DNA from: a bacterium
GTDB lineage: Bacteria > SZUA-79 > Acidulodesulfobacterales > Acidulodesulfobacteraceae
Direction of reading: 5' to 3'
DNA: 42,377 nt
NCBI GenBank assembly: GCA_021795355.1
Contig: JAJYPL010000010.1
Coordinates: forward strand, 1-42,377
Shown here: positions 1 to 42,377 of the stretch, piece after piece
Layout: each line of letters opens with the position of its first letter
How positions within the stretch are numbered: the stretch's first letter is position 1
Made by a program: the position numbers and the translations under genes
The notes under the pieces: generated by a model
Seen by the model: only the letters and a program-made list of their open reading frames with translations
Told to the model about the DNA's origin: nothing
Databases searched by the model: none

Positions 1-1784
<1,784 letters not shown>

Positions 1785-1790
1785 AGAGTT

Positions 1791-2159
1791 TTAATTTTTG
1801 GAAGATTTTGTTTTTGCCTGAGCTTTCGGTTTTCTTTGCGAAGATTTGCTTGAATCCGCTGCCGGCGATTTTTTATTTTTAACCGCCGTTCTTTTTTTAA
1901 CGGGTTTTTTTGTTTCTTGCGTTTTATTTTCGATAAGATTAGAACTCTTTATATTTACTTCGTGTTCAGGTTTATCGGCGTCGTGTTCGTTAATATCGTT
2001 AAGGGGATTTATCTGCTCTTTTAAGTCGGAAGAAGCTTTTTTAAACTCTCTTAAGCCTTTGCCTAATGTTTTTCCGAGTTCCGGCAGTTTAGAAGGTCCG
2101 AATATGAGCAAAGCTATTACCGCTATAATGATTAATTCCGGTGCGCCTATTCCAAACAT
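1791..2159 (-). CDS. tatA: Sec-independent protein translocase TatA/TatB family
   Basis: Small membrane protein of the twin-arginine pathway, which forms or organises the pore for export of folded proteins. The 122-residue product has a single N-terminal membrane helix (about residues 7-22) that runs into the conserved [23 protein letters not shown] amphipathic helix, written here as [10 protein letters not shown] then the FKKA hinge. The tail from about residue 50 is charged, lysine-rich and low complexity. The short amphipathic part and FKKA suggest TatA/E rather than TatB, but the two cannot be separated with certainty. No tatC is in the window. The gene stands alone and converges on gyrB. 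Confidence 0.9.
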
Positions 2160-2230
2160 AATATTTATACCTCGCTTTATTTTTTATTATATAACAGTTA
2201 ATCGAAATATTCAAATTTATTTAAATACTT

Positions 2231-2331
2231 TAATCCTGCAATAGAAAATATATAGATGTTCCTTCTATACGTAAATTCTGCATAAACGGCATGCCGTTTA
2301 TGCAGAAAATTAAATTTATATTGCGGGATTA
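2231..2331. repeat. MITE-like palindromic element with 13-bp inverted ends
   Basis: The ends TAATCCTGCAATA (2231-2243) and TATTGCGGGATTA (2319-2331) are inverted copies matching at 12 of 13 positions. Between them lies a 32-bp perfect palindrome at 2276-2307 (half-site TTCTGCATAAACGGCA). The left terminus plus flanking bases (2230-2251, 22 bp) recurs exactly at 25073-25094. The element fills most of the tatA-queE gap and has no coding capacity. A non-autonomous mobile element or a terminator-like hairpin are both possible readings; the second copy of the terminus favours the first. Confidence 0.6.
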
Positions 2332-2379
2332 AGGAAATACGTTGACAGAATCCAATTCTGTCGCAGTCACAAATCGATT

Positions 2380-3015
2380 ATGCTATACGTAAACGATATT
2401 TTTTACAGTATTCAGGGTGAGTCTTCATATTCGGGCTATCCCTGTAAATTTATCAGGCTTGCCGGATGCAACCTGAGATGCGCTTACTGCGATACGCAAG
2501 AAGCGTTGGACATAAAAAATTCTAAGCCGCTCGGTATAGACGATATAATTAAATCGGCATGCGGCTCAGGCCCTGCCGGCGTAAAACTTATTGAAATTAC
2601 CGGCGGCGAACCTATGCTGCAAAACGAATCGCTTGAACTTATGAACAGGCTGATCGAATTAAACTATACGGTTTTATTAGAAACAAACGGAACTATTAGC
2701 CTTAAAAAAGTGCATCCCGACGTTATTAAAATTATAGACGTAAAATGCCCGTCAAGCGGTCATTCAAAAGCATTTTTTTTTGAAAATTTAAAATATATAG
2801 GTCGAAACGACGAAATAAAATTTGTTATAGGAAACAAAGACGATTATGATTATGCGAAAAATTTTATAACGGAATACTCTCTTGGCCAGACAAGGCTGAT
2901 ATTCTCTCCCGTCGAAGGCGCCGTTTCGCACGGCGAAATTGCAGGGAAAATATTAAACGACGGACTTAACGTCCGGCTTGGGGTTCAACTTCATAAGATT
3001 CTGGGATTAAAGTAG
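2380..3015 (+). CDS. queE: 7-carboxy-7-deazaguanine synthase, radical SAM
   Basis: Radical SAM enzyme converting 6-carboxytetrahydropterin to 7-carboxy-7-deazaguanine, a step in queuosine and other 7-deazapurine synthesis. The 211-residue length is usual for QueE. The N-terminus reads FYSIQGESSYSGYPCKFIRLAGC, and the cluster cysteines are C30, C34 and C37 in CNLRCAYC. The SAM-binding GGEP motif occurs as EITGGEPMLQ. The FYSIQGE(S/G) opening followed at once by this cysteine motif is diagnostic for QueE against other radical SAM enzymes. No queC, queD or queF is nearby. It overlaps the 3' end of the convergent nth by 9 bp. Confidence 0.93.
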   Translation: MLYVNDIFYSIQGESSYSGYPCKFIRLAGCNLRCAYCDTQEALDIKNSKPLGIDDIIKSACGSGPAGVKLIEITGGEPMLQNESLELMNRLIELNYTVLLETNGTISLKKVHPDVIKIIDVKCPSSGHSKAFFFENLKYIGRNDEIKFVIGNKDDYDYAKNFITEYSLGQTRLIFSPVEGAVSHGEIAGKILNDGLNVRLGVQLHKILGLK

Positions 3016-3639
3016 TTTTTTATAATACCGGCAGTAGTTTTTTAAAAAACAGTCCGAACACTTTGGATTTCTTGCCATACAGTAAGTTCTGCCGTGGTAA
3101 ATAAGCCATCTGTGCATTTTCATCCACAAATTGGAAGGTATTATTCCGGTAAGATCATTTTCCGTTTTTTCCGGCGTATCGGAATCGGCAAGCCCTAAGC
3201 GGTTTGCAACACGGAAAACATGGGTATCCACCGGAAAACGGTCTTCGTTAAAATATGTGCCGAGAATAACGTTTGCCGATTTTCGTCCAACTCCGGGCAG
3301 GGAAACCAAGGCATCGAAATTTGCAGGAACGTCGTCATTATATTTTTCGGAGAGAATTTTTGACGTTTCAATAAGATTTTTTGCTTTATTATGAAACATT
3401 CCGCAGGTTTTTATCTCGTCTTCAAATTCTTTCGGATTTTTTATTGCTAAATCGGAGGGCTTAGAATAAACTTTAAAAAGTTTATCGGTTATTATATTAA
3501 CTCTTTTATCGGTGCACTGCGCGGAAAGAACTACGGCTACTAAAAGCTGAAAGGCATTATTAAAGTTTAAAAAAGGCTTTAACTCGCCGTAGTTCTCTTC
3601 AAAAAGATTTATAACCTTATCTGTATATCGATATTTCAA
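3007..3639 (-). CDS. nth: Endonuclease III (DNA glycosylase/AP lyase)
   Basis: Base-excision repair enzyme that removes oxidised pyrimidines and nicks abasic sites. The helix-hairpin-helix LPGVGRKSANV carries the catalytic Lys120, and the catalytic aspartate is D138 in FPVDTHVFRV, the same positions as in the E. coli enzyme. The [4Fe-4S] cluster ligands C187, C194, C197 and C203 show the expected C-x6-C-x2-C-x5-C spacing near the C-terminus. The 210 residues match the family length. It lies 16 bp downstream of ndk on the same strand and is probably the last gene of that transcript. Confidence 0.95.
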   Translation of the reverse strand: MKYRYTDKVINLFEENYGELKPFLNFNNAFQLLVAVVLSAQCTDKRVNIITDKLFKVYSKPSDLAIKNPKEFEDEIKTCGMFHNKAKNLIETSKILSEKYNDDVPANFDALVSLPGVGRKSANVILGTYFNEDRFPVDTHVFRVANRLGLADSDTPEKTENDLTGIIPSNLWMKMHRWLIYHGRTYCMARNPKCSDCFLKNYCRYYKKLL

Positions 3640-3655
3640 TATTATTTAAAAAATT

Positions 3656-4072
3656 TTATAATATTTCAAAAACGTTAAAAAAATAAGAAATTTCAAATTT
3701 TGCGGATTCTATGGAATCCGAACCGTGAACCACGTTTCTTTCGATGCTTTCGGCAAACATTTTCCTGATAGTTCCTTCTTTCGCATCTTTAGGGTTTGTA
3801 GCTCCCATTATTTCCCTGTTTTTTAATATAGCGTTTTCGCACGACAGAACCATAGGAATAATAGGTCCTTCCGTCATAAAATCTACCAGGCTGGCAAAAA
3901 AAGGTCTTTCTTTATGTATATAATAAAAACCTTCAGCCTGTTTTTTTGTAAGGTGAACTTTTTTCATGGCTTTAATTTCAAAGCCGTTATCTTCAAATAC
4001 CGAAATAATTTTGCCGGATAAACCCTTTTTTACGCCGTCGGGCTTAATTATGGAAAGCGTTTGCTCAATCAT
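3656..4072 (-). CDS. ndk: Nucleoside diphosphate kinase
   Basis: Transfers the gamma phosphate between nucleoside tri- and diphosphates through a phosphohistidine. The 138-residue protein starts with the family signature [13 protein letters not shown], and the active-site histidine is H116 in RNVVHGSDS. Other conserved pieces are [13 protein letters not shown] and MGATNP. It sits 25 bp downstream of korC and 16 bp upstream of nth, so it is likely co-transcribed with the TCA block. An NDP kinase next to succinyl-CoA synthetase makes sense, because it equilibrates GTP and ATP made or used by SucCD. Confidence 0.96.
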
Positions 4073-4097
4073 TAATGCTCCTTATTTTTTTATATTA

Positions 4098-4649
4098 TTA
4101 ACCTTTCTTAACCTCTTTTGCCAGCCTGAATCCGATTTCCAAGGCTTTTTTGTTATAGTCTTCAAATCCTTTAGGCACTCTTTTCATTAATGCTTTTTCA
4201 ATAGAGTCGTGAGATACTATTCCGGATATTTCAACTAAAACCCCGAGAGATATAATGTTTAATCCTAAAAGTTTTCCAAGCTCTTCCCTTGCAGACTTAA
4301 CCATATCAAGCACGTATAATTTGCCTTTTGCTTTAGAAAAGTCGGTTACCAGTTCTTTATCGACTATAACTATGCCGTCGTCTTTTACGTCGTTTATATA
4401 CTTATTAAAGGCTTCCTGAGTTAAAGAAACCATATAATTAACTTTTGTAGCCTTAGGATATTCTATCGGGTCGTTGGATATAATAACTTCCGATTTGCTT
4501 GAGCCTCCCCTTGCTTCAGGTCCGTAAGACTGTGTTTGAACCGCATTTTTGTTTTCGTAAATTGCAGCTGCGTCCGCCAAAATAATACCCGCTAATATCA
4601 GACCCTGTCCTCCGGAGCCGGAAAACCTGAATTCTATTCTGTCGCTCAT
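4098..4649 (-). CDS. korC: 2-oxoglutarate:ferredoxin oxidoreductase, gamma subunit
   Basis: Gamma subunit of a TPP-dependent 2-oxoacid:ferredoxin oxidoreductase. The 183-residue protein opens with FRFSGSGGQGLILAG, the glycine-rich motif of the pyruvate/ketoisovalerate oxidoreductase gamma domain. QTQSYGPEARGGSSKSEV, also typical of this family, follows. It is last in a D-A-B-C gene order, with 24 bp between it and korB. The neighbourhood of sucCD and fumarase identifies 2-oxoglutarate/succinyl-CoA as the likely substrate pair; the gamma sequence alone would not. Confidence 0.92.
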   Translation of the reverse strand: MSDRIEFRFSGSGGQGLILAGIILADAAAIYENKNAVQTQSYGPEARGGSSKSEVIISNDPIEYPKATKVNYMVSLTQEAFNKYINDVKDDGIVIVDKELVTDFSKAKGKLYVLDMVKSAREELGKLLGLNIISLGVLVEISGIVSHDSIEKALMKRVPKGFEDYNKKALEIGFRLAKEVKKG

Positions 4650-4673
4650 ATTGATAACCCTCTTTTATAATTA

Positions 4674-5501
4674 TTATTTTGTTTTTAATAATTCTAATTT
4701 TTTATGATATTCCCCGCAAAATTCAGGCCTGTCTTTTGCCTCAAACAATATTCCGGTTTTAAATCTTCCGGCAAGTTCTTCCGGAGACATATTTTCGGCG
4801 GAACGCGCGGGAACAGCTTTTTCTTTCTGATATTTAATCATTTCCACCGGAGATTTCATTTTATTTCTTCTTCCGTAGGAAATGTGGCAGTTAGTTATAA
4901 CGTCTAATACCGAAAAGCCTGTATGGTTTAATGCATCGACCATAAATTTTTCAAGCTGGACGGCATGGTAAGAAGTCGATCTGCCTACCCAGGTCGCTCC
5001 TGCGGCTTGAGCTAAATTACATACGTCGAAAGGAGGCTCGATGCTGCCGAAAGGCGTCGTAGTAGCAAAACTATCAAGCGGCTGAGTCGGAGAATACTGT
5101 CCGCCCGTCATACCGTATGTATAGTTGTTAAAAACGATCAAGGTCATATCGATATTTCTTCTTGCGGCATGAATAAAATGGTTTCCGCCGATAGCAAGAG
5201 CATCCCCGTCGCCGGAAATAGTAATAACTTTAAGTTTCGGTTTATACATCTTCATGCCTATAGCAAAAGTCAGAGCCCTGCCGTGAGTAGTGTGAATCGT
5301 ATTAAAATCTACGTAGCCCGGAAGCCTCGATGCACAGCCGATACCAGAAGTTATGACTACCTCGTCTTTAGAATAGCCGCATTTATGTATCGCCCTTAAA
5401 AGAGCTTTTAAAATAATTCCGTCTCCGCATCCCGGACACCATATATGCGGCAAAGTATTTTTACGCAGATAATAATCATAATTAAATTTTGTTTTTATCA
5501 T
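4674..5501 (-). CDS. korB: 2-oxoglutarate:ferredoxin oxidoreductase, beta subunit
   Basis: TPP-binding catalytic subunit of the oxidoreductase. It begins with WCPGCGDGIILKAL, whose cysteines are typical of KorB. The thiamine-diphosphate motif is GDGDALAIGGNH, about 30 residues before the NN that ends it (IVFNN). IGCASRLPGYVDFNTIHTTHGRA is the conserved stretch between. At 275 residues it is a normal independent beta subunit. The enzyme converts 2-oxoglutarate plus CoA to succinyl-CoA and reduced ferredoxin, or runs in reverse to fix CO2. Spacing to korA is 26 bp. Confidence 0.94.
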   Translation of the reverse strand: MIKTKFNYDYYLRKNTLPHIWCPGCGDGIILKALLRAIHKCGYSKDEVVITSGIGCASRLPGYVDFNTIHTTHGRALTFAIGMKMYKPKLKVITISGDGDALAIGGNHFIHAARRNIDMTLIVFNNYTYGMTGGQYSPTQPLDSFATTTPFGSIEPPFDVCNLAQAAGATWVGRSTSYHAVQLEKFMVDALNHTGFSVLDVITNCHISYGRRNKMKSPVEMIKYQKEKAVPARSAENMSPEELAGRFKTGILFEAKDRPEFCGEYHKKLELLKTK

Positions 5502-5527
5502 TTTTAAATCTCCCTGATTTAAAATTA

Positions 5528-6664
5528 TTAATTTTCTGAGACTTCTTTAATTTTTGCAAGTATATTATCAGGAGTTATAGGCTCGCCGTTAACAATATGC
5601 AATCCGTAAACTTTACTTCCGCACGCAGTACGCTGAACTTCTAAAATTACCTGTCCCATATTCATTTCTACGACTAATATTTTTTTAATTTTTTTAGAAA
5701 GATTGGAAATCTGTTCATCAGGGAAAGGCCAGATAGTGATAGGCCTAAACATTCCCACTTTAATACCTGCGGCTCTAGCCATAGAAATTGCCTGCCTTGC
5801 CGATCTTGAGGTTGATCCGTATGCTACTATAAGAATATCCGCGTCGTCAGTCTGAAATTCTTCAAATTTTTCGATATCTTTAATGTTTTTATAAATTTTA
5901 TCTATAAGCCAGTTTTGAGCATTTTGAATAATATCGGTTTTTTGAGACGGAAAACCTGTTTCGCCGTGAATAAGACCCGTAACGTGGTAGCGGTAACCTT
6001 CTCCCATTGGAGCAAGGGGCGTAACTTTGCCGGAAGTATAATTATATGGATTATACTTCTCAGGCGGAACATCGGGAAGTTTAACATCAATTACTTCAAC
6101 TTCGCTTTTATCCGGAATTACAACTTTTTCTCTCATATGCCCTATTATTTCGTCAGTTAATATAACGACAGGTGTTCTGTATTTTATAGCTAAATTAAAT
6201 GCGCGAATAGTTTCATAAAGAGATTCGTTAACGCTTGAAGGTGTAATTGCTATTACGGCATGGTCGCCGTGCGTTCCCCATTTAGCCTGCATAACATCGC
6301 CTTGAGCCGGAAGCGTGGGAAGTCCGGTGGAAGGTCCGCCTCTCATAACGTTGACTATTACGCACGGTATTTCGCACATTGAAGCATATCCTATATTTTC
6401 TTGTTTAAGAGACATGCCTGGGCCAGAAGTGGCAGTAATAGTTTTTGCTCCTCCAAGAGCCGCCCCTAATATAGCGCCCATTGCGGCGATTTCATCTTCC
6501 ATTTGAAGGAATACTTTTCCTATTTTAGGAAGTTTGCTTGATAAAATTTCCGCTACTTCCGAAGAAGGAGTTATGGGATATCCCGCAAAAAAATCGCATC
6601 CGGCGATAACGGCGCCTTCCGCAACCGCTTCGTTTCCCTGCATTAATTTTATATTCTTACTCAT
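5528..6664 (-). CDS. korA: 2-oxoglutarate:ferredoxin oxidoreductase, alpha subunit
   Basis: Alpha subunit, which carries the pyrimidine-binding domain and, further on, the transketolase C-terminal-like domain. The 378 residues contain MQGNEAVAEGAVIAGCDFFAGYPITPSSE at the start, described by its hallmark GYPITPSSE, then QMEDEIAAMGAILGAA and TSGPGMSLKQE. This length and the lack of a fused gamma domain point to the separate-subunit KorA/OorA form. The order delta-alpha-beta-gamma matches oorDABC of Epsilonproteobacteria. It lies 30 bp after korD. Confidence 0.94.
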   Translation of the reverse strand: MSKNIKLMQGNEAVAEGAVIAGCDFFAGYPITPSSEVAEILSSKLPKIGKVFLQMEDEIAAMGAILGAALGGAKTITATSGPGMSLKQENIGYASMCEIPCVIVNVMRGGPSTGLPTLPAQGDVMQAKWGTHGDHAVIAITPSSVNESLYETIRAFNLAIKYRTPVVILTDEIIGHMREKVVIPDKSEVEVIDVKLPDVPPEKYNPYNYTSGKVTPLAPMGEGYRYHVTGLIHGETGFPSQKTDIIQNAQNWLIDKIYKNIKDIEKFEEFQTDDADILIVAYGSTSRSARQAISMARAAGIKVGMFRPITIWPFPDEQISNLSKKIKKILVVEMNMGQVILEVQRTACGSKVYGLHIVNGEPITPDNILAKIKEVSEN

Positions 6665-6694
6665 ATTTTGATTTCCTCCGTTATTAACTATGTT

Positions 6695-7030
6695 TTATTC
6701 TACGCTAATCGAAAAATCGGGACATAAATATTCGCAAATATTGCATTTTGTGCATTTAGAAATATCTACAACTTCAGCCACCTCTTTATTCATAACGAGG
6801 ACGCCTTCGGGACAGAATGCAACGCAGATTTCGCATCCTTTGCAGTAATTAACGACTATATCGATTTTTACGTCTTCTTTTTTCCCTTTTCCCGAAACTT
6901 CCTTAATAGTAAGATTATTTTTTGTTTTGACCTCGGTTTCTATGCCTTCGCATACAACATAGTTGGCAGGACTTAACGCAGCCGTATTATTTTCGTTTTT
7001 ATTCGTTTTAATACTTTCTTTTCCGGTCAC
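6695..7030 (-). CDS. korD: 2-oxoglutarate:ferredoxin oxidoreductase, ferredoxin-like delta subunit
   Basis: Electron-transfer subunit with two [4Fe-4S] motifs, CKGCEICVAFCPEG and CTKCNICEYLCPDF, in the C-terminal half of a 111-residue protein. The start is a GTG at 7030, chosen because an AGGAGG lies 7 bases upstream and no ATG in the right place has a comparable site. About 60 residues precede the first cluster; they are polar and low complexity up to about residue 40. It is the first of the four kor genes and follows sucD by 38 bp. Confidence 0.9.
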   Translation of the reverse strand: MTGKESIKTNKNENNTAALSPANYVVCEGIETEVKTKNNLTIKEVSGKGKKEDVKIDIVVNYCKGCEICVAFCPEGVLVMNKEVAEVVDISKCTKCNICEYLCPDFSISVE

Positions 7031-7068
7031 TTTAGCCTCCTATAAAAAAGTTAATTAAAATTATTAAA

Positions 7069-7944
7069 TTAAATACTTAAAGCTTTTTTGACGGTTTCTG
7101 CGATAACCGAAGGATTGTCGGCAATATGAATTCCGTTTTTTTCCATAGTTTTAAGTTTATCCGACGCGGTTCCTTTTCCGCCTGAAATTATTGCGCCGGC
7201 ATGTCCCATTCTTTTGCCTGCCGGAGCGGTTTTGCCGGCGACAAATCCAATTACGGGTTTTTTCATATGGTTTTTAACGTATTCCGAAGCCTCTTCTTCT
7301 GCTGTTCCGCCGATTTCTCCAATCATAACTACGGCATCGGTTTCAAGGTCTTGTTCAAACATTTTTAAAAAAGAGATAAAAGGAGAGCCTATTATAGGGT
7401 CGCCGCCGATCCCTATGCATGTCGTTTCGCCGAAACCTGCTTTAGTAAGCTGGTTCACGGCTTCATAAGTAAGAGTGCCGCTTCGCGACAATACCCCTAC
7501 GCGCCCTTTTTTATGAATAAAACCGGGCATTATTCCTATTTTGCATTCGTCCGCGGTGATAATACCGGGGCAGTTTGGACCTATCATAAAAGATTTTGAG
7601 CAGTTAAGCGCCGCTTTTACGTTAAGCATATCGATAACGGGTATTCCTTCGGTAATGCATACTATTAACGGTATCTCTGATTCTATGGCTTCTATGACTC
7701 CGGCCGCCGCAAAACCTGCGGGAACGAAGACCATAGTCGCGTCGATTTTATGCTCTTTTTTAGCTTCTTTTATAGTATTGTAAACAGGAACGGAATCGTT
7801 GAACAGGGTTTTACCTTTAAAAGGAGTTACTCCTGCTACGACTTTAGTGCCGTATTCAATGCATTTTTGAGCATGAAACGAACCTTCTTTGCCGGTTATG
7901 CCCTGTACTAAAACATTCGTGTTTTTATTTACGAGAATACTCAT
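7069..7944 (-). CDS. sucD: Succinyl-CoA synthetase (ADP/GDP-forming), alpha subunit
   Basis: CoA-binding subunit that carries the phosphohistidine intermediate in the interconversion of succinyl-CoA and succinate with nucleotide phosphorylation. Visible motifs are QGITGKEGSFHAQKCIEYGTKVVAGVTP (CoA-binding Rossmann region, GITGKEG), IGPNCPGIITADECKIGIMPG, and the active-site histidine in KRMGHAGAIISGG. The 291-residue length is standard. It lies 47 bp downstream of sucC and 38 bp upstream of korD, placing the succinyl-CoA producer and consumer in one transcript. Confidence 0.96.
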   Translation of the reverse strand: MSILVNKNTNVLVQGITGKEGSFHAQKCIEYGTKVVAGVTPFKGKTLFNDSVPVYNTIKEAKKEHKIDATMVFVPAGFAAAGVIEAIESEIPLIVCITEGIPVIDMLNVKAALNCSKSFMIGPNCPGIITADECKIGIMPGFIHKKGRVGVLSRSGTLTYEAVNQLTKAGFGETTCIGIGGDPIIGSPFISFLKMFEQDLETDAVVMIGEIGGTAEEEASEYVKNHMKKPVIGFVAGKTAPAGKRMGHAGAIISGGKGTASDKLKTMEKNGIHIADNPSVIAETVKKALSI

Positions 7945-7991
7945 AAAATTAATCCTTTAATAAATTATTATTATTTAAAATAAAGACGTTA

Positions 7992-9155
7992 TCAACCGTT
8001 AACTATTTTTGAAATCTTTTTAGCTCCGTCGGCAAGGCTTTCGGCAGATACGAAGTTCATGCCGGAATTTTCTATAATTTTCGCCGCCCCATCCGCATTA
8101 GTTCCTTCAAGTCTTACGACTACCGGAAGTTTTAAACCTATATTCTTAGCCGCGGATACTACGCCTTCTGCAACCATATCGCATTTTACGATACCGCCGA
8201 AAATATTTATAAAAATTCCTTTAACGTTTTTGTCCGACAAAAGGATGTTAAAGGCCGTTTCAACCCTCTTTGCGTCTGCGGTGCCGCCGACGTCTAAAAA
8301 ATTTGCCGGAGCTGCTCCAAATTCTTTAATAGTATCCATCGTAGCCATAGCCAAACCTGCTCCGTTTACCATGCATCCCACGTTTCCGTCTAACTTTATA
8401 TAATTTAACCCTACGCTTTTTGCTTTCACTTCAAGCGGCTCTTCTTCGTCTTCGTCGATTAAATCTTTAAAATTAGGATGCCTGAAGTCGGCATTATCGT
8501 CCAATATTATTTTAGCGTCGAGCGGAATAAATTCGTCTGCTCCGGTTAATATAAGCGGATTAATTTCGAGCATAGACATATCTTCAGCTATAAATGCCCC
8601 GTATAAAAGATTAATAAGCTTGGAAAACCCGCCGAATAAATTTTTATCTATACCTAAAAATAAAGACATTTCAAGAATATGGTAAGATTTTAAACCGTAC
8701 AGGGGATTAACCGAAACCGTCAATATTTTTTCAGGATGGTTTTTTGAAACTTCCTCTATTTCCATTCCGCCTTCGGCGCTCAGAACGAATGCTATTGCCG
8801 CATTTTTTCTGTCGACCGTAAGAGACAAATAAAATTCTTTTATAATTGATGCACCTTCCTCGACCAAAACCTTTTTGACTAATTTTCCTTCTTTGCCGGT
8901 TTGAGCCGTTACAAGGTTCATTCCTATCATTTTTTCTGCAATGGATTTTGCTTCGTCGGCAGATTTTGCTATCTTAACTCCGCCGCCTTTGCCTCTTCCG
9001 CCTGCATGAACCTGCGCCTTAACCGCAGCTACCGAAGACGATAAAGTTTTATACGCATTGTAAACTTCTTCCGGTTTAAAGCATAAAATAGATTTAAGGG
9101 TTTTAATCCCATGCTTGTTTAATAATTCTTTTGCCTGATATTCATGAATATCCAT
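7992..9155 (-). CDS. sucC: Succinyl-CoA synthetase, beta subunit
   Basis: Nucleotide-binding ATP-grasp subunit of succinyl-CoA synthetase. It starts with the family signature MDIHEYQAKELLNKHGI and has VKAQVHAGGRGKGGGVKIA in the ATP-grasp domain. The C-terminal CoA-ligase domain carries GCMVNGAGLAMATMD and FINIFGGIVKCDMVAEGV. The 387 residues equal the usual length. It follows fumarase beta by 39 bp. Specificity for ADP or GDP cannot be read from sequence alone. Confidence 0.96.
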   Translation of the reverse strand: MDIHEYQAKELLNKHGIKTLKSILCFKPEEVYNAYKTLSSSVAAVKAQVHAGGRGKGGGVKIAKSADEAKSIAEKMIGMNLVTAQTGKEGKLVKKVLVEEGASIIKEFYLSLTVDRKNAAIAFVLSAEGGMEIEEVSKNHPEKILTVSVNPLYGLKSYHILEMSLFLGIDKNLFGGFSKLINLLYGAFIAEDMSMLEINPLILTGADEFIPLDAKIILDDNADFRHPNFKDLIDEDEEEPLEVKAKSVGLNYIKLDGNVGCMVNGAGLAMATMDTIKEFGAAPANFLDVGGTADAKRVETAFNILLSDKNVKGIFINIFGGIVKCDMVAEGVVSAAKNIGLKLPVVVRLEGTNADGAAKIIENSGMNFVSAESLADGAKKISKIVNG

Positions 9156-9194
9156 AGTTATAATTCCCGTATAGTTAAATTTGAATTATTGTTT

Positions 9195-9758
9195 TTATTT
9201 ATTAAACTTATCTTTATACTTTTCTCTGCCCTCTTCGTAAAGGTCTCCGCCGTAAACGTCGTTTACTACTATTGCAGGAAAATCGACTACCGTAAGCTTT
9301 CTTACGGCTTCAGACATCAGGTCTTCATATGCTATAACTTTACTTGATGTTATTGTTTTCGATATTAAAGCGCCTGCGCCGCCTATTGCCCCAAAATAAA
9401 CGGCTTTGTATTTTTTCATAGCTTCTTTTACTTCTGCGGATCTTTTACCTTTTCCGATCATGCCTTTTAAACCCCGTTCCATAAGAATGGGGGCATATTT
9501 ATCCATTCTGTAGCTTGTGGTCGGTCCTGCAGAACCGATAACTTCCCCTGGTTTTTCGGGAGTCGGCCCAACGTAGTAGATTATCTGGCCTTTAAGTTCA
9601 AACGGAAGCGGTTTATTTTCTTCGATCAGTTTGACTAACCTGGAATGAGCCGCATCTCTTGCCGTATATATAGTTCCGCTGATAAGAACATCATCGCCCG
9701 TTTTTAAGTTTAATATAATGTCGTCGTCTAAAGGAGCAGTTATTTTTATTGGATCCAT
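9195..9758 (-). CDS. Fumarate hydratase class I, beta (C-terminal) subunit
   Basis: Beta subunit of the two-subunit, oxygen-labile iron-sulfur fumarase, which interconverts fumarate and malate. The 187-residue protein contains the family hallmarks GPTPEKPGEVIGSAGPTTSYRMD (key part GSAGPTTSYRMD), GLKGMIGKGKRS and GAIGGAGALISKTI, and ends with a VVNDVYGGDLYEEGREKYKDKF-type tail. Related L-tartrate dehydratase beta subunits share this fold; the TCA neighbours favour fumarase. It follows the alpha subunit after a 67-bp gap that contains a hairpin. Confidence 0.92.
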   Translation of the reverse strand: MDPIKITAPLDDDIILNLKTGDDVLISGTIYTARDAAHSRLVKLIEENKPLPFELKGQIIYYVGPTPEKPGEVIGSAGPTTSYRMDKYAPILMERGLKGMIGKGKRSAEVKEAMKKYKAVYFGAIGGAGALISKTITSSKVIAYEDLMSEAVRKLTVVDFPAIVVNDVYGGDLYEEGREKYKDKFNK

Positions 9759-9780
9759 ATTATATTTTCTATCAAGTTAT

Positions 9781-9816
9781 GTCATTACAATCAATCTCAT
9801 TTTAGATTGCAATGAC
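9781..9816 (-). other. Intercistronic hairpin between fumarase subunit genes
   Basis: GTCATTACAATC (9781-9792) and GATTGCAATGAC (9805-9816) are inverted copies with one mismatch in 12, separated by 12 bases. It sits between the stop of the alpha subunit and the start of the beta subunit. There is no U-run after it, so it does not look like an intrinsic terminator. Transcript processing or stabilisation is an inference. Confidence 0.5.
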
Positions 9817-9825
9817 CGTATTAAA

Positions 9826-10665
9826 CTAAATAATAATTTCCGAGTGCCTGTGCGAATGGCATTCGACGTTTAATGCAACCGGCATGCTTGCAATATGACA
9901 GGGTTCTTTTGTTATATGAACCCCTAAAACGGTGCAGACTCCGCCGAATCCCATAGGTCCGGTTCCTATATTATTAATTTTTTCAAATATAATTTTTTCC
10001 ATTTCCGCCAATTCAGGATCGGCGTTAGGCTTGTTCAGTTTTCTAAAAAGTGATTTTTTAGCAAGAATAGCCGACCTTTCAAAGTTTCCCCCTATTCCGA
10101 TGCCGACTATATTAGGAGGGCATGGGTTAGGTCCCGCCGAACGCATTGTTTCGACGGCAAATTCGATTATTCCGTCTTTTCCGTCGGAAGGGCGCATCAT
10201 CCTAAGGGCGCTCATGTTTTCGCTGCCGCCGCCTTTTGCGGCATACATTATTTTAATTTTTTCGCCGTCCGTAAATTCGTAATGAATTATCGCGGGAGTG
10301 TTATCGCCGACGTTTTTTCTGGAAAGCGGATCGCACGTCGATTTTCTTAAAAATCCTTCCGAATATCCCGACCTTGTGCCTTCATTTATTGCGTCCGTTA
10401 AGTTTTTGCCCTTGACGGATACTTCTTTGCCTATTTCGACGAAAAAAACCGCAAGACCGGTATCCTGGCATAAGGGTTTAGATTCGTTTTTTGCAATTTC
10501 GGCATTTAATAAAATTTTGCTCAAAACCGTTTTGCCCTGTTCGGATATCTCCCGTTCAAAGGCAGTTTTAAGTCCGTTATACGTATCTTCGGGCAAGTTG
10601 ACGCTGGAGTGAATTATTAAATTTTTAACGGCGTTTGAAATTTCTTCGGATTTGATAATCCTCAT
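9826..10665 (-). CDS. Fumarate hydratase class I, alpha (N-terminal) subunit
   Basis: Catalytic [4Fe-4S] subunit of the two-subunit fumarase. The three expected cluster cysteines are visible in KPLCQDTGLAVFF, GPNPCPPNIVGIGIGG and GFGGVCTVLGVHI. The 279 residues agree with other separate alpha subunits. The frame starts at an ATG with a promoter-like sequence about 45-70 bp upstream, so this may be the first gene of the fum-suc-kor operon. The cluster of this enzyme class is destroyed by oxygen, consistent with an anaerobic or microaerophilic host. L(+)-tartrate dehydratase alpha is the main alternative. Confidence 0.93.
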   Translation of the reverse strand: MRIIKSEEISNAVKNLIIHSSVNLPEDTYNGLKTAFEREISEQGKTVLSKILLNAEIAKNESKPLCQDTGLAVFFVEIGKEVSVKGKNLTDAINEGTRSGYSEGFLRKSTCDPLSRKNVGDNTPAIIHYEFTDGEKIKIMYAAKGGGSENMSALRMMRPSDGKDGIIEFAVETMRSAGPNPCPPNIVGIGIGGNFERSAILAKKSLFRKLNKPNADPELAEMEKIIFEKINNIGTGPMGFGGVCTVLGVHITKEPCHIASMPVALNVECHSHRHSEIII

Positions 10666-10707
10666 AATATATAGATAAATTTTATAATTATTTTTTCGGT
10701 TATATAT

Positions 10708-10735
10708 ATTTTACATATTTTTAAAATTAATTCAA
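10708..10735 (-). promoter_or_regulatory. Possible sigma-70-type promoter for the fum-suc-kor operon
   Basis: Read on the minus strand, TTGAAT (10735-10730), a 16-base spacer and TAAAAT (10713-10708) lie about 42 bases upstream of the fumarase alpha start. The spacing and hexamers are reasonable, but the region is so AT-rich that chance matches are likely. Confidence 0.35.
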
Positions 10736-10753
10736 GTAAAAAATAAACCGTTA

Positions 10754-11782
10754 TTATAAATTTTTATGAATGCAAAAAACGTTAGTCGTATCGCAGGCAG
10801 ATAATTCGGGCTGAATTACCGTGTGATTTATATTAAATTTTTCCTCCATAACGTCTTGAATGTTATTTATAATACAGCAAATATCCGAAGATTTAACTAC
10901 GGTCGGCTCGACGAGTACGTGTGCGCTCATAAGCTTAAAAGATTTAGACATGCTCCATATGTGAAGGTCGTGAACGTTTTTTACGCCCGGAGTTTTTAAT
11001 ATTTCTTCTTTGACTTGGGTAAAATCAATTTCTTTCGGCACTCCTTCAAGCAATATGTTTATAGTTTCGTTAATCACAGAAAATGCGCCTAAAGCGAGCA
11101 GGGGCGATATCATAAGGCTTATAATCGGATCTATATAATAATAACCGGTTAAATAAATAATTATTCCGCCGGCAATAATCGATAAAGAAACCAAAGAATC
11201 GCCGAGTATATGGAAAAAAGAGCTTTTAAGATTTAAATTATGATGCATTCCGCCGTGTATTTTAAAACCTATAAAACCGTTAATAATTAAGCTTATAAGG
11301 GGAAAAATAATCATAATATTTGAATTTATTTTTTCGGGGTGCATCAGCCTTAAATAGCTTTCGTATATCAAAATGACGGAAAGCATAAGGAGTAAAAGGG
11401 AATTTAGAAGAGCGGCGAGTATTCCTATTCTGTGATAGCCGTAAGTATTTTTTTCAGAAGGACTTTTTCTTACCTGTATCTGGGCAAACCATGCCAAAAA
11501 AAGCGACGTCGCATCGACTAAAACATGTCCGGATTCGGAATATAATGCCATGCTTTTAGATAATACGGCGCCGGTAAATTCAATCGCCAGTATTAACAAG
11601 GTCAGCAAAAAAGCTAATTTCAGTTTTTTTTCGGTTTGAAATGTTTCGGTAAAGAGGTGCAAGGAATGACTATGGTCGTGATTAAGTCCATAGTCGTGAT
11701 TATGGTTACGGCTGCCGCTATGATTATGAATCTCCTTGTGTACGCCGTCTTCATTATCATCGTAATAACAGATATTATCCAT
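10754..11782 (-). CDS. Cation diffusion facilitator (Zn/Co/Cd-type) efflux protein
   Basis: Inner-membrane metal/proton antiporter of the CDF (CzcD/ZitB) family. A histidine-rich cytosolic leader fills about residues 15-45 (HNHSGSRNHNHDYGLNHDHSH) and probably collects metal. Six membrane helices follow. The intramembrane metal site appears as two HxxxD motifs, H-V-L-V-D in SGHVLVDA and H-I-L-G-D in FHILGDS. The C-terminal cytosolic domain includes VKNVHDLHIWSMSKSFKLMSAHV. At 342 residues it is full length. It lies 88 bp upstream of fumarase alpha on the same strand but is probably transcribed separately. Confidence 0.92.
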   Translation of the reverse strand: MDNICYYDDNEDGVHKEIHNHSGSRNHNHDYGLNHDHSHSLHLFTETFQTEKKLKLAFLLTLLILAIEFTGAVLSKSMALYSESGHVLVDATSLFLAWFAQIQVRKSPSEKNTYGYHRIGILAALLNSLLLLMLSVILIYESYLRLMHPEKINSNIMIIFPLISLIINGFIGFKIHGGMHHNLNLKSSFFHILGDSLVSLSIIAGGIIIYLTGYYYIDPIISLMISPLLALGAFSVINETINILLEGVPKEIDFTQVKEEILKTPGVKNVHDLHIWSMSKSFKLMSAHVLVEPTVVKSSDICCIINNIQDVMEEKFNINHTVIQPELSACDTTNVFCIHKNL

Positions 11783-11866
11783 AATTAAAAAATTATAGCA
11801 TATTTTTAAACGAAGTGCTAAAAATCGATTTGAGTGCAGACGCTATAAAAAATACCGATTTAAAAA

Positions 11867-11974
11867 ATATTTATAAATTATAATATCCTGTCATTGCGGG
11901 CATATCTTTTATTGCATAACATAAAAGCCGTTGGCTTTTATAAACGCTGTCAAAGATATGTCCGCAATGATGCC
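11867..11974. repeat. Interspersed imperfect-hairpin repeat, copy 1
   Basis: An outer inverted repeat (11891-11909 with 11952-11970, one mismatch in 19; half-site TCATTGCGGGCATATCTTT) encloses a perfect inner hairpin ATAAAAGCC-GTT-GGCTTTTAT (11921-11941). The leader ATATTTATAAATTATAATAT precedes it. The same leader and both stems recur in degenerate form at 14208-14322. The copy lies in the 301-bp gap between the divergent CDF and MFS genes; I see nothing else in that gap beyond AT-rich promoter-type DNA. Confidence 0.6.
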
Positions 11975-12083
11975 TTTATATTTGTCGATTCATTCTTTAC
12001 CGGCATAAAAAATTCTAAATCGGGATTTGGACCGCAATAAGTAATTGCTAACGGCAGGCTAAATTTAGTAAAATAACAACATA

Positions 12084-13292
12084 ATGAAGAAAGAAGAAAA
12101 AGAAACTATTTCGCTTTTAAGTTTTTCCCATTTTTTTTGCCATGTAGCCATACTTACATATCCGGCAATATTAATACTTATTAAAACTAAATTTAACGTA
12201 AACTATGAAACGCTTGGAGCTATTGCAGGCATTTACCTTTTTTTATTCGGCGCCGGATCATTGCCCGTAGGTTTTATCGCGGATAAAATAAAAAAGAAAC
12301 ATATTTTGCGGATTTATCTCGGCGGAATGGCTTTATTTTCTTTTACGGCGGCTTTAGCGCCTAATTTTTTTATTTTCTCGCTGTCTATAATATTTATGGG
12401 GCTTATAGGGAGTATTTATCATCCGGTAGGTTTAAGCATGATGTCGTTTATAGGAAGCGATAAGCTCAGGGCGTTTGCGATACACGGCATAGCCGGCACT
12501 CTCGGAGTAGCTTTAAGCGCGGGTTTTGCCGGAATACTCGGGTATTTTTTCGGATATAATTTTCCGTATATGATACTCGGCATAATTTTTTTAATACTCT
12601 TAGCTTGGTCTTATATACTGAAACTGCAGGCTTCTGGCGGCAATGCAGCATCCGAAATAAAAGAAGGGAGCGAAATAAAAGAAGGTTCGTCAAACATAAA
12701 AGCTTTTCTTAAAGAATTTTTTCATTTAAACCTGATTCTGATTTTTATAGCCGAGTTTTTGAACGGATTTGTTTTCCAGGGCGTGTTTTCTTTTTTGCCG
12801 GCTTATATCGGCACCGAACTTAAAAACTATATCTTTTTTCATAATCAAGCCGCCGCGGCAGGAGGGTTTTTTGTAACTATCGCTCTTCTGGTAGGAGTTT
12901 TTTTTCAGTATAACAGCACCAGAATAACAAAGAACTATAAATCTAACAGAGCTTTTGCTTTTTTAGTGTTAATAAGCGGAATTTTTCTTTTAATTTCCGG
13001 TTTTACCCACGATATTTTACTTTTTATATCTATTCTTGCGTTTTCCGCTTTTAATTTCTCTATAAACCCTATTTCAAACCTTATGATAAGCGAAAACGCC
13101 GATGAAAAATTCAGGGCGGCGGCATACGGCATTTTTTTCTTTTCCGGTTTCGGCATAGGTTCGGTCGCAGCCCCCATAGGCGGAATAATAGCTCAAAAAT
13201 TTGCGCTTCACTGGATTTTTGCCCTATATGGAGTTATACTTCTTATATCTTTCGGAGTATCTTCGGCGATTAAGGAAGGAAAATACAAATAA
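12084..13292 (+). CDS. MFS transporter, Fsr (fosmidomycin resistance)-like
   Basis: Twelve-helix major facilitator superfamily permease of 402 residues. The N-terminal helix pair with HFFCHVAILTYPAIL, the loop DKIKKKHILR and the IYHPVGLSMM stretch in helix 4 recall the fosmidomycin-resistance (Fsr) and related MFS groups. A hydrophilic central loop (about residues 187-205, rich in SEIKEGS repeats) separates the two six-helix halves. The substrate is unknown; drug or small-molecule export is only inferred. It precedes proC by 44 bp on the same strand. Confidence 0.85.
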   Translation: MKKEEKETISLLSFSHFFCHVAILTYPAILILIKTKFNVNYETLGAIAGIYLFLFGAGSLPVGFIADKIKKKHILRIYLGGMALFSFTAALAPNFFIFSLSIIFMGLIGSIYHPVGLSMMSFIGSDKLRAFAIHGIAGTLGVALSAGFAGILGYFFGYNFPYMILGIIFLILLAWSYILKLQASGGNAASEIKEGSEIKEGSSNIKAFLKEFFHLNLILIFIAEFLNGFVFQGVFSFLPAYIGTELKNYIFFHNQAAAAGGFFVTIALLVGVFFQYNSTRITKNYKSNRAFAFLVLISGIFLLISGFTHDILLFISILAFSAFNFSINPISNLMISENADEKFRAAAYGIFFFSGFGIGSVAAPIGGIIAQKFALHWIFALYGVILLISFGVSSAIKEGKYK

Positions 13293-13336
13293 ACTCAAAT
13301 AAAAAAAATGAAAATAAGTATAATAAGGAGGATGTT

Positions 13337-14191
13337 ATGCCTATAAAGAAAATTTCAATAGGTTTTATAGGGGCAGGTAATATGGCTTACGGACTAATAA
13401 AAGGAATAACCGGGTCGAAATCCATAGGCCTAAAAATTTTTATTTACGATACCGATCCGTCGAGAGCAGACTTCGTAAAAAACGCCCTTGGAGTAAATTC
13501 TTTAAACAGCATAGGCGAAGTAGTCGAAAATTGCGATATCGTTTTTATAGCCGTAAAACCGTATTCGGTGGAAAGCGTCGTCGAAGTTGCGGCGGGGACT
13601 TTAAATAAATTGAAAAACAGGAATAATATTCCCGTTTTTGTTTCAATTGCCGGAGGGGTAAAAATAGATTTTATAGAAAACATATTTAAAAAGACGCTTA
13701 AAAACAACCTTGCTTTAAAAATATTCAGAATTATGCCTAATATAAATTCTTTGGCAGGAAAAGGAATGGGCGCAATGTGTTATAACGCCGACGCATCCGA
13801 GGAGGATATAGCCGAAGTTGCTAAAATAATTGAATTGTCGTCGAAAATTATTCTTTTGGACGAAAAATATTTTGACGCCGTAACCGCTCTTAGCGGAAGC
13901 GGCCCTGCTTACATTTTTTTGATTGCGGAAGGACTTATAGAGGCGGGAGTTAAACTTGGACTTCCTAAGGATACGGCAAAAGAATTGACCGTGCAGACTA
14001 TACTCGGCTCCGCCGAACTCTTAAACAGCCCCGAATTTTCTAAGACTTCGACGAAAGATTTAAAAGATATGGTAACTTCGCCGGGCGGAACTACGGCATA
14101 CGGACTTGCAAAATTAGAAGAAGGACGCATTAAATATGTTCTGGATTCTGCCGTCAATGCGGCATATTTAAGAGCAAAAGGATTGGTGTAG
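13337..14191 (+). CDS. proC: Pyrroline-5-carboxylate reductase
   Basis: Last enzyme of proline synthesis, reducing 1-pyrroline-5-carboxylate with NAD(P)H. The nucleotide-binding glycine motif is IGFIGAGNMAYGLIKG at the N-terminus. The C-terminal dimer domain carries the ProC signature TALSGSGPAYIFLIAEGL and TSPGGTTAYGLAKLEEG. The 284 residues are slightly longer than the typical ~270. An AGGAGG lies 8 bases before the ATG. Proline biosynthesis partners proA/proB are not in the window. Confidence 0.95.
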   Translation: MPIKKISIGFIGAGNMAYGLIKGITGSKSIGLKIFIYDTDPSRADFVKNALGVNSLNSIGEVVENCDIVFIAVKPYSVESVVEVAAGTLNKLKNRNNIPVFVSIAGGVKIDFIENIFKKTLKNNLALKIFRIMPNINSLAGKGMGAMCYNADASEEDIAEVAKIIELSSKIILLDEKYFDAVTALSGSGPAYIFLIAEGLIEAGVKLGLPKDTAKELTVQTILGSAELLNSPEFSKTSTKDLKDMVTSPGGTTAYGLAKLEEGRIKYVLDSAVNAAYLRAKGLV

Positions 14192-14207
14192 GGCAAAACG
14201 CTAATTA

Positions 14208-14322
14208 GAGATATTTATAAATTCTAATATTGTGTTATGTATTGTCAGTCATTGGAGCATATCTTTGACTGCGTTTATAAAAGCCAACGCTTTTATGCCG
14301 GTAAAGATAGTCGCAATTACTG
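14208..14322. repeat. Interspersed imperfect-hairpin repeat, copy 2
   Basis: A degenerate relative of the repeat at 11867-11974 in the same orientation. It shares the leader ATATTTATAAATT-TAATAT, the outer stem (14246-14266 with 14303-14322, several mismatches) and the inner stem ATAAAAGC-CAAC-GCTTTTAT (14277-14296). It fills the gap between the convergent proC and maf genes, ending 3 bp before the maf stop, where it could act as a bidirectional transcription end. No gene lies in the gap. Confidence 0.55.
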
Positions 14323-14325
14323 TCT

Positions 14326-14925
14326 TTAATCAGGTTGCGGCAGATTATATTCTTTTAAAATTTGCAAAAGTTTCTGCACCGGAAGACCAAGCACGTTTTC
14401 AAACGAACCGCTATACGATTCTACTATCCCGTTTTCGTCTTGAATTCCGTAACTTCCGGCTCTGTCGAAAGGCGGATTGTCCGATATATAAGAATTTATT
14501 TCTTTATCGCTTAACGGTTTTATGGAAACGAAAGTTTTATCGTGATCGGTTAAAATTATATTTTTATCGTTGTTTACTATGCTTATTCCTGAATAAACTT
14601 CATGCGTTTTTCCGGCAAGCTCTTTTAGCATATTAAAAGCATCTTCTAAATTAAGAGGTTTTCCGTAAGCTTTGCCGTTAAAAAAAATAACGGTGTCCGC
14701 ACCTATAATATAGCCGTTTTTGTAATTAACGGCAACGCTTTTCGCTTTCATTAAGGCTAATTGCCGGACGAAATTTTCTATAAAGATATTTTCTTTTAAT
14801 TTTAAATCTTCAAAATTAGGTTCAACGGCAATATTATGATTTACGGCAATAAAATTAAATCCAAATTTTTTTAATAACGATATTCTTCTTTGGGAAGACG
14901 AAGCAAGAATGTATAACGGATCCAT
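14326..14925 (-). CDS. maf: Maf-family nucleoside triphosphate pyrophosphatase
   Basis: Hydrolyses dTTP/UTP or modified nucleotides to the monophosphate; a house-cleaning enzyme. The N-terminus ILASSSQRRISLLKKFG has the conserved SxxR phosphate-binding motif, GADTVIFFNGKAYGKP carries the catalytic aspartate and lysines, and KTHEVYSGISIV follows. DRAGSYGIQDENG is the conserved SYGIQ region. At 199 residues it is full length. Its stop lies just beyond the hairpin repeat and its start is 6 bp after the yggS stop, so the two are probably co-transcribed. Confidence 0.94.
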   Translation of the reverse strand: MDPLYILASSSQRRISLLKKFGFNFIAVNHNIAVEPNFEDLKLKENIFIENFVRQLALMKAKSVAVNYKNGYIIGADTVIFFNGKAYGKPLNLEDAFNMLKELAGKTHEVYSGISIVNNDKNIILTDHDKTFVSIKPLSDKEINSYISDNPPFDRAGSYGIQDENGIVESYSGSFENVLGLPVQKLLQILKEYNLPQPD

Positions 14926-14931
14926 ATTTTA

Positions 14932-15639
14932 TTATTTTTTTAATTTCGGAGGCCTGATGCCGAATATTACGGTGCCTAATCTTATGATCGTCGCTCCTTC
15001 TTCTATTGCGGCTTCAAAATCGCCGGACGTGCCCATGGAAAGAACCGTAAGCTTTTGTTTATAAACGGATTTTGAGTTTATTTCGCCTAAAAGCTCTTTT
15101 AACTGCTTAAAGTATTTCCTGCTTTCGCTTTCAAGCGGCGGCATAGCCATAAGTCCTGCGACTTTAATATGCTGAAATTTATTTATTTCGGATATTAAAC
15201 CGTTTAATTTTTCGGGCAATATTCCGCCTTTTGTTTTTTCTCCGGCAAGATTTACTTCAATTAAAATATTAGAGGTTATATTTTTTGCGGCCGAATGTTT
15301 TTCTATAACTTCCGCAAGTTCGATGCCGTCCGCCGAATGTATTAAATCGACCTTTCCTATAATATATTTTACTTTATTTTTTTGTAAACGTCCTATAATA
15401 TGCCAGATAATATCTTTATTTTGGCTGAGCGCTTCAAATTTTGGCAGAAATTCCTGAACGTAATTTTCTCCGAAAACTTTTATTCCGCTTCTTGCGGCTT
15501 CCATTATTTCCTCTGCAGTTCTTGTTTTTGAAGCCGCAAGAAGCGTTATATCGGAAAAATTCCGTCCGCTTTTTAAGGCGGCAATTTTAATCTTTTCGTT
15601 AATGCTATTTATATTGTCCGATGTCGGAATGTTTATCAT
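14932..15639 (-). CDS. YggS-family pyridoxal phosphate homeostasis protein
   Basis: PLP-binding, alanine-racemase-fold protein that buffers intracellular pyridoxal phosphate. The cofactor lysine is K38 in LLAASKTRTAEEI. GIKVFGENYVQEFLPK, IIGRLQKNKVKYI and SMGTSGDFEAAIEEGATIIRLGTVIFG (core MGTSGDFEAAI) are family signatures. The 235 residues are typical. Its start codon overlaps the stop of the haem-HAMP gene by 4 bases, so translation is probably coupled. A divergent-function link between the two is not obvious. Confidence 0.94.
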   Translation of the reverse strand: MINIPTSDNINSINEKIKIAALKSGRNFSDITLLAASKTRTAEEIMEAARSGIKVFGENYVQEFLPKFEALSQNKDIIWHIIGRLQKNKVKYIIGKVDLIHSADGIELAEVIEKHSAAKNITSNILIEVNLAGEKTKGGILPEKLNGLISEINKFQHIKVAGLMAMPPLESESRKYFKQLKELLGEINSKSVYKQKLTVLSMGTSGDFEAAIEEGATIIRLGTVIFGIRPPKLKK

Positions 15640-16466
15640 CTGCCTCTTTTCAGAAGTTCCATCGCTTTTTTCAGGCTTACCTGCATCCTATTGAAAGATT
15701 TGGCAAGCGAACCTATCTCGTCGTTTCTCGGATGAGCTATTTCTTCTTCAAAATGCCCCTTAGATATTTCGTCGGCTAATTTCGACATCTTTGCTATCGG
15801 CTTAATTATTGCGCTTTTTATAATAAAATAAAGGAATAAAATTATAAGAACTATAAAAATTACTCCGATTATTAAAGTTTCTTTTGTAAATATTTTTTGG
15901 GAATTTCTTAACGGACTTAAAGAATAAACTAATTTAATTCCTCCAAGAACATCACCCTGCGATGCGTTTATATGACAGCTAAGGCAGTCTATGCTTCTTG
16001 AATTGGTTTTTGCGACGAAAGGCACGCCGACTTTAAGTTCATACGGCAGCCCTTTTCTATAAATAATTTTAGTTATCGTTTTAGTAGAATTTAATATTTC
16101 TTTATCGAAAGAGGATTTGGGCATTTCTTCCTTAAGGCCAGCTCCGAATTCTTTATTTACGAGACTGCCCCTTATGACCTGAAAGTCCGTAATGCCTTTT
16201 ATTTTTTTATAAATAGAAAAAAGCTGTTTCCTATCCTTTTTTTTCATTATAGTTCCGTTAAGCATCATAGCATTTAAACTTGAAAGCGTAGTTTTTGCCG
16301 TTACTATCGCATCGTGCTTAGTCAGCGATACGGTAAGGTTTCTTTGAAGATTGTAAGTATTATAAGAAATTAAAGCTATAGGTATAATAACTAAAAGCAC
16401 CAAAGGAACGATAATTTTAGTTTTGATAGATACGTCTTTAAAGGCTTGAAAAATGCTTTTTGACAT
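15636..16466 (-). CDS. Membrane protein with periplasmic haem c-type sensor domain and HAMP, no output domain
   Basis: A 276-residue protein with a membrane helix at about 17-36, a periplasmic domain of about 160 residues, a second helix at about 197-219 and a HAMP domain at about 217-271, after which it stops. The periplasmic part contains CLSCH (161-165), a CxxCH covalent haem-binding motif, followed by GGIKLVYSLSPL, as in DUF3365/Tll0287-type redox sensor domains. No histidine kinase, GGDEF or methyl-accepting domain follows. A GAGGTG ribosome site precedes the ATG. It may act through a separate partner, or be the sensor half of a broken receptor; yggS follows with a 4-base overlap. Confidence 0.8.
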   Translation of the reverse strand: MSKSIFQAFKDVSIKTKIIVPLVLLVIIPIALISYNTYNLQRNLTVSLTKHDAIVTAKTTLSSLNAMMLNGTIMKKKDRKQLFSIYKKIKGITDFQVIRGSLVNKEFGAGLKEEMPKSSFDKEILNSTKTITKIIYRKGLPYELKVGVPFVAKTNSRSIDCLSCHINASQGDVLGGIKLVYSLSPLRNSQKIFTKETLIIGVIFIVLIILFLYFIIKSAIIKPIAKMSKLADEISKGHFEEEIAHPRNDEIGSLAKSFNRMQVSLKKAMELLKRGR

Positions 16467-16564
16467 AAGACACCTCGAAAAAAATTAAATTAAAATAATA
16501 TAATTTAATAAATATTAATAAATAATATATAATAATAATTTAATTTTTTTATAAAATCAAATTA

Positions 16565-18898
16565 TTATTTTTCAGCCTTTTCAGGCAATGTCCATGACGC
16601 ATATTCGCACTTGGGATAGTTAGAGCAGCTGAAAAATTTTCTTCCCTTTTTCGTTCTTTTTTCTACAAGATAGCCGCCGCATCCCGTAGGACAAGGTATT
16701 TTGGATTGATTAATTTTTACCGGAATCGGCTTAATATTTTTGCACTCCGGGTATCCGCTGCATGAAAGAAATTTTCCGTATCTGCCCGCTTTTATTACCA
16801 TAGGTTTTCCGCATTTTTCGCAGATTTCTCCGGTTTCTTCATTTTCCGGCTCTATATTTTCGCCGTCTTGACTTACTTTTTTTATTTCTTTGGTGTTTTT
16901 GCACTCAGGGTATCCGCTGCATGCAAGAAACTTACCGAACCGCCCCATTTTTATTACCATAGGTTTTCCGCATTTTTCGCAGATTACGTCGGTAGGTTCG
17001 GACGAACCCTTGATGTTTTTTATATTAACTTTGGCGTCTTTAAAGTTTTTCATAAATTTATCGTAAAAATCGGTCAGCAGTTCTTTTCTTTTTATCAGTC
17101 CGTTTTCAACGTCGTCTAATTTTTTTTCCATATTTGCGGTAAATTTTAAATTTATTATATCGGAAAAACCGGATTTTAAAATATCCGACACCGTCATTCC
17201 CAGCTCGGTAGGCTTAAATTTTTGGGTTGCGCTCCCTTTTTTTGCGGTATCCGCCGATTCCGTAGTCATTACGACGTAATCTTTGGTCTTAATGTTTGCT
17301 ATTATGCTCTGGTAAGTAGAAGGCCTTCCTATGCCGTTTTCGTCTAAAGCCTTTACCAAGCTTGCTTCGGTGTATCTCGGCGGAGGAGAAGTAAAATGCT
17401 GAAAAACGTCGGCTTTTTTTATGGAAGCGGGGTCGCCTTTTGAAAGCAGTTCGAATATTTTAATTATGGAAGAAGGATTTTTTTCGTTTTGCGTTTGAAC
17501 GCCGCTTTCTTCTTCTAAAGCCTCTTTGTTTTTTAGATTTTCGTTGATAACTTTCTGAAAACCGTCGAATTTTAATATGCTTTCGGTAGTTTTAAAAATA
17601 TATTCGTCTTTTTCTTTATTTTTGCCGATATACGCTCCTTTTAGCGTCAGCGCGTACTGGTCGTATATGCTCTGGCTCATAAAAGATGCGGTAAAATAAG
17701 TCCAAATAAGATTGTATAATTTGTACTCGTCCGGGCTTAGGTATGCTTTAATTTTTTTCGGCGTCAGTAAAATATTAGTCGGCCTTATAGCTTCATGAGC
17801 ATCCTGGACTTTTTTGGCATTTGCGGCCGGTTTGCTTTTTCTGGGGGAGTTTTTGTCGGCAATATAGTCTAAGCCGTAAACTTCATTTATAAATTTTTTA
17901 GCGGACGATGCCGCTTCGTCGGATATTCTCGTAGAATCGGTTCTCATATAGGTAATAAGACCTACCGGTCCGAGAGATTTTTTGCTTACGTCTTCCACCG
18001 CCCCTATTTCGATGCCTTCGTATAGTTTTTGCGCTACGGACATCGTTTTCTTTACCGGAAAACGAAGTATTTTTGCGGCTTCCTGCTGGAGCGTGCTGGT
18101 TATCAGCGGCAGAGGCGCTTTTCTATAGGTCTGCTTTTTCGATATGTCTTCGATAGAATAATCGTTTTTTATCGAAAGGAGCCTGTTTTTTAATTCTTCG
18201 GCCTCTTTTTCGGATTTAATTTCAGGGTCTTTTCCGTTTATTTTAAAGAGTTCGCCTTCGATATCCGTAGAAAATTTTTGCTTGCCTCCGCCTTGAATTT
18301 CAAATAAAGCCGTTACCGTCCAGAATTCTACCTTTACGAAAGCGTTTATCTCTTTCTCTCTTTCGACGATAAGATACAGGGCGACGGATTGAACTCTGCC
18401 GGCGGAAAGACCCCTTCTTACTTTATCCCATAGAAAAGGGCTTAAGTTGTAACCGACGAGACGGTCTAAAATTCTGCGCGCTTTTTGGGATTCGTACATA
18501 GATTCGTTTAATGCGGCAGGATTTTTTATGGCCTCCAAAACTTTATCTTTAGTAATTTCGTGGAAAAGAACCCTTTTTATTTCCGGCTTTTTGCCGTTAA
18601 TTTCGTCTATAATCTCTTTTATATTCCAAGCTATGGCTTCCCCTTCGCGGTCGGGATCGGGCGCCAGATAAATAACGTCGGCTTTTTTTGCAAGTTTTTT
18701 AATTTCGTCGACGGTTTTTTCCTTCCCTTTTATTATTTCGTATTTAGGTTCGAAGCCGTTTTTTATATCAACCCCTATAGAACTTTTCGGTAAATTTTTA
18801 ATATGTCCGACCGTCGCTTTGACTATAAAATCGGGTCCTAAATATTTATTTATAGTATTTGCTTTAGAAGGAGATTCTACGAGAACTAAATTTTTCAT
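16565..18898 (-). CDS. topA: DNA topoisomerase I
   Basis: Type IA topoisomerase relaxing negative supercoils. The TOPRIM domain has Glu8 in VLVESPSKA and D81/D83 in APDPDREGEAIAWN; the active-site tyrosine is Y317 in GLITYMRTDSTRIS. The C-terminus carries three zinc-ribbon modules: two nearly identical CEKCGKPMVIK...CSGYPECKN units from about residue 645 and 690, and a third CPTGCGGYLVEKR...CSNYPKCEY. The 777 residues are typical. Its start overlaps the stop of the DprA-like gene by 4 bases, the common dprA-topA arrangement. Confidence 0.96.
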   Translation of the reverse strand: MKNLVLVESPSKANTINKYLGPDFIVKATVGHIKNLPKSSIGVDIKNGFEPKYEIIKGKEKTVDEIKKLAKKADVIYLAPDPDREGEAIAWNIKEIIDEINGKKPEIKRVLFHEITKDKVLEAIKNPAALNESMYESQKARRILDRLVGYNLSPFLWDKVRRGLSAGRVQSVALYLIVEREKEINAFVKVEFWTVTALFEIQGGGKQKFSTDIEGELFKINGKDPEIKSEKEAEELKNRLLSIKNDYSIEDISKKQTYRKAPLPLITSTLQQEAAKILRFPVKKTMSVAQKLYEGIEIGAVEDVSKKSLGPVGLITYMRTDSTRISDEAASSAKKFINEVYGLDYIADKNSPRKSKPAANAKKVQDAHEAIRPTNILLTPKKIKAYLSPDEYKLYNLIWTYFTASFMSQSIYDQYALTLKGAYIGKNKEKDEYIFKTTESILKFDGFQKVINENLKNKEALEEESGVQTQNEKNPSSIIKIFELLSKGDPASIKKADVFQHFTSPPPRYTEASLVKALDENGIGRPSTYQSIIANIKTKDYVVMTTESADTAKKGSATQKFKPTELGMTVSDILKSGFSDIINLKFTANMEKKLDDVENGLIKRKELLTDFYDKFMKNFKDAKVNIKNIKGSSEPTDVICEKCGKPMVIKMGRFGKFLACSGYPECKNTKEIKKVSQDGENIEPENEETGEICEKCGKPMVIKAGRYGKFLSCSGYPECKNIKPIPVKINQSKIPCPTGCGGYLVEKRTKKGRKFFSCSNYPKCEYASWTLPEKAEK

Positions 18899-19968
18899 AT
18901 TTTTTTTATAATTCCTCCCGGCAGCCTTTCTATTTCCGAATTTATTTCAAGGATAGAAAGAGCCCTCATAATTTCATTTTCATTTGCTTTTAATCTAATA
19001 TTGCTTAGTTTCAATAAATTGTCAATAGTAATGTTTTCATTTATTAAAGAATTTATTATAAAACTATTGATTGCTTCGTATTTATTTTGTCCGTCCGTCT
19101 CGTAAGCGGCGCAGTCTTTTTTGGCATTAGCGGTTATAGTTATATTTTTTTTGTAATTTTCTTCGCCGAGAAAAATTTTTACTTTCTTGTCCTCGTCTTT
19201 AAATTTTTTTATTAAACTTGAAAGGGAACTGTTATGCGACAGATAAAGTATAACCATCTCTATCGACAAATGAAAAGCGAGGCTGTTTCTTAAGGCAAAT
19301 CCGTATTTTGAATTTTTTGCAAAAGGATCTAAAGCCGAAATTTGCGGAAATTTAAGATTTAATTGCTTCGGTTTATTTTTATATGCCGATTTTAATAGAG
19401 AATAGGGCTGAATTATTAAAATAAAAATATCTTCGGTTAATTTATCCGAAAACTTTTCGATAAAATCGTTATCCGCATATTCGTGCATTCCGATGCATAA
19501 AAAAGAAAATTTTTGATTTCCCGCTTTATCTTTGCAGTAAAAGTAAAGTTCGTTTAATAAAGACGAATCGGGTTTAAAAACATCAGCGCCCCGATATCTG
19601 GACGACGTTATAAATAATCCTTCGTTCAATTTTTGCGATGAAGGAGATGAAGGATTAGTATAAAAATCTTCAAATAAATCTTCGGGGTCGTATATATGCA
19701 AAAATTCGGGCAGAGAAGGGGAAATATTTTGTTTGCCGACGTAATTCACGATACGTGAAGTTTTTAACGGCGTTATTTTTGATTCGTTTAATAAATTTAT
19801 TTCTTTTTCGGCGCCGCTTTTCAGTATTTCATAAAAATCGTACTTTTTTAAATCAAGGGTATCGGGCGCAGCCGTTTTTTTACGGGCGGATTCTTTTATA
19901 AGCCCTTCCGACTTTGCGTTTATGCATATCCTGTAATTCTTATACGATTCTAAATCTTCGGCATTCAT
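18895..19968 (-). CDS. Highly divergent DprA/Smf-like protein
   Basis: No strong whole-length family signature, but position and fragments point to a degenerate DprA (DNA-processing, RecA-loading). It is directly upstream of topA with a 4-base overlap, the classical dprA place. FALRNSLAFHLSIEMVILYLSHNSSL (224-249) lines up with the DprA pattern RN-x4-LS-x-VVVE-x4-SGS, keeping R227 and N228. The last 45 residues look like the DprA winged-helix tail, with LEINSEIERLPGGIIKKI matching LE-x-GxV-x-xLPGGxYxR. The usual GSR motif is replaced (TSSR at 121-124), and the N-terminal SAM-like region is not recognisable. Whether it still binds DNA is uncertain. Confidence 0.6.
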   Translation of the reverse strand: MNAEDLESYKNYRICINAKSEGLIKESARKKTAAPDTLDLKKYDFYEILKSGAEKEINLLNESKITPLKTSRIVNYVGKQNISPSLPEFLHIYDPEDLFEDFYTNPSSPSSQKLNEGLFITSSRYRGADVFKPDSSLLNELYFYCKDKAGNQKFSFLCIGMHEYADNDFIEKFSDKLTEDIFILIIQPYSLLKSAYKNKPKQLNLKFPQISALDPFAKNSKYGFALRNSLAFHLSIEMVILYLSHNSSLSSLIKKFKDEDKKVKIFLGEENYKKNITITANAKKDCAAYETDGQNKYEAINSFIINSLINENITIDNLLKLSNIRLKANENEIMRALSILEINSEIERLPGGIIKKI

Positions 19969-20098
19969 AATAATAAAATAAAATTAAAAAAAATTAAATT
20001 ACGATAAATTGGATTGACTGCGGTAAAGATAAGTTGTATAAATAATACAAAGAGCAATTATAAATATAATAATAATTAAATTGTTATCAAAATACAAT

Positions 20099-21367
20099 AT
20101 GAATAGAAGTAAAATTTTATTTCTTGTTTCGGTAATTTTTTTTACTATTTTTGTCTTTTCGGTATCCGGATGCAAAAGCGCTGCCGCTAAAGACGGCAAT
20201 GCATTAAATAAAGGAGCGGTTATAAGAATAGCATTGGTAATGCCCGTGGAAGGCAGGTATGCTTTTTTCGGAAAGCAGTTTGTAAACGGAATGCTTTTGA
20301 GTTTAAAAAGAAGCGGAGCCTCTGAGGTAAAATTCATTATAGTAAACCTGCCGTTAAGCGCCGGCAAAACAAGCATATACGGTTTGTTCAAGTCCTTAAG
20401 CAAAAAAGGCGTTTCGGCTATAATCGGGCCTCTTTTTGCCGGACAGTTGAAATATTTTGCAAAATATTCCGATGAATTTAAAATTCCGGTAATTACTCCC
20501 TCGCCGGTAGCCGCTAAAAAAGATTTATTGCATTATGCTTTCAGCTACGGCATGACGTTAAAACAGGAGATTAAAACTGAAATTAAATATGCCGGAGAGC
20601 AGGGCGTAAAGTCTGTTTCGGTTATATATCCCGATTACGGATACGGTCCGAAAATTTTAGAATATATTAATGATTTTGCAAAAAAATACGGCATCAATTT
20701 ATTAAATCAAACTGCATACGGGGAAAATACCGTTGATTTTTTCGATAATTTTAACAATATAGTCACATTTAACGGCATAAGCAATCTTCATGTATCCGCA
20801 GCCGAAAAAGCGGAACTTGGAATAACTAAATACGACCTTATGCACGGTATAACTCAGTCTAAACCGGATATTCCGTTTGACGGCCTTTTCGTAATAGGCG
20901 GAAATTCAAAAATGAAACTGATTTTAACGCAGATGGTATATTATAATATTACCGGTTTTCCGATATTCGGGCTTAGTTCTTTAGATTCAAGCAGGTTTAT
21001 AGAGAAAAACGGTTTTTATATGGAAAATTCTATTTTTCCGGACGGATTTTTCAGGCATGCGGACAATAAAACCGTTAAAAATTTTTCGTCGGTCTATAAA
21101 CAAACGTACGGAAAAACTCCGAATATTCTAAGCGCCGAAGGCTACGACATAGGAGGAATTATTATTAAAGCTGCCGGTATCGTTAATTTATCCAGAGATA
21201 ATTATGCACGGGGAATAAAATTTTACCGCGCTATTTTAAAAATTAAAAAATTTAAAGGCGTATGCGGCATAGTCAGCCTGAAAAATAATATATTCAAAAA
21301 GCCGCTTTATCTTTTTAACTATAAAAACGGTAAAATTTATATATTAAAAAATCCTTTGGAGGGGTAA
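20099..21367 (+). CDS. Periplasmic-binding-protein-like lipoprotein (Leu/Ile/Val-binding fold)
   Basis: A type I periplasmic binding fold protein of about 422 residues with a lipoprotein signal: a hydrophobic helix ending in VFSVSGCKS, the cysteine being the lipidation site. IRIALVMPVEGRYAFFGKQFVNGMLLSLK opens the mature domain (motif GRYAFFGKQFVNGM), and ISAIIGPLFAGQLKYFAKYS and AEGYDIGGIIIKAA are typical of ABC amino-acid receptors and LpoA/PBP-like proteins. An alternative TTG start 18 bases upstream was passed over for the ATG at 20099, which starts a proper signal sequence. No ABC transporter genes are nearby, so a non-transport role is possible. It is followed 2 bp later by a nitroreductase. 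Confidence 0.8.
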   Translation: MNRSKILFLVSVIFFTIFVFSVSGCKSAAAKDGNALNKGAVIRIALVMPVEGRYAFFGKQFVNGMLLSLKRSGASEVKFIIVNLPLSAGKTSIYGLFKSLSKKGVSAIIGPLFAGQLKYFAKYSDEFKIPVITPSPVAAKKDLLHYAFSYGMTLKQEIKTEIKYAGEQGVKSVSVIYPDYGYGPKILEYINDFAKKYGINLLNQTAYGENTVDFFDNFNNIVTFNGISNLHVSAAEKAELGITKYDLMHGITQSKPDIPFDGLFVIGGNSKMKLILTQMVYYNITGFPIFGLSSLDSSRFIEKNGFYMENSIFPDGFFRHADNKTVKNFSSVYKQTYGKTPNILSAEGYDIGGIIIKAAGIVNLSRDNYARGIKFYRAILKIKKFKGVCGIVSLKNNIFKKPLYLFNYKNGKIYILKNPLEG

Positions 21368-21369
21368 TA

Positions 21370-22026
21370 ATGGAACTGTTTGAAGCCATAGGATCGAGGA
21401 CGTCCAAAAGAGATTTCGAAGACAAGCCCGTCCCCAGAGAAATTATAGATAAAATACTTAAATCATCGCTGAGGGCTCCTTCATGGGCAAATTCTCAGCC
21501 TTGGGAGATAGCAGTTTCAACCGGTAAAACCTCAGAATTTATTAAAACAAATCTTTACGAACTTGCAAAAAACTGCACCCCTATTAATCCGGATTATCCT
21601 TTTCCCGATTCCTGGCCGGAAAAGCAGGGCAATAATATGTTTGAAACCGGCAGACGCAGGTTTGAATATATCGGCATTAACAGGGACGACAAAGAAAAAA
21701 GAACCGAGTTTTCGCTTCGCAACTATGTTTTTTTTCATTCCCGGACTGCAATTTTTATATATATGGATGAAAATTTAGGTTTATGGTCGGTTTTCGACTG
21801 CGGTTTTTTAGCGCAGAACATTCTGCTTGCGGCGCACGATTTAGGCTTGGGCGCGTGTCCGCAGGCTTATTTAGTCGCATATCCCGACGTTTTAAGGAAA
21901 GCATTTAAACTCCCGAAAAACAAAAAGTTCCTGCTCGGCATTTCCATAGGCTACTACAAAAAAGCAAGCAAAGTAAACGAAATAAAAACTTTCAGAAACG
22001 AAGACGTTATAAATTATTTTGAGTGA
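21370..22026 (+). CDS. Nitroreductase-family flavoprotein
   Basis: FMN-dependent NAD(P)H oxidoreductase of 218 residues. It starts with the family pattern FEAIGSRTSKRDFEDKPVPREIIDKILKSSLRAPSWANSQPWEI, whose key parts are SRTSKRDFEDKPV and APSWANSQPWEI. The second half has FDCGFLAQNILLAAHDLGLGACPQA, another nitroreductase hallmark. The physiological substrate is unknown; quinones, nitro compounds or enones are usual in the family. Only 2 bp separate it from the lipoprotein gene, so the pair is co-transcribed. Confidence 0.9.
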   Translation: MELFEAIGSRTSKRDFEDKPVPREIIDKILKSSLRAPSWANSQPWEIAVSTGKTSEFIKTNLYELAKNCTPINPDYPFPDSWPEKQGNNMFETGRRRFEYIGINRDDKEKRTEFSLRNYVFFHSRTAIFIYMDENLGLWSVFDCGFLAQNILLAAHDLGLGACPQAYLVAYPDVLRKAFKLPKNKKFLLGISIGYYKKASKVNEIKTFRNEDVINYFE

Positions 22027-22073
22027 ATTGAGAATTAAACGCTTTAAAATAACAAGTAATTTGACTTATAAAA

Positions 22074-22463
22074 TTATTTGTTGCTTAAAATAAATTCTTT
22101 CAAAACCGAGGCATTGTTGTTTATTTCGTCTTTAAGGCCGTACAGTAAAGTTACGTTTTTGTTTCCGGTTTTTAATAACCTTAATATTTCCGCAATGGAA
22201 TTAAGCGGATCCGTAATGCCTGAAGAACTATGCATGCGGTAGTATTCCGAAAGCTCTTCTAAATATTTTGTTTTAAATACGTTAAAATCTATCGACGCTT
22301 CGTGAAACGATTTTCTTAATTCGTTGGAAGGCGCTATATCTTTAAACCAGAAGTCAATTTTTGTTTTCTCTTTGCTTAATCCTCTAGGCCATAATCTGTC
22401 GATAAGTATTCGTATTCCGTCTTCATCCGAAGGCTCTTCGTAAATTCTTTTTATTTTCAGCAT
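22074..22463 (-). CDS. DUF488 family protein
   Basis: A 129-residue protein of the DUF488 (YeaO-like) family. The signature is IRILIDRLWPRGLSKEKTKIDFWFKDIAPS, in short RLWPRG followed by W-x-K-D-x-APS; SNELRKSFHE and VTLLYGLKDEINNNA are also family features. The biochemical role is unknown. It is a single gene on the minus strand between the nitroreductase and the molybdoprotein genes. Confidence 0.85.
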   Translation of the reverse strand: MLKIKRIYEEPSDEDGIRILIDRLWPRGLSKEKTKIDFWFKDIAPSNELRKSFHEASIDFNVFKTKYLEELSEYYRMHSSSGITDPLNSIAEILRLLKTGNKNVTLLYGLKDEINNNASVLKEFILSNK

Positions 22464-22594
22464 AATTTCACTCCCGATATTTGTCTTTTAAATAAATTAT
22501 ATCCGAAAAAATCATAAAAATGCACTGAATATTAAAAAATAGGGTATAATATAACAATAAGACTAAAAAATGATTAAAATTTGTATTAAATGAT

Positions 22595-23143
22595 ATGATA
22601 CCTCCAAACCAGAAAAAAGTAGAAGATATTATTCAATTAGATTTAGGATATATTCCCGACGTTGGTATTGACGACTACAGGCTTACGATAAACGGAACGG
22701 TCAAAAACCCAACGGTTTTTACTTACGACGATATAATAAAAATGGGAAACGACAAAGTGATCGACGACTTTCACTGCGTTACAGGCTGGACTAAAGAATC
22801 GGCTGAATGGGAGGGCGTTTTATCCAAAAAATTAGCCGATGCAGTTAAACCACTTAAAGACGCAAAGTACGTTTTAATAGGCTCTTACGACGGCTATACG
22901 ACAAACGTAGATACCGATTTTCTCCTTAAAGACAATTCGATATTTGCCTTAAAATATGCAGGTAAAATTTTAACGCGTGAACACGGTTTCCCTCTTCGCC
23001 TCATCATTCCGGATAAGTATGCCTATAAAAGCGCAAAATGGGTAAAAGTAATTACGTTTTTAGACAAAGAAGAGCTCGGTTACTGGGAGCAAAGAGGCTA
23101 TTCCAACGGCGCGGACCCGTTTAAAGAAGAAAGATATGCTTGA
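22595..23143 (+). CDS. Sulfite-oxidase-family molybdopterin protein, cytosolic
   Basis: A 182-residue single-domain protein of the oxidoreductase molybdopterin-binding (sulfite oxidase/MsrP) fold. The molybdenum cysteine ligand is C61 in DDFHCVTGWTKESAEWEG. YDGYTTNVD and HGFPLRLIIPDKYAYKSAKWVK are conserved in MsrP/YedY relatives. There is no Tat or Sec signal peptide, unlike MsrP, so it is probably cytosolic, and the dimerisation domain of true sulfite oxidases is missing. Short archaeal and bacterial orphans of this type exist, with unknown substrate. It precedes the LRV gene by 71 bp. A moaA gene for cofactor synthesis lies at the end of the window. Confidence 0.85.
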   Translation: MIPPNQKKVEDIIQLDLGYIPDVGIDDYRLTINGTVKNPTVFTYDDIIKMGNDKVIDDFHCVTGWTKESAEWEGVLSKKLADAVKPLKDAKYVLIGSYDGYTTNVDTDFLLKDNSIFALKYAGKILTREHGFPLRLIIPDKYAYKSAKWVKVITFLDKEELGYWEQRGYSNGADPFKEERYA

Positions 23144-23214
23144 ATTCGTGAATTAATGCGGACGGCAAAGGAAATTAATTAAAACTTGTAAAATTATCGA
23201 CTTCTTATATAAAA

Positions 23215-23733
23215 ATGACCGAAAACGAATTTATAAACATTTTAAAAAACGGAGATTTTAAAGAGCGGTTTAATGCCGTAAGCACTGCAGACCCCGCTTA
23301 TTTAATTCACGCATTAAACGATAAAGACGAAAACGTAAGATATAAAGTCGTCTCGAGAATATCCGCCGAAAATTTAACCCCTCTAATAAACGACCCGTTT
23401 AAAGAAGTCCGTTTAATCGTCGCAAAAAGAATAGACGCAAAAGAGCTTCCAAAAATGATGAACGACAGATCTTTCTGGGTAAGATATGCGGCAGCAGAAA
23501 GAATAGACGAATCGTTTTTACCTTCGTTAATGAGCGATAAAGAACCCATAGTAAGGATTAAGGTCGCCGAAAGAATAGCGCCGGAATATTTAAAAGATAT
23601 GATAAATGATTCCGAAGCTCTTGTAAGAAAAGCGGTGTCGAAAAGAATTCCGAAAGAATATCTGCCTTTAATGAAAGACGACGAAAGCGAAAGCGTCAGA
23701 AACATCGTTGCGGAAAGGATGTCGAAGTTATGA
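23215..23733 (+). CDS. Leucine-rich-repeat-variant (LRV/HEAT-like) repeat protein
   Basis: The 172 residues consist almost wholly of seven tandem 24-residue units, beginning near residues 9, 33, 57, 81, 105, 129 and 153, on the pattern x-(N/S)-D-x4-VR-x-x-VA-x-RI-x-x-E-x-L-x-x-(L/M). The 24-residue period and paired helices fit the LRV repeat known from Azotobacter, a right-handed superhelix. The [4Fe-4S] cysteine cluster of the Azotobacter protein is absent, as there is no cysteine. It is likely a protein-binding scaffold. Its stop overlaps the start of the SDR gene by 4 bases, so the two products are probably made together. Confidence 0.8.
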   Translation: MTENEFINILKNGDFKERFNAVSTADPAYLIHALNDKDENVRYKVVSRISAENLTPLINDPFKEVRLIVAKRIDAKELPKMMNDRSFWVRYAAAERIDESFLPSLMSDKEPIVRIKVAERIAPEYLKDMINDSEALVRKAVSKRIPKEYLPLMKDDESESVRNIVAERMSKL

Positions 23734-24557
23734 AAACAGTTCTTATTACCGGTTCTACCGACGGCATAGGAAAGCAGACAGCCTTTAATTTGGCGCAGCA
23801 AGGTTTTCTTGTGCTTATTCACGGCAGAAACGAAGAAAAATGCAGACAAACCGTAAATGAAATCTCCTCGGCAGCAGGCTCTAAAAATTTAGATTACTTT
23901 GCATGCGATTTGTTGTCGTTGAAAGAAGTTTACCGCTTTTCCGAAGAAGTTATAAAAAGATATGAAAATTTAGATATTTTAATAAACAACGCCGGCGTTT
24001 ATCTAAAGGATTATATATTATCTCCGGAAGGAATAGAGGCGACATTTCAGATAAACCACCTTTCAATGTTTTATCTCACGTTAAATCTTCTTCCTATCAT
24101 TAAACCCGCAAAAGAAGAACATGCCCGCATAATAAACATAAGTTCGACCGCACACGCTTCCAAAATGGATTTCGACAATCTCGTAAAACCTGCAAAATAT
24201 GACGGACACAGGGCTTACAGCCTTTCTAAATTATGCAATATTCTTTTTACTTTTGAATTAAGCGAAAAATTACAAGATAAAAATATTACCGTAAACTGTC
24301 TGCACCCGGGAGTTATAAACACGAAACTTTTAAAAGCGGGCTGGGGCGCAGTCGGAGGTTTTTTCGGCAAAAGCATTCAGGAAGGGGCGAAGACCTCGGT
24401 TTATTTGGCAACTTCTAAAGACGTAGAAAACATAACAGGAAAATATTTCAGCGATTCAAAAATAGCAGAACCGCACGGCATAGTTTACGATAAAGATATC
24501 AGGGTAAAATTATGGCGGATGAGCGAAGAACTTATTAGGAAATTTGAGAATCCGTAA
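23730..24557 (+). CDS. Short-chain dehydrogenase/reductase, retinol-dehydrogenase-like
   Basis: Classical SDR of 275 residues. The cofactor glycine motif is TGSTDGIG at 8-14 region, NNAG at 86-89, and the catalytic set is Ser in NISSTAHA, Tyr163 and Lys167 in YSLSK. VNCLHPGVINTKLL is the conserved P-G motif after the active site. Arg in HGRNEEK after strand 2 suggests NADP preference. The best matches in general layout are the retinol dehydrogenase/WW-domain oxidoreductase-like bacterial SDRs. The substrate is unknown. It is coupled to the LRV gene. Confidence 0.88.
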   Translation: MKTVLITGSTDGIGKQTAFNLAQQGFLVLIHGRNEEKCRQTVNEISSAAGSKNLDYFACDLLSLKEVYRFSEEVIKRYENLDILINNAGVYLKDYILSPEGIEATFQINHLSMFYLTLNLLPIIKPAKEEHARIINISSTAHASKMDFDNLVKPAKYDGHRAYSLSKLCNILFTFELSEKLQDKNITVNCLHPGVINTKLLKAGWGAVGGFFGKSIQEGAKTSVYLATSKDVENITGKYFSDSKIAEPHGIVYDKDIRVKLWRMSEELIRKFENP

Positions 24558-24568
24558 ATGATAAAACG

Positions 24569-24964
24569 TTATATTAAAATTATGTTTATATTTCTCTGCC
24601 TAGGCCCGTCGAATTCGCAAAGGAAAATGCCTTCCCATCTTCCGAGATTGAGTTTATTGCCGGAATAGGGCAATATCCTTGAATTGCCTATTATAGCCGC
24701 TTTTATATGAGCATCGGAATTTCCTTCCGCATGCCTGTAATTATTATTATTAGGAGCAAGATTATCTAAAAAACGGTTGATATCGAACGCGACGTCGGGG
24801 TCGTATGCTTCGTTTATAATAACCGCAGTCGTAGTGTGCGGCGAATAAACCAAACACAGCCCTCCCCCGCTGCCGTATTTGACGATAAAATCTTCAACCG
24901 TTTGCGTAACGTCTATTAGTTCGGTTCTTTTGCCGGTTTTTACGGTGAAATTATATAGTTTCAT
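24569..24964 (-). CDS. YjbQ/UPF0047 family protein
   Basis: A 131-residue protein of the YjbQ family (secondary thiamine-phosphate synthase activity has been reported for some members). The signatures are LCLVYSPHTTTAVIINEAYDPDV (core SPHTTTAVIINE), RHAEGNSDAHIKAAIIG and LGRWEGIFLCEFDGPRQR. The histidines and glutamates of these motifs form the family's metal site. It converges with the SDR gene, 11 bp apart. Its true physiological role is uncertain. Confidence 0.9.
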   Translation of the reverse strand: MKLYNFTVKTGKRTELIDVTQTVEDFIVKYGSGGGLCLVYSPHTTTAVIINEAYDPDVAFDINRFLDNLAPNNNNYRHAEGNSDAHIKAAIIGNSRILPYSGNKLNLGRWEGIFLCEFDGPRQRNINIILI

Positions 24965-25072
24965 AGATTTTTAGGCGTTATTTAACGTTATTTTCCGCAT
25001 TTAATAATAATTTATAAATAATAATACAATATACAATAAACCTTACAACCTTTCAAGTTATATAAAGCAGCC

Positions 25073-25094
25073 TTAATCCTGCAATAGAAAATAT
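25073..25094. repeat. 22-bp copy of the element terminus found at 2230
   Basis: These 22 bases are identical to 2230-2251, the left end of the palindromic element beside queE. No matching inverted right end is visible downstream, so this may be a lone or decayed end. It lies in the 366-bp gap between yjbQ and vapB, which otherwise contains only AT-rich sequence and a weak inverted pair around 25134-25195 (GGCTATTT / AAAATAGCC). Confidence 0.55.
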
Positions 25095-25330
25095 TAAGAC
25101 GTATATTCGGAAATATTTATTTATAATGACGGCTATTTGTTGAAAAATCGACTATTGCAAAAATTACAACAGTTTGCAAAATTTATTTTCCAAAATAGCC
25201 AAGCCTAAAAAGCCATTATTAAAATAATTATTTTCATTTTATTATCTATTAATATGATGTATAATAAGTTATAATATACATTGCGTAAATAAAATTATAA
25301 ATGATTAAATTCATAAAAGGAGGAGGCTTC

Positions 25331-25576
25331 ATGAGAAGAACGCAAATATATTTAGACGATGAAATATACGAAATTTTAAAAAAAGAAAGTTTAATTGCAG
25401 GTAAAAGCACATCTCAAATAATAAGAGAAAACCTCAAAAAAAACTTGTTGAATAAAAGGAATAAAATATCGGATGCCATAGACAACTCTAAGGGTGCGTG
25501 GAAGGACAGGCCGGATTTTAAAATTAACTATTTTGTTAGAAAATTAAGAAAGGGAAATAGAATTGATAATTTTTGA
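25331..25576 (+). CDS. vapB: VapB-type ribbon-helix-helix antitoxin
   Basis: An 81-residue CopG/RHH-type protein: RRTQIYLDDEIYEILKKES is the DNA-binding ribbon, then AGKSTSQIIRENLKKN forms the helices, and the C-terminal tail (DNSKGAWKDRPDF) should wrap the toxin. The ATG at 25331 is chosen over one 30 bases upstream because AAAGGAGG lies just before it. Its 3' end overlaps the toxin start by 14 bases, the usual antitoxin-first operon that autorepresses its own promoter. Confidence 0.88.
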   Translation: MRRTQIYLDDEIYEILKKESLIAGKSTSQIIRENLKKNLLNKRNKISDAIDNSKGAWKDRPDFKINYFVRKLRKGNRIDNF

Positions 25577-25946
25577 TACTGATATTATTATCTGGATATT
25601 AAGAGGCAAAGAAACAATAGTAGCCGACGCAAAACGCTTATCCGAAGAAACATCGGGTAAAATATATATTACACCCGTTCAGGTTGCCGAGGTTTATTCG
25701 GGAATGAAGGAGAAAGAGGAAAGAAAAACCCGTGAACTTATAGAAAGTTTTTATTTTTTAGATATAAATAAAAGAATAGGCGAATTAGCCGGTATATATT
25801 TAAATAAATATAGGAAGTCCCATCAAATAGAGCTTGCAGATGCAATTATAGGAGCTTCGGCAAAAAATTACAATTTTAAATTATTTACTTTAAACACAAA
25901 GCACTACCCTATGCTTAGCAAAAACAATTTAATATCCGAATATTAA
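25563..25946 (+). CDS. vapC: VapC-type PIN-domain ribonuclease toxin
   Basis: A 127-residue PIN-domain protein. Acidic metal-binding residues occur in IIFDTDIIIW (D5, D7), PVQVAEVYSGM (Glu) and HQIELADAIIGASA (Asp), with LFTLNTKHYPML near the end. These are the expected catalytic positions for a Mg-dependent RNase of the VapC group. The start is a TTG at 25563 inside vapB, preceded by AGGGAAA. It sits 26 bp upstream of hsdM, at the left side of the accessory block. Confidence 0.88.
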   Translation: MIIFDTDIIIWILRGKETIVADAKRLSEETSGKIYITPVQVAEVYSGMKEKEERKTRELIESFYFLDINKRIGELAGIYLNKYRKSHQIELADAIIGASAKNYNFKLFTLNTKHYPMLSKNNLISEY

Positions 25947-25972
25947 ATTTATATTATAAAAAAGGATTATAA

Positions 25973-27526
25973 ATGGCGAAGATTAACGGCAATAATAGTT
26001 CAAATCAGGCGGGAGATATAGGTTTTACTTCCAAGCTCTGGCAGACGGCGGATAAGATGCGCAACAATATGGATGCCGCAGAATATAAACATGTAGTTTT
26101 AGGACTTATATTTCTTAAATATATTTCAGACTCGTTTATCGAGCGTTACAGCGAGTTATTAAATAATCCTGAAGCAGATCCCGAAGAATTGGATGAATAT
26201 AAATCCGAAAACATATTTTACGTTCCGCAAAAAGCCAGATGGGATTACCTGCAGAATAATGCCAAACAGCCGCATATAGGTAAGTTAATAGACGACGCAA
26301 TGACCGAAATAGAAAATATTAATCCAGTATTAAAAGGCGTTCTTCCTAAGAATTATGCAAGGGAAGGATTAGACAAACAGCGTCTCGGCGAACTTATAGA
26401 TTTAATAGGCACGATTGGTTTAGGCGAGAAAGAAAACATAAGCAGGGATATACCCGGTCGTGTTTACGAGTATTTTTTAGGGCAGTTTGCGGATGCGGAA
26501 GGTAAAAAAGGCGGGCAGTTTTATACTCCGAGATGCATAGTTAAACTTCTTACGCAGATGATAGAGCCGTATAAAGGCAGAGTATATGACCCTTGCTGCG
26601 GCTCCGGCGGAATGTTCGTCCAGTCAGAAAAATTCGTTCAGGAACACGGAGGAAGGATAGGCGATATTTCCATTTACGGGCAGGAGAGCAATCAGACTAC
26701 ATGGCGGCTTTGTAAAATGAACCTTGCTATCCGCAGGATAGAAGCCGATATCCAGTGGAATAACGAAGGAAGTTTTTTAAACGACGCACATAAAACCTTA
26801 AAAGCCGATTTTATTCTTGCCAATCCTCCTTTTAACGATTCAGACTGGAGAGGCGAACTTTTAAAGGACGACGTCCGCTGGAAATACGGCGTTCCTCCGG
26901 TTAATAATGCAAACTTTGCATGGATTCAGCATTTTATCTTTCATCTGTCCCCGACCGGTATAGCGGGCTTTGTCCTTTCCAACGGTTCGATGAGTTCCAA
27001 TACTTCTAACGAAGGAGAAATTAGAAAAAATATAATAGAGGCCGATTTAATTGACTGTATGGTCGCCCTTCCCTCCCAGCTGTTTTACAACACTATGATT
27101 CCGGCCTGCCTGTGGTTTATAGCCCGCGACAAAAAGAACCATAAATTCAGGGACAGAAGGGATGAAGTTTTGTTTATAGACGCCCGCGAAATGGGAGTTA
27201 TGCTCGACAGAAGACACAGAGAGCTTACAGATGAAGAAATTAATAAAATTGCAGATACTTACCATGCATTCAGGGGCGAAGGAGGCGAGTATCAAGATAT
27301 TGCCGGTTTCTGCAAAGCAGCGGCCATTGAAGAAATAAAAAAGCAGGGCTATATTTTAACGCCGGGCAGATATGTCGGCACTAAAGAAACGGAAGAAGAC
27401 GACGAAGTATTCGAAGAAAAGATAAAACGGCTGACGGCGGAATTATCGAAGCAGATGGAAGAAGAGAAAAGGCTGGACGAAGAAATAAAAATACAACTGG
27501 CTAAAATAGGGCTGAATTTGGAATAA
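25973..27526 (+). CDS. hsdM: Type I restriction-modification methyltransferase subunit
   Basis: N6-adenine DNA methyltransferase, the M subunit of a type I system. The N-terminal HsdM domain (about residues 15-150, [32 protein letters not shown]) precedes the AdoMet motif [10 protein letters not shown] (206-215) and the catalytic NPPF at 284-287. The C-terminal coil (about 470-517) would contact HsdS. The 517 residues are full length. There is no specificity subunit (hsdS) or nuclease (hsdR) next to it; a truncated RhuM gene follows after 6 bp. Without HsdS it would not be expected to methylate specifically, unless an hsdS elsewhere serves it. Confidence 0.93.
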
Positions 27527-27532
27527 GAATTT

Positions 27533-28255
27533 ATGAAAAATATTAAAAATGAAATAGCTATATATCAGTCGGAAAGCGGGGCAATCGAATTAAGGGGCGA
27601 TTGGCAAAATGAAACTATATGGGCAACGCAAGCTCAGATTGCAAATTTATTTAAATTAGATAGGACAGCAATAACTAAACATATAAAAAATATAATTAAA
27701 TTTGGTGAAATTGATGAAAAAAGCAATGTGCAAAAAATGCACATTGCAAATTCTGATAAGCCTGTCGCTTTTTATTCTTTAGATATAATTTTGGCTATTG
27801 GCTACAGAGTAAATTCCAAAACAGCCATTAAATTTCGCAGGTGGGCGTCCGAAGTTTTAAAACAGCATATTTTTAAAGGTTTTACAGTCAACAAAGAACG
27901 TATTGCGTCAAATTATAAACTATTCTTAAAAGCGTTAGACGATGTAAAAGCTCTTTTGCCGGAAAGCAGTAAGACAAATACGGTAAATATCTTAGAACTC
28001 GTATCTATTTTTGCAGATACATGGTTTTCTTTAAATGCCTATGATGCAGAAGAATTACCAAAGTCAGCCCAATTTTTGTTTTATCAGTTTATAAATTTTT
28101 TTCATTTTTTAAGATACAACAAATATACGCTTAAACAGGCCTTTCTTTACCGGTTTTATGACCGGCTTGTAAGATTCAAGGTCGGCTACTATATCTTCAG
28201 GCTCCCCCTTTTTATCTTTATTTCTTTTTTTCTTTCCAACCGTAAAACGTCTTAA
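27533..28255 (+). CDS. RhuM-family protein, C-terminally truncated
   Basis: The first about 180 residues match the RhuM (virulence-associated) family: EIAIYQSESGAIELRG, NETIWATQAQIANLF, TAITKHIKNI and SLDIILAIGYRVNSKTAIKFRRWASEVLKQHIFKGF. In many relatives this part is followed by a longer C-terminal region, in some a Fic/Doc domain. Here it stops at about 28070 (EELPKSA), and the last 60 residues are read through foreign DNA: bases 28114-28198 are an antisense copy of the 3' end of the gene at 29882-30301. So the ORF is open but the native C-terminus has been replaced. RhuM genes often sit inside type I RM loci, as here. Function is unknown and this copy is probably inactive. Confidence 0.7.
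   Translation: MKNIKNEIAIYQSESGAIELRGDWQNETIWATQAQIANLFKLDRTAITKHIKNIIKFGEIDEKSNVQKMHIANSDKPVAFYSLDIILAIGYRVNSKTAIKFRRWASEVLKQHIFKGFTVNKERIASNYKLFLKALDDVKALLPESSKTNTVNILELVSIFADTWFSLNAYDAEELPKSAQFLFYQFINFFHFLRYNKYTLKQAFLYRFYDRLVRFKVGYYIFRLPLFIFISFFLSNRKTS
28114..28198 (-). pseudogene. Duplicated 3' fragment of the unknown gene at 29882-30301
   Basis: This stretch aligns with 29884-29965 with five substitutions and one 3-base gap, so the reading frame is kept. On the minus strand it encodes EDIVADLESYKPVIKPVKKG followed by LFKRIFVVS and a stop, against EDIADLESYKPVIKPAKKG and LFKRIFVV in the intact gene. Upstream of it the frame continues for about 35 residues of unrelated lysine-rich sequence without a start codon. 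It is a remnant produced by duplication or by loss of a second paralogue. Confidence 0.7.
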
Positions 28256-28314
28256 ATCCTTTAAAAAGCTCAAATTATTTAAGCTCAAATTTATATTTTA
28301 AAAGCGGCTTTTAT

Positions 28315-29349
28315 TCATAAACCTGCATTTCTCGCTCTTTTAATCATTTTTTCTATTTCGGGATTTACGTTAATTGTATTTAATTCAATATCAGGATGAT
28401 TTTTTGTAAATACTCTGAATATCTCATCAGCAAAAGCTTGTCCTATATAATCCACGTTTCTAAAATCGAATATAACTATCTTAAAAAGCTCCACCCGCGC
28501 AAGGACTCTTTTGGCTTGGGAACGGGAAATCAGTTTATCGTTTCCGTATTGGGCTAATTTTACAGGAATTACCGTTTTGTTAAAACCATAATCGGTTTTG
28601 GACGTGAATTGGTCGAAAACACTTTTCGTAGTACGTGCCTTATGGTTATTTAACTCCATCCATACGGCAGTTCCTGTAGAAAATTTATCGTTTTCCAGAA
28701 TCCAATCTCTGTCGTCTCCAAACTTATGACTAAAAAAAACACCTCCTGAGAGAATATCAAATGAATCGAACATGCGGGACGTAAAAAAAATACCTTTTCC
28801 CGTGTGATTTTTAGGATCCGTAGTAAGCTTTCCCTTATGTAATTCAAAAATGGCATGTCGTTCATCGATAAGATTTAATTCCGTTTTAATTTTATTAAAA
28901 ATGCCTACCCCGTTATCAATCAGTAACATTTCCGTATTAACCGCATTTTTTTTTATTACTATTAAAATTTCGGAACCGCCGGAATGATCTATCGCATTGT
29001 TAAACATTTCCGTAAATCCATAGTGCCAAATATCTAAAACATTATCCGGCAACGAAGAAACGACAGGGCGGATAGAATTAGTCCACACCAAATCCTCGGC
29101 CAGATCCGCAGTTATTTTAAAACTTTCCCGCCATTCCGACAAAGCCGCAAGTTTATAAGTTCTGCCTTGAGTTTTTCCCGACTTTGCCAATACCTGCTCA
29201 AAGCACAGTTTTTGCAGATATTTATTAACTCCCTGTCTGGTAATTCCGAAATGTTCGGCAGTTATTTTAGTGATGTCATTCGGATGCTTTTCGACATGTT
29301 CAAGGATATAACGCCTGATATCCTCTCCTTTCCTGCTTACCTTGGTCAT
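28315..29349 (-). CDS. HTH - GHKL ATPase - DUF4325 (STAS-like) regulatory protein
   Basis: A 344-residue cytosolic protein with three parts. Residues about 10-66 form a winged helix (ITAEHFGITRQGVNKYLQKL). Residues about 105-235 are a GHKL/histidine-kinase-type ATP-binding domain, with the N box EMFNNAIDHS (114-123), DNGVGIF (145-151) and GKGIFF (184-189). Residues about 265-340 match the DUF4325 STAS-like domain (FKIVIFDFRNVDYIGQAFADEIFRVF). No phospho-acceptor histidine domain is visible, so anti-sigma-like or ATP-gated switching is more likely than classic phosphorelay. AGGGAG precedes the ATG. It is a lone gene on the minus strand within the accessory block; its target is unknown. Confidence 0.8.
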   Translation of the reverse strand: MTKVSRKGEDIRRYILEHVEKHPNDITKITAEHFGITRQGVNKYLQKLCFEQVLAKSGKTQGRTYKLAALSEWRESFKITADLAEDLVWTNSIRPVVSSLPDNVLDIWHYGFTEMFNNAIDHSGGSEILIVIKKNAVNTEMLLIDNGVGIFNKIKTELNLIDERHAIFELHKGKLTTDPKNHTGKGIFFTSRMFDSFDILSGGVFFSHKFGDDRDWILENDKFSTGTAVWMELNNHKARTTKSVFDQFTSKTDYGFNKTVIPVKLAQYGNDKLISRSQAKRVLARVELFKIVIFDFRNVDYIGQAFADEIFRVFTKNHPDIELNTINVNPEIEKMIKRARNAGL

Positions 29350-29386
29350 TGAAACTCCCTTTATTTATTTATCAACATTAATCTAT

Positions 29387-29623
29387 AATTTGCCGATAGA
29401 AACCGTTAAAATGGCTTTAAAGTTATATGAACACTGTGAATTCCCGCTTTCGCGATATTTCCGTCCGCGTTTATCAAAGCATGTCTTTGATGCAGACGGA
29501 AATGGACACCCGTTGGGAGCAAAGCTAAATTCCTTGATTGTCATTCCCGCGTAAGCGGGTAAGGTTTAAAGCCGTCAGTATTTAGAAGGCTCATCCAGAA
29601 TTAAAATTCTCTATCGGCAAATT
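29387..29623. mobile_element. 237-bp non-coding element with inverted ends and nested hairpins (MITE-like)
   Basis: The ends AATTTGCCGATAGA (29387-29400) and TCTATCGGCAAATT (29610-29623) are perfect 14-bp inverted copies, and weak similarity continues outward. Inside are a second pair GGCTTTAAA/TTTAAAGCC (29413-29421, 29565-29573), a long hairpin at 29457-29503 (ATTTCCGTCCGC with GCAGACGGAAAT, one mismatch) and a small GC hairpin CCCGC-GTAA-GCGGG at 29546-29559. The unit has no coding capacity. Nesting around a common centre suggests a palindromic non-autonomous element. No target duplication could be confirmed by eye. Confidence 0.6.
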
Positions 29624-29661
29624 TGAGTTAATCATTGAGATTGACAACTTATATATGTATT

Positions 29662-29703
29662 ATTGTCAACTAAAATAAATTAATTGTCAACTAAAATTAA
29701 ATT
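29662..29703. repeat. Two tandem 21-bp copies
   Basis: ATTGTCAACTAAAATAAATTA at 29662-29682 is followed at once by a second copy at 29683-29703 with a single base difference. TTGACAA at 29641-29647 faces TTGTCAA in the first copy as an inverted pair. This could be a regulator-binding array, or a slippage product; nothing else decides between them. Together with the inverted-end element and the hsdM fragment it occupies the 532-bp gap between the two flanking genes. Confidence 0.55.
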
Positions 29704-29740
29704 AAAGGTTTAATTAAAGTGGCAGATATATTTATTATTA

Positions 29741-29800
29741 GAGTTCCAACACTTCTAACGAAGGAGAAATGGGCGTTATGCTCAAGGGAAGACGCAGATA
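29741..29800 (+). pseudogene. hsdM fragment with internal deletion
   Basis: Bases 29741-29770 match hsdM 26992-27021 at 29 of 30 positions (SSNTSNEGE). The next bases jump in frame to the sequence that lies about 170 bp further on in hsdM (27188 onward, MGVML then RR), ending with a stop after [19 protein letters not shown]. The junction falls in GAAAT, present at both sites. It is the scar of a second, diverged hsdM copy. The 80 bases after it (to 29880) have an open frame but no recognisable family. Confidence 0.7.
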
Positions 29801-29881
29801 ATTTACCAAGGTTTTGTCTTCGATAAATATTTAGAATTGTTTGAAAAACCCGTTTGTTTGAACAAGCAGAATATTTCATAT

Positions 29882-30301
29882 TTATACAACAAATATACGC
29901 TTAAACAGTCCTTTCTTTGCAGGTTTTATTACGGGCTTGTAAGATTCAAGGTCGGCTATATCTTCGGATTTTTCCTTTGAGACGATAATCCATGGCGGGG
30001 GCGTAGTTAAAGAACAGCCGCCGCCGGACATTCTCGGATGGTAAATTTTTATTATAGAAGGCTCGTCTTTGGTGTGGACGTAAAACCATCCGCAAATCTT
30101 ATCCAGATTTTTTATTTCGTCCATCCTTTCCTTTAAAAATCCGGCTGCAGTTTCTGCGTCCATTTCGCCCCTTTCGTCGTCGGCTTGCGTATAGACGTAA
30201 TGCCATTGCGAGCCGGAATTTTTTACATCTTCGATTAGCTTTTCCACGTTCTCCCACTGCAAAAGACCCGAAAAAGCGACGGTATCGGCTTTATAAGGCA
30301 T
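29882..30301 (-). CDS. Conserved-looking hypothetical protein, unknown function
   Basis: I do not recognise this 139-residue protein. It is soluble, with no signal or membrane helix, and acidic in the first two thirds. Notable are the aromatic stretch SQWHYVYTQADDERGEMDAE, the GWFYVHTKDEPSIIKIYHPRMSGGGCSLTTPPPW segment (short form RMSGGGCSLTTPPPW) and a basic tail KPAKKGLFKRIFVV. AGGAGAG is well placed before the ATG, which supports a real gene. Its 3' end is duplicated at 28114-28198, so at least two related copies existed here. Confidence 0.6.
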   Translation of the reverse strand: MPYKADTVAFSGLLQWENVEKLIEDVKNSGSQWHYVYTQADDERGEMDAETAAGFLKERMDEIKNLDKICGWFYVHTKDEPSIIKIYHPRMSGGGCSLTTPPPWIIVSKEKSEDIADLESYKPVIKPAKKGLFKRIFVV

Positions 30302-30520
30302 AATTCTCTCTCCTTTTTATTTTTCAGTTTTTAGGGAATTAAATAAATGCTAATTATTTCAAATAATTCCAATATTTTTCTATACTAAAATCTATACTAA
30401 AAATTATAACACAAATTCAAATATAAAAATTTTTTTATATGATATAATTATAATAAAATTAGAACTTATTTAGCAATTATAAATATAAAATAAATATAAA
30501 ATTCGATTAAAAAATAAATA

Positions 30521-31432
30521 ATGAAGATAATGAAAAAAATTAATTTTTTAAAAAAAATAGACGCGTGGCAGTTGGGAATATTCGTCGTAGTAATAAGTTT
30601 ATTTTCGGTAATACTGTCTTTAATTCTTTTGTTCTTGGATTATAAGCATCCTAATTTATGGGAGGCGCGCGGCGAAGTCAGCGCTTCGCTAACTTCTTCC
30701 CTAGCGGTACTTGCCGCCGTTATAGCGATATTTATAGGTTTAAGGGTGCAGTCGAGCGAGCACAAAGCGACGGAAGACATAAAAACCGATTTAATTGAAA
30801 TTAACGGGCTGCTTAATAACTTGATTTCTATTTTTACGGTTATTAAAGCCAATTATAATTCCGAAGCGAAAATTATAAAAAGCTTAGACCTTTTGCCGCT
30901 TAAAGATACTTTAAACAGATTTTTGATTTCTTCGACGTATTTCGGCCTGACTTATTATTTTTATATTAATCAGGAAAAAACGAAATATTTTTTCAGGGTT
31001 TTCGCTCTGGATTTAACCTATATACAATTTTTTTTGAGTATGCAGGGCGAAGGCAGAGATATCAGCAAGATAACTATTCCGGAACATGCGATTGCCGAGG
31101 TGCGCACGGCTTTGAGCGGGCTTAAAGAAAAAGATGTCGAAGAAATAGCGTCTTATATGTCGTCGTCTTTAATAAAATTAATCGAAAAAAACAACGAGAT
31201 AATGAACGAAAACCCGTTAATAAAATTATTTCAGGAATTAATGGAAGAAAAAGATTCCGATAACATTTTTTCGGTAGATTTGGCAAAAGCGGAAAAACTT
31301 ATATCCGGTATAAACAACATCGAACTGAAAAATAATCTGACGGAGATTTTAGATAAAGCAAAAAATAACGACAACGAGTCGAAAATGCTTTTAAGCACGG
31401 TTATAGAAAAATTTTCTCTTTATAATAAATAA
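30521..31432 (+). CDS. Hypothetical two-TM membrane protein
   Basis: A 303-residue protein I cannot assign. Two membrane helices lie near the N-terminus (about residues 17-40, LGIFVVVISLFSVILSLILL, and 60-80, SLAVLAAVIAIFIGL), followed by a long, mostly helical, charged cytosolic part with repeated NN and KAEKLISGI-type segments. There is a second in-frame ATG 9 bases on, and neither has a clear ribosome site. The 219 bp upstream are very AT-rich with no other feature. It is followed after 16 bp by the glucan phosphorylase, which may share its transcript. Confidence 0.65.
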   Translation: MKIMKKINFLKKIDAWQLGIFVVVISLFSVILSLILLFLDYKHPNLWEARGEVSASLTSSLAVLAAVIAIFIGLRVQSSEHKATEDIKTDLIEINGLLNNLISIFTVIKANYNSEAKIIKSLDLLPLKDTLNRFLISSTYFGLTYYFYINQEKTKYFFRVFALDLTYIQFFLSMQGEGRDISKITIPEHAIAEVRTALSGLKEKDVEEIASYMSSSLIKLIEKNNEIMNENPLIKLFQELMEEKDSDNIFSVDLAKAEKLISGINNIELKNNLTEILDKAKNNDNESKMLLSTVIEKFSLYNK

Positions 31433-31448
31433 TAATCGGGAGAGAACA

Positions 31449-33953
31449 ATGGCGCAGGATTTTTCCTCAAGAGTTTTGCCTTCAGACTTTGAATTTTTAT
31501 CCGAATTATTTTTTGACCTCAGATGGACGTATAACCATAAAGCTGATGAAATTTTTAAAGCGCTGGACCCTTATTTATGGGATTTAACCCATAATCCTTA
31601 CCCTGTAATTCAAACCGTTCCGTTAGACTATTTAAACCGCCTTAAAGAAGGGCGGGAATTTTTGTCAAGCCTTAGCGGAATAAAAGAGGAATGGAAAAAA
31701 TTAGATAATTTTCCTAAATGGTTTGATAAAAAATATCCGGATAATAAAATAAAAAATATAGCCTATTTCAGCATGGAATTCGGATTAGACGAATCACTGC
31801 CTCTTTATGCGGGCGGACTCGGAATTCTGGCAGGAGATTTTTTAAAGACAGCCGAGGATATGGGAGTTCCGGTTATAGGCATTGGTCTGTTATACCAGAA
31901 AGGTTATTTTCATCAAATAGTTGACAGCTACGGAATGCAGAATGAAGTATATCCTTATAACGACCCCCATACTTTGCCGATTGCTCCTCTTAGGGACGAA
32001 TCCGGAGAATGGATAAGAATCGTAGTGGATTTGCCGGAAAGAACCGTTACTTTGAGAGTTTGGTACGCTAAAATAGGAAAAACCAGATTATTTTTTTTGG
32101 ATTCCAATATTCTTTTAAATCTTCCTATCGATAGAGGAATAACCGGCGACCTTTACGAAGCGGGCAGGGAAGTCAGATTGCTTCAGGAGATGGTTTTAGG
32201 CATAGGCGGTTTTAAACTGCTTAAAACATTAAATATAGATTTTAATTTATGCCATTTAAACGAAGGCCACGCCGCTTTTGTAGTCTTAGAAAGAATATAC
32301 GACTGGATGAATACAAATAATTCCGGTAATTTTTATGAAGGACTTGTTTCGACTAGAGCGGGTAATATTTTTACCACCCATACCCCTATAGCAGCCGGAT
32401 TCGATTTATTTGACCCGTCGCTTATAAGGCATTACCTGTATTCTTATATTAGCCGCTGCAATATAAACGTTGAAGACTTTTTAAAATTAGGCAGAAAAAA
32501 TCCTAACGATGCAGCCGAACCGTTTAATATGGCTTATTTGGCAATCAGAGGATGCAATTACATAAATGCGGTGAGCGAAATTCATGAAAAAGTAAGCAAA
32601 AATTTATTTGCGGATTTATTTCCAAGATGGCCGGTAGATGAAATTCCCGTCGGCCATATTACAAACGGAATCCACACTCCCACATGGATTTCTGAAATAT
32701 CCGACGATTTTTGGACGAAATTTTCAAAAGAACTGTCCACCCATGAAAAATTTTCTCAAGAAAGTTCAAAATTTATTTTACAGGCATCAGATTCCGAAAT
32801 ATGGGAATTTAAAATGAAGAACAAGCTTTATATGATAGACGAGATTCAAAAACATATGAATAAAATGCAGGTATGTTGTAATTTGACCAAAAAACGGTTA
32901 TTTCTCGACCCTAACGCTATGTATATAGGCATAGCCCGAAGGTTTGCGGAGTATAAAAGGCTGAACCTGCTGCTGTTTGATAAAAACAGGTTAAAAGGCA
33001 TTCTCTCCGACAATGATTATCCGGTAATTATATTGATAGGAGGAAAGGCTCATCCAAGCGATAATAACGGAAAAGAATATATTCAAGAATGGATAGAATT
33101 CGCTTCGGATATGCAGGTTAGCGATAAAGTATATTTTTTGCTCGATTACGATATGGATATTGCCCAAAAACTGACTGGCGGTATAGACGTCTGGCTTAAC
33201 TGTATGAGAAGGCCGCTGGAAGCAAGCGGTACAAGCGGAATGAAGATTCTTTCGAACGGGGGTTTGAATTGTTCTATATTAGACGGCTGGTGGGGTGAAG
33301 CGTACAACGATAACGTCGGGTGGAAAATAGGCGAACAATCTGAAGCAGTGCAGTATTTTAACGATGACGCGGCCGATGCCGAATCCCTTTACGGCGTACT
33401 GGAGAAAAATATTATACCCGAATTTTTTAACAGGGATAAAAACGGCATACCTGTAAAATGGGTGCAAAAAATTAGGCAAAGCATGGCTGATTTAACCCCT
33501 GCTTTTTCTACTTACAGAATGATGAAAGAATATCTTGAGCAGGCCTATCTGCCTATGTCTGAAAATTATGAAAAAAGAAATGCCGATAACGGAAAATTAT
33601 CTAAAGAAATTGTAGAATGGGAAAACAAATTGAATTCTAACTGGGGAGGTATTCATTTTGCAGCGCCTATATTTGAAAAAACGAACGATACTTATAACGT
33701 GAAATGCACGGTATGGCTCGGAGCAATCGAACCTGAAGACGTGAAGGTTCAGATTTATAGAATTTTAAACGGAAAATCTTTTGCGGCGGATATGAAAATC
33801 TCTAAAATTATTAAAGGGGCCATAAACGGGTTTGTTTATGAATCTGACGTGCCTGCGTTAATTTCCGAAAGAGATTATGCTATAAGAGTTATTCCCAGCC
33901 ATCCCGATGCAGCTGCGCCGCTCGAATTTAACAGGATATTATGGCAAAAATAG
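31449..33953 (+). CDS. glgP: Alpha-glucan (glycogen/maltodextrin) phosphorylase
   Basis: PLP enzyme releasing glucose-1-phosphate from alpha-1,4-glucans. The 834-residue protein begins with the DUF3417 domain (FDLRWTYNHKADEIFKALDPYLWD) typical of the Thermotoga/archaeal-type phosphorylases. YFSMEFGLDESLPLYAGGLGILAGDFLK is the family opening of the catalytic domain (core EFGLDESLPLYAGGLG), with CHLNEGHAAF and TTHTPIAAGFD further on. The cofactor lysine is K599 in EASGTSGMKILSNGGL. GGGAGAG precedes the ATG at 31449. The 67-residue insertion of mammalian-type enzymes is absent. Glycogen synthesis genes are not in the window. Confidence 0.93.
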   Translation: MAQDFSSRVLPSDFEFLSELFFDLRWTYNHKADEIFKALDPYLWDLTHNPYPVIQTVPLDYLNRLKEGREFLSSLSGIKEEWKKLDNFPKWFDKKYPDNKIKNIAYFSMEFGLDESLPLYAGGLGILAGDFLKTAEDMGVPVIGIGLLYQKGYFHQIVDSYGMQNEVYPYNDPHTLPIAPLRDESGEWIRIVVDLPERTVTLRVWYAKIGKTRLFFLDSNILLNLPIDRGITGDLYEAGREVRLLQEMVLGIGGFKLLKTLNIDFNLCHLNEGHAAFVVLERIYDWMNTNNSGNFYEGLVSTRAGNIFTTHTPIAAGFDLFDPSLIRHYLYSYISRCNINVEDFLKLGRKNPNDAAEPFNMAYLAIRGCNYINAVSEIHEKVSKNLFADLFPRWPVDEIPVGHITNGIHTPTWISEISDDFWTKFSKELSTHEKFSQESSKFILQASDSEIWEFKMKNKLYMIDEIQKHMNKMQVCCNLTKKRLFLDPNAMYIGIARRFAEYKRLNLLLFDKNRLKGILSDNDYPVIILIGGKAHPSDNNGKEYIQEWIEFASDMQVSDKVYFLLDYDMDIAQKLTGGIDVWLNCMRRPLEASGTSGMKILSNGGLNCSILDGWWGEAYNDNVGWKIGEQSEAVQYFNDDAADAESLYGVLEKNIIPEFFNRDKNGIPVKWVQKIRQSMADLTPAFSTYRMMKEYLEQAYLPMSENYEKRNADNGKLSKEIVEWENKLNSNWGGIHFAAPIFEKTNDTYNVKCTVWLGAIEPEDVKVQIYRILNGKSFAADMKISKIIKGAINGFVYESDVPALISERDYAIRVIPSHPDAAAPLEFNRILWQK

Positions 33954-34019
33954 ATTATATCGGCTTTGGTTAAAAATGTTATATATTGCATACTATATAA
34001 ATTTTTTTTTATATTTTGC

Positions 34020-34048
34020 TTGACTATATAAAAAAAATTTTATATACT
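34020..34048 (+). promoter_or_regulatory. Sigma-70-type promoter of the metal-efflux operon
   Basis: TTGACT (34020-34025), a 17-base spacer and TATACT (34043-34048) form the best promoter match in the window. It lies about 115 bases before the Cys-rich gene, with the palindrome at 34075-34092 some 27 bases after the -10 element, a position where a bound repressor would block transcription. Confidence 0.55.
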
Positions 34049-34074
34049 TAAATTATATTATGATAGTATCTTTT

Positions 34075-34092
34075 TTAATCATGCATGATTAA
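34075..34092. promoter_or_regulatory. Perfect 18-bp palindrome, likely operator
   Basis: TTAATCATGCATGATTAA is a perfect palindrome located in the presumed leader of the efflux operon. ArsR-family repressors bind inverted repeats of this size, and an ArsR gene is second in the operon, so autoregulation through this site is likely. That assignment is inference. Confidence 0.5.
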
Positions 34093-34161
34093 ATAATTTT
34101 TGTTTAACGAAAAATTTATTATTTAATTTTTATTAAATTGAATGTAGAAAAGGAGGTATAA

Positions 34162-34512
34162 GTGTCCGGAAACAATATGAATTCCTGCGGATGCGGGTCG
34201 GGAAAAGCTAAAAAAACTACCCCCAGAGAAGCGGTGGTGGATATAAAAAATCTGGAAAACGGCGTGCTTGTTGAGTTAAACGCCGAAGAAGTTTCAAAGA
34301 GCGATATGGAAAAGAGCATAGAAAATTGCAATACCGGAAAATGCGACTGCCTGAATGATTCGCAGAAAGCCAGAATAAAATCTATTTCTTTAAAAGAAGG
34401 AGATTTTGGAAGTCTTTCCGTTGAAATTGAAGGCGATATCGACAAGGAAGAAATAAAACAGGCTATGGAAAAAGCGGCAAAAAACCAGAAAAAAGGTTCC
34501 TGCTGCTGCTAA
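34162..34512 (+). CDS. Small cysteine-rich protein, putative metal/metalloid binder
   Basis: A 116-residue, highly charged protein of no family I recognise. Its eight cysteines are clustered: C9 and C11 (SCGCGSGKAKK), C56, C61 and C63 (CNTGKCDC), and three at the extreme C-terminus (C114-C116, GSCCC). No signal peptide or membrane helix. The start is a GTG preceded by AAAGGAGG, 5 bases away. Cysteine pairs at both ends of a charged linker suggest soft-metal or arsenite binding, perhaps as a chaperone or buffer delivering metal to ArsR or the pump. It is the first gene of the arsR-tolC-hlyD-emrB cluster, 22 bp before arsR. Confidence 0.7.
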   Translation: MSGNNMNSCGCGSGKAKKTTPREAVVDIKNLENGVLVELNAEEVSKSDMEKSIENCNTGKCDCLNDSQKARIKSISLKEGDFGSLSVEIEGDIDKEEIKQAMEKAAKNQKKGSCCC

Positions 34513-34534
34513 ATAAATATAAATAAAACAAGCC

Positions 34535-34876
34535 ATGAAAGAAGCGTTAAAAATTTTAGGAAGCACAGAAGATTTTGAGTCTATAGATATATCTTCAGAT
34601 ATATCTATAGACGGTCTCAGGGATATTTTTTACGCTTTATCGGATAAGATTAGGCTTGAGATTATAAGCCTGTTAATCGATAACGGAGAAATGTGCGTCT
34701 GTAAATTTCAGGAAATTTTTAAAATATCCCAGCCTAATCTTTCTTTTCATCTCGGCATACTTAGAAAATCCGGTCTCGTTAAGACCAGAAGAAAAGGCAC
34801 ATGGATGAACTACAGCCTTAACGGCGAAAACGAAGTTCTTAAAAATTTGATTCCACTAATAAAAAAAGCGTTATAA
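34535..34876 (+). CDS. arsR: ArsR-family metalloregulator
   Basis: Winged-helix repressor of 113 residues. The helix ahead of the recognition helix carries CVC (GEMCVCKFQEIF), the As(III)/Sb(III) site of classical ArsR (consensus ELCVCDL), and the recognition region is ISQPNLSFHLGILRKSGLVKTRRKGTWMNYSL. An N-terminal extension of about 25 residues (LGSTEDFESIDISSDISIDG) precedes the usual start of the fold and is encoded by a large palindrome. Arsenite or antimonite release from the operator is the expected trigger. It lies between the Cys-rich gene and the efflux genes, and probably represses all of them. Confidence 0.88.
   Translation: MKEALKILGSTEDFESIDISSDISIDGLRDIFYALSDKIRLEIISLLIDNGEMCVCKFQEIFKISQPNLSFHLGILRKSGLVKTRRKGTWMNYSLNGENEVLKNLIPLIKKAL
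34579..34612. other. 34-bp near-perfect palindrome inside arsR coding sequence
   Basis: Arms 34579-34594 (GTCTATAGATATATCT) and 34597-34612 are exact inverted copies around a 2-base centre. It encodes residues of the N-terminal extension of ArsR (ESIDISSDISID). It could be an additional operator, an mRNA hairpin limiting arsR translation or message stability, or an insertion scar. The sequence itself does not choose. Confidence 0.7.
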
Positions 34877-34925
34877 TAATAAATAAAATATATAAAATGG
34901 AAACATACTCAGGCGATAAAATGAA

Positions 34926-36419
34926 ATGAAAAAAAATATAATTGCATCCGTTTTTTTATTAATTATTTTTTATATAATAAGCCTAGTATTGCCGCTAAAC
35001 GTTTACGCAAAAACAAACAAAAAAACGTTTTCGTTTGTCGATAAAGGTTCCGTTAAAAACAAGCATAAATATAGCGGCGGCGTTTATATCGGGCAGAAGG
35101 AGGCTCAAAACGGAGTATATACCGTAAACAAGGCCGTCAGGCAGGCGCTGAAAAATAACGATTTAATAAAAAGCGCGGTTCAAAGGGTTAAGGCGGCGCA
35201 GGCAAATTTTAAAGCTATTACTGCTGGCATGCTGCCGAAACTTTCACTTAATTACAATGCGGCGAGGATGGAATACCAGCCTTATCTTCAGACAAAACAT
35301 CAGCCTATACCGACGTTCACCGGCGCGGGTGCAAAAAACGGCTATATGTATTTCCCTCCCCGCATATACATGAATGCAGATACTAATTTTAACTGGAGCC
35401 TCGAAATAACCCAGCCTGTTTTTACCGGCTTTGCGCTTCTCGATAAAAGGGAGCTTGCTAAAATAGGGATTAATATATCGAGAGTCCAGAAGCAGGAAGC
35501 GGTTTTAAACGTTATTGAAGGCGTAAAATTCGCTTATTTTAACGTTTTAAGGGCGCAGGAACAGTTAAAAGTAGCGGAAGAACAGGTAAAATCTTTAAAA
35601 TCCCACGACATGCAGGCGAAACTCCTTTACAAGCAGGGCGTAATTCCTTATAACGACCTGCTGAAATCCGAAGTCGCTCTTGCCGACGCCGTGCAGTATA
35701 AAACATCGTCTAATGCCGCATTAAATATAGCGGTGTCTAATTTCAACACCGTTCTGAATCAAAACATAAACGCAAAAGACGGTTTTAAAAATATTCGCTT
35801 CGTAAGTTTTAAGAGATACGGATTAAGCCCTCTTTTCGTTTACGCCTTAAGACACAGGCCGGGATTAAAAATTTTCAGGTTTAAAATTAAGCAGGAGACG
35901 CTTAAAGAAAAGATTGCTAACAGCAGGTATTATCCTCAGGTGTCGGCTTTTGCCGCATATTCGCAGTCCGGCCAAAACTGGCTTGCGGAAAACAACACCT
36001 TTAATAATCAGGAAAATAAGATAATAGGTTTGAGCGCCACGTGGACGCTGTTTAACTGGTTTAAAACTTCGGATAATTACCAGAAAGAAAAGCATGAAAA
36101 GACTGCTTTAAAATACAGCCTTAAATCTTATATAAACGACGTCAGGCTTGAAGTTAAAAGCGACCTGTTAAATCTTCAAACGGCTTTTAAAAATATTAAA
36201 GCCGCAAAATTGTCGGTCAGGCAGGCGGAAGAAAATCTTAAAATTACAAATTTACAGTATATACAGGAAACTACCACGTCAACCGAGGTTTTAGACGCCG
36301 AAACTTATCTGAAACATGCCGAATTAAACTATTACGATTCGCTTTACGGATACGATATATATTTAGCTAAGCTTCAAAGAGATATAGGAGATATGGGGAG
36401 GAACGTTTATGGAGAATAA
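34926..36419 (+). CDS. TolC-family outer membrane efflux protein
   Basis: Outer-membrane channel of a tripartite exporter, 497 residues. A signal peptide runs to about residue 29 (IIASVFLLIIFYIISLVLPLNVYAKT). The mature part has the duplicated OEP repeat: helices with VNKAVRQALKNNDLIKSAVQRVKAAQANFKAI and, in the second half, LRHRPGLKIFRFKIKQETLKEKIANSRYYPQVSAFAAYSQSG (key part RYYPQVSAFAAYSQSG), ending with LQYIQETTTSTEVLDAETYLKHAELNYYDSLYGYDI. The start is the ATG at 34926; an ATG five bases earlier runs into a stop at once. Its 3' end overlaps the hlyD start by 11 bases. Confidence 0.9.
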   Translation: MKKNIIASVFLLIIFYIISLVLPLNVYAKTNKKTFSFVDKGSVKNKHKYSGGVYIGQKEAQNGVYTVNKAVRQALKNNDLIKSAVQRVKAAQANFKAITAGMLPKLSLNYNAARMEYQPYLQTKHQPIPTFTGAGAKNGYMYFPPRIYMNADTNFNWSLEITQPVFTGFALLDKRELAKIGINISRVQKQEAVLNVIEGVKFAYFNVLRAQEQLKVAEEQVKSLKSHDMQAKLLYKQGVIPYNDLLKSEVALADAVQYKTSSNAALNIAVSNFNTVLNQNINAKDGFKNIRFVSFKRYGLSPLFVYALRHRPGLKIFRFKIKQETLKEKIANSRYYPQVSAFAAYSQSGQNWLAENNTFNNQENKIIGLSATWTLFNWFKTSDNYQKEKHEKTALKYSLKSYINDVRLEVKSDLLNLQTAFKNIKAAKLSVRQAEENLKITNLQYIQETTTSTEVLDAETYLKHAELNYYDSLYGYDIYLAKLQRDIGDMGRNVYGE

Positions 36420-37545
36420 AATGAATGAAAACGAAGTAAATACCGATACCGCAGATAAAGTAGCCGCCGATAAAAATGACGGCAGAAAAGAAAACGGAAA
36501 CGGCAAAAAAAGCAGAATAAAAAAGAAATACGTTTTAATTGCGATAATCGTAGTTTTAGTAATCGGGACTATTTTTGAACTTCATAATATCGAATTTTCA
36601 TTCTCCCACGTTACCACGAGCGACGCTTTCGTTGACGGAAGCAGCGCTATAGTGCCAGTTGCGCCTCAGGTTAAGGGTAAAGTCGTAAAAGTATATATAA
36701 AAGAAAACCAGTTCGTAAAAAAAGGGCAGCCGCTCTTTAAAATAGACCAGTCCGATTATATTCAGGACGTAAACAGGGCGCTTGCCGGTTTTAAAGGCAG
36801 TAAAAAAGAGATAAAACAGATATCTATGTCTATTTTGGTCCAAAACAGCGCTTTATCGAAAGCAAGATACCAGCTTAAAGCAGACGAGGCTTTAGAAAAA
36901 TTAGACCGCCAAAATTATATAAGATATAGAAATCTTTATGAAGGAAAGGCGGCTTCAAAACTTATGTTCGATGAAATGGCCACAAAATACAGAATGGCTT
37001 CTGCAAAAGTCGGCGCGGACGAAGCAAACCTGACCCAGATAGCCGCAAGCATAGCGGAATTAAGAACTGCTTTGAAATCAAGGGCATTTTATGCTAAAAC
37101 GGCACTCGCCGCATATAAAATCGCAAAAATTAATCTTCACAGAACCGTAGTTTATGCGCCGTGCAACGGATACGTAACAAAAAAGAACGTAAATGCAGGA
37201 AGTTACGTTATGCCGGGCATTCCCTACCTTAATGTAGTCAATCTTCGTAAAGTCTGGATAGTGGCTAATTTTAAAGAGTCGGACGTGGACAATATAAAAA
37301 TAGGCGCGCCGGTTATTATAACCGTCGATGCATATCCGGGCGTTACTTTTCACGGAACTGTTTCAAGTTTTCAATCGGGAACGGGTTCGGTCTTCAGTCT
37401 TCTTCCGCCGGAAAATGCGACGGGAAACTATATAAAAGTCGTGCAGAGGGTTCCGGTGAAAATTAATTTAAACAAGGAGTTTTACTCTAAGACGCCTCTG
37501 TATCCCGGATTATCCGTAGAACCGTTCGTGAAAATAGAAAAATAG
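36409..37545 (+). CDS. HlyD/EmrA-family membrane fusion protein
   Basis: Periplasmic adaptor of 378 residues. A charged leader of about 40 residues is followed by one membrane anchor (KYVLIAIIVVLVIGTIFEL, about 40-58). SAIVPVAPQVKGKVVKVYIKENQFVKKGQPLFKID is the biotinyl-lipoyl-like motif, then an alpha-hairpin (about 120-225), and the second lipoyl half KINLHRTVVYAPCNGYVTKKNVNAGSYVMPG. VWIVANFKESDVDNIKIGAPVIITVDAYPG is typical of EmrA. The ATG at 36409 is preferred because GGGGAGG stands before it. It bridges the EmrB-like pump and the TolC-like channel. Confidence 0.92.
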   Translation: MENKMNENEVNTDTADKVAADKNDGRKENGNGKKSRIKKKYVLIAIIVVLVIGTIFELHNIEFSFSHVTTSDAFVDGSSAIVPVAPQVKGKVVKVYIKENQFVKKGQPLFKIDQSDYIQDVNRALAGFKGSKKEIKQISMSILVQNSALSKARYQLKADEALEKLDRQNYIRYRNLYEGKAASKLMFDEMATKYRMASAKVGADEANLTQIAASIAELRTALKSRAFYAKTALAAYKIAKINLHRTVVYAPCNGYVTKKNVNAGSYVMPGIPYLNVVNLRKVWIVANFKESDVDNIKIGAPVIITVDAYPGVTFHGTVSSFQSGTGSVFSLLPPENATGNYIKVVQRVPVKINLNKEFYSKTPLYPGLSVEPFVKIEK

Positions 37546-37557
37546 AAAATAATAACC

Positions 37558-39105
37558 ATGGATTTAAAAAATAAATGGCTGATAGTTTTAGCGGTTATTC
37601 CAAGCACCACGCTTTATAGTATGGATATGAGCGTAGTAAACGTCGCCCTGCCTTATATACAAGGCGCGATGGATGCCTCAATAGAGCAGGTTACGTGGGT
37701 AGTTACGGGCTATATGCTTTCGGGCGTTATTTTAATGCCTTTGGTAAGTTTTTTCAGTTCGCGTTTCGGCAGAAAAAATTACTATTTATCGTCCGTTTTT
37801 TTGTTTACCGTTAGTTCCGCATTGTGCGGACTTTCCTGGAATTTAGACTCCATAATCCTTTTCCGCCTGCTTCAGGGCGTAGGAGGCGGGGCGCTTATAC
37901 CTCTGTCGCAAACCTATCTTGCCGAAAATTTTGAAAAAAAGGAGCAGGGAAAGGCTATGGCGATATTCAGTCTTGCGATAGTTTTAGGTCCTGCAATCGG
38001 TCCTTATATCGGCGGCTGGATAGTAACGAACTATTCTTGGCCGTGGGTATTTTACGTTAATCTTCCTATAGGTCTTTTAAATATTATACTTATTTATTTA
38101 ATAATAGAAGACCATCCTTTAATAAAGAGGATAAAAGGAAACGTAGATTGGCTCGGCATAATTTTTTTAACCGTAGGACTCGGAGCAATGCAGATTGTTT
38201 TAACCGACGGTCAGTATAAAAACTGGTTCTCTTCAAGCTATATAGTGAATTTAACTATTATATCGGCAGCCGCTTCGGTACTTTTCGTTATAACGGAGCT
38301 TATAGTCGAAAATCCTGCAGTTAATATTAAAGTTTTAAAAGATATAAATTTGTCCGCAAATTCCTTTCTTTCCATGGTATTCAGCCTCGGAATATTCGGG
38401 AGCCTCTTTCTTTTGCCCATGTTTTTACAGAAAATAATGGGTTATTCTGCATACGATGCCGGCATTGCTATAATGTCGAGGGGTCTTGCGATGGTTATAA
38501 GCATGCCGCTTACCGGCAGGCTGTTTAATAAAGTAGGTCCTAAAATTTTAGTTTTTATAGGGTTTATTCTATCTATTATATCTTCGATTCAGATTGGTTC
38601 TATGAGTCTTAATATGGGATTTTGGGACGTTTTTTGGCCTCAGTTTACGCAGGGTCTCGGTTTCGGTTTAATTATAGTTTCCCTTATGACATCTTCCTTA
38701 ATTACGCTTGAAAATAAATATAAAATAGACGGCGCCGGTTTGTTTAATTTGATAAGGCAGGTTGCCGGTTCTATCGGTATCGCCGTGCTGGCGACAATGA
38801 TAGATAACAACACCCAGATGGCCCATTCCGTTCTTGCTCAAAACGTGAGCGACAATACGCAGACCATGTTATCTTTAAGGAGAGCCGCTCAAATTACGCA
38901 TTCGTTTGTGTTTTATCCTCCGGCAAAAAAGGTACTTGCCTTAATTAACGGTATGATTACCCAGCAATCTACCATGATTGCTTTTAATTTGGCATTTATA
39001 TTTATGGCGGTATGTTTTGCCGTGTCTATACCCGTTATTTTCCTGCTTAAGGGTTCAAAAAGCGCAAAAGACAAAAACGGCTCTTCCTCTATTACCCTTG
39101 AATGA
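37558..39105 (+). CDS. DHA2-family (EmrB/QacA) drug:proton antiporter
   Basis: Inner-membrane pump of 515 residues with about 14 helices, the DHA2 layout. It opens with DMSVVNVALPYIQGAMDASIEQVTWVVTGYMLS, whose D-M-S-V-V-N-V-A-L-P is the family motif D1, and RLLQGVGGGALIPLSQ and LGPAIGPYIGGWI are the motif C (antiporter) region. DQ/ NNxRQ: FNLIRQVAGSIGIAVL is the late EmrB motif. Together with the preceding HlyD and TolC genes it makes a complete EmrAB-TolC-type system. The ArsR and Cys-rich genes upstream suggest an arsenical or other soft-metal compound as the substrate or inducer. A direct test would be needed to name it. Confidence 0.92.
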   Translation: MDLKNKWLIVLAVIPSTTLYSMDMSVVNVALPYIQGAMDASIEQVTWVVTGYMLSGVILMPLVSFFSSRFGRKNYYLSSVFLFTVSSALCGLSWNLDSIILFRLLQGVGGGALIPLSQTYLAENFEKKEQGKAMAIFSLAIVLGPAIGPYIGGWIVTNYSWPWVFYVNLPIGLLNIILIYLIIEDHPLIKRIKGNVDWLGIIFLTVGLGAMQIVLTDGQYKNWFSSSYIVNLTIISAAASVLFVITELIVENPAVNIKVLKDINLSANSFLSMVFSLGIFGSLFLLPMFLQKIMGYSAYDAGIAIMSRGLAMVISMPLTGRLFNKVGPKILVFIGFILSIISSIQIGSMSLNMGFWDVFWPQFTQGLGFGLIIVSLMTSSLITLENKYKIDGAGLFNLIRQVAGSIGIAVLATMIDNNTQMAHSVLAQNVSDNTQTMLSLRRAAQITHSFVFYPPAKKVLALINGMITQQSTMIAFNLAFIFMAVCFAVSIPVIFLLKGSKSAKDKNGSSSITLE

Positions 39106-39218
39106 TACAAGCATTTCAAGTAAATCCGTTTCAAACTTTCAAACTTAAAATTAATATTGTATAATATAAAAATGTCCGTAAATTTATTGCGGAATTAAAT
39201 AAATTTATAAAATATTTT

Positions 39219-41606
39219 ATGAAAACTAAAGACGATAAAAAAGCTAAAGGGAGTAATTCCAATAAACCAAAAACCAAGAAAAAAAAATTAACCGCCGTAA
39301 TTATTTCGGCTATTCTTATTATAATTTTTGTTCCTATATTTATTCTGACCGTTTTATATTTTTTTCTTGCCTCTACGGTGCCCAGCATTACTAATTTAAA
39401 AGACTACCATCCGCAGGAAGTAAATTACGTATATTCGGCAAGCGGCAAATTAGTAGGCTATCTTGGTTCCGTCAACAGGGAGGTAGTACCTTTTTCCGAA
39501 ATTCCTTTGCAGGTAAGGGAGGCTTTTTTAGCGGCGGAAGACAAAAATTTTTATAATCAGGGGCCGCTTGATTATAAAGCAATAGCAAGGGCTTTTTTCG
39601 TCAATCTTTTTGAGGGGCATATAGTAGAGGGCGGTTCTACTATAACCCAGCAGGTAGCAAAAACTATTTTACTGCCTTATCAAAGAACTTATATTTGGAA
39701 ATTGAGGGAAGCTATTTTAGCATACAGGGTTGCCGATAATTTATCTAAAAATCAAATATTAAATATTTATCTTAATCAAATTTATCTCGGAAATAATGCT
39801 TACGGAATACAGGCGGCTTCACTGACATACTTCGGCGTTCCGGTCTGGAAACTTACCCTGCCGGAAGCCGCTATGCTCGGCGGATTGCCGCAGGCCCCGT
39901 CTTTTTTAGATCCGTATATTCATTATAAAGATGCGAAAAGAAGGCAGAAATATGTTCTGTTTCAGATGGCGGACGACGGATTTATAACGAAAGCTCAGGC
40001 CGAAAAGGCCTATAAGACAAAGCTTGTTTTTAGGAATTTTTTTCAATATTACGGCGTAGCGCCTTATTATCTTGCTTTTATTAAACAGCAAATTATAAGC
40101 AAATACGGCAAAGCGGTTTATAAAGAAGGCGGCTTAAAAATATACGCTGCGTTAAGCGCAAGGGCGCAGATGTATGCTGATAAAGCTGTTAAAGCCGGCT
40201 TAATAAAGCTTTCCCACGAATACGGTTATGTAGGACCTTTACATAAGTATTCTTACGGCGAAATGCTTAGTAAAATAAAAGACGAAAAAAACCGGATCGA
40301 TTATTTATATGAAGGCGGTTTATATAAAGGTTTTGTTACGTCGATTTCTAAAAACGGCCAAGCAGCCTATGTAGCTGTAGGAAAATTTAAAGGAATACTC
40401 CCCGTTTCCAATATGAGATGGGCTTCCCATTTTCAAAGATACGTATATTTTGCTTACAGAACTATCAATAACGTTAATCAGGCTTTAAAACCGGGTTACG
40501 AAATACTCGTCAAATTTGACGGCTGGAACAAAAATCATATGCCGGTTTTTTCTTTAGAAGAAAAAGACGTTATAGAGGGCGCCTTAGTTTCCTTGGACCC
40601 CAAAAACGGTTATGTCCGGGCAATGGTGGGCGGCTATAGTTTTATGCAGACCCAGTTTAACAGGGCGCTTTACGCTAAAAGGCAGACAGGTTCTGCTTTT
40701 AAGCCGATAGTTTATGCCGAAGCCCTTGCGGAAGGTTATACTCCCTCATCTATTATAAATAATACACCTGTAATATACCCTACCGGTGTGCCCGGAAAAT
40801 ATTATAAGCCGCACAATTTCTCGAGAAGATTTACAGGCCCTACTACCCTTCTTATCGGGCTTGCCCATTCCATAGACGTGGTGGCAGTCAAACTGCTTAA
40901 AAAAGCAGGTGTCGATAAAGTTGCGCATCTTGCAAACGAAATGGGCATTCATCACGTAGTCAGAAACTTAACTATGGCTCTCGGCTCTTCAAGCGTCCGC
41001 CTTATAGACTTAACGGATGCTTATACGTCGTTTGCAAACGGAGGCAAAGAATGTAAACCGGTTTTTATAATTAGAATATTGACTCCGGGCGGAAAAGAGC
41101 TTTATAGTTATTCTCCTAAATGCAGGCAGGTTTTATCGCCCCAGGTCGCATACGTTCTAACGAATATGCTGGAAAGGGTTATAACTAACGGAACCGGAGT
41201 TACCATTTCTAATATCAGAAAAATTACGCCTTACGTAGCAGGCAAGACCGGCTCTTCAAGCCAGTATAGGGACGGCGTATTTATGGGATATACTTCTTCT
41301 TTGGTTACCGGGGTCTGGACGGGTCTGGATGATTTTCACTCTATGGGCAGGTTTATGGTAGGGGCTATAACCGCGGCGCCGATATGGAACGCTTATATGT
41401 CCAAGGCGCTTCTTATTTATCCGCCGCATGCATTTTCTATACCTAAAGGAATAGTTTTTGCGGAAATTAATCCGCATACCGGCTTAATAGCGGATTCAAG
41501 CTATAAAGACCCGGTACTTATGCCTTATATTAAAGGCACCGAGCCGTCTGAAACAAAGAAGCAGAAAAAGATTAAAAACCCCCAGTCGTTTTTTGGCTTA
41601 TTTTAA
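39219..41606 (+). CDS. mrcA: Penicillin-binding protein 1A-type bifunctional peptidoglycan synthase
   Basis: Class A PBP with glycosyltransferase (GT51) and transpeptidase domains, 795 residues. One N-terminal anchor (about 28-52, LTAVIISAILIIIFVPIFILTVLYFF). The GT catalytic Glu107 is in AAEDKNFYNQGPLDYKAI, and GGSTITQQVAKTILL is the GT51 signature. The transpeptidase SxxK is S492-K495 in TGSAFKPI, and KTG is 676-678 in AGKTGSSSQYRDG. An OB-like insert lies between the domains, as in PBP1A. A TATAAT at 39160-39165 may be its promoter -10. The last helix-like tail (TKKQKKIKNPQSFFGLF) is basic. Confidence 0.94.
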   Translation: MKTKDDKKAKGSNSNKPKTKKKKLTAVIISAILIIIFVPIFILTVLYFFLASTVPSITNLKDYHPQEVNYVYSASGKLVGYLGSVNREVVPFSEIPLQVREAFLAAEDKNFYNQGPLDYKAIARAFFVNLFEGHIVEGGSTITQQVAKTILLPYQRTYIWKLREAILAYRVADNLSKNQILNIYLNQIYLGNNAYGIQAASLTYFGVPVWKLTLPEAAMLGGLPQAPSFLDPYIHYKDAKRRQKYVLFQMADDGFITKAQAEKAYKTKLVFRNFFQYYGVAPYYLAFIKQQIISKYGKAVYKEGGLKIYAALSARAQMYADKAVKAGLIKLSHEYGYVGPLHKYSYGEMLSKIKDEKNRIDYLYEGGLYKGFVTSISKNGQAAYVAVGKFKGILPVSNMRWASHFQRYVYFAYRTINNVNQALKPGYEILVKFDGWNKNHMPVFSLEEKDVIEGALVSLDPKNGYVRAMVGGYSFMQTQFNRALYAKRQTGSAFKPIVYAEALAEGYTPSSIINNTPVIYPTGVPGKYYKPHNFSRRFTGPTTLLIGLAHSIDVVAVKLLKKAGVDKVAHLANEMGIHHVVRNLTMALGSSSVRLIDLTDAYTSFANGGKECKPVFIIRILTPGGKELYSYSPKCRQVLSPQVAYVLTNMLERVITNGTGVTISNIRKITPYVAGKTGSSSQYRDGVFMGYTSSLVTGVWTGLDDFHSMGRFMVGAITAAPIWNAYMSKALLIYPPHAFSIPKGIVFAEINPHTGLIADSSYKDPVLMPYIKGTEPSETKKQKKIKNPQSFFGLF

Positions 41607-41644
41607 TTAATGCGGAAAATTTTCAAAAACATATTATATATTAA

Positions 41645-42377
41645 ATGGATAAATTGAATAATTTAGTTGACGGATACGGCAGAAGATTAACGTATCTCAG
41701 AATAAGCGTTACCGACAGGTGTAATTTAAGATGCGTTTACTGCATGCCGGAATCAGGCGTTTCCCTTATGAATCACGAAGATATTATTTCATATGAAGAT
41801 ATCTTGAGGTTAGCGCGTATTCTTTCAAGGCACGGCGTAAACAAAGTCAGGATTACCGGAGGAGAACCTTTGGCAAGAAAAGGCTTAACCGGATTTGTGC
41901 AAAAACTTTCGGAAATAAAAGATATAAACGATATTTCCATGACCACGAACGGAATTCTTTTAGATAAATATGCCCGCGGCTTATTCGATGCCGGATTAAA
42001 AAGGGTCAATATAAGCTTGGACTCCTTAAAAGAAGAAAAGTTTAAAAGAATTACCAGAACGGGCAGCCTTGAAACCGTTTTGAAAAATATAGAGCTTGCA
42101 AAAAAAATAGGTTATAATCCGGTTAAAATCAATACGGTTTTAATAAGAGGAATCAACGACGACGAAATTATAGATTTCGTAAATTTTGCAAGGAAATTTG
42201 AACTTAATTTAAGATTCATAGAATATATGCCGATCGGAGGAAATGTAGCGGATGCCGTGTCTTCTCAAGAGATAGAAGAAAAAATAAAATTAGAGTTTGA
42301 TGATTTTAAGCCTAAAAAATCGAAAATAAAATATAATAACGTATCGGACGAAAATGTTTGCGAAAAGAAATTAAGCG
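41645..42377 (+). CDS. moaA: GTP 3',8-cyclase, 5' part (3' end outside window)
   Basis: Radical SAM enzyme of molybdenum cofactor synthesis converting GTP to 3',8-cyclo-7,8-dihydro-GTP. The open frame runs from an ATG at 41645 to the window edge, 244 codons. The SAM-cluster cysteines are C26, C30 and C33 in DRCNLRCVYCMP, and KVRITGGEPLARKGL is the GGEP motif. SMTTNGILLDKYARGLFDAGLKRVNISLDSL and RFIEYMPIGG are MoaA features. The second C-terminal cluster lies outside the window. Its presence agrees with molybdenum enzymes in this organism, such as the sulfite-oxidase-like protein at 22595. Confidence 0.94.
   Translation, partial: MDKLNNLVDGYGRRLTYLRISVTDRCNLRCVYCMPESGVSLMNHEDIISYEDILRLARILSRHGVNKVRITGGEPLARKGLTGFVQKLSEIKDINDISMTTNGILLDKYARGLFDAGLKRVNISLDSLKEEKFKRITRTGSLETVLKNIELAKKIGYNPVKINTVLIRGINDDEIIDFVNFARKFELNLRFIEYMPIGGNVADAVSSQEIEEKIKLEFDDFKPKKSKIKYNNVSDENVCEKKLS

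Follow-up and report, generated by a model that had tools for sequence, protein, structure and literature searches.

Gene content of the locus

The stretch of DNA that was analysed (the window, 42,377 nt) is contig 48 of a 1.31-Mb genome that is 66% complete and is distributed over 54 contigs. The order Candidatus Acidulodesulfobacterales was proposed from acid mine drainage (PMC6776010), and the named relatives of this genome are bins from metagenomes, with Candidatus Acididesulfobacter diazotrophicus (SGBB01000001.1) among them. Within the window, a 37-nt inverted repeat (11924-11960 and 14258-14294, 92% complementary, 2.3 kb apart) surrounds two long ORFs.

The resident hsdM gene (25973-27526, forward strand) encodes 517 aa with N6_Mtase and HsdM_N domains (Pfam; MTase_I in PADLOC), and its score against the NCBIfam model TIGR00497 (197.9 bits) lies below the cut-off of 242.75. 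A CopG/PIN toxin-antitoxin-like pair (25301-25946, forward strand) stands before it and in several relatives accompanies the restriction-modification (R-M) genes of this site. No hsdS or hsdR domains (Methylase_S PF01420, HSDR_N PF04313) were found in the 66%-complete genome itself, and from its gene content the resident hsdM looks solitary. A shortened rhuM-like gene (Virulence_RhuM; 27533-28062, forward strand) follows, for which PDC-S23 was the best PADLOC model, matched at positions 1-186 of 327. This gene contains a palindromic 29-mer (27723-27751, core GCAATGTGCAAAAAATGCACATTGC) that is identical at 29/29 positions in loci L058, L063 and L064, where the surrounding rhuM matches are scraps and far less alike than the 29-mer.

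Beyond rhuM, a scrap at 28066-28106 is 90% identical over 41 bp to the DNA beyond rhuM in genome G005 (L062 10276-10236). The truncated rhuM gene is also adjoined by a diverged copy of the 3' end of a gene termed here X (28113-28203, reverse strand), which corresponds to the last 90 bp of X from 29884 onward. Gene X itself (29882-30301, reverse strand) encodes 139 aa and had no match in Pfam, PADLOC or NCBIfam.

A DUF4325/HATPase-like gene (28315-29349, reverse strand; domain search) lies between the two X sequences, and its upstream region carries TTGTCAACTA repeats. It is part of a block (28328-29702, minus an insert) that is 90-93% identical to contig 8 of G021, a genome of another genus; in 15 other members of the genus the matches listed for this region (best 15 candidates per genome) fall only in the insert, and the block was probably acquired horizontally, judging by these matches. 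The insert is a 244-bp MITE-like repeat (29384-29627) with terminal inverted repeats TATAATTTGCCGATAGA and TCTATCGGCAAATTTGA and a TTAATC target duplication at its borders (29378-29383 and 29628-29633). It separates the DUF4325 gene from the conserved region upstream of that gene, the site is empty in G021, and pieces of the repeat are frequent across the genus.

The hsdM remnant, or scar, described below (29741-29807) lies between two short flanks. The left one (29703-29740) weakly resembles short dispersed A+T-rich stretches elsewhere in the family, and an origin of the flanking DNA from the MITE-like element was rejected because that element stops at 29627, before the scar. The right one (29807-29870) contains an open frame and had no convincing relative; a reading of 32 residues gave only weak matches in 41 genomes (best E 0.0135 outside its own genome). 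One right-flank match falls in an apparent repeat protein, as judged by eye.

The hsdM remnant at 29741-29807

Two pieces of the scar align collinearly with the resident hsdM and on the same strand (blastn within the window). Piece 1 (29741-29770) is identical to hsdM 26992-27021 at 29/30 positions (E 4e-8), as it also is to the hsdM of relative G012, and piece 2 (29766-29806) is identical to hsdM 27188-27228 at 33/41 positions (80.5%, E 8e-5), with the match to G012 running to 29807 (83% over 42 bp). The pieces overlap by exactly GAAAT (29766-29770); 171 bp of hsdM, or 57 codons, are therefore missing between them, the reading frame is kept, and 67 bp of hsdM sequence survive. The two matches scored 50.9 and 39.2 bits, compared with a maximum of 28.3 bits for 650 control segments (245 bp, both strands, in steps of 120 bp, with the hsdM/rhuM and scar regions excluded), and 300 first-order shuffles of 29640-29899 gave a maximum score of 35.5 compared with 55 for piece 1.

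The initial annotation of this DNA, made from the letters alone, had described the 29/30 match, an in-frame skip of about 170 bp at the shared GAAAT and a distance of about 2.2 kb from the first hsdM. The blastn results and the controls bear all three out, the scar beginning 2214 bp past the end of the resident gene. The span then given, 29741-29800, was right at its start and too short at its end, piece 2 continuing 6-7 bp beyond 29800.

GAAAT is present in the resident hsdM at 27017-27021 and at 27188-27192 and in a single copy in the scar, the configuration of a short-homology deletion junction. Joins with at least 5 bp of shared sequence make up 0.15% of the distinct 50-599 bp deletions of the resident hsdM, and at a spacing of 171 such sharing occurs at 2.0% of positions; a join of this kind is rare for a random deletion within the gene. 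No shared sequence was found at the other two joins, on the left at 29741 and on the right near 29807; the GAAAT deletion is one of at least three joins that shaped the scar. The statement that the scar records how the second copy was lost is not borne out: the GAAAT deletion accounts for 171 bp, and what else is missing of the gene was removed through two or more further joins. The order of these events is one that we infer, because no relative with the same junction was found.

When the region (29639-29885) was compared with 24 other genomes, none of the matches listed contained the GAAAT junction and those of the scar itself were to hsdM, none pointing to the unrelated gene that had originally been named as the alternative; on this evidence the scar is hsdM-derived. 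A longer hsdM at this position with the same flanks, such as an undeleted ancestor would have, was not found in the family genomes searched.

The scar agrees with the resident hsdM at 57/67 positions (29/30 + 28/37) and with the hsdM of G012, the closest found, at 59/67 (29/30 + 30/37), which fits the original description of a slightly different copy; the values were 28/30 + 28/37 for G014 and lower for G013 and G004. At two places, GGGC and TTACC, the scar has the states of G012, G014 and G013, and the resident hsdM has GGGA and TTACA. Because the resident gene has lost these two shared bases, the scar is unlikely to be a recent copy of it, and its bases suggest a separation that predates the present sequence of the resident hsdM. 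Eight bases of the scar occur in neither G012 nor G014. Seven of them lie in piece 2, in five codons, and 7/7 change the residue or create a stop, whereas the resident and G014 hsdM genes differ with dN 0.023 and dS 0.39 (dN/dS 0.06); the resident hsdM has been under constraint and the scar has not. Divergence from the resident is uneven, with 1/30 positions changed in piece 1 and 9/37 in the remainder of piece 2 (29771-29807).

Restriction-modification genes beside gene X in relatives

Relatives of gene X occur across the family. Its presence in viral contigs was considered and rejected, none of 12 stretches that fit a pattern being a relative of X. Sixteen X-bearing loci were available from 20 fetched loci chosen among matches to X or hsdM. 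In 10 of the 16, R-M or rhuM sequence occupies the 3' side of X, and no such sequence was seen in L066, L070, L073, L074, L075 and L077, some of which are short contigs. In all six loci with both genes hsdM points toward X, as do the resident hsdM and the scar. Five further X loci were mapped, as part of a later set of 13 in which protein matches were examined for 13/13 and DNA matches for 6/13. These yielded an hsdM scrap 6.4 kb from X and pointing away from it (L170, G016), a weak HsdS fragment as the only R-M trace (L173, G013) and three loci in which no R-M sequence was seen (L176, L177 and L178). Since the G016 scrap points away from X, the orientation is not a strict rule. Taken together, the comparisons identify the interval that ends at X, its conserved right border, as an R-M turnover site in the family, and the scar lies where relatives carry R-M genes.

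The contents of this site vary, a few of the R-M genes beside X being complete and many of them broken. G012 has a frameshifted hsdM, an hsdS (PF01420) and an hsdR (TIGR00348), and G014 has an intact hsdM, an HsdS-domain gene (PF01420) and a type ISP enzyme in two ORFs. G012 carries the locus in two versions (L166 and L167, contigs 44 and 80), and either the locus was duplicated or the bin combines two strains. A molybdopterin-oxidoreductase gene (PF00174), located at 22595 in the window, abuts X directly in L066 (G011) and L173 (G013). Where the two genes abut, the last bases of the oxidoreductase gene (AGATACGCTTAA or close) adjoin X (L066, L081), and in L058 and L064 the same bases or close ones are still beside X although R-M genes separate it from the oxidoreductase. 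In its position, AGATACGCTTAA beside X resembles one edge of a repeated rearrangement.

Both X tails in the window have ATACAACAAAT at the gene end, and none of the 23 aligned loci of relatives has it (after removal of 12 duplicate contig records and two truncated ones, with some genomes contributing two loci); the duplication of the X tail therefore seems to be this lineage's own.

In the family, 19 of 30 genomes, that of the window included, gave hsdM matches at the DNA level. At least eight internal hsdM remnants were counted in seven of the 30, a lower bound because the best 12 candidates were scored per genome: the scar itself, two in G016 and one each in G002, G005, G013, G019 and G045. 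The count excluded all matches cut by contig ends, five matches of 66-70 bp at hsdM positions 489-558 (76-79%) that were taken to be other methyltransferases, three short matches (G007, G013:C118 and G016:394281) and the near-full-length frameshifted hsdM genes of G004 and G012. For seven of these remnants, gene X or one of the genes that adjoin X in the window is no more than about 10 kb away; the contig of the G013 remnant, a second hsdM copy 2.2 kb from a near-full-length one, is too short to tell. Internal deletions were also seen in G002 (725 bp, one shared base, out of frame) and in G045 (1152 bp, GAA shared, in frame); the shared bases and the 725 bp were read from the alignment by eye, the computed length for G002 being 726 in an alignment whose right side was shifted by one base. 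Two of the three internal deletions are thus multiples of three, too few for preservation of the frame to mean anything. The G005 remnant starts at about hsdM position 27191, within 3 bp of the start of piece 2, and this was taken as coincidence because its left neighbour is unrelated DNA.

Origin of the remnant and comparison with known systems

The reading that we favour, with a probability of roughly three in four, is that the scar is the dead remnant of a second hsdM, which would have stood between the resident hsdM and gene X in the same direction and been trimmed by several illegitimate joins, with short homology or none. One of these would have removed the 171 bp between the two GAAAT words, probably by replication slippage. 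The term 'second RM copy', used in the initial annotation, is borne out for the hsdM sequence and goes beyond the data for the rest, because no remains of an hsdS or hsdR were detected with the second hsdM: in 28100-29890, tblastn with the HsdS and HsdR proteins of relatives found nothing at E 1e-3, a search that very short scraps would escape.

How the second hsdM came to lie here is less certain. At about even odds, a tandem duplication of the segment from hsdM into the 3' end of X would have brought it, and of this duplication the diverged X tail (28113-28203) and the scar would be all that can still be seen. The observed order (hsdM, X-tail copy, hsdM scrap, X) is the one expected from such a duplication followed by deletions, with its junction gone; 28204-29740, where that junction would be, is mostly unrelated DUF4325 DNA with the MITE-like insert. 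Both the X-tail copy and the scar keep bases that their resident counterparts have lost, and some of those in the X tail are common to G012 and G005. Recombination between strains may also have produced this, and exchange of that kind would account equally well for the mixed bases of the X tail.

Strain exchange, or transfer together with the DUF4325 block, could also have delivered the scrap ready-made, in which case a second hsdM would never have been present at precisely this position. The close identity of the adjacent block (about 90%) to DNA from another genus speaks for this, as do the confinement of the listed matches in the 15 other genus members to the MITE-like part (best 15 candidates per genome) and the short hsdM and rhuM scraps that are dispersed through this neighbourhood in relatives. 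However, the homology to G021 stops at 29702, short of the scar, no hsdM match was found within 14 kb around the G021 block, and the scar has the orientation and place of the real hsdM genes beside X in six loci, which together make a ready-made arrival unlikely. The window could instead be a chimeric assembly of two strains with the scar as its product, given that the named relatives are metagenome-assembled, that the genome is incomplete and fragmented (66%, 54 contigs) and that the G012 bin contains two versions of the locus; yet mis-joined reads would not usually yield a 67-bp scrap that combines private substitutions with a clean deletion inside it, and we regard a chimera as very improbable.

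Retention of the scrap for a function, for example as a short peptide or an RNA matching hsdM mRNA, is more improbable still. Such a role might predict the near identity of piece 1 (29/30) and the in-frame 171-bp deletion, but stops bound the hsdM frame on both sides (TAG at 29739-29741 and TAA at 29799-29801), leaving at most 19 codons between them in addition to the loss of the 57 codons. Every private change in piece 2 alters a residue or makes a stop, and the junction is absent among the matches listed from the 24 other genomes. A functional short ORF is disfavoured by the same stops, and because they flank the frame on both sides the scrap is almost certainly functionless. Coincidence can be dismissed, the two pieces being collinear, in the correct order and on the correct strand, and scoring above all 650 controls (at most 28.3 bits) and the 300 shuffles.

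The scar is ordinary gene debris, of the kind left behind as restriction systems come and go at this place in the chromosome. In different genomes the same few kilobases hold an intact, a broken or a nearly erased hsdM, and this series at one site makes the order of R-M decay, and the origin of a solitary hsdM, readable by comparison. A wider proposal, which we consider tentative, is that type I R-M systems at the X site have been repeatedly duplicated and then dismantled in place by short-homology deletions, leaving a solitary hsdM and dated scars.

Solitary R-M genes have been reported to arise only rarely by degradation (NAR 2014 gku734, PMC4176335). The resident hsdM resembles the genes of that survey in having no hsdS or hsdR domain beside it in its 66%-complete genome. 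It departs from the reported trend in that the R-M sets carried by relatives at the same site suggest a product of degradation; it probably arose by local decay of a complete set, a view drawn from one incomplete genome. If the wider proposal is true, the site would offer a natural case of solitary methyltransferases formed by local decay, which the pan-genome survey found to be rare.

The GAAAT deletion likewise resembles the slippage deletions described in PMC2884548 (Genome Biol 2010 R45) in the loss of sequence between short direct repeats with one copy left, and differs from them in being a single event in already dead sequence, with the mechanism read from the junction. The scar itself belongs to a known kind, the pseudogene remnants of sites where R-M systems turn over. 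With the type I hsdM pseudogenes and remnants of variable R-M loci it shares homology to the intact hsdM of its genus, deletions and stops, and a site at which relatives have hsdM and hsdS together with hsdR or a type ISP enzyme. It differs from them in being unusually short (67 bp in two pieces), in representing hsdM only and in lying 2.2 kb from an intact and apparently solitary hsdM.

Follow-up and report, generated by a model that had tools for sequence, protein, structure and literature searches.

The well-described arsenic exporters ArsB, Acr3 and ArsP transport their substrates across the inner membrane. In the canonical ars operon (arsR-arsD-arsA-arsB-arsC), the export system is preceded by an ArsR-type repressor with a CVC motif, and the small Cys-containing protein ArsD is encoded next to this sensor. 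The EmrAB-TolC pump of E. coli has a three-part architecture and is regulated by EmrR, a MarR-type protein. Other MFS proteins tied to arsenic resistance are ArsJ, which exports the arsenate-phosphoglycerate ester made by its GAPDH partner, and the pSinA MFS protein, neither of which is described as a DHA2/HlyD/TolC assembly (PMC6205960). TtSmtB of Thermus thermophilus is an ArsR/SmtB repressor with the ELCVC motif that controls arsenic genes dispersed over the chromosome by way of a promoter-overlapping palindrome (PMC5658604).

The locus described here lies within a window of 42,377 bp (the whole stretch of DNA that was analyzed), which corresponds to a single contig from a binned, incomplete genome (1.31 Mb; completeness 66%). 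Five genes occupy positions 34162-39105 of the plus strand, namely a gene for a Cys-rich protein (hereafter cys, 34162..34512; 116 aa, eight Cys, motifs CGC, CNTGKCDC and CCC), an ArsR/SmtB repressor gene (arsR, 34535..34876), a TolC-family outer membrane channel gene (tolC, 34926..36419; OEP, PF02321, E=5.7e-54), a gene for an EmrA-type HlyD periplasmic adaptor (emrA, 36409..37545; TIGR00998, E about 6e-70, 235.7 bits, short of the 390.8 cut-off) and a gene for an EmrB-type DHA2 MFS pump (emrB, 37558..39105; TIGR00711, 414 bits, above the cut-off of 230). The best NCBIfam models for the other two pump subunits, EmrA/EmrK and TolC, both score below cut-off, and the Pfam HlyD and OEP models pass. 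The first-pass annotation had described a small protein with eight cysteines followed by ArsR, a TolC channel, an HlyD adaptor and a DHA2 pump, all in one direction with short gaps or overlaps, and all five genes are indeed in place, with intergenic gaps of 22, 49, -11 and 12 bp, in this order. A penicillin-binding protein gene follows 113 bp 3' of emrB. Ahead of cys is a sigma-70-like promoter, TTGACT-N17-TATACT (34020..34048, plus strand; 10 of 12 consensus positions), and position 34020, at which the first-pass annotation began the locus, is its -35 box. The start codon of cys is GTG, preceded by AAAGGAGGT; in all relatives it is ATG. Across the region, promoter-like and terminator-like sites occur at no higher rate than after shuffling of the sequence. 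The five genes are likely to be co-transcribed as one unit.

This locus resembles the canonical ars operon in that a CVC ArsR-type repressor precedes a metalloid-linked export system and a small Cys protein adjoins the sensor, but it lacks arsB, acr3, arsA and arsC, its exporter is a three-part MFS pump, and the Cys-rich protein is not ArsD. The architecture of E. coli EmrAB-TolC is retained, with an EmrB that scores above the TIGR00711 cut-off, whereas the operon encodes its own TolC-type channel and has an ArsR at its head. The features listed above for TtSmtB recur here, but the neighboring target of that repressor is a P-type ATPase, and the available part of its account describes no Cys-rich partner or three-part pump. 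Within the window, the reported absence of arsB, acr3 and arsC is correct. The same genome, however, encodes ArsB elsewhere (G000:C39:8433-9695); at the genome level, the implied lack of an ars pump therefore does not hold, and the pump operon is an addition to ArsB. Acr3 was found in none of 30 genomes of the family, compared with 7 of 14 controls that were positive; a canonical-type ars operon is present in the relatives G009, G012 and G019. The operon resembles an ArsR-controlled metalloid efflux operon and is not a canonical ars operon. Dispersed ArsR regulons are known, and the new element is the recruited EmrAB-TolC-type pump; no earlier description of an ArsR-controlled EmrAB-TolC operon was found in the open-access literature.

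The reading that we prefer, with a probability of roughly 55%, is that an ArsR released by arsenic or antimony switches the cys-arsR-pump operon, the Cys-rich protein binds the metalloid and the pump expels an arsenical or antimonial. In the predicted mechanism, an arsenite/antimonite-type repressor would sit on the AT-rich palindrome that fills the cys promoter spacer, and a trivalent metalloid bound at the CVC cysteines would take ArsR off the DNA. Release would yield a single transcript for the Cys-rich protein, ArsR itself and TolC-EmrA-EmrB. The Cys-rich protein would hold thiol-reactive metalloid in the cytoplasm, as a buffer or carrier, and the three pump proteins would move an arsenic or antimony compound, which may be organic or bound to a thiol, out through both membranes, in addition to ArsB. 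This scheme is supported, at the level of sequence comparison, by the anatomy of the operon, the palindrome, the co-occurrence of the genes, the palindromes at arsB and the pump genes of the sister genus and the arsenic context of related ArsRs.

Conservation of the operon and the cargo of the pump

The first-pass annotation proposed a search for the same gene order in related genomes, and eight genomes of the same genus bear it out: the order is intact in G005, G006, G012 and G014, is cut short in G002 and G009 by contig ends that fall within cys, and is consistent in G001 and G011 as far as the contig end. This conservation implies that the five-gene block is more than a chance arrangement. 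The Cys-rich protein, this ArsR and an EmrB with at least 87% identity to the studied one share one and the same distribution, being encoded in 13 of the 30 genomes of the family (a raw count over related genomes); nine of these belong to the studied genus and four to a sister genus. The other family genomes encode only EmrBs of about 32% identity. Co-occurrence extends to the sister genus, although cys-arsR is there on one contig and the pump genes are on another. In this genus, a JAB-domain peptidase gene follows cys-arsR (L035:6663-9547 and L038:7112-9980), and genes of the DUF134 and dinitrogenase FeMo-cofactor families face cys-arsR in the same loci.

Metal transport is not signaled by the pump itself, given that TolC, EmrA and EmrB contain 0, 1 and 2 Cys, respectively; Cys90 of EmrB is common to ordinary DHA2 pumps of the same genome. 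Residues 22-24 of EmrB (37621-37629) are Met-Asp-Met in all 11 copies examined; the other aligning DHA2 pumps of the genome have Leu at position 22 and Val or Met at position 24. The near absence of Cys from the pump is compatible with arsenic being the signal and not the cargo, in which case the pump would export, like an ordinary Emr pump, a hydrophobic toxin or a damaged metabolite of metalloid or thiol stress. Also in favor of this alternative are the EmrB score, which is that of a general DHA2 drug pump, the presence of ArsB to deal with arsenite, and E. coli EmrAB, whose diverse hydrophobic substrates include organomercurials (PMC4607518); these organomercurials are also a precedent for an organometal cargo. 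Nevertheless, this EmrB accompanies cys and arsR in both genera, whether linked to them or not, which suggests a dedicated partnership, and no ArsR adjoins the other DHA2 pumps of the genome, about 32% identical to EmrB. We regard arsenic as a mere signal as rather unlikely. Returning to arsenical or antimonial export, the favored cargo is a compound other than, or besides, free arsenite.

A candidate operator and its scattered copies

The spacer of the cys promoter is occupied by a 22-bp AT-rich palindrome, TATATAAAAWWWWTTTTATATA. The main candidate operator, TATATAAAAAAAATTTTATATA (34025..34046), is a palindrome in the promoter spacer and -10 box; it overlaps the promoter of arsR itself, i.e., the cys promoter, and is conserved. 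The exact pattern of promoter plus palindrome occurs in 10 copies in the 30 genomes, each 5' of cys, and the reversed control gives 0. Thirteen promoters, drawn from two genera, have the block CTTGACTATATAAAAA.A.TTTTATATA unchanged outside its center, whereas the flanking DNA is divergent and the Cys-rich proteins of these two genera are only 55-63% identical. This pattern suggests that the palindrome is an operator bound by ArsR. A second, imperfect operator-like inverted repeat (33994..34015), with 2 mismatches to the operator, is located 5' of the -35 box and has a copy at the equal position in the other aligned members of the genus. A perfect 18-bp palindrome, TTAATCATGCATGATTAA (34075-34092), lies 3' of the promoter and is kept in part within the genus.

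A search for the palindrome with up to two mismatches in nine genomes, followed by reading of the site surroundings, identifies further copies in the sister genus. The palindrome is found 5' of arsB with no mismatches in G025 and G028, one in G016 and two in G029, where it adjoins a masked run; the arsB ATG is 33-247 bp 3' of the palindrome. A copy with 2 mismatches, identical in four of the four genomes, is located 5' of tolC-emrA-emrB; the DNA around it is very AT-rich, and in G016 about eleven sites in 2.2 Mb translate into an estimated chance of about 0.3% for one within 650 bp 5' of tolC. The sister genomes G021 and G023, without cys and arsR, have no palindrome at arsB. Another conserved operator-like site of the sister genus was dropped because it is inside a coding sequence.

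Several observations weigh against the preferred reading. Another sister-genus genome, G027 (C70), has an arsB palindrome with 1 mismatch, yet lacks arsR, cys and a pump of the studied type, and no palindrome is detectable at the arsB promoters of the studied genus (4-7 mismatches). The G027 site may belong to another regulator or be a relic. The preferred reading is further weakened by ArsB already covering arsenite and by the 2 mismatches of the pump site in AT-rich DNA.

One more operator-like site, with 2 mismatches, is located in the window itself (30420..30441), 79 bp 5' of a gene for a 303-aa protein (30521..31432, plus strand) that has two predicted membrane helices by hydropathy and no Pfam match. 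Counterparts of the site occupy this position in G012, in G014 and, at two loci, in G005. The 303-aa gene is directly 5' of cys in G005 and G014 and directly 3' of emrB in the sister-genus genome G016; it is broken in G014 and G029. The 303-aa protein is a probable accessory part of the system. A short G026 contig has a perfect operator together with glgP and the 303-aa gene and stops at the point where cys would start; this contig may be misbinned. Elsewhere in the window, by eye, PIN-domain-like and type I restriction-modification methyltransferase-like genes with an adjoining RhuM-like fragment are seen at 25563-28255, and a cation-diffusion-facilitator-like gene, possibly a further metal exporter, at 10754-11782.

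The sensor and the Cys-rich protein

The ArsR protein matches PF01022 (E=1.4e-14) and the NCBIfam model HTH_metalloreg (NF033788, 88.6 bits, cut-off 55). The CVC arsenic site assigned to it in the first-pass annotation is present in the DNA-binding helix (Cys54 and Cys56) and is conserved in 13 of 13 genomes, but these are the only two cysteines of the protein, whereas the As(III) site of E. coli R773 ArsR consists of three (PMC4287715). The third Cys of this classical three-thiolate site is absent, and the versions from the sister genus contain additional C-terminal Cys. The solved sequences nearest to this ArsR include Lmo1102 and CadC, i.e., CadC-type sensors, which, together with the missing third Cys, argues against As(III). 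The CadC ligands include an extra N-terminal Cys pair (PMC4287715), which is absent from the studied ArsR. In G006, a second arsR-tolC-emrA-emrB copy (C19, L041:3219-7900) is accompanied by an operator and a 24-codon cys remnant, and its ArsR has an added N-terminal GCGCG (Cys8 and Cys10) and thus four cysteines in a CadC-like arrangement.

Of the best-matching ArsRs from outside the family, 17 were fetched as loci; 9 of these ArsRs are beside an Acr3/SBF permease and 6 beside an ArsP_1-family permease. Together with the arsB sites, these permeases point to arsenite or antimonite as the signal of the sensor. The combination of the gene order, the palindrome of the cys promoter, its copies at arsB and (less exact) at the pump genes of the sister genus and the arsenic permeases beside related ArsRs makes arsenic/antimony control likely, in agreement with the metalloid sensor proposed at first, and this ArsR is very probably part of an arsenic/antimony regulon. 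A CadC-like sensor for Cd(II), Pb(II) or a different soft divalent metal, with an operon that handles this metal, would fit the CVC motif common to CadC, the closest solved sequences and the Cys8/Cys10 pair of the paralogous G006 ArsR, but it is improbable given the missing N-terminal pair, the palindrome before the sister-genus arsB, the Acr3 and ArsP_1 permeases that adjoin related ArsRs and the fact that DHA2 pumps are not known as Cd/Pb exporters.

The Cys-rich protein has an invariant core, CNTGKCDC, and matches no Pfam or NCBIfam family above cut-off. It has no sequence match in PDB, and its AlphaFold model (mean pLDDT 71, from 10 sequences) gave no significant fold match with Foldseek. 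Outside the family, short peptide patterns detect no such protein in 84,980 species genomes, and a profile search of 386 genomes detects no relative; two weak outside profile matches (E about 0.002) look unrelated (SurA-like and ABC ATPase, by eye). A relationship to HMA metallochaperones was rejected (20.4 bits against a cut-off of 24.8, covering only residues 81-107, without Cys), as was one to ArsD, given that PF06953 does not match the Cys-rich protein while it matches the G012 ArsD, and the pairwise score is marginal (E=0.004). An N-terminal likeness to the paralogous G006 ArsR is also weak, with a score reached by 34 of 5000 shuffles, and vanishes without the Cys segment. On sequence criteria, the Cys-rich protein is a new family.

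Its role may be that of a buffer, carrier or co-sensor. One possibility is that it provides the third thiolate for the two-Cys ArsR. The most elaborate version, in which it is a new metalloid chaperone and co-sensor that lends ArsR a thiolate and passes bound or thiol-conjugated As/Sb to EmrB, so that the whole would be a dedicated two-membrane exporter, appears quite doubtful. If the operon is metalloid-controlled, a pump that acts through the outer membrane would provide a second line of defense in a lineage without Acr3, a new small Cys-rich family would join metalloid handling, and the scattered regulon would present a testable link between arsB and the pump.

Follow-up and report, generated by a model that had tools for sequence, protein, structure and literature searches.

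What does an unfamiliar Cys-rich protein of 116 residues do at the head of an operon that otherwise encodes an ArsR-family repressor and a TolC-EmrA-EmrB efflux system? The locus lies in a 42,377-nucleotide stretch of DNA from a bacterium of the Acidulodesulfobacteraceae (probably of the Acidulodesulfobacterales, an order of acid mine waters), which was analysed as a whole and is referred to as the window (Table 1). The genes follow the order small gene, arsR, tolC, emrA, and emrB, with gaps of 22, 49, –11, and 12 nt, and are probably read as a single transcript from the small gene through emrB. No earlier description of such a Cys protein or of an ArsR-EmrAB operon was found in the literature.

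Table 1. Features of the small-gene operon, with the related second locus of genome G006 in the last row (positions refer to the window unless a locus is named).
Feature	Position	Strand	Basis
Promoter TTGACT-17-TATACT	34020..34048	+	Scan; conserved upstream of homologues
Putative ArsR operator TATATAAAAAAAATTTTATATA, 22-bp palindrome	34025..34046	.	Conserved in both genera; arsB-upstream variants in sister genus
Shine-Dalgarno AGGAGG, 5 nt 5' of GTG	34151..34156	+	Sequence; same element in L003
116-aa Cys-rich protein gene	34162..34512	+	Translation, orthologues, alignment, dN/dS, AlphaFold models
N-terminal C9-G-C11 tail motif	34186..34194	+	Alignment; CRC in one orthologue, CC in sister genus
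Core codons, residues 56-63, C56-N-T-G-K-C61-D-C63	34327..34350	+	Invariant columns in 11 homologues; CxTGxC as in ArsD As(III) loop
C-terminal Cys114-116	34501..34509	+	Alignment; homologues with CCC, CC or C
ArsR-family repressor, 22 nt past small gene	34535..34876	+	NF033788 88.6 bits, cut-off 55; CadC among PDB matches
TolC-family outer-membrane efflux protein	34926..36419	+	PF02321 183 bits
EmrA-like periplasmic adaptor	36409..37545	+	TIGR00998 235.7 bits, cut-off 390.8; TIGR01730 above cut-off
EmrB-type DHA2 efflux transporter	37558..39105	+	TIGR00711 414 bits, cut-off 230
Second locus of G006, small-gene remnant and ArsR paralogue	L025:1501-1575, L032:6830-7231	-, -	

The small protein, its homologues, and its predicted fold

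In the translation of the small gene, all Cys positions listed in the preliminary description of this DNA were reproduced, namely residues 9, 11, 56, 61, 63, 114, 115, and 116. Relative to a window mean of 0.88% Cys, eight in 116 residues correspond to a binomial P of ~1e-5, and the protein ranks second in Cys richness among the window ORFs of at least 80 aa, the first being a ferredoxin-like ORF. The latter (window 6695-7030, minus strand; 9 Cys in 111 residues) adjoins 2-oxoacid oxidoreductase genes and reads as a two-cluster ferredoxin. The small gene is real. Its expression had been proposed from the AGGAGG element and the GTG start; that it is a gene is borne out by orthologues in two genera and by dN/dS values of 0.02–0.25 (for the pairs where the ratio was computable), which indicate purifying selection. 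The L003 orthologue has ATG where the small gene of the window has GTG.

The GTDB contig search recovered nine loci with 94–100% identity in metagenome-assembled bins. Within the family-wide set, the small gene was present in 13 of 30 genomes, nine from the same genus (fragments at contig ends in G002 and G009 included), with orthologues at 94–97% identity, and four from a sister genus, with homologues at 55–62%. Two chance matches aside, no homologue was detected in ~360 genomes of other families, and no relative was found among the plasmids and viral contigs searched. Because the genomes of other families were sampled, distant relatives may exist. Weak profile matches in an ABC-transporter ATPase-like protein (L043, E 0.0025) and in a peptidyl-prolyl isomerase-like protein (L044, E 0.003) were taken as chance. 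The conserved feature of the small protein is C56xxxxC61xC63. Among the Cys motifs, only this central C56-NTGK-C61-D-C63 is invariant in the 11 homologues, where it lies inside the block KSDMEKSIE[NS]CNTGKCDCL, whereas the N-terminal CGC is replaced by CC in the sister genus. The stress that the preliminary description had laid on the terminal CCC does not hold, because homologues shorten it to CC or C, and it is therefore not the key feature.

The small protein is unclassified and could be placed in no known family, as had been suspected from its sequence. Both the HMM and the structure searches that had been proposed as a check were run, and neither gave a strong match to any known family. 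There was no match at the curated cut-off in Pfam or NCBIfam, no significant match among PHROGs or PDB sequences, and no Foldseek match with E <0.001 for two AlphaFold models. The models, with a mean pLDDT of 69.8 for the window protein and 77.2 for a sister-genus homologue, both predict the order beta-beta-alpha, beta-beta-alpha with disordered termini. They place CxxxxCxC where the first long helix ends and in the loop behind it, and the C-terminal Cys directly past the last helix. The sequences only hint at an internal duplication of the beta-beta-alpha unit (P of 0.08 for the window protein and 0.0025 for one homologue). The best Pfam match was the HMA domain of CopZ and MerP (PF00403) at residues 81–107, with an E-value of 7e-4 and 20.4 bits, below the 24.8-bit cut-off. 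This match covers model positions 32–61 of 62, i.e., the second half of the domain. However, the small protein has no GMxCxxC and indeed no CxxC, its Cys lie elsewhere, and its modelled double beta-beta-alpha order differs from the beta-alpha-beta-beta-alpha-beta of HMA. The profile comparison with three HMA domains from its own genome gave a Prob of 1.2.

The ArsR repressor, its putative operator, and the efflux genes

The window ArsR meets the cut-off of the ArsR/SmtB winged-helix family, and Cys54-Val-Cys56 are its sole cysteines. It has this CVC pair only, without the three Cys equivalent to residues 32, 34, and 37 of R773 ArsR. An R773-type site is reported to require that third Cys for As(III), two ligands being needed for MAs(III) (PMC11868830), and three options therefore arise for the inducer: MAs(III)-type compounds, a metalloid with a third thiol supplied by glutathione or by the small protein, or another metal. 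Home-made methylarsenicals lost weight as a substrate, because no ArsM scored above the cut-off in the 30 genomes. In every intact locus examined, the small gene stands directly 5' of a CVC ArsR. Genome G006 carries a second arsR-tolC-emrA-emrB locus (L025/L032), in which only the 3' part of the small gene is left, ahead of an ArsR paralogue; this paralogue starts with MSKNNKGCGCG and has an N-terminal CGC in addition to its CAC. For the EmrA-like adaptor, TIGR00998 is the best NCBIfam match, though below its cut-off. Two genes of no known family recur beside the operon in related genomes, one of 139 aa (window 29882-30301, minus strand) and one of 303 aa (window 30521-31432, plus strand), and the 303-aa protein also adjoins emrB in the sister genus.

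The putative operator fills the spacer between –35 and –10 and overlaps the former by 1 nt and the latter by 4 nt. The block TTGACTATATAAAAAWAWTTTTATATA is found with zero mismatches in both genera upstream of the homologues whose promoter lies in the assembly, unlike the coding sequences, which differ between the genera at about one third of sites. A palindrome of this length is in itself not unusual in AT-rich DNA (33 of 500 shuffled sequences reached an equal arm length), and the support for an operator is its conservation and position only. A scan of the 30 genomes with up to 3 mismatches gave few further sites, and the reversed pattern, used as a control, gave 2 matches. Three of the further sites are orthologous and lie upstream of arsB in the sister genus with 0–1 mismatches, and the ArsB encoded there is above the cut-off of TIGR00935 (arsenite/antimonite pump). 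In one sister-genus genome, G027, the arsB palindrome is present (one mismatch) but a window-type ArsR is missing, so another ArsR may bind there. A tolC operator in the sister genus was not distinguishable from the AT-rich background. Between the promoter and the start codon lies a second palindrome, TTTAATCATGCATGATTAAA (window 34074-34093), which is possibly the site of a second regulator; near this position the sister genus carries either GCTTAATCAATTGATTAAGC or a diverged version of it. A contig end in a genome from another genus (L083, G026:C91) carries the operator together with a glgP end that closely matches the one in the window, and may represent a misbinned contig or a recent transfer.

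The small protein, the window-type ArsR (at least 65% identity), and EmrB (at least 87%), the one pump component tested, occur in the same 13 of the 30 genomes and in none of the 17 others. On the TopA tree this pattern needs at least five gains or losses, so it does not reflect one inherited block. The gene arrangement differs between the genera. The sister genus has the small gene and arsR far from tolC-emrAB, which is found ~7 kb from arsB, while the two genes stay adjacent as a pair in both genera. At the sister-genus loci L026-L029, a JAMM protease gene comes after the pair, with DUF134-like and NifX-like genes alongside and ThiS-like, TusA-like, and cysteine-synthase genes nearby.

Comparison with ArsD and other arsenic-related systems

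One known protein that invites comparison with the small protein is the As(III) metallochaperone ArsD. Both are small (~110–120 aa), belong to an ArsR-type operon, and have a three-Cys core with CxTGxC, which reads C12-C13-STGV-C18 in ArsD and C56-NTGK-C61-D-C63 in the small protein; in ArsD, Cys12, Cys13, and Cys18 bind As(III) (PMC4562236). Cys clusters near the C-terminus are also common to R773 ArsD and the small protein. However, the third Cys precedes CxTGxC in ArsD and follows it (residues 56–61) in the small protein, and the motif is located near the N-terminus in the former and behind a helix in the latter. No homology was detectable by hhalign (Prob 0.7), the ArsD model NF033727 did not match the small protein in hmmscan or in the search of its own genome, and no gene like that of ArsA, to which ArsD delivers As(III), was noticed beside the small gene in the window. 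True ArsD is a separate protein, which scored above the cut-off in 15 of the 30 genomes, some of them with the small gene and others lacking it. When 542 distinct ORFs from the fetched loci were compared, a sample biased by loci partly picked for their nearness to ars genes, CxTGxC occurred only in the small-protein family and in ArsD.

The pump downstream of the small gene is of the EmrAB-TolC multidrug kind. In the window it is tied to ArsR and a Cys protein, in place of a drug-sensing regulator of the MprA/EmrR kind. Intracellular As(III) binding under ArsR control has been reported for QueF/QueE of Lysinibacillus (PMC12093948), but these are larger proteins of a que operon with a single key Cys, in contrast to the small protein, which is a dedicated Cys protein without a known family.

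Proposed function and competing explanations

We hypothesize, with slightly better than even confidence, that the small protein is an ArsR-controlled cytosolic buffer or carrier that binds As(III)/Sb(III) with ArsD-like chemistry and an unrelated sequence. In the proposed mechanism, ArsR from the downstream gene would occupy the palindrome in the promoter spacer. Upon binding of the metalloid via Cys54-Val-Cys56, ArsR would leave the palindrome, and the small protein would be made, with the TolC-EmrA-EmrB efflux system coming from the same transcript. In the cytosol, the thiols of the small protein would then bind a trivalent metalloid, for which As(III) and Sb(III) are the likeliest candidates. 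C56, C61, and C63 would form the core site, and the flexible Cys tails at both termini would serve as accessory or exchange ligands. The small protein would buffer the metalloid and transfer it either to ArsR or to an exporter such as ArsB or EmrAB. Metal binding, the identity of the metal, and the release of ArsR are all predicted steps, and the direct hand-over to a pump would be the weakest of them. The pump delivery considered in the preliminary description appears less well founded than a buffer or carrier, because the small gene of the sister genus is unlinked to the pump. Its proposal of a metalloid buffer or metallochaperone, on the other hand, gains circumstantial support. The As(III)/Sb(III) reading is favoured by the invariant Cys, the CxTGxC loop, the adjacency to a CVC ArsR in one operon, the conserved operator and its sister-genus counterpart at arsB, and the co-occurrence with EmrB. 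It is weakened because CVC ArsR proteins also sense Cd/Pb/Zn, because the arsB palindrome of G027 occurs without a window-type ArsR, and because EmrAB pumps are, to our knowledge, not known as arsenite exporters. The lack of the third Cys in the window ArsR, judged by the requirement described for R773 (PMC11868830), weakens it as well.

A thiol buffer or carrier for soft divalent or other metals (Cd, Pb, Zn, Cu, Bi), controlled by a CadC-like ArsR, is an unlikely but serious alternative. The closest solved relatives of the window ArsR include CadC and Lmo1102, the latter of which also has CVC in the alignment. CadC uses N-terminal Cys, which have a counterpart in the N-terminal CGC that the G006 paralogue has in addition to its CAC but are absent from the window ArsR. 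The sharing of the operator with arsB in the sister genus and the resemblance of the core loop to that of ArsD also argue against this alternative.

We consider it improbable that the small protein is a thiol redox or persulfide protein in sulfur trafficking, with ArsR as a persulfide or redox sensor. The window ArsR is far under the cut-offs of the BigR and TsoR models, and the partner common to both genera is the efflux pump EmrB. This explanation draws on the sister-genus pair, which adjoins the JAMM protease gene (desampylase-like, below cut-off) and has TusA-like, ThiS-like, and cysteine-synthase genes in its surroundings. The JAMM gene, however, is located >100 nt downstream and does not come after the pair in the genus of the window.

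The small protein could also be a co-regulator whose main activity would be to bind ArsR as a partner or anti-repressor, metal binding being secondary. The small gene-arsR adjacency kept in both genera and the two Cys of ArsR are consistent with such a role, and so is the decayed small gene of L025 beside an ArsR with its own N-terminal CGC. Nevertheless, this last point rests on one instance and ArsR repressors mostly act alone, so we assign this role a low probability. The same decayed gene, together with the two cysteines of ArsR (Cys54 and Cys56), a number too small for As(III), would fit a two-part metalloid switch, in which the small protein would give ArsR thiols in trans and thereby complete its site or hand over the ion; such a switch is conceivable, but we doubt it to a similar degree. 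A structural Fe-S or Zn site in a protein of unrelated function is highly improbable, because although CxxxxCxC and the N-terminal Cys pair could, judging from the alignment, hold Zn or an Fe-S cluster, neither Pfam nor NCBIfam matched the protein to an Fe-S or zinc-ribbon family, the Cys tails are variable, and the operon is of the ArsR type.

If the As(III)/Sb(III) buffer or carrier is confirmed, it would represent a second, unrelated type of small arsenic/antimony carrier besides ArsD. It would also place a multidrug-type EmrAB-TolC pump under the control of ArsR, with implications for the substrates that such pumps export in metal-stressed cells.
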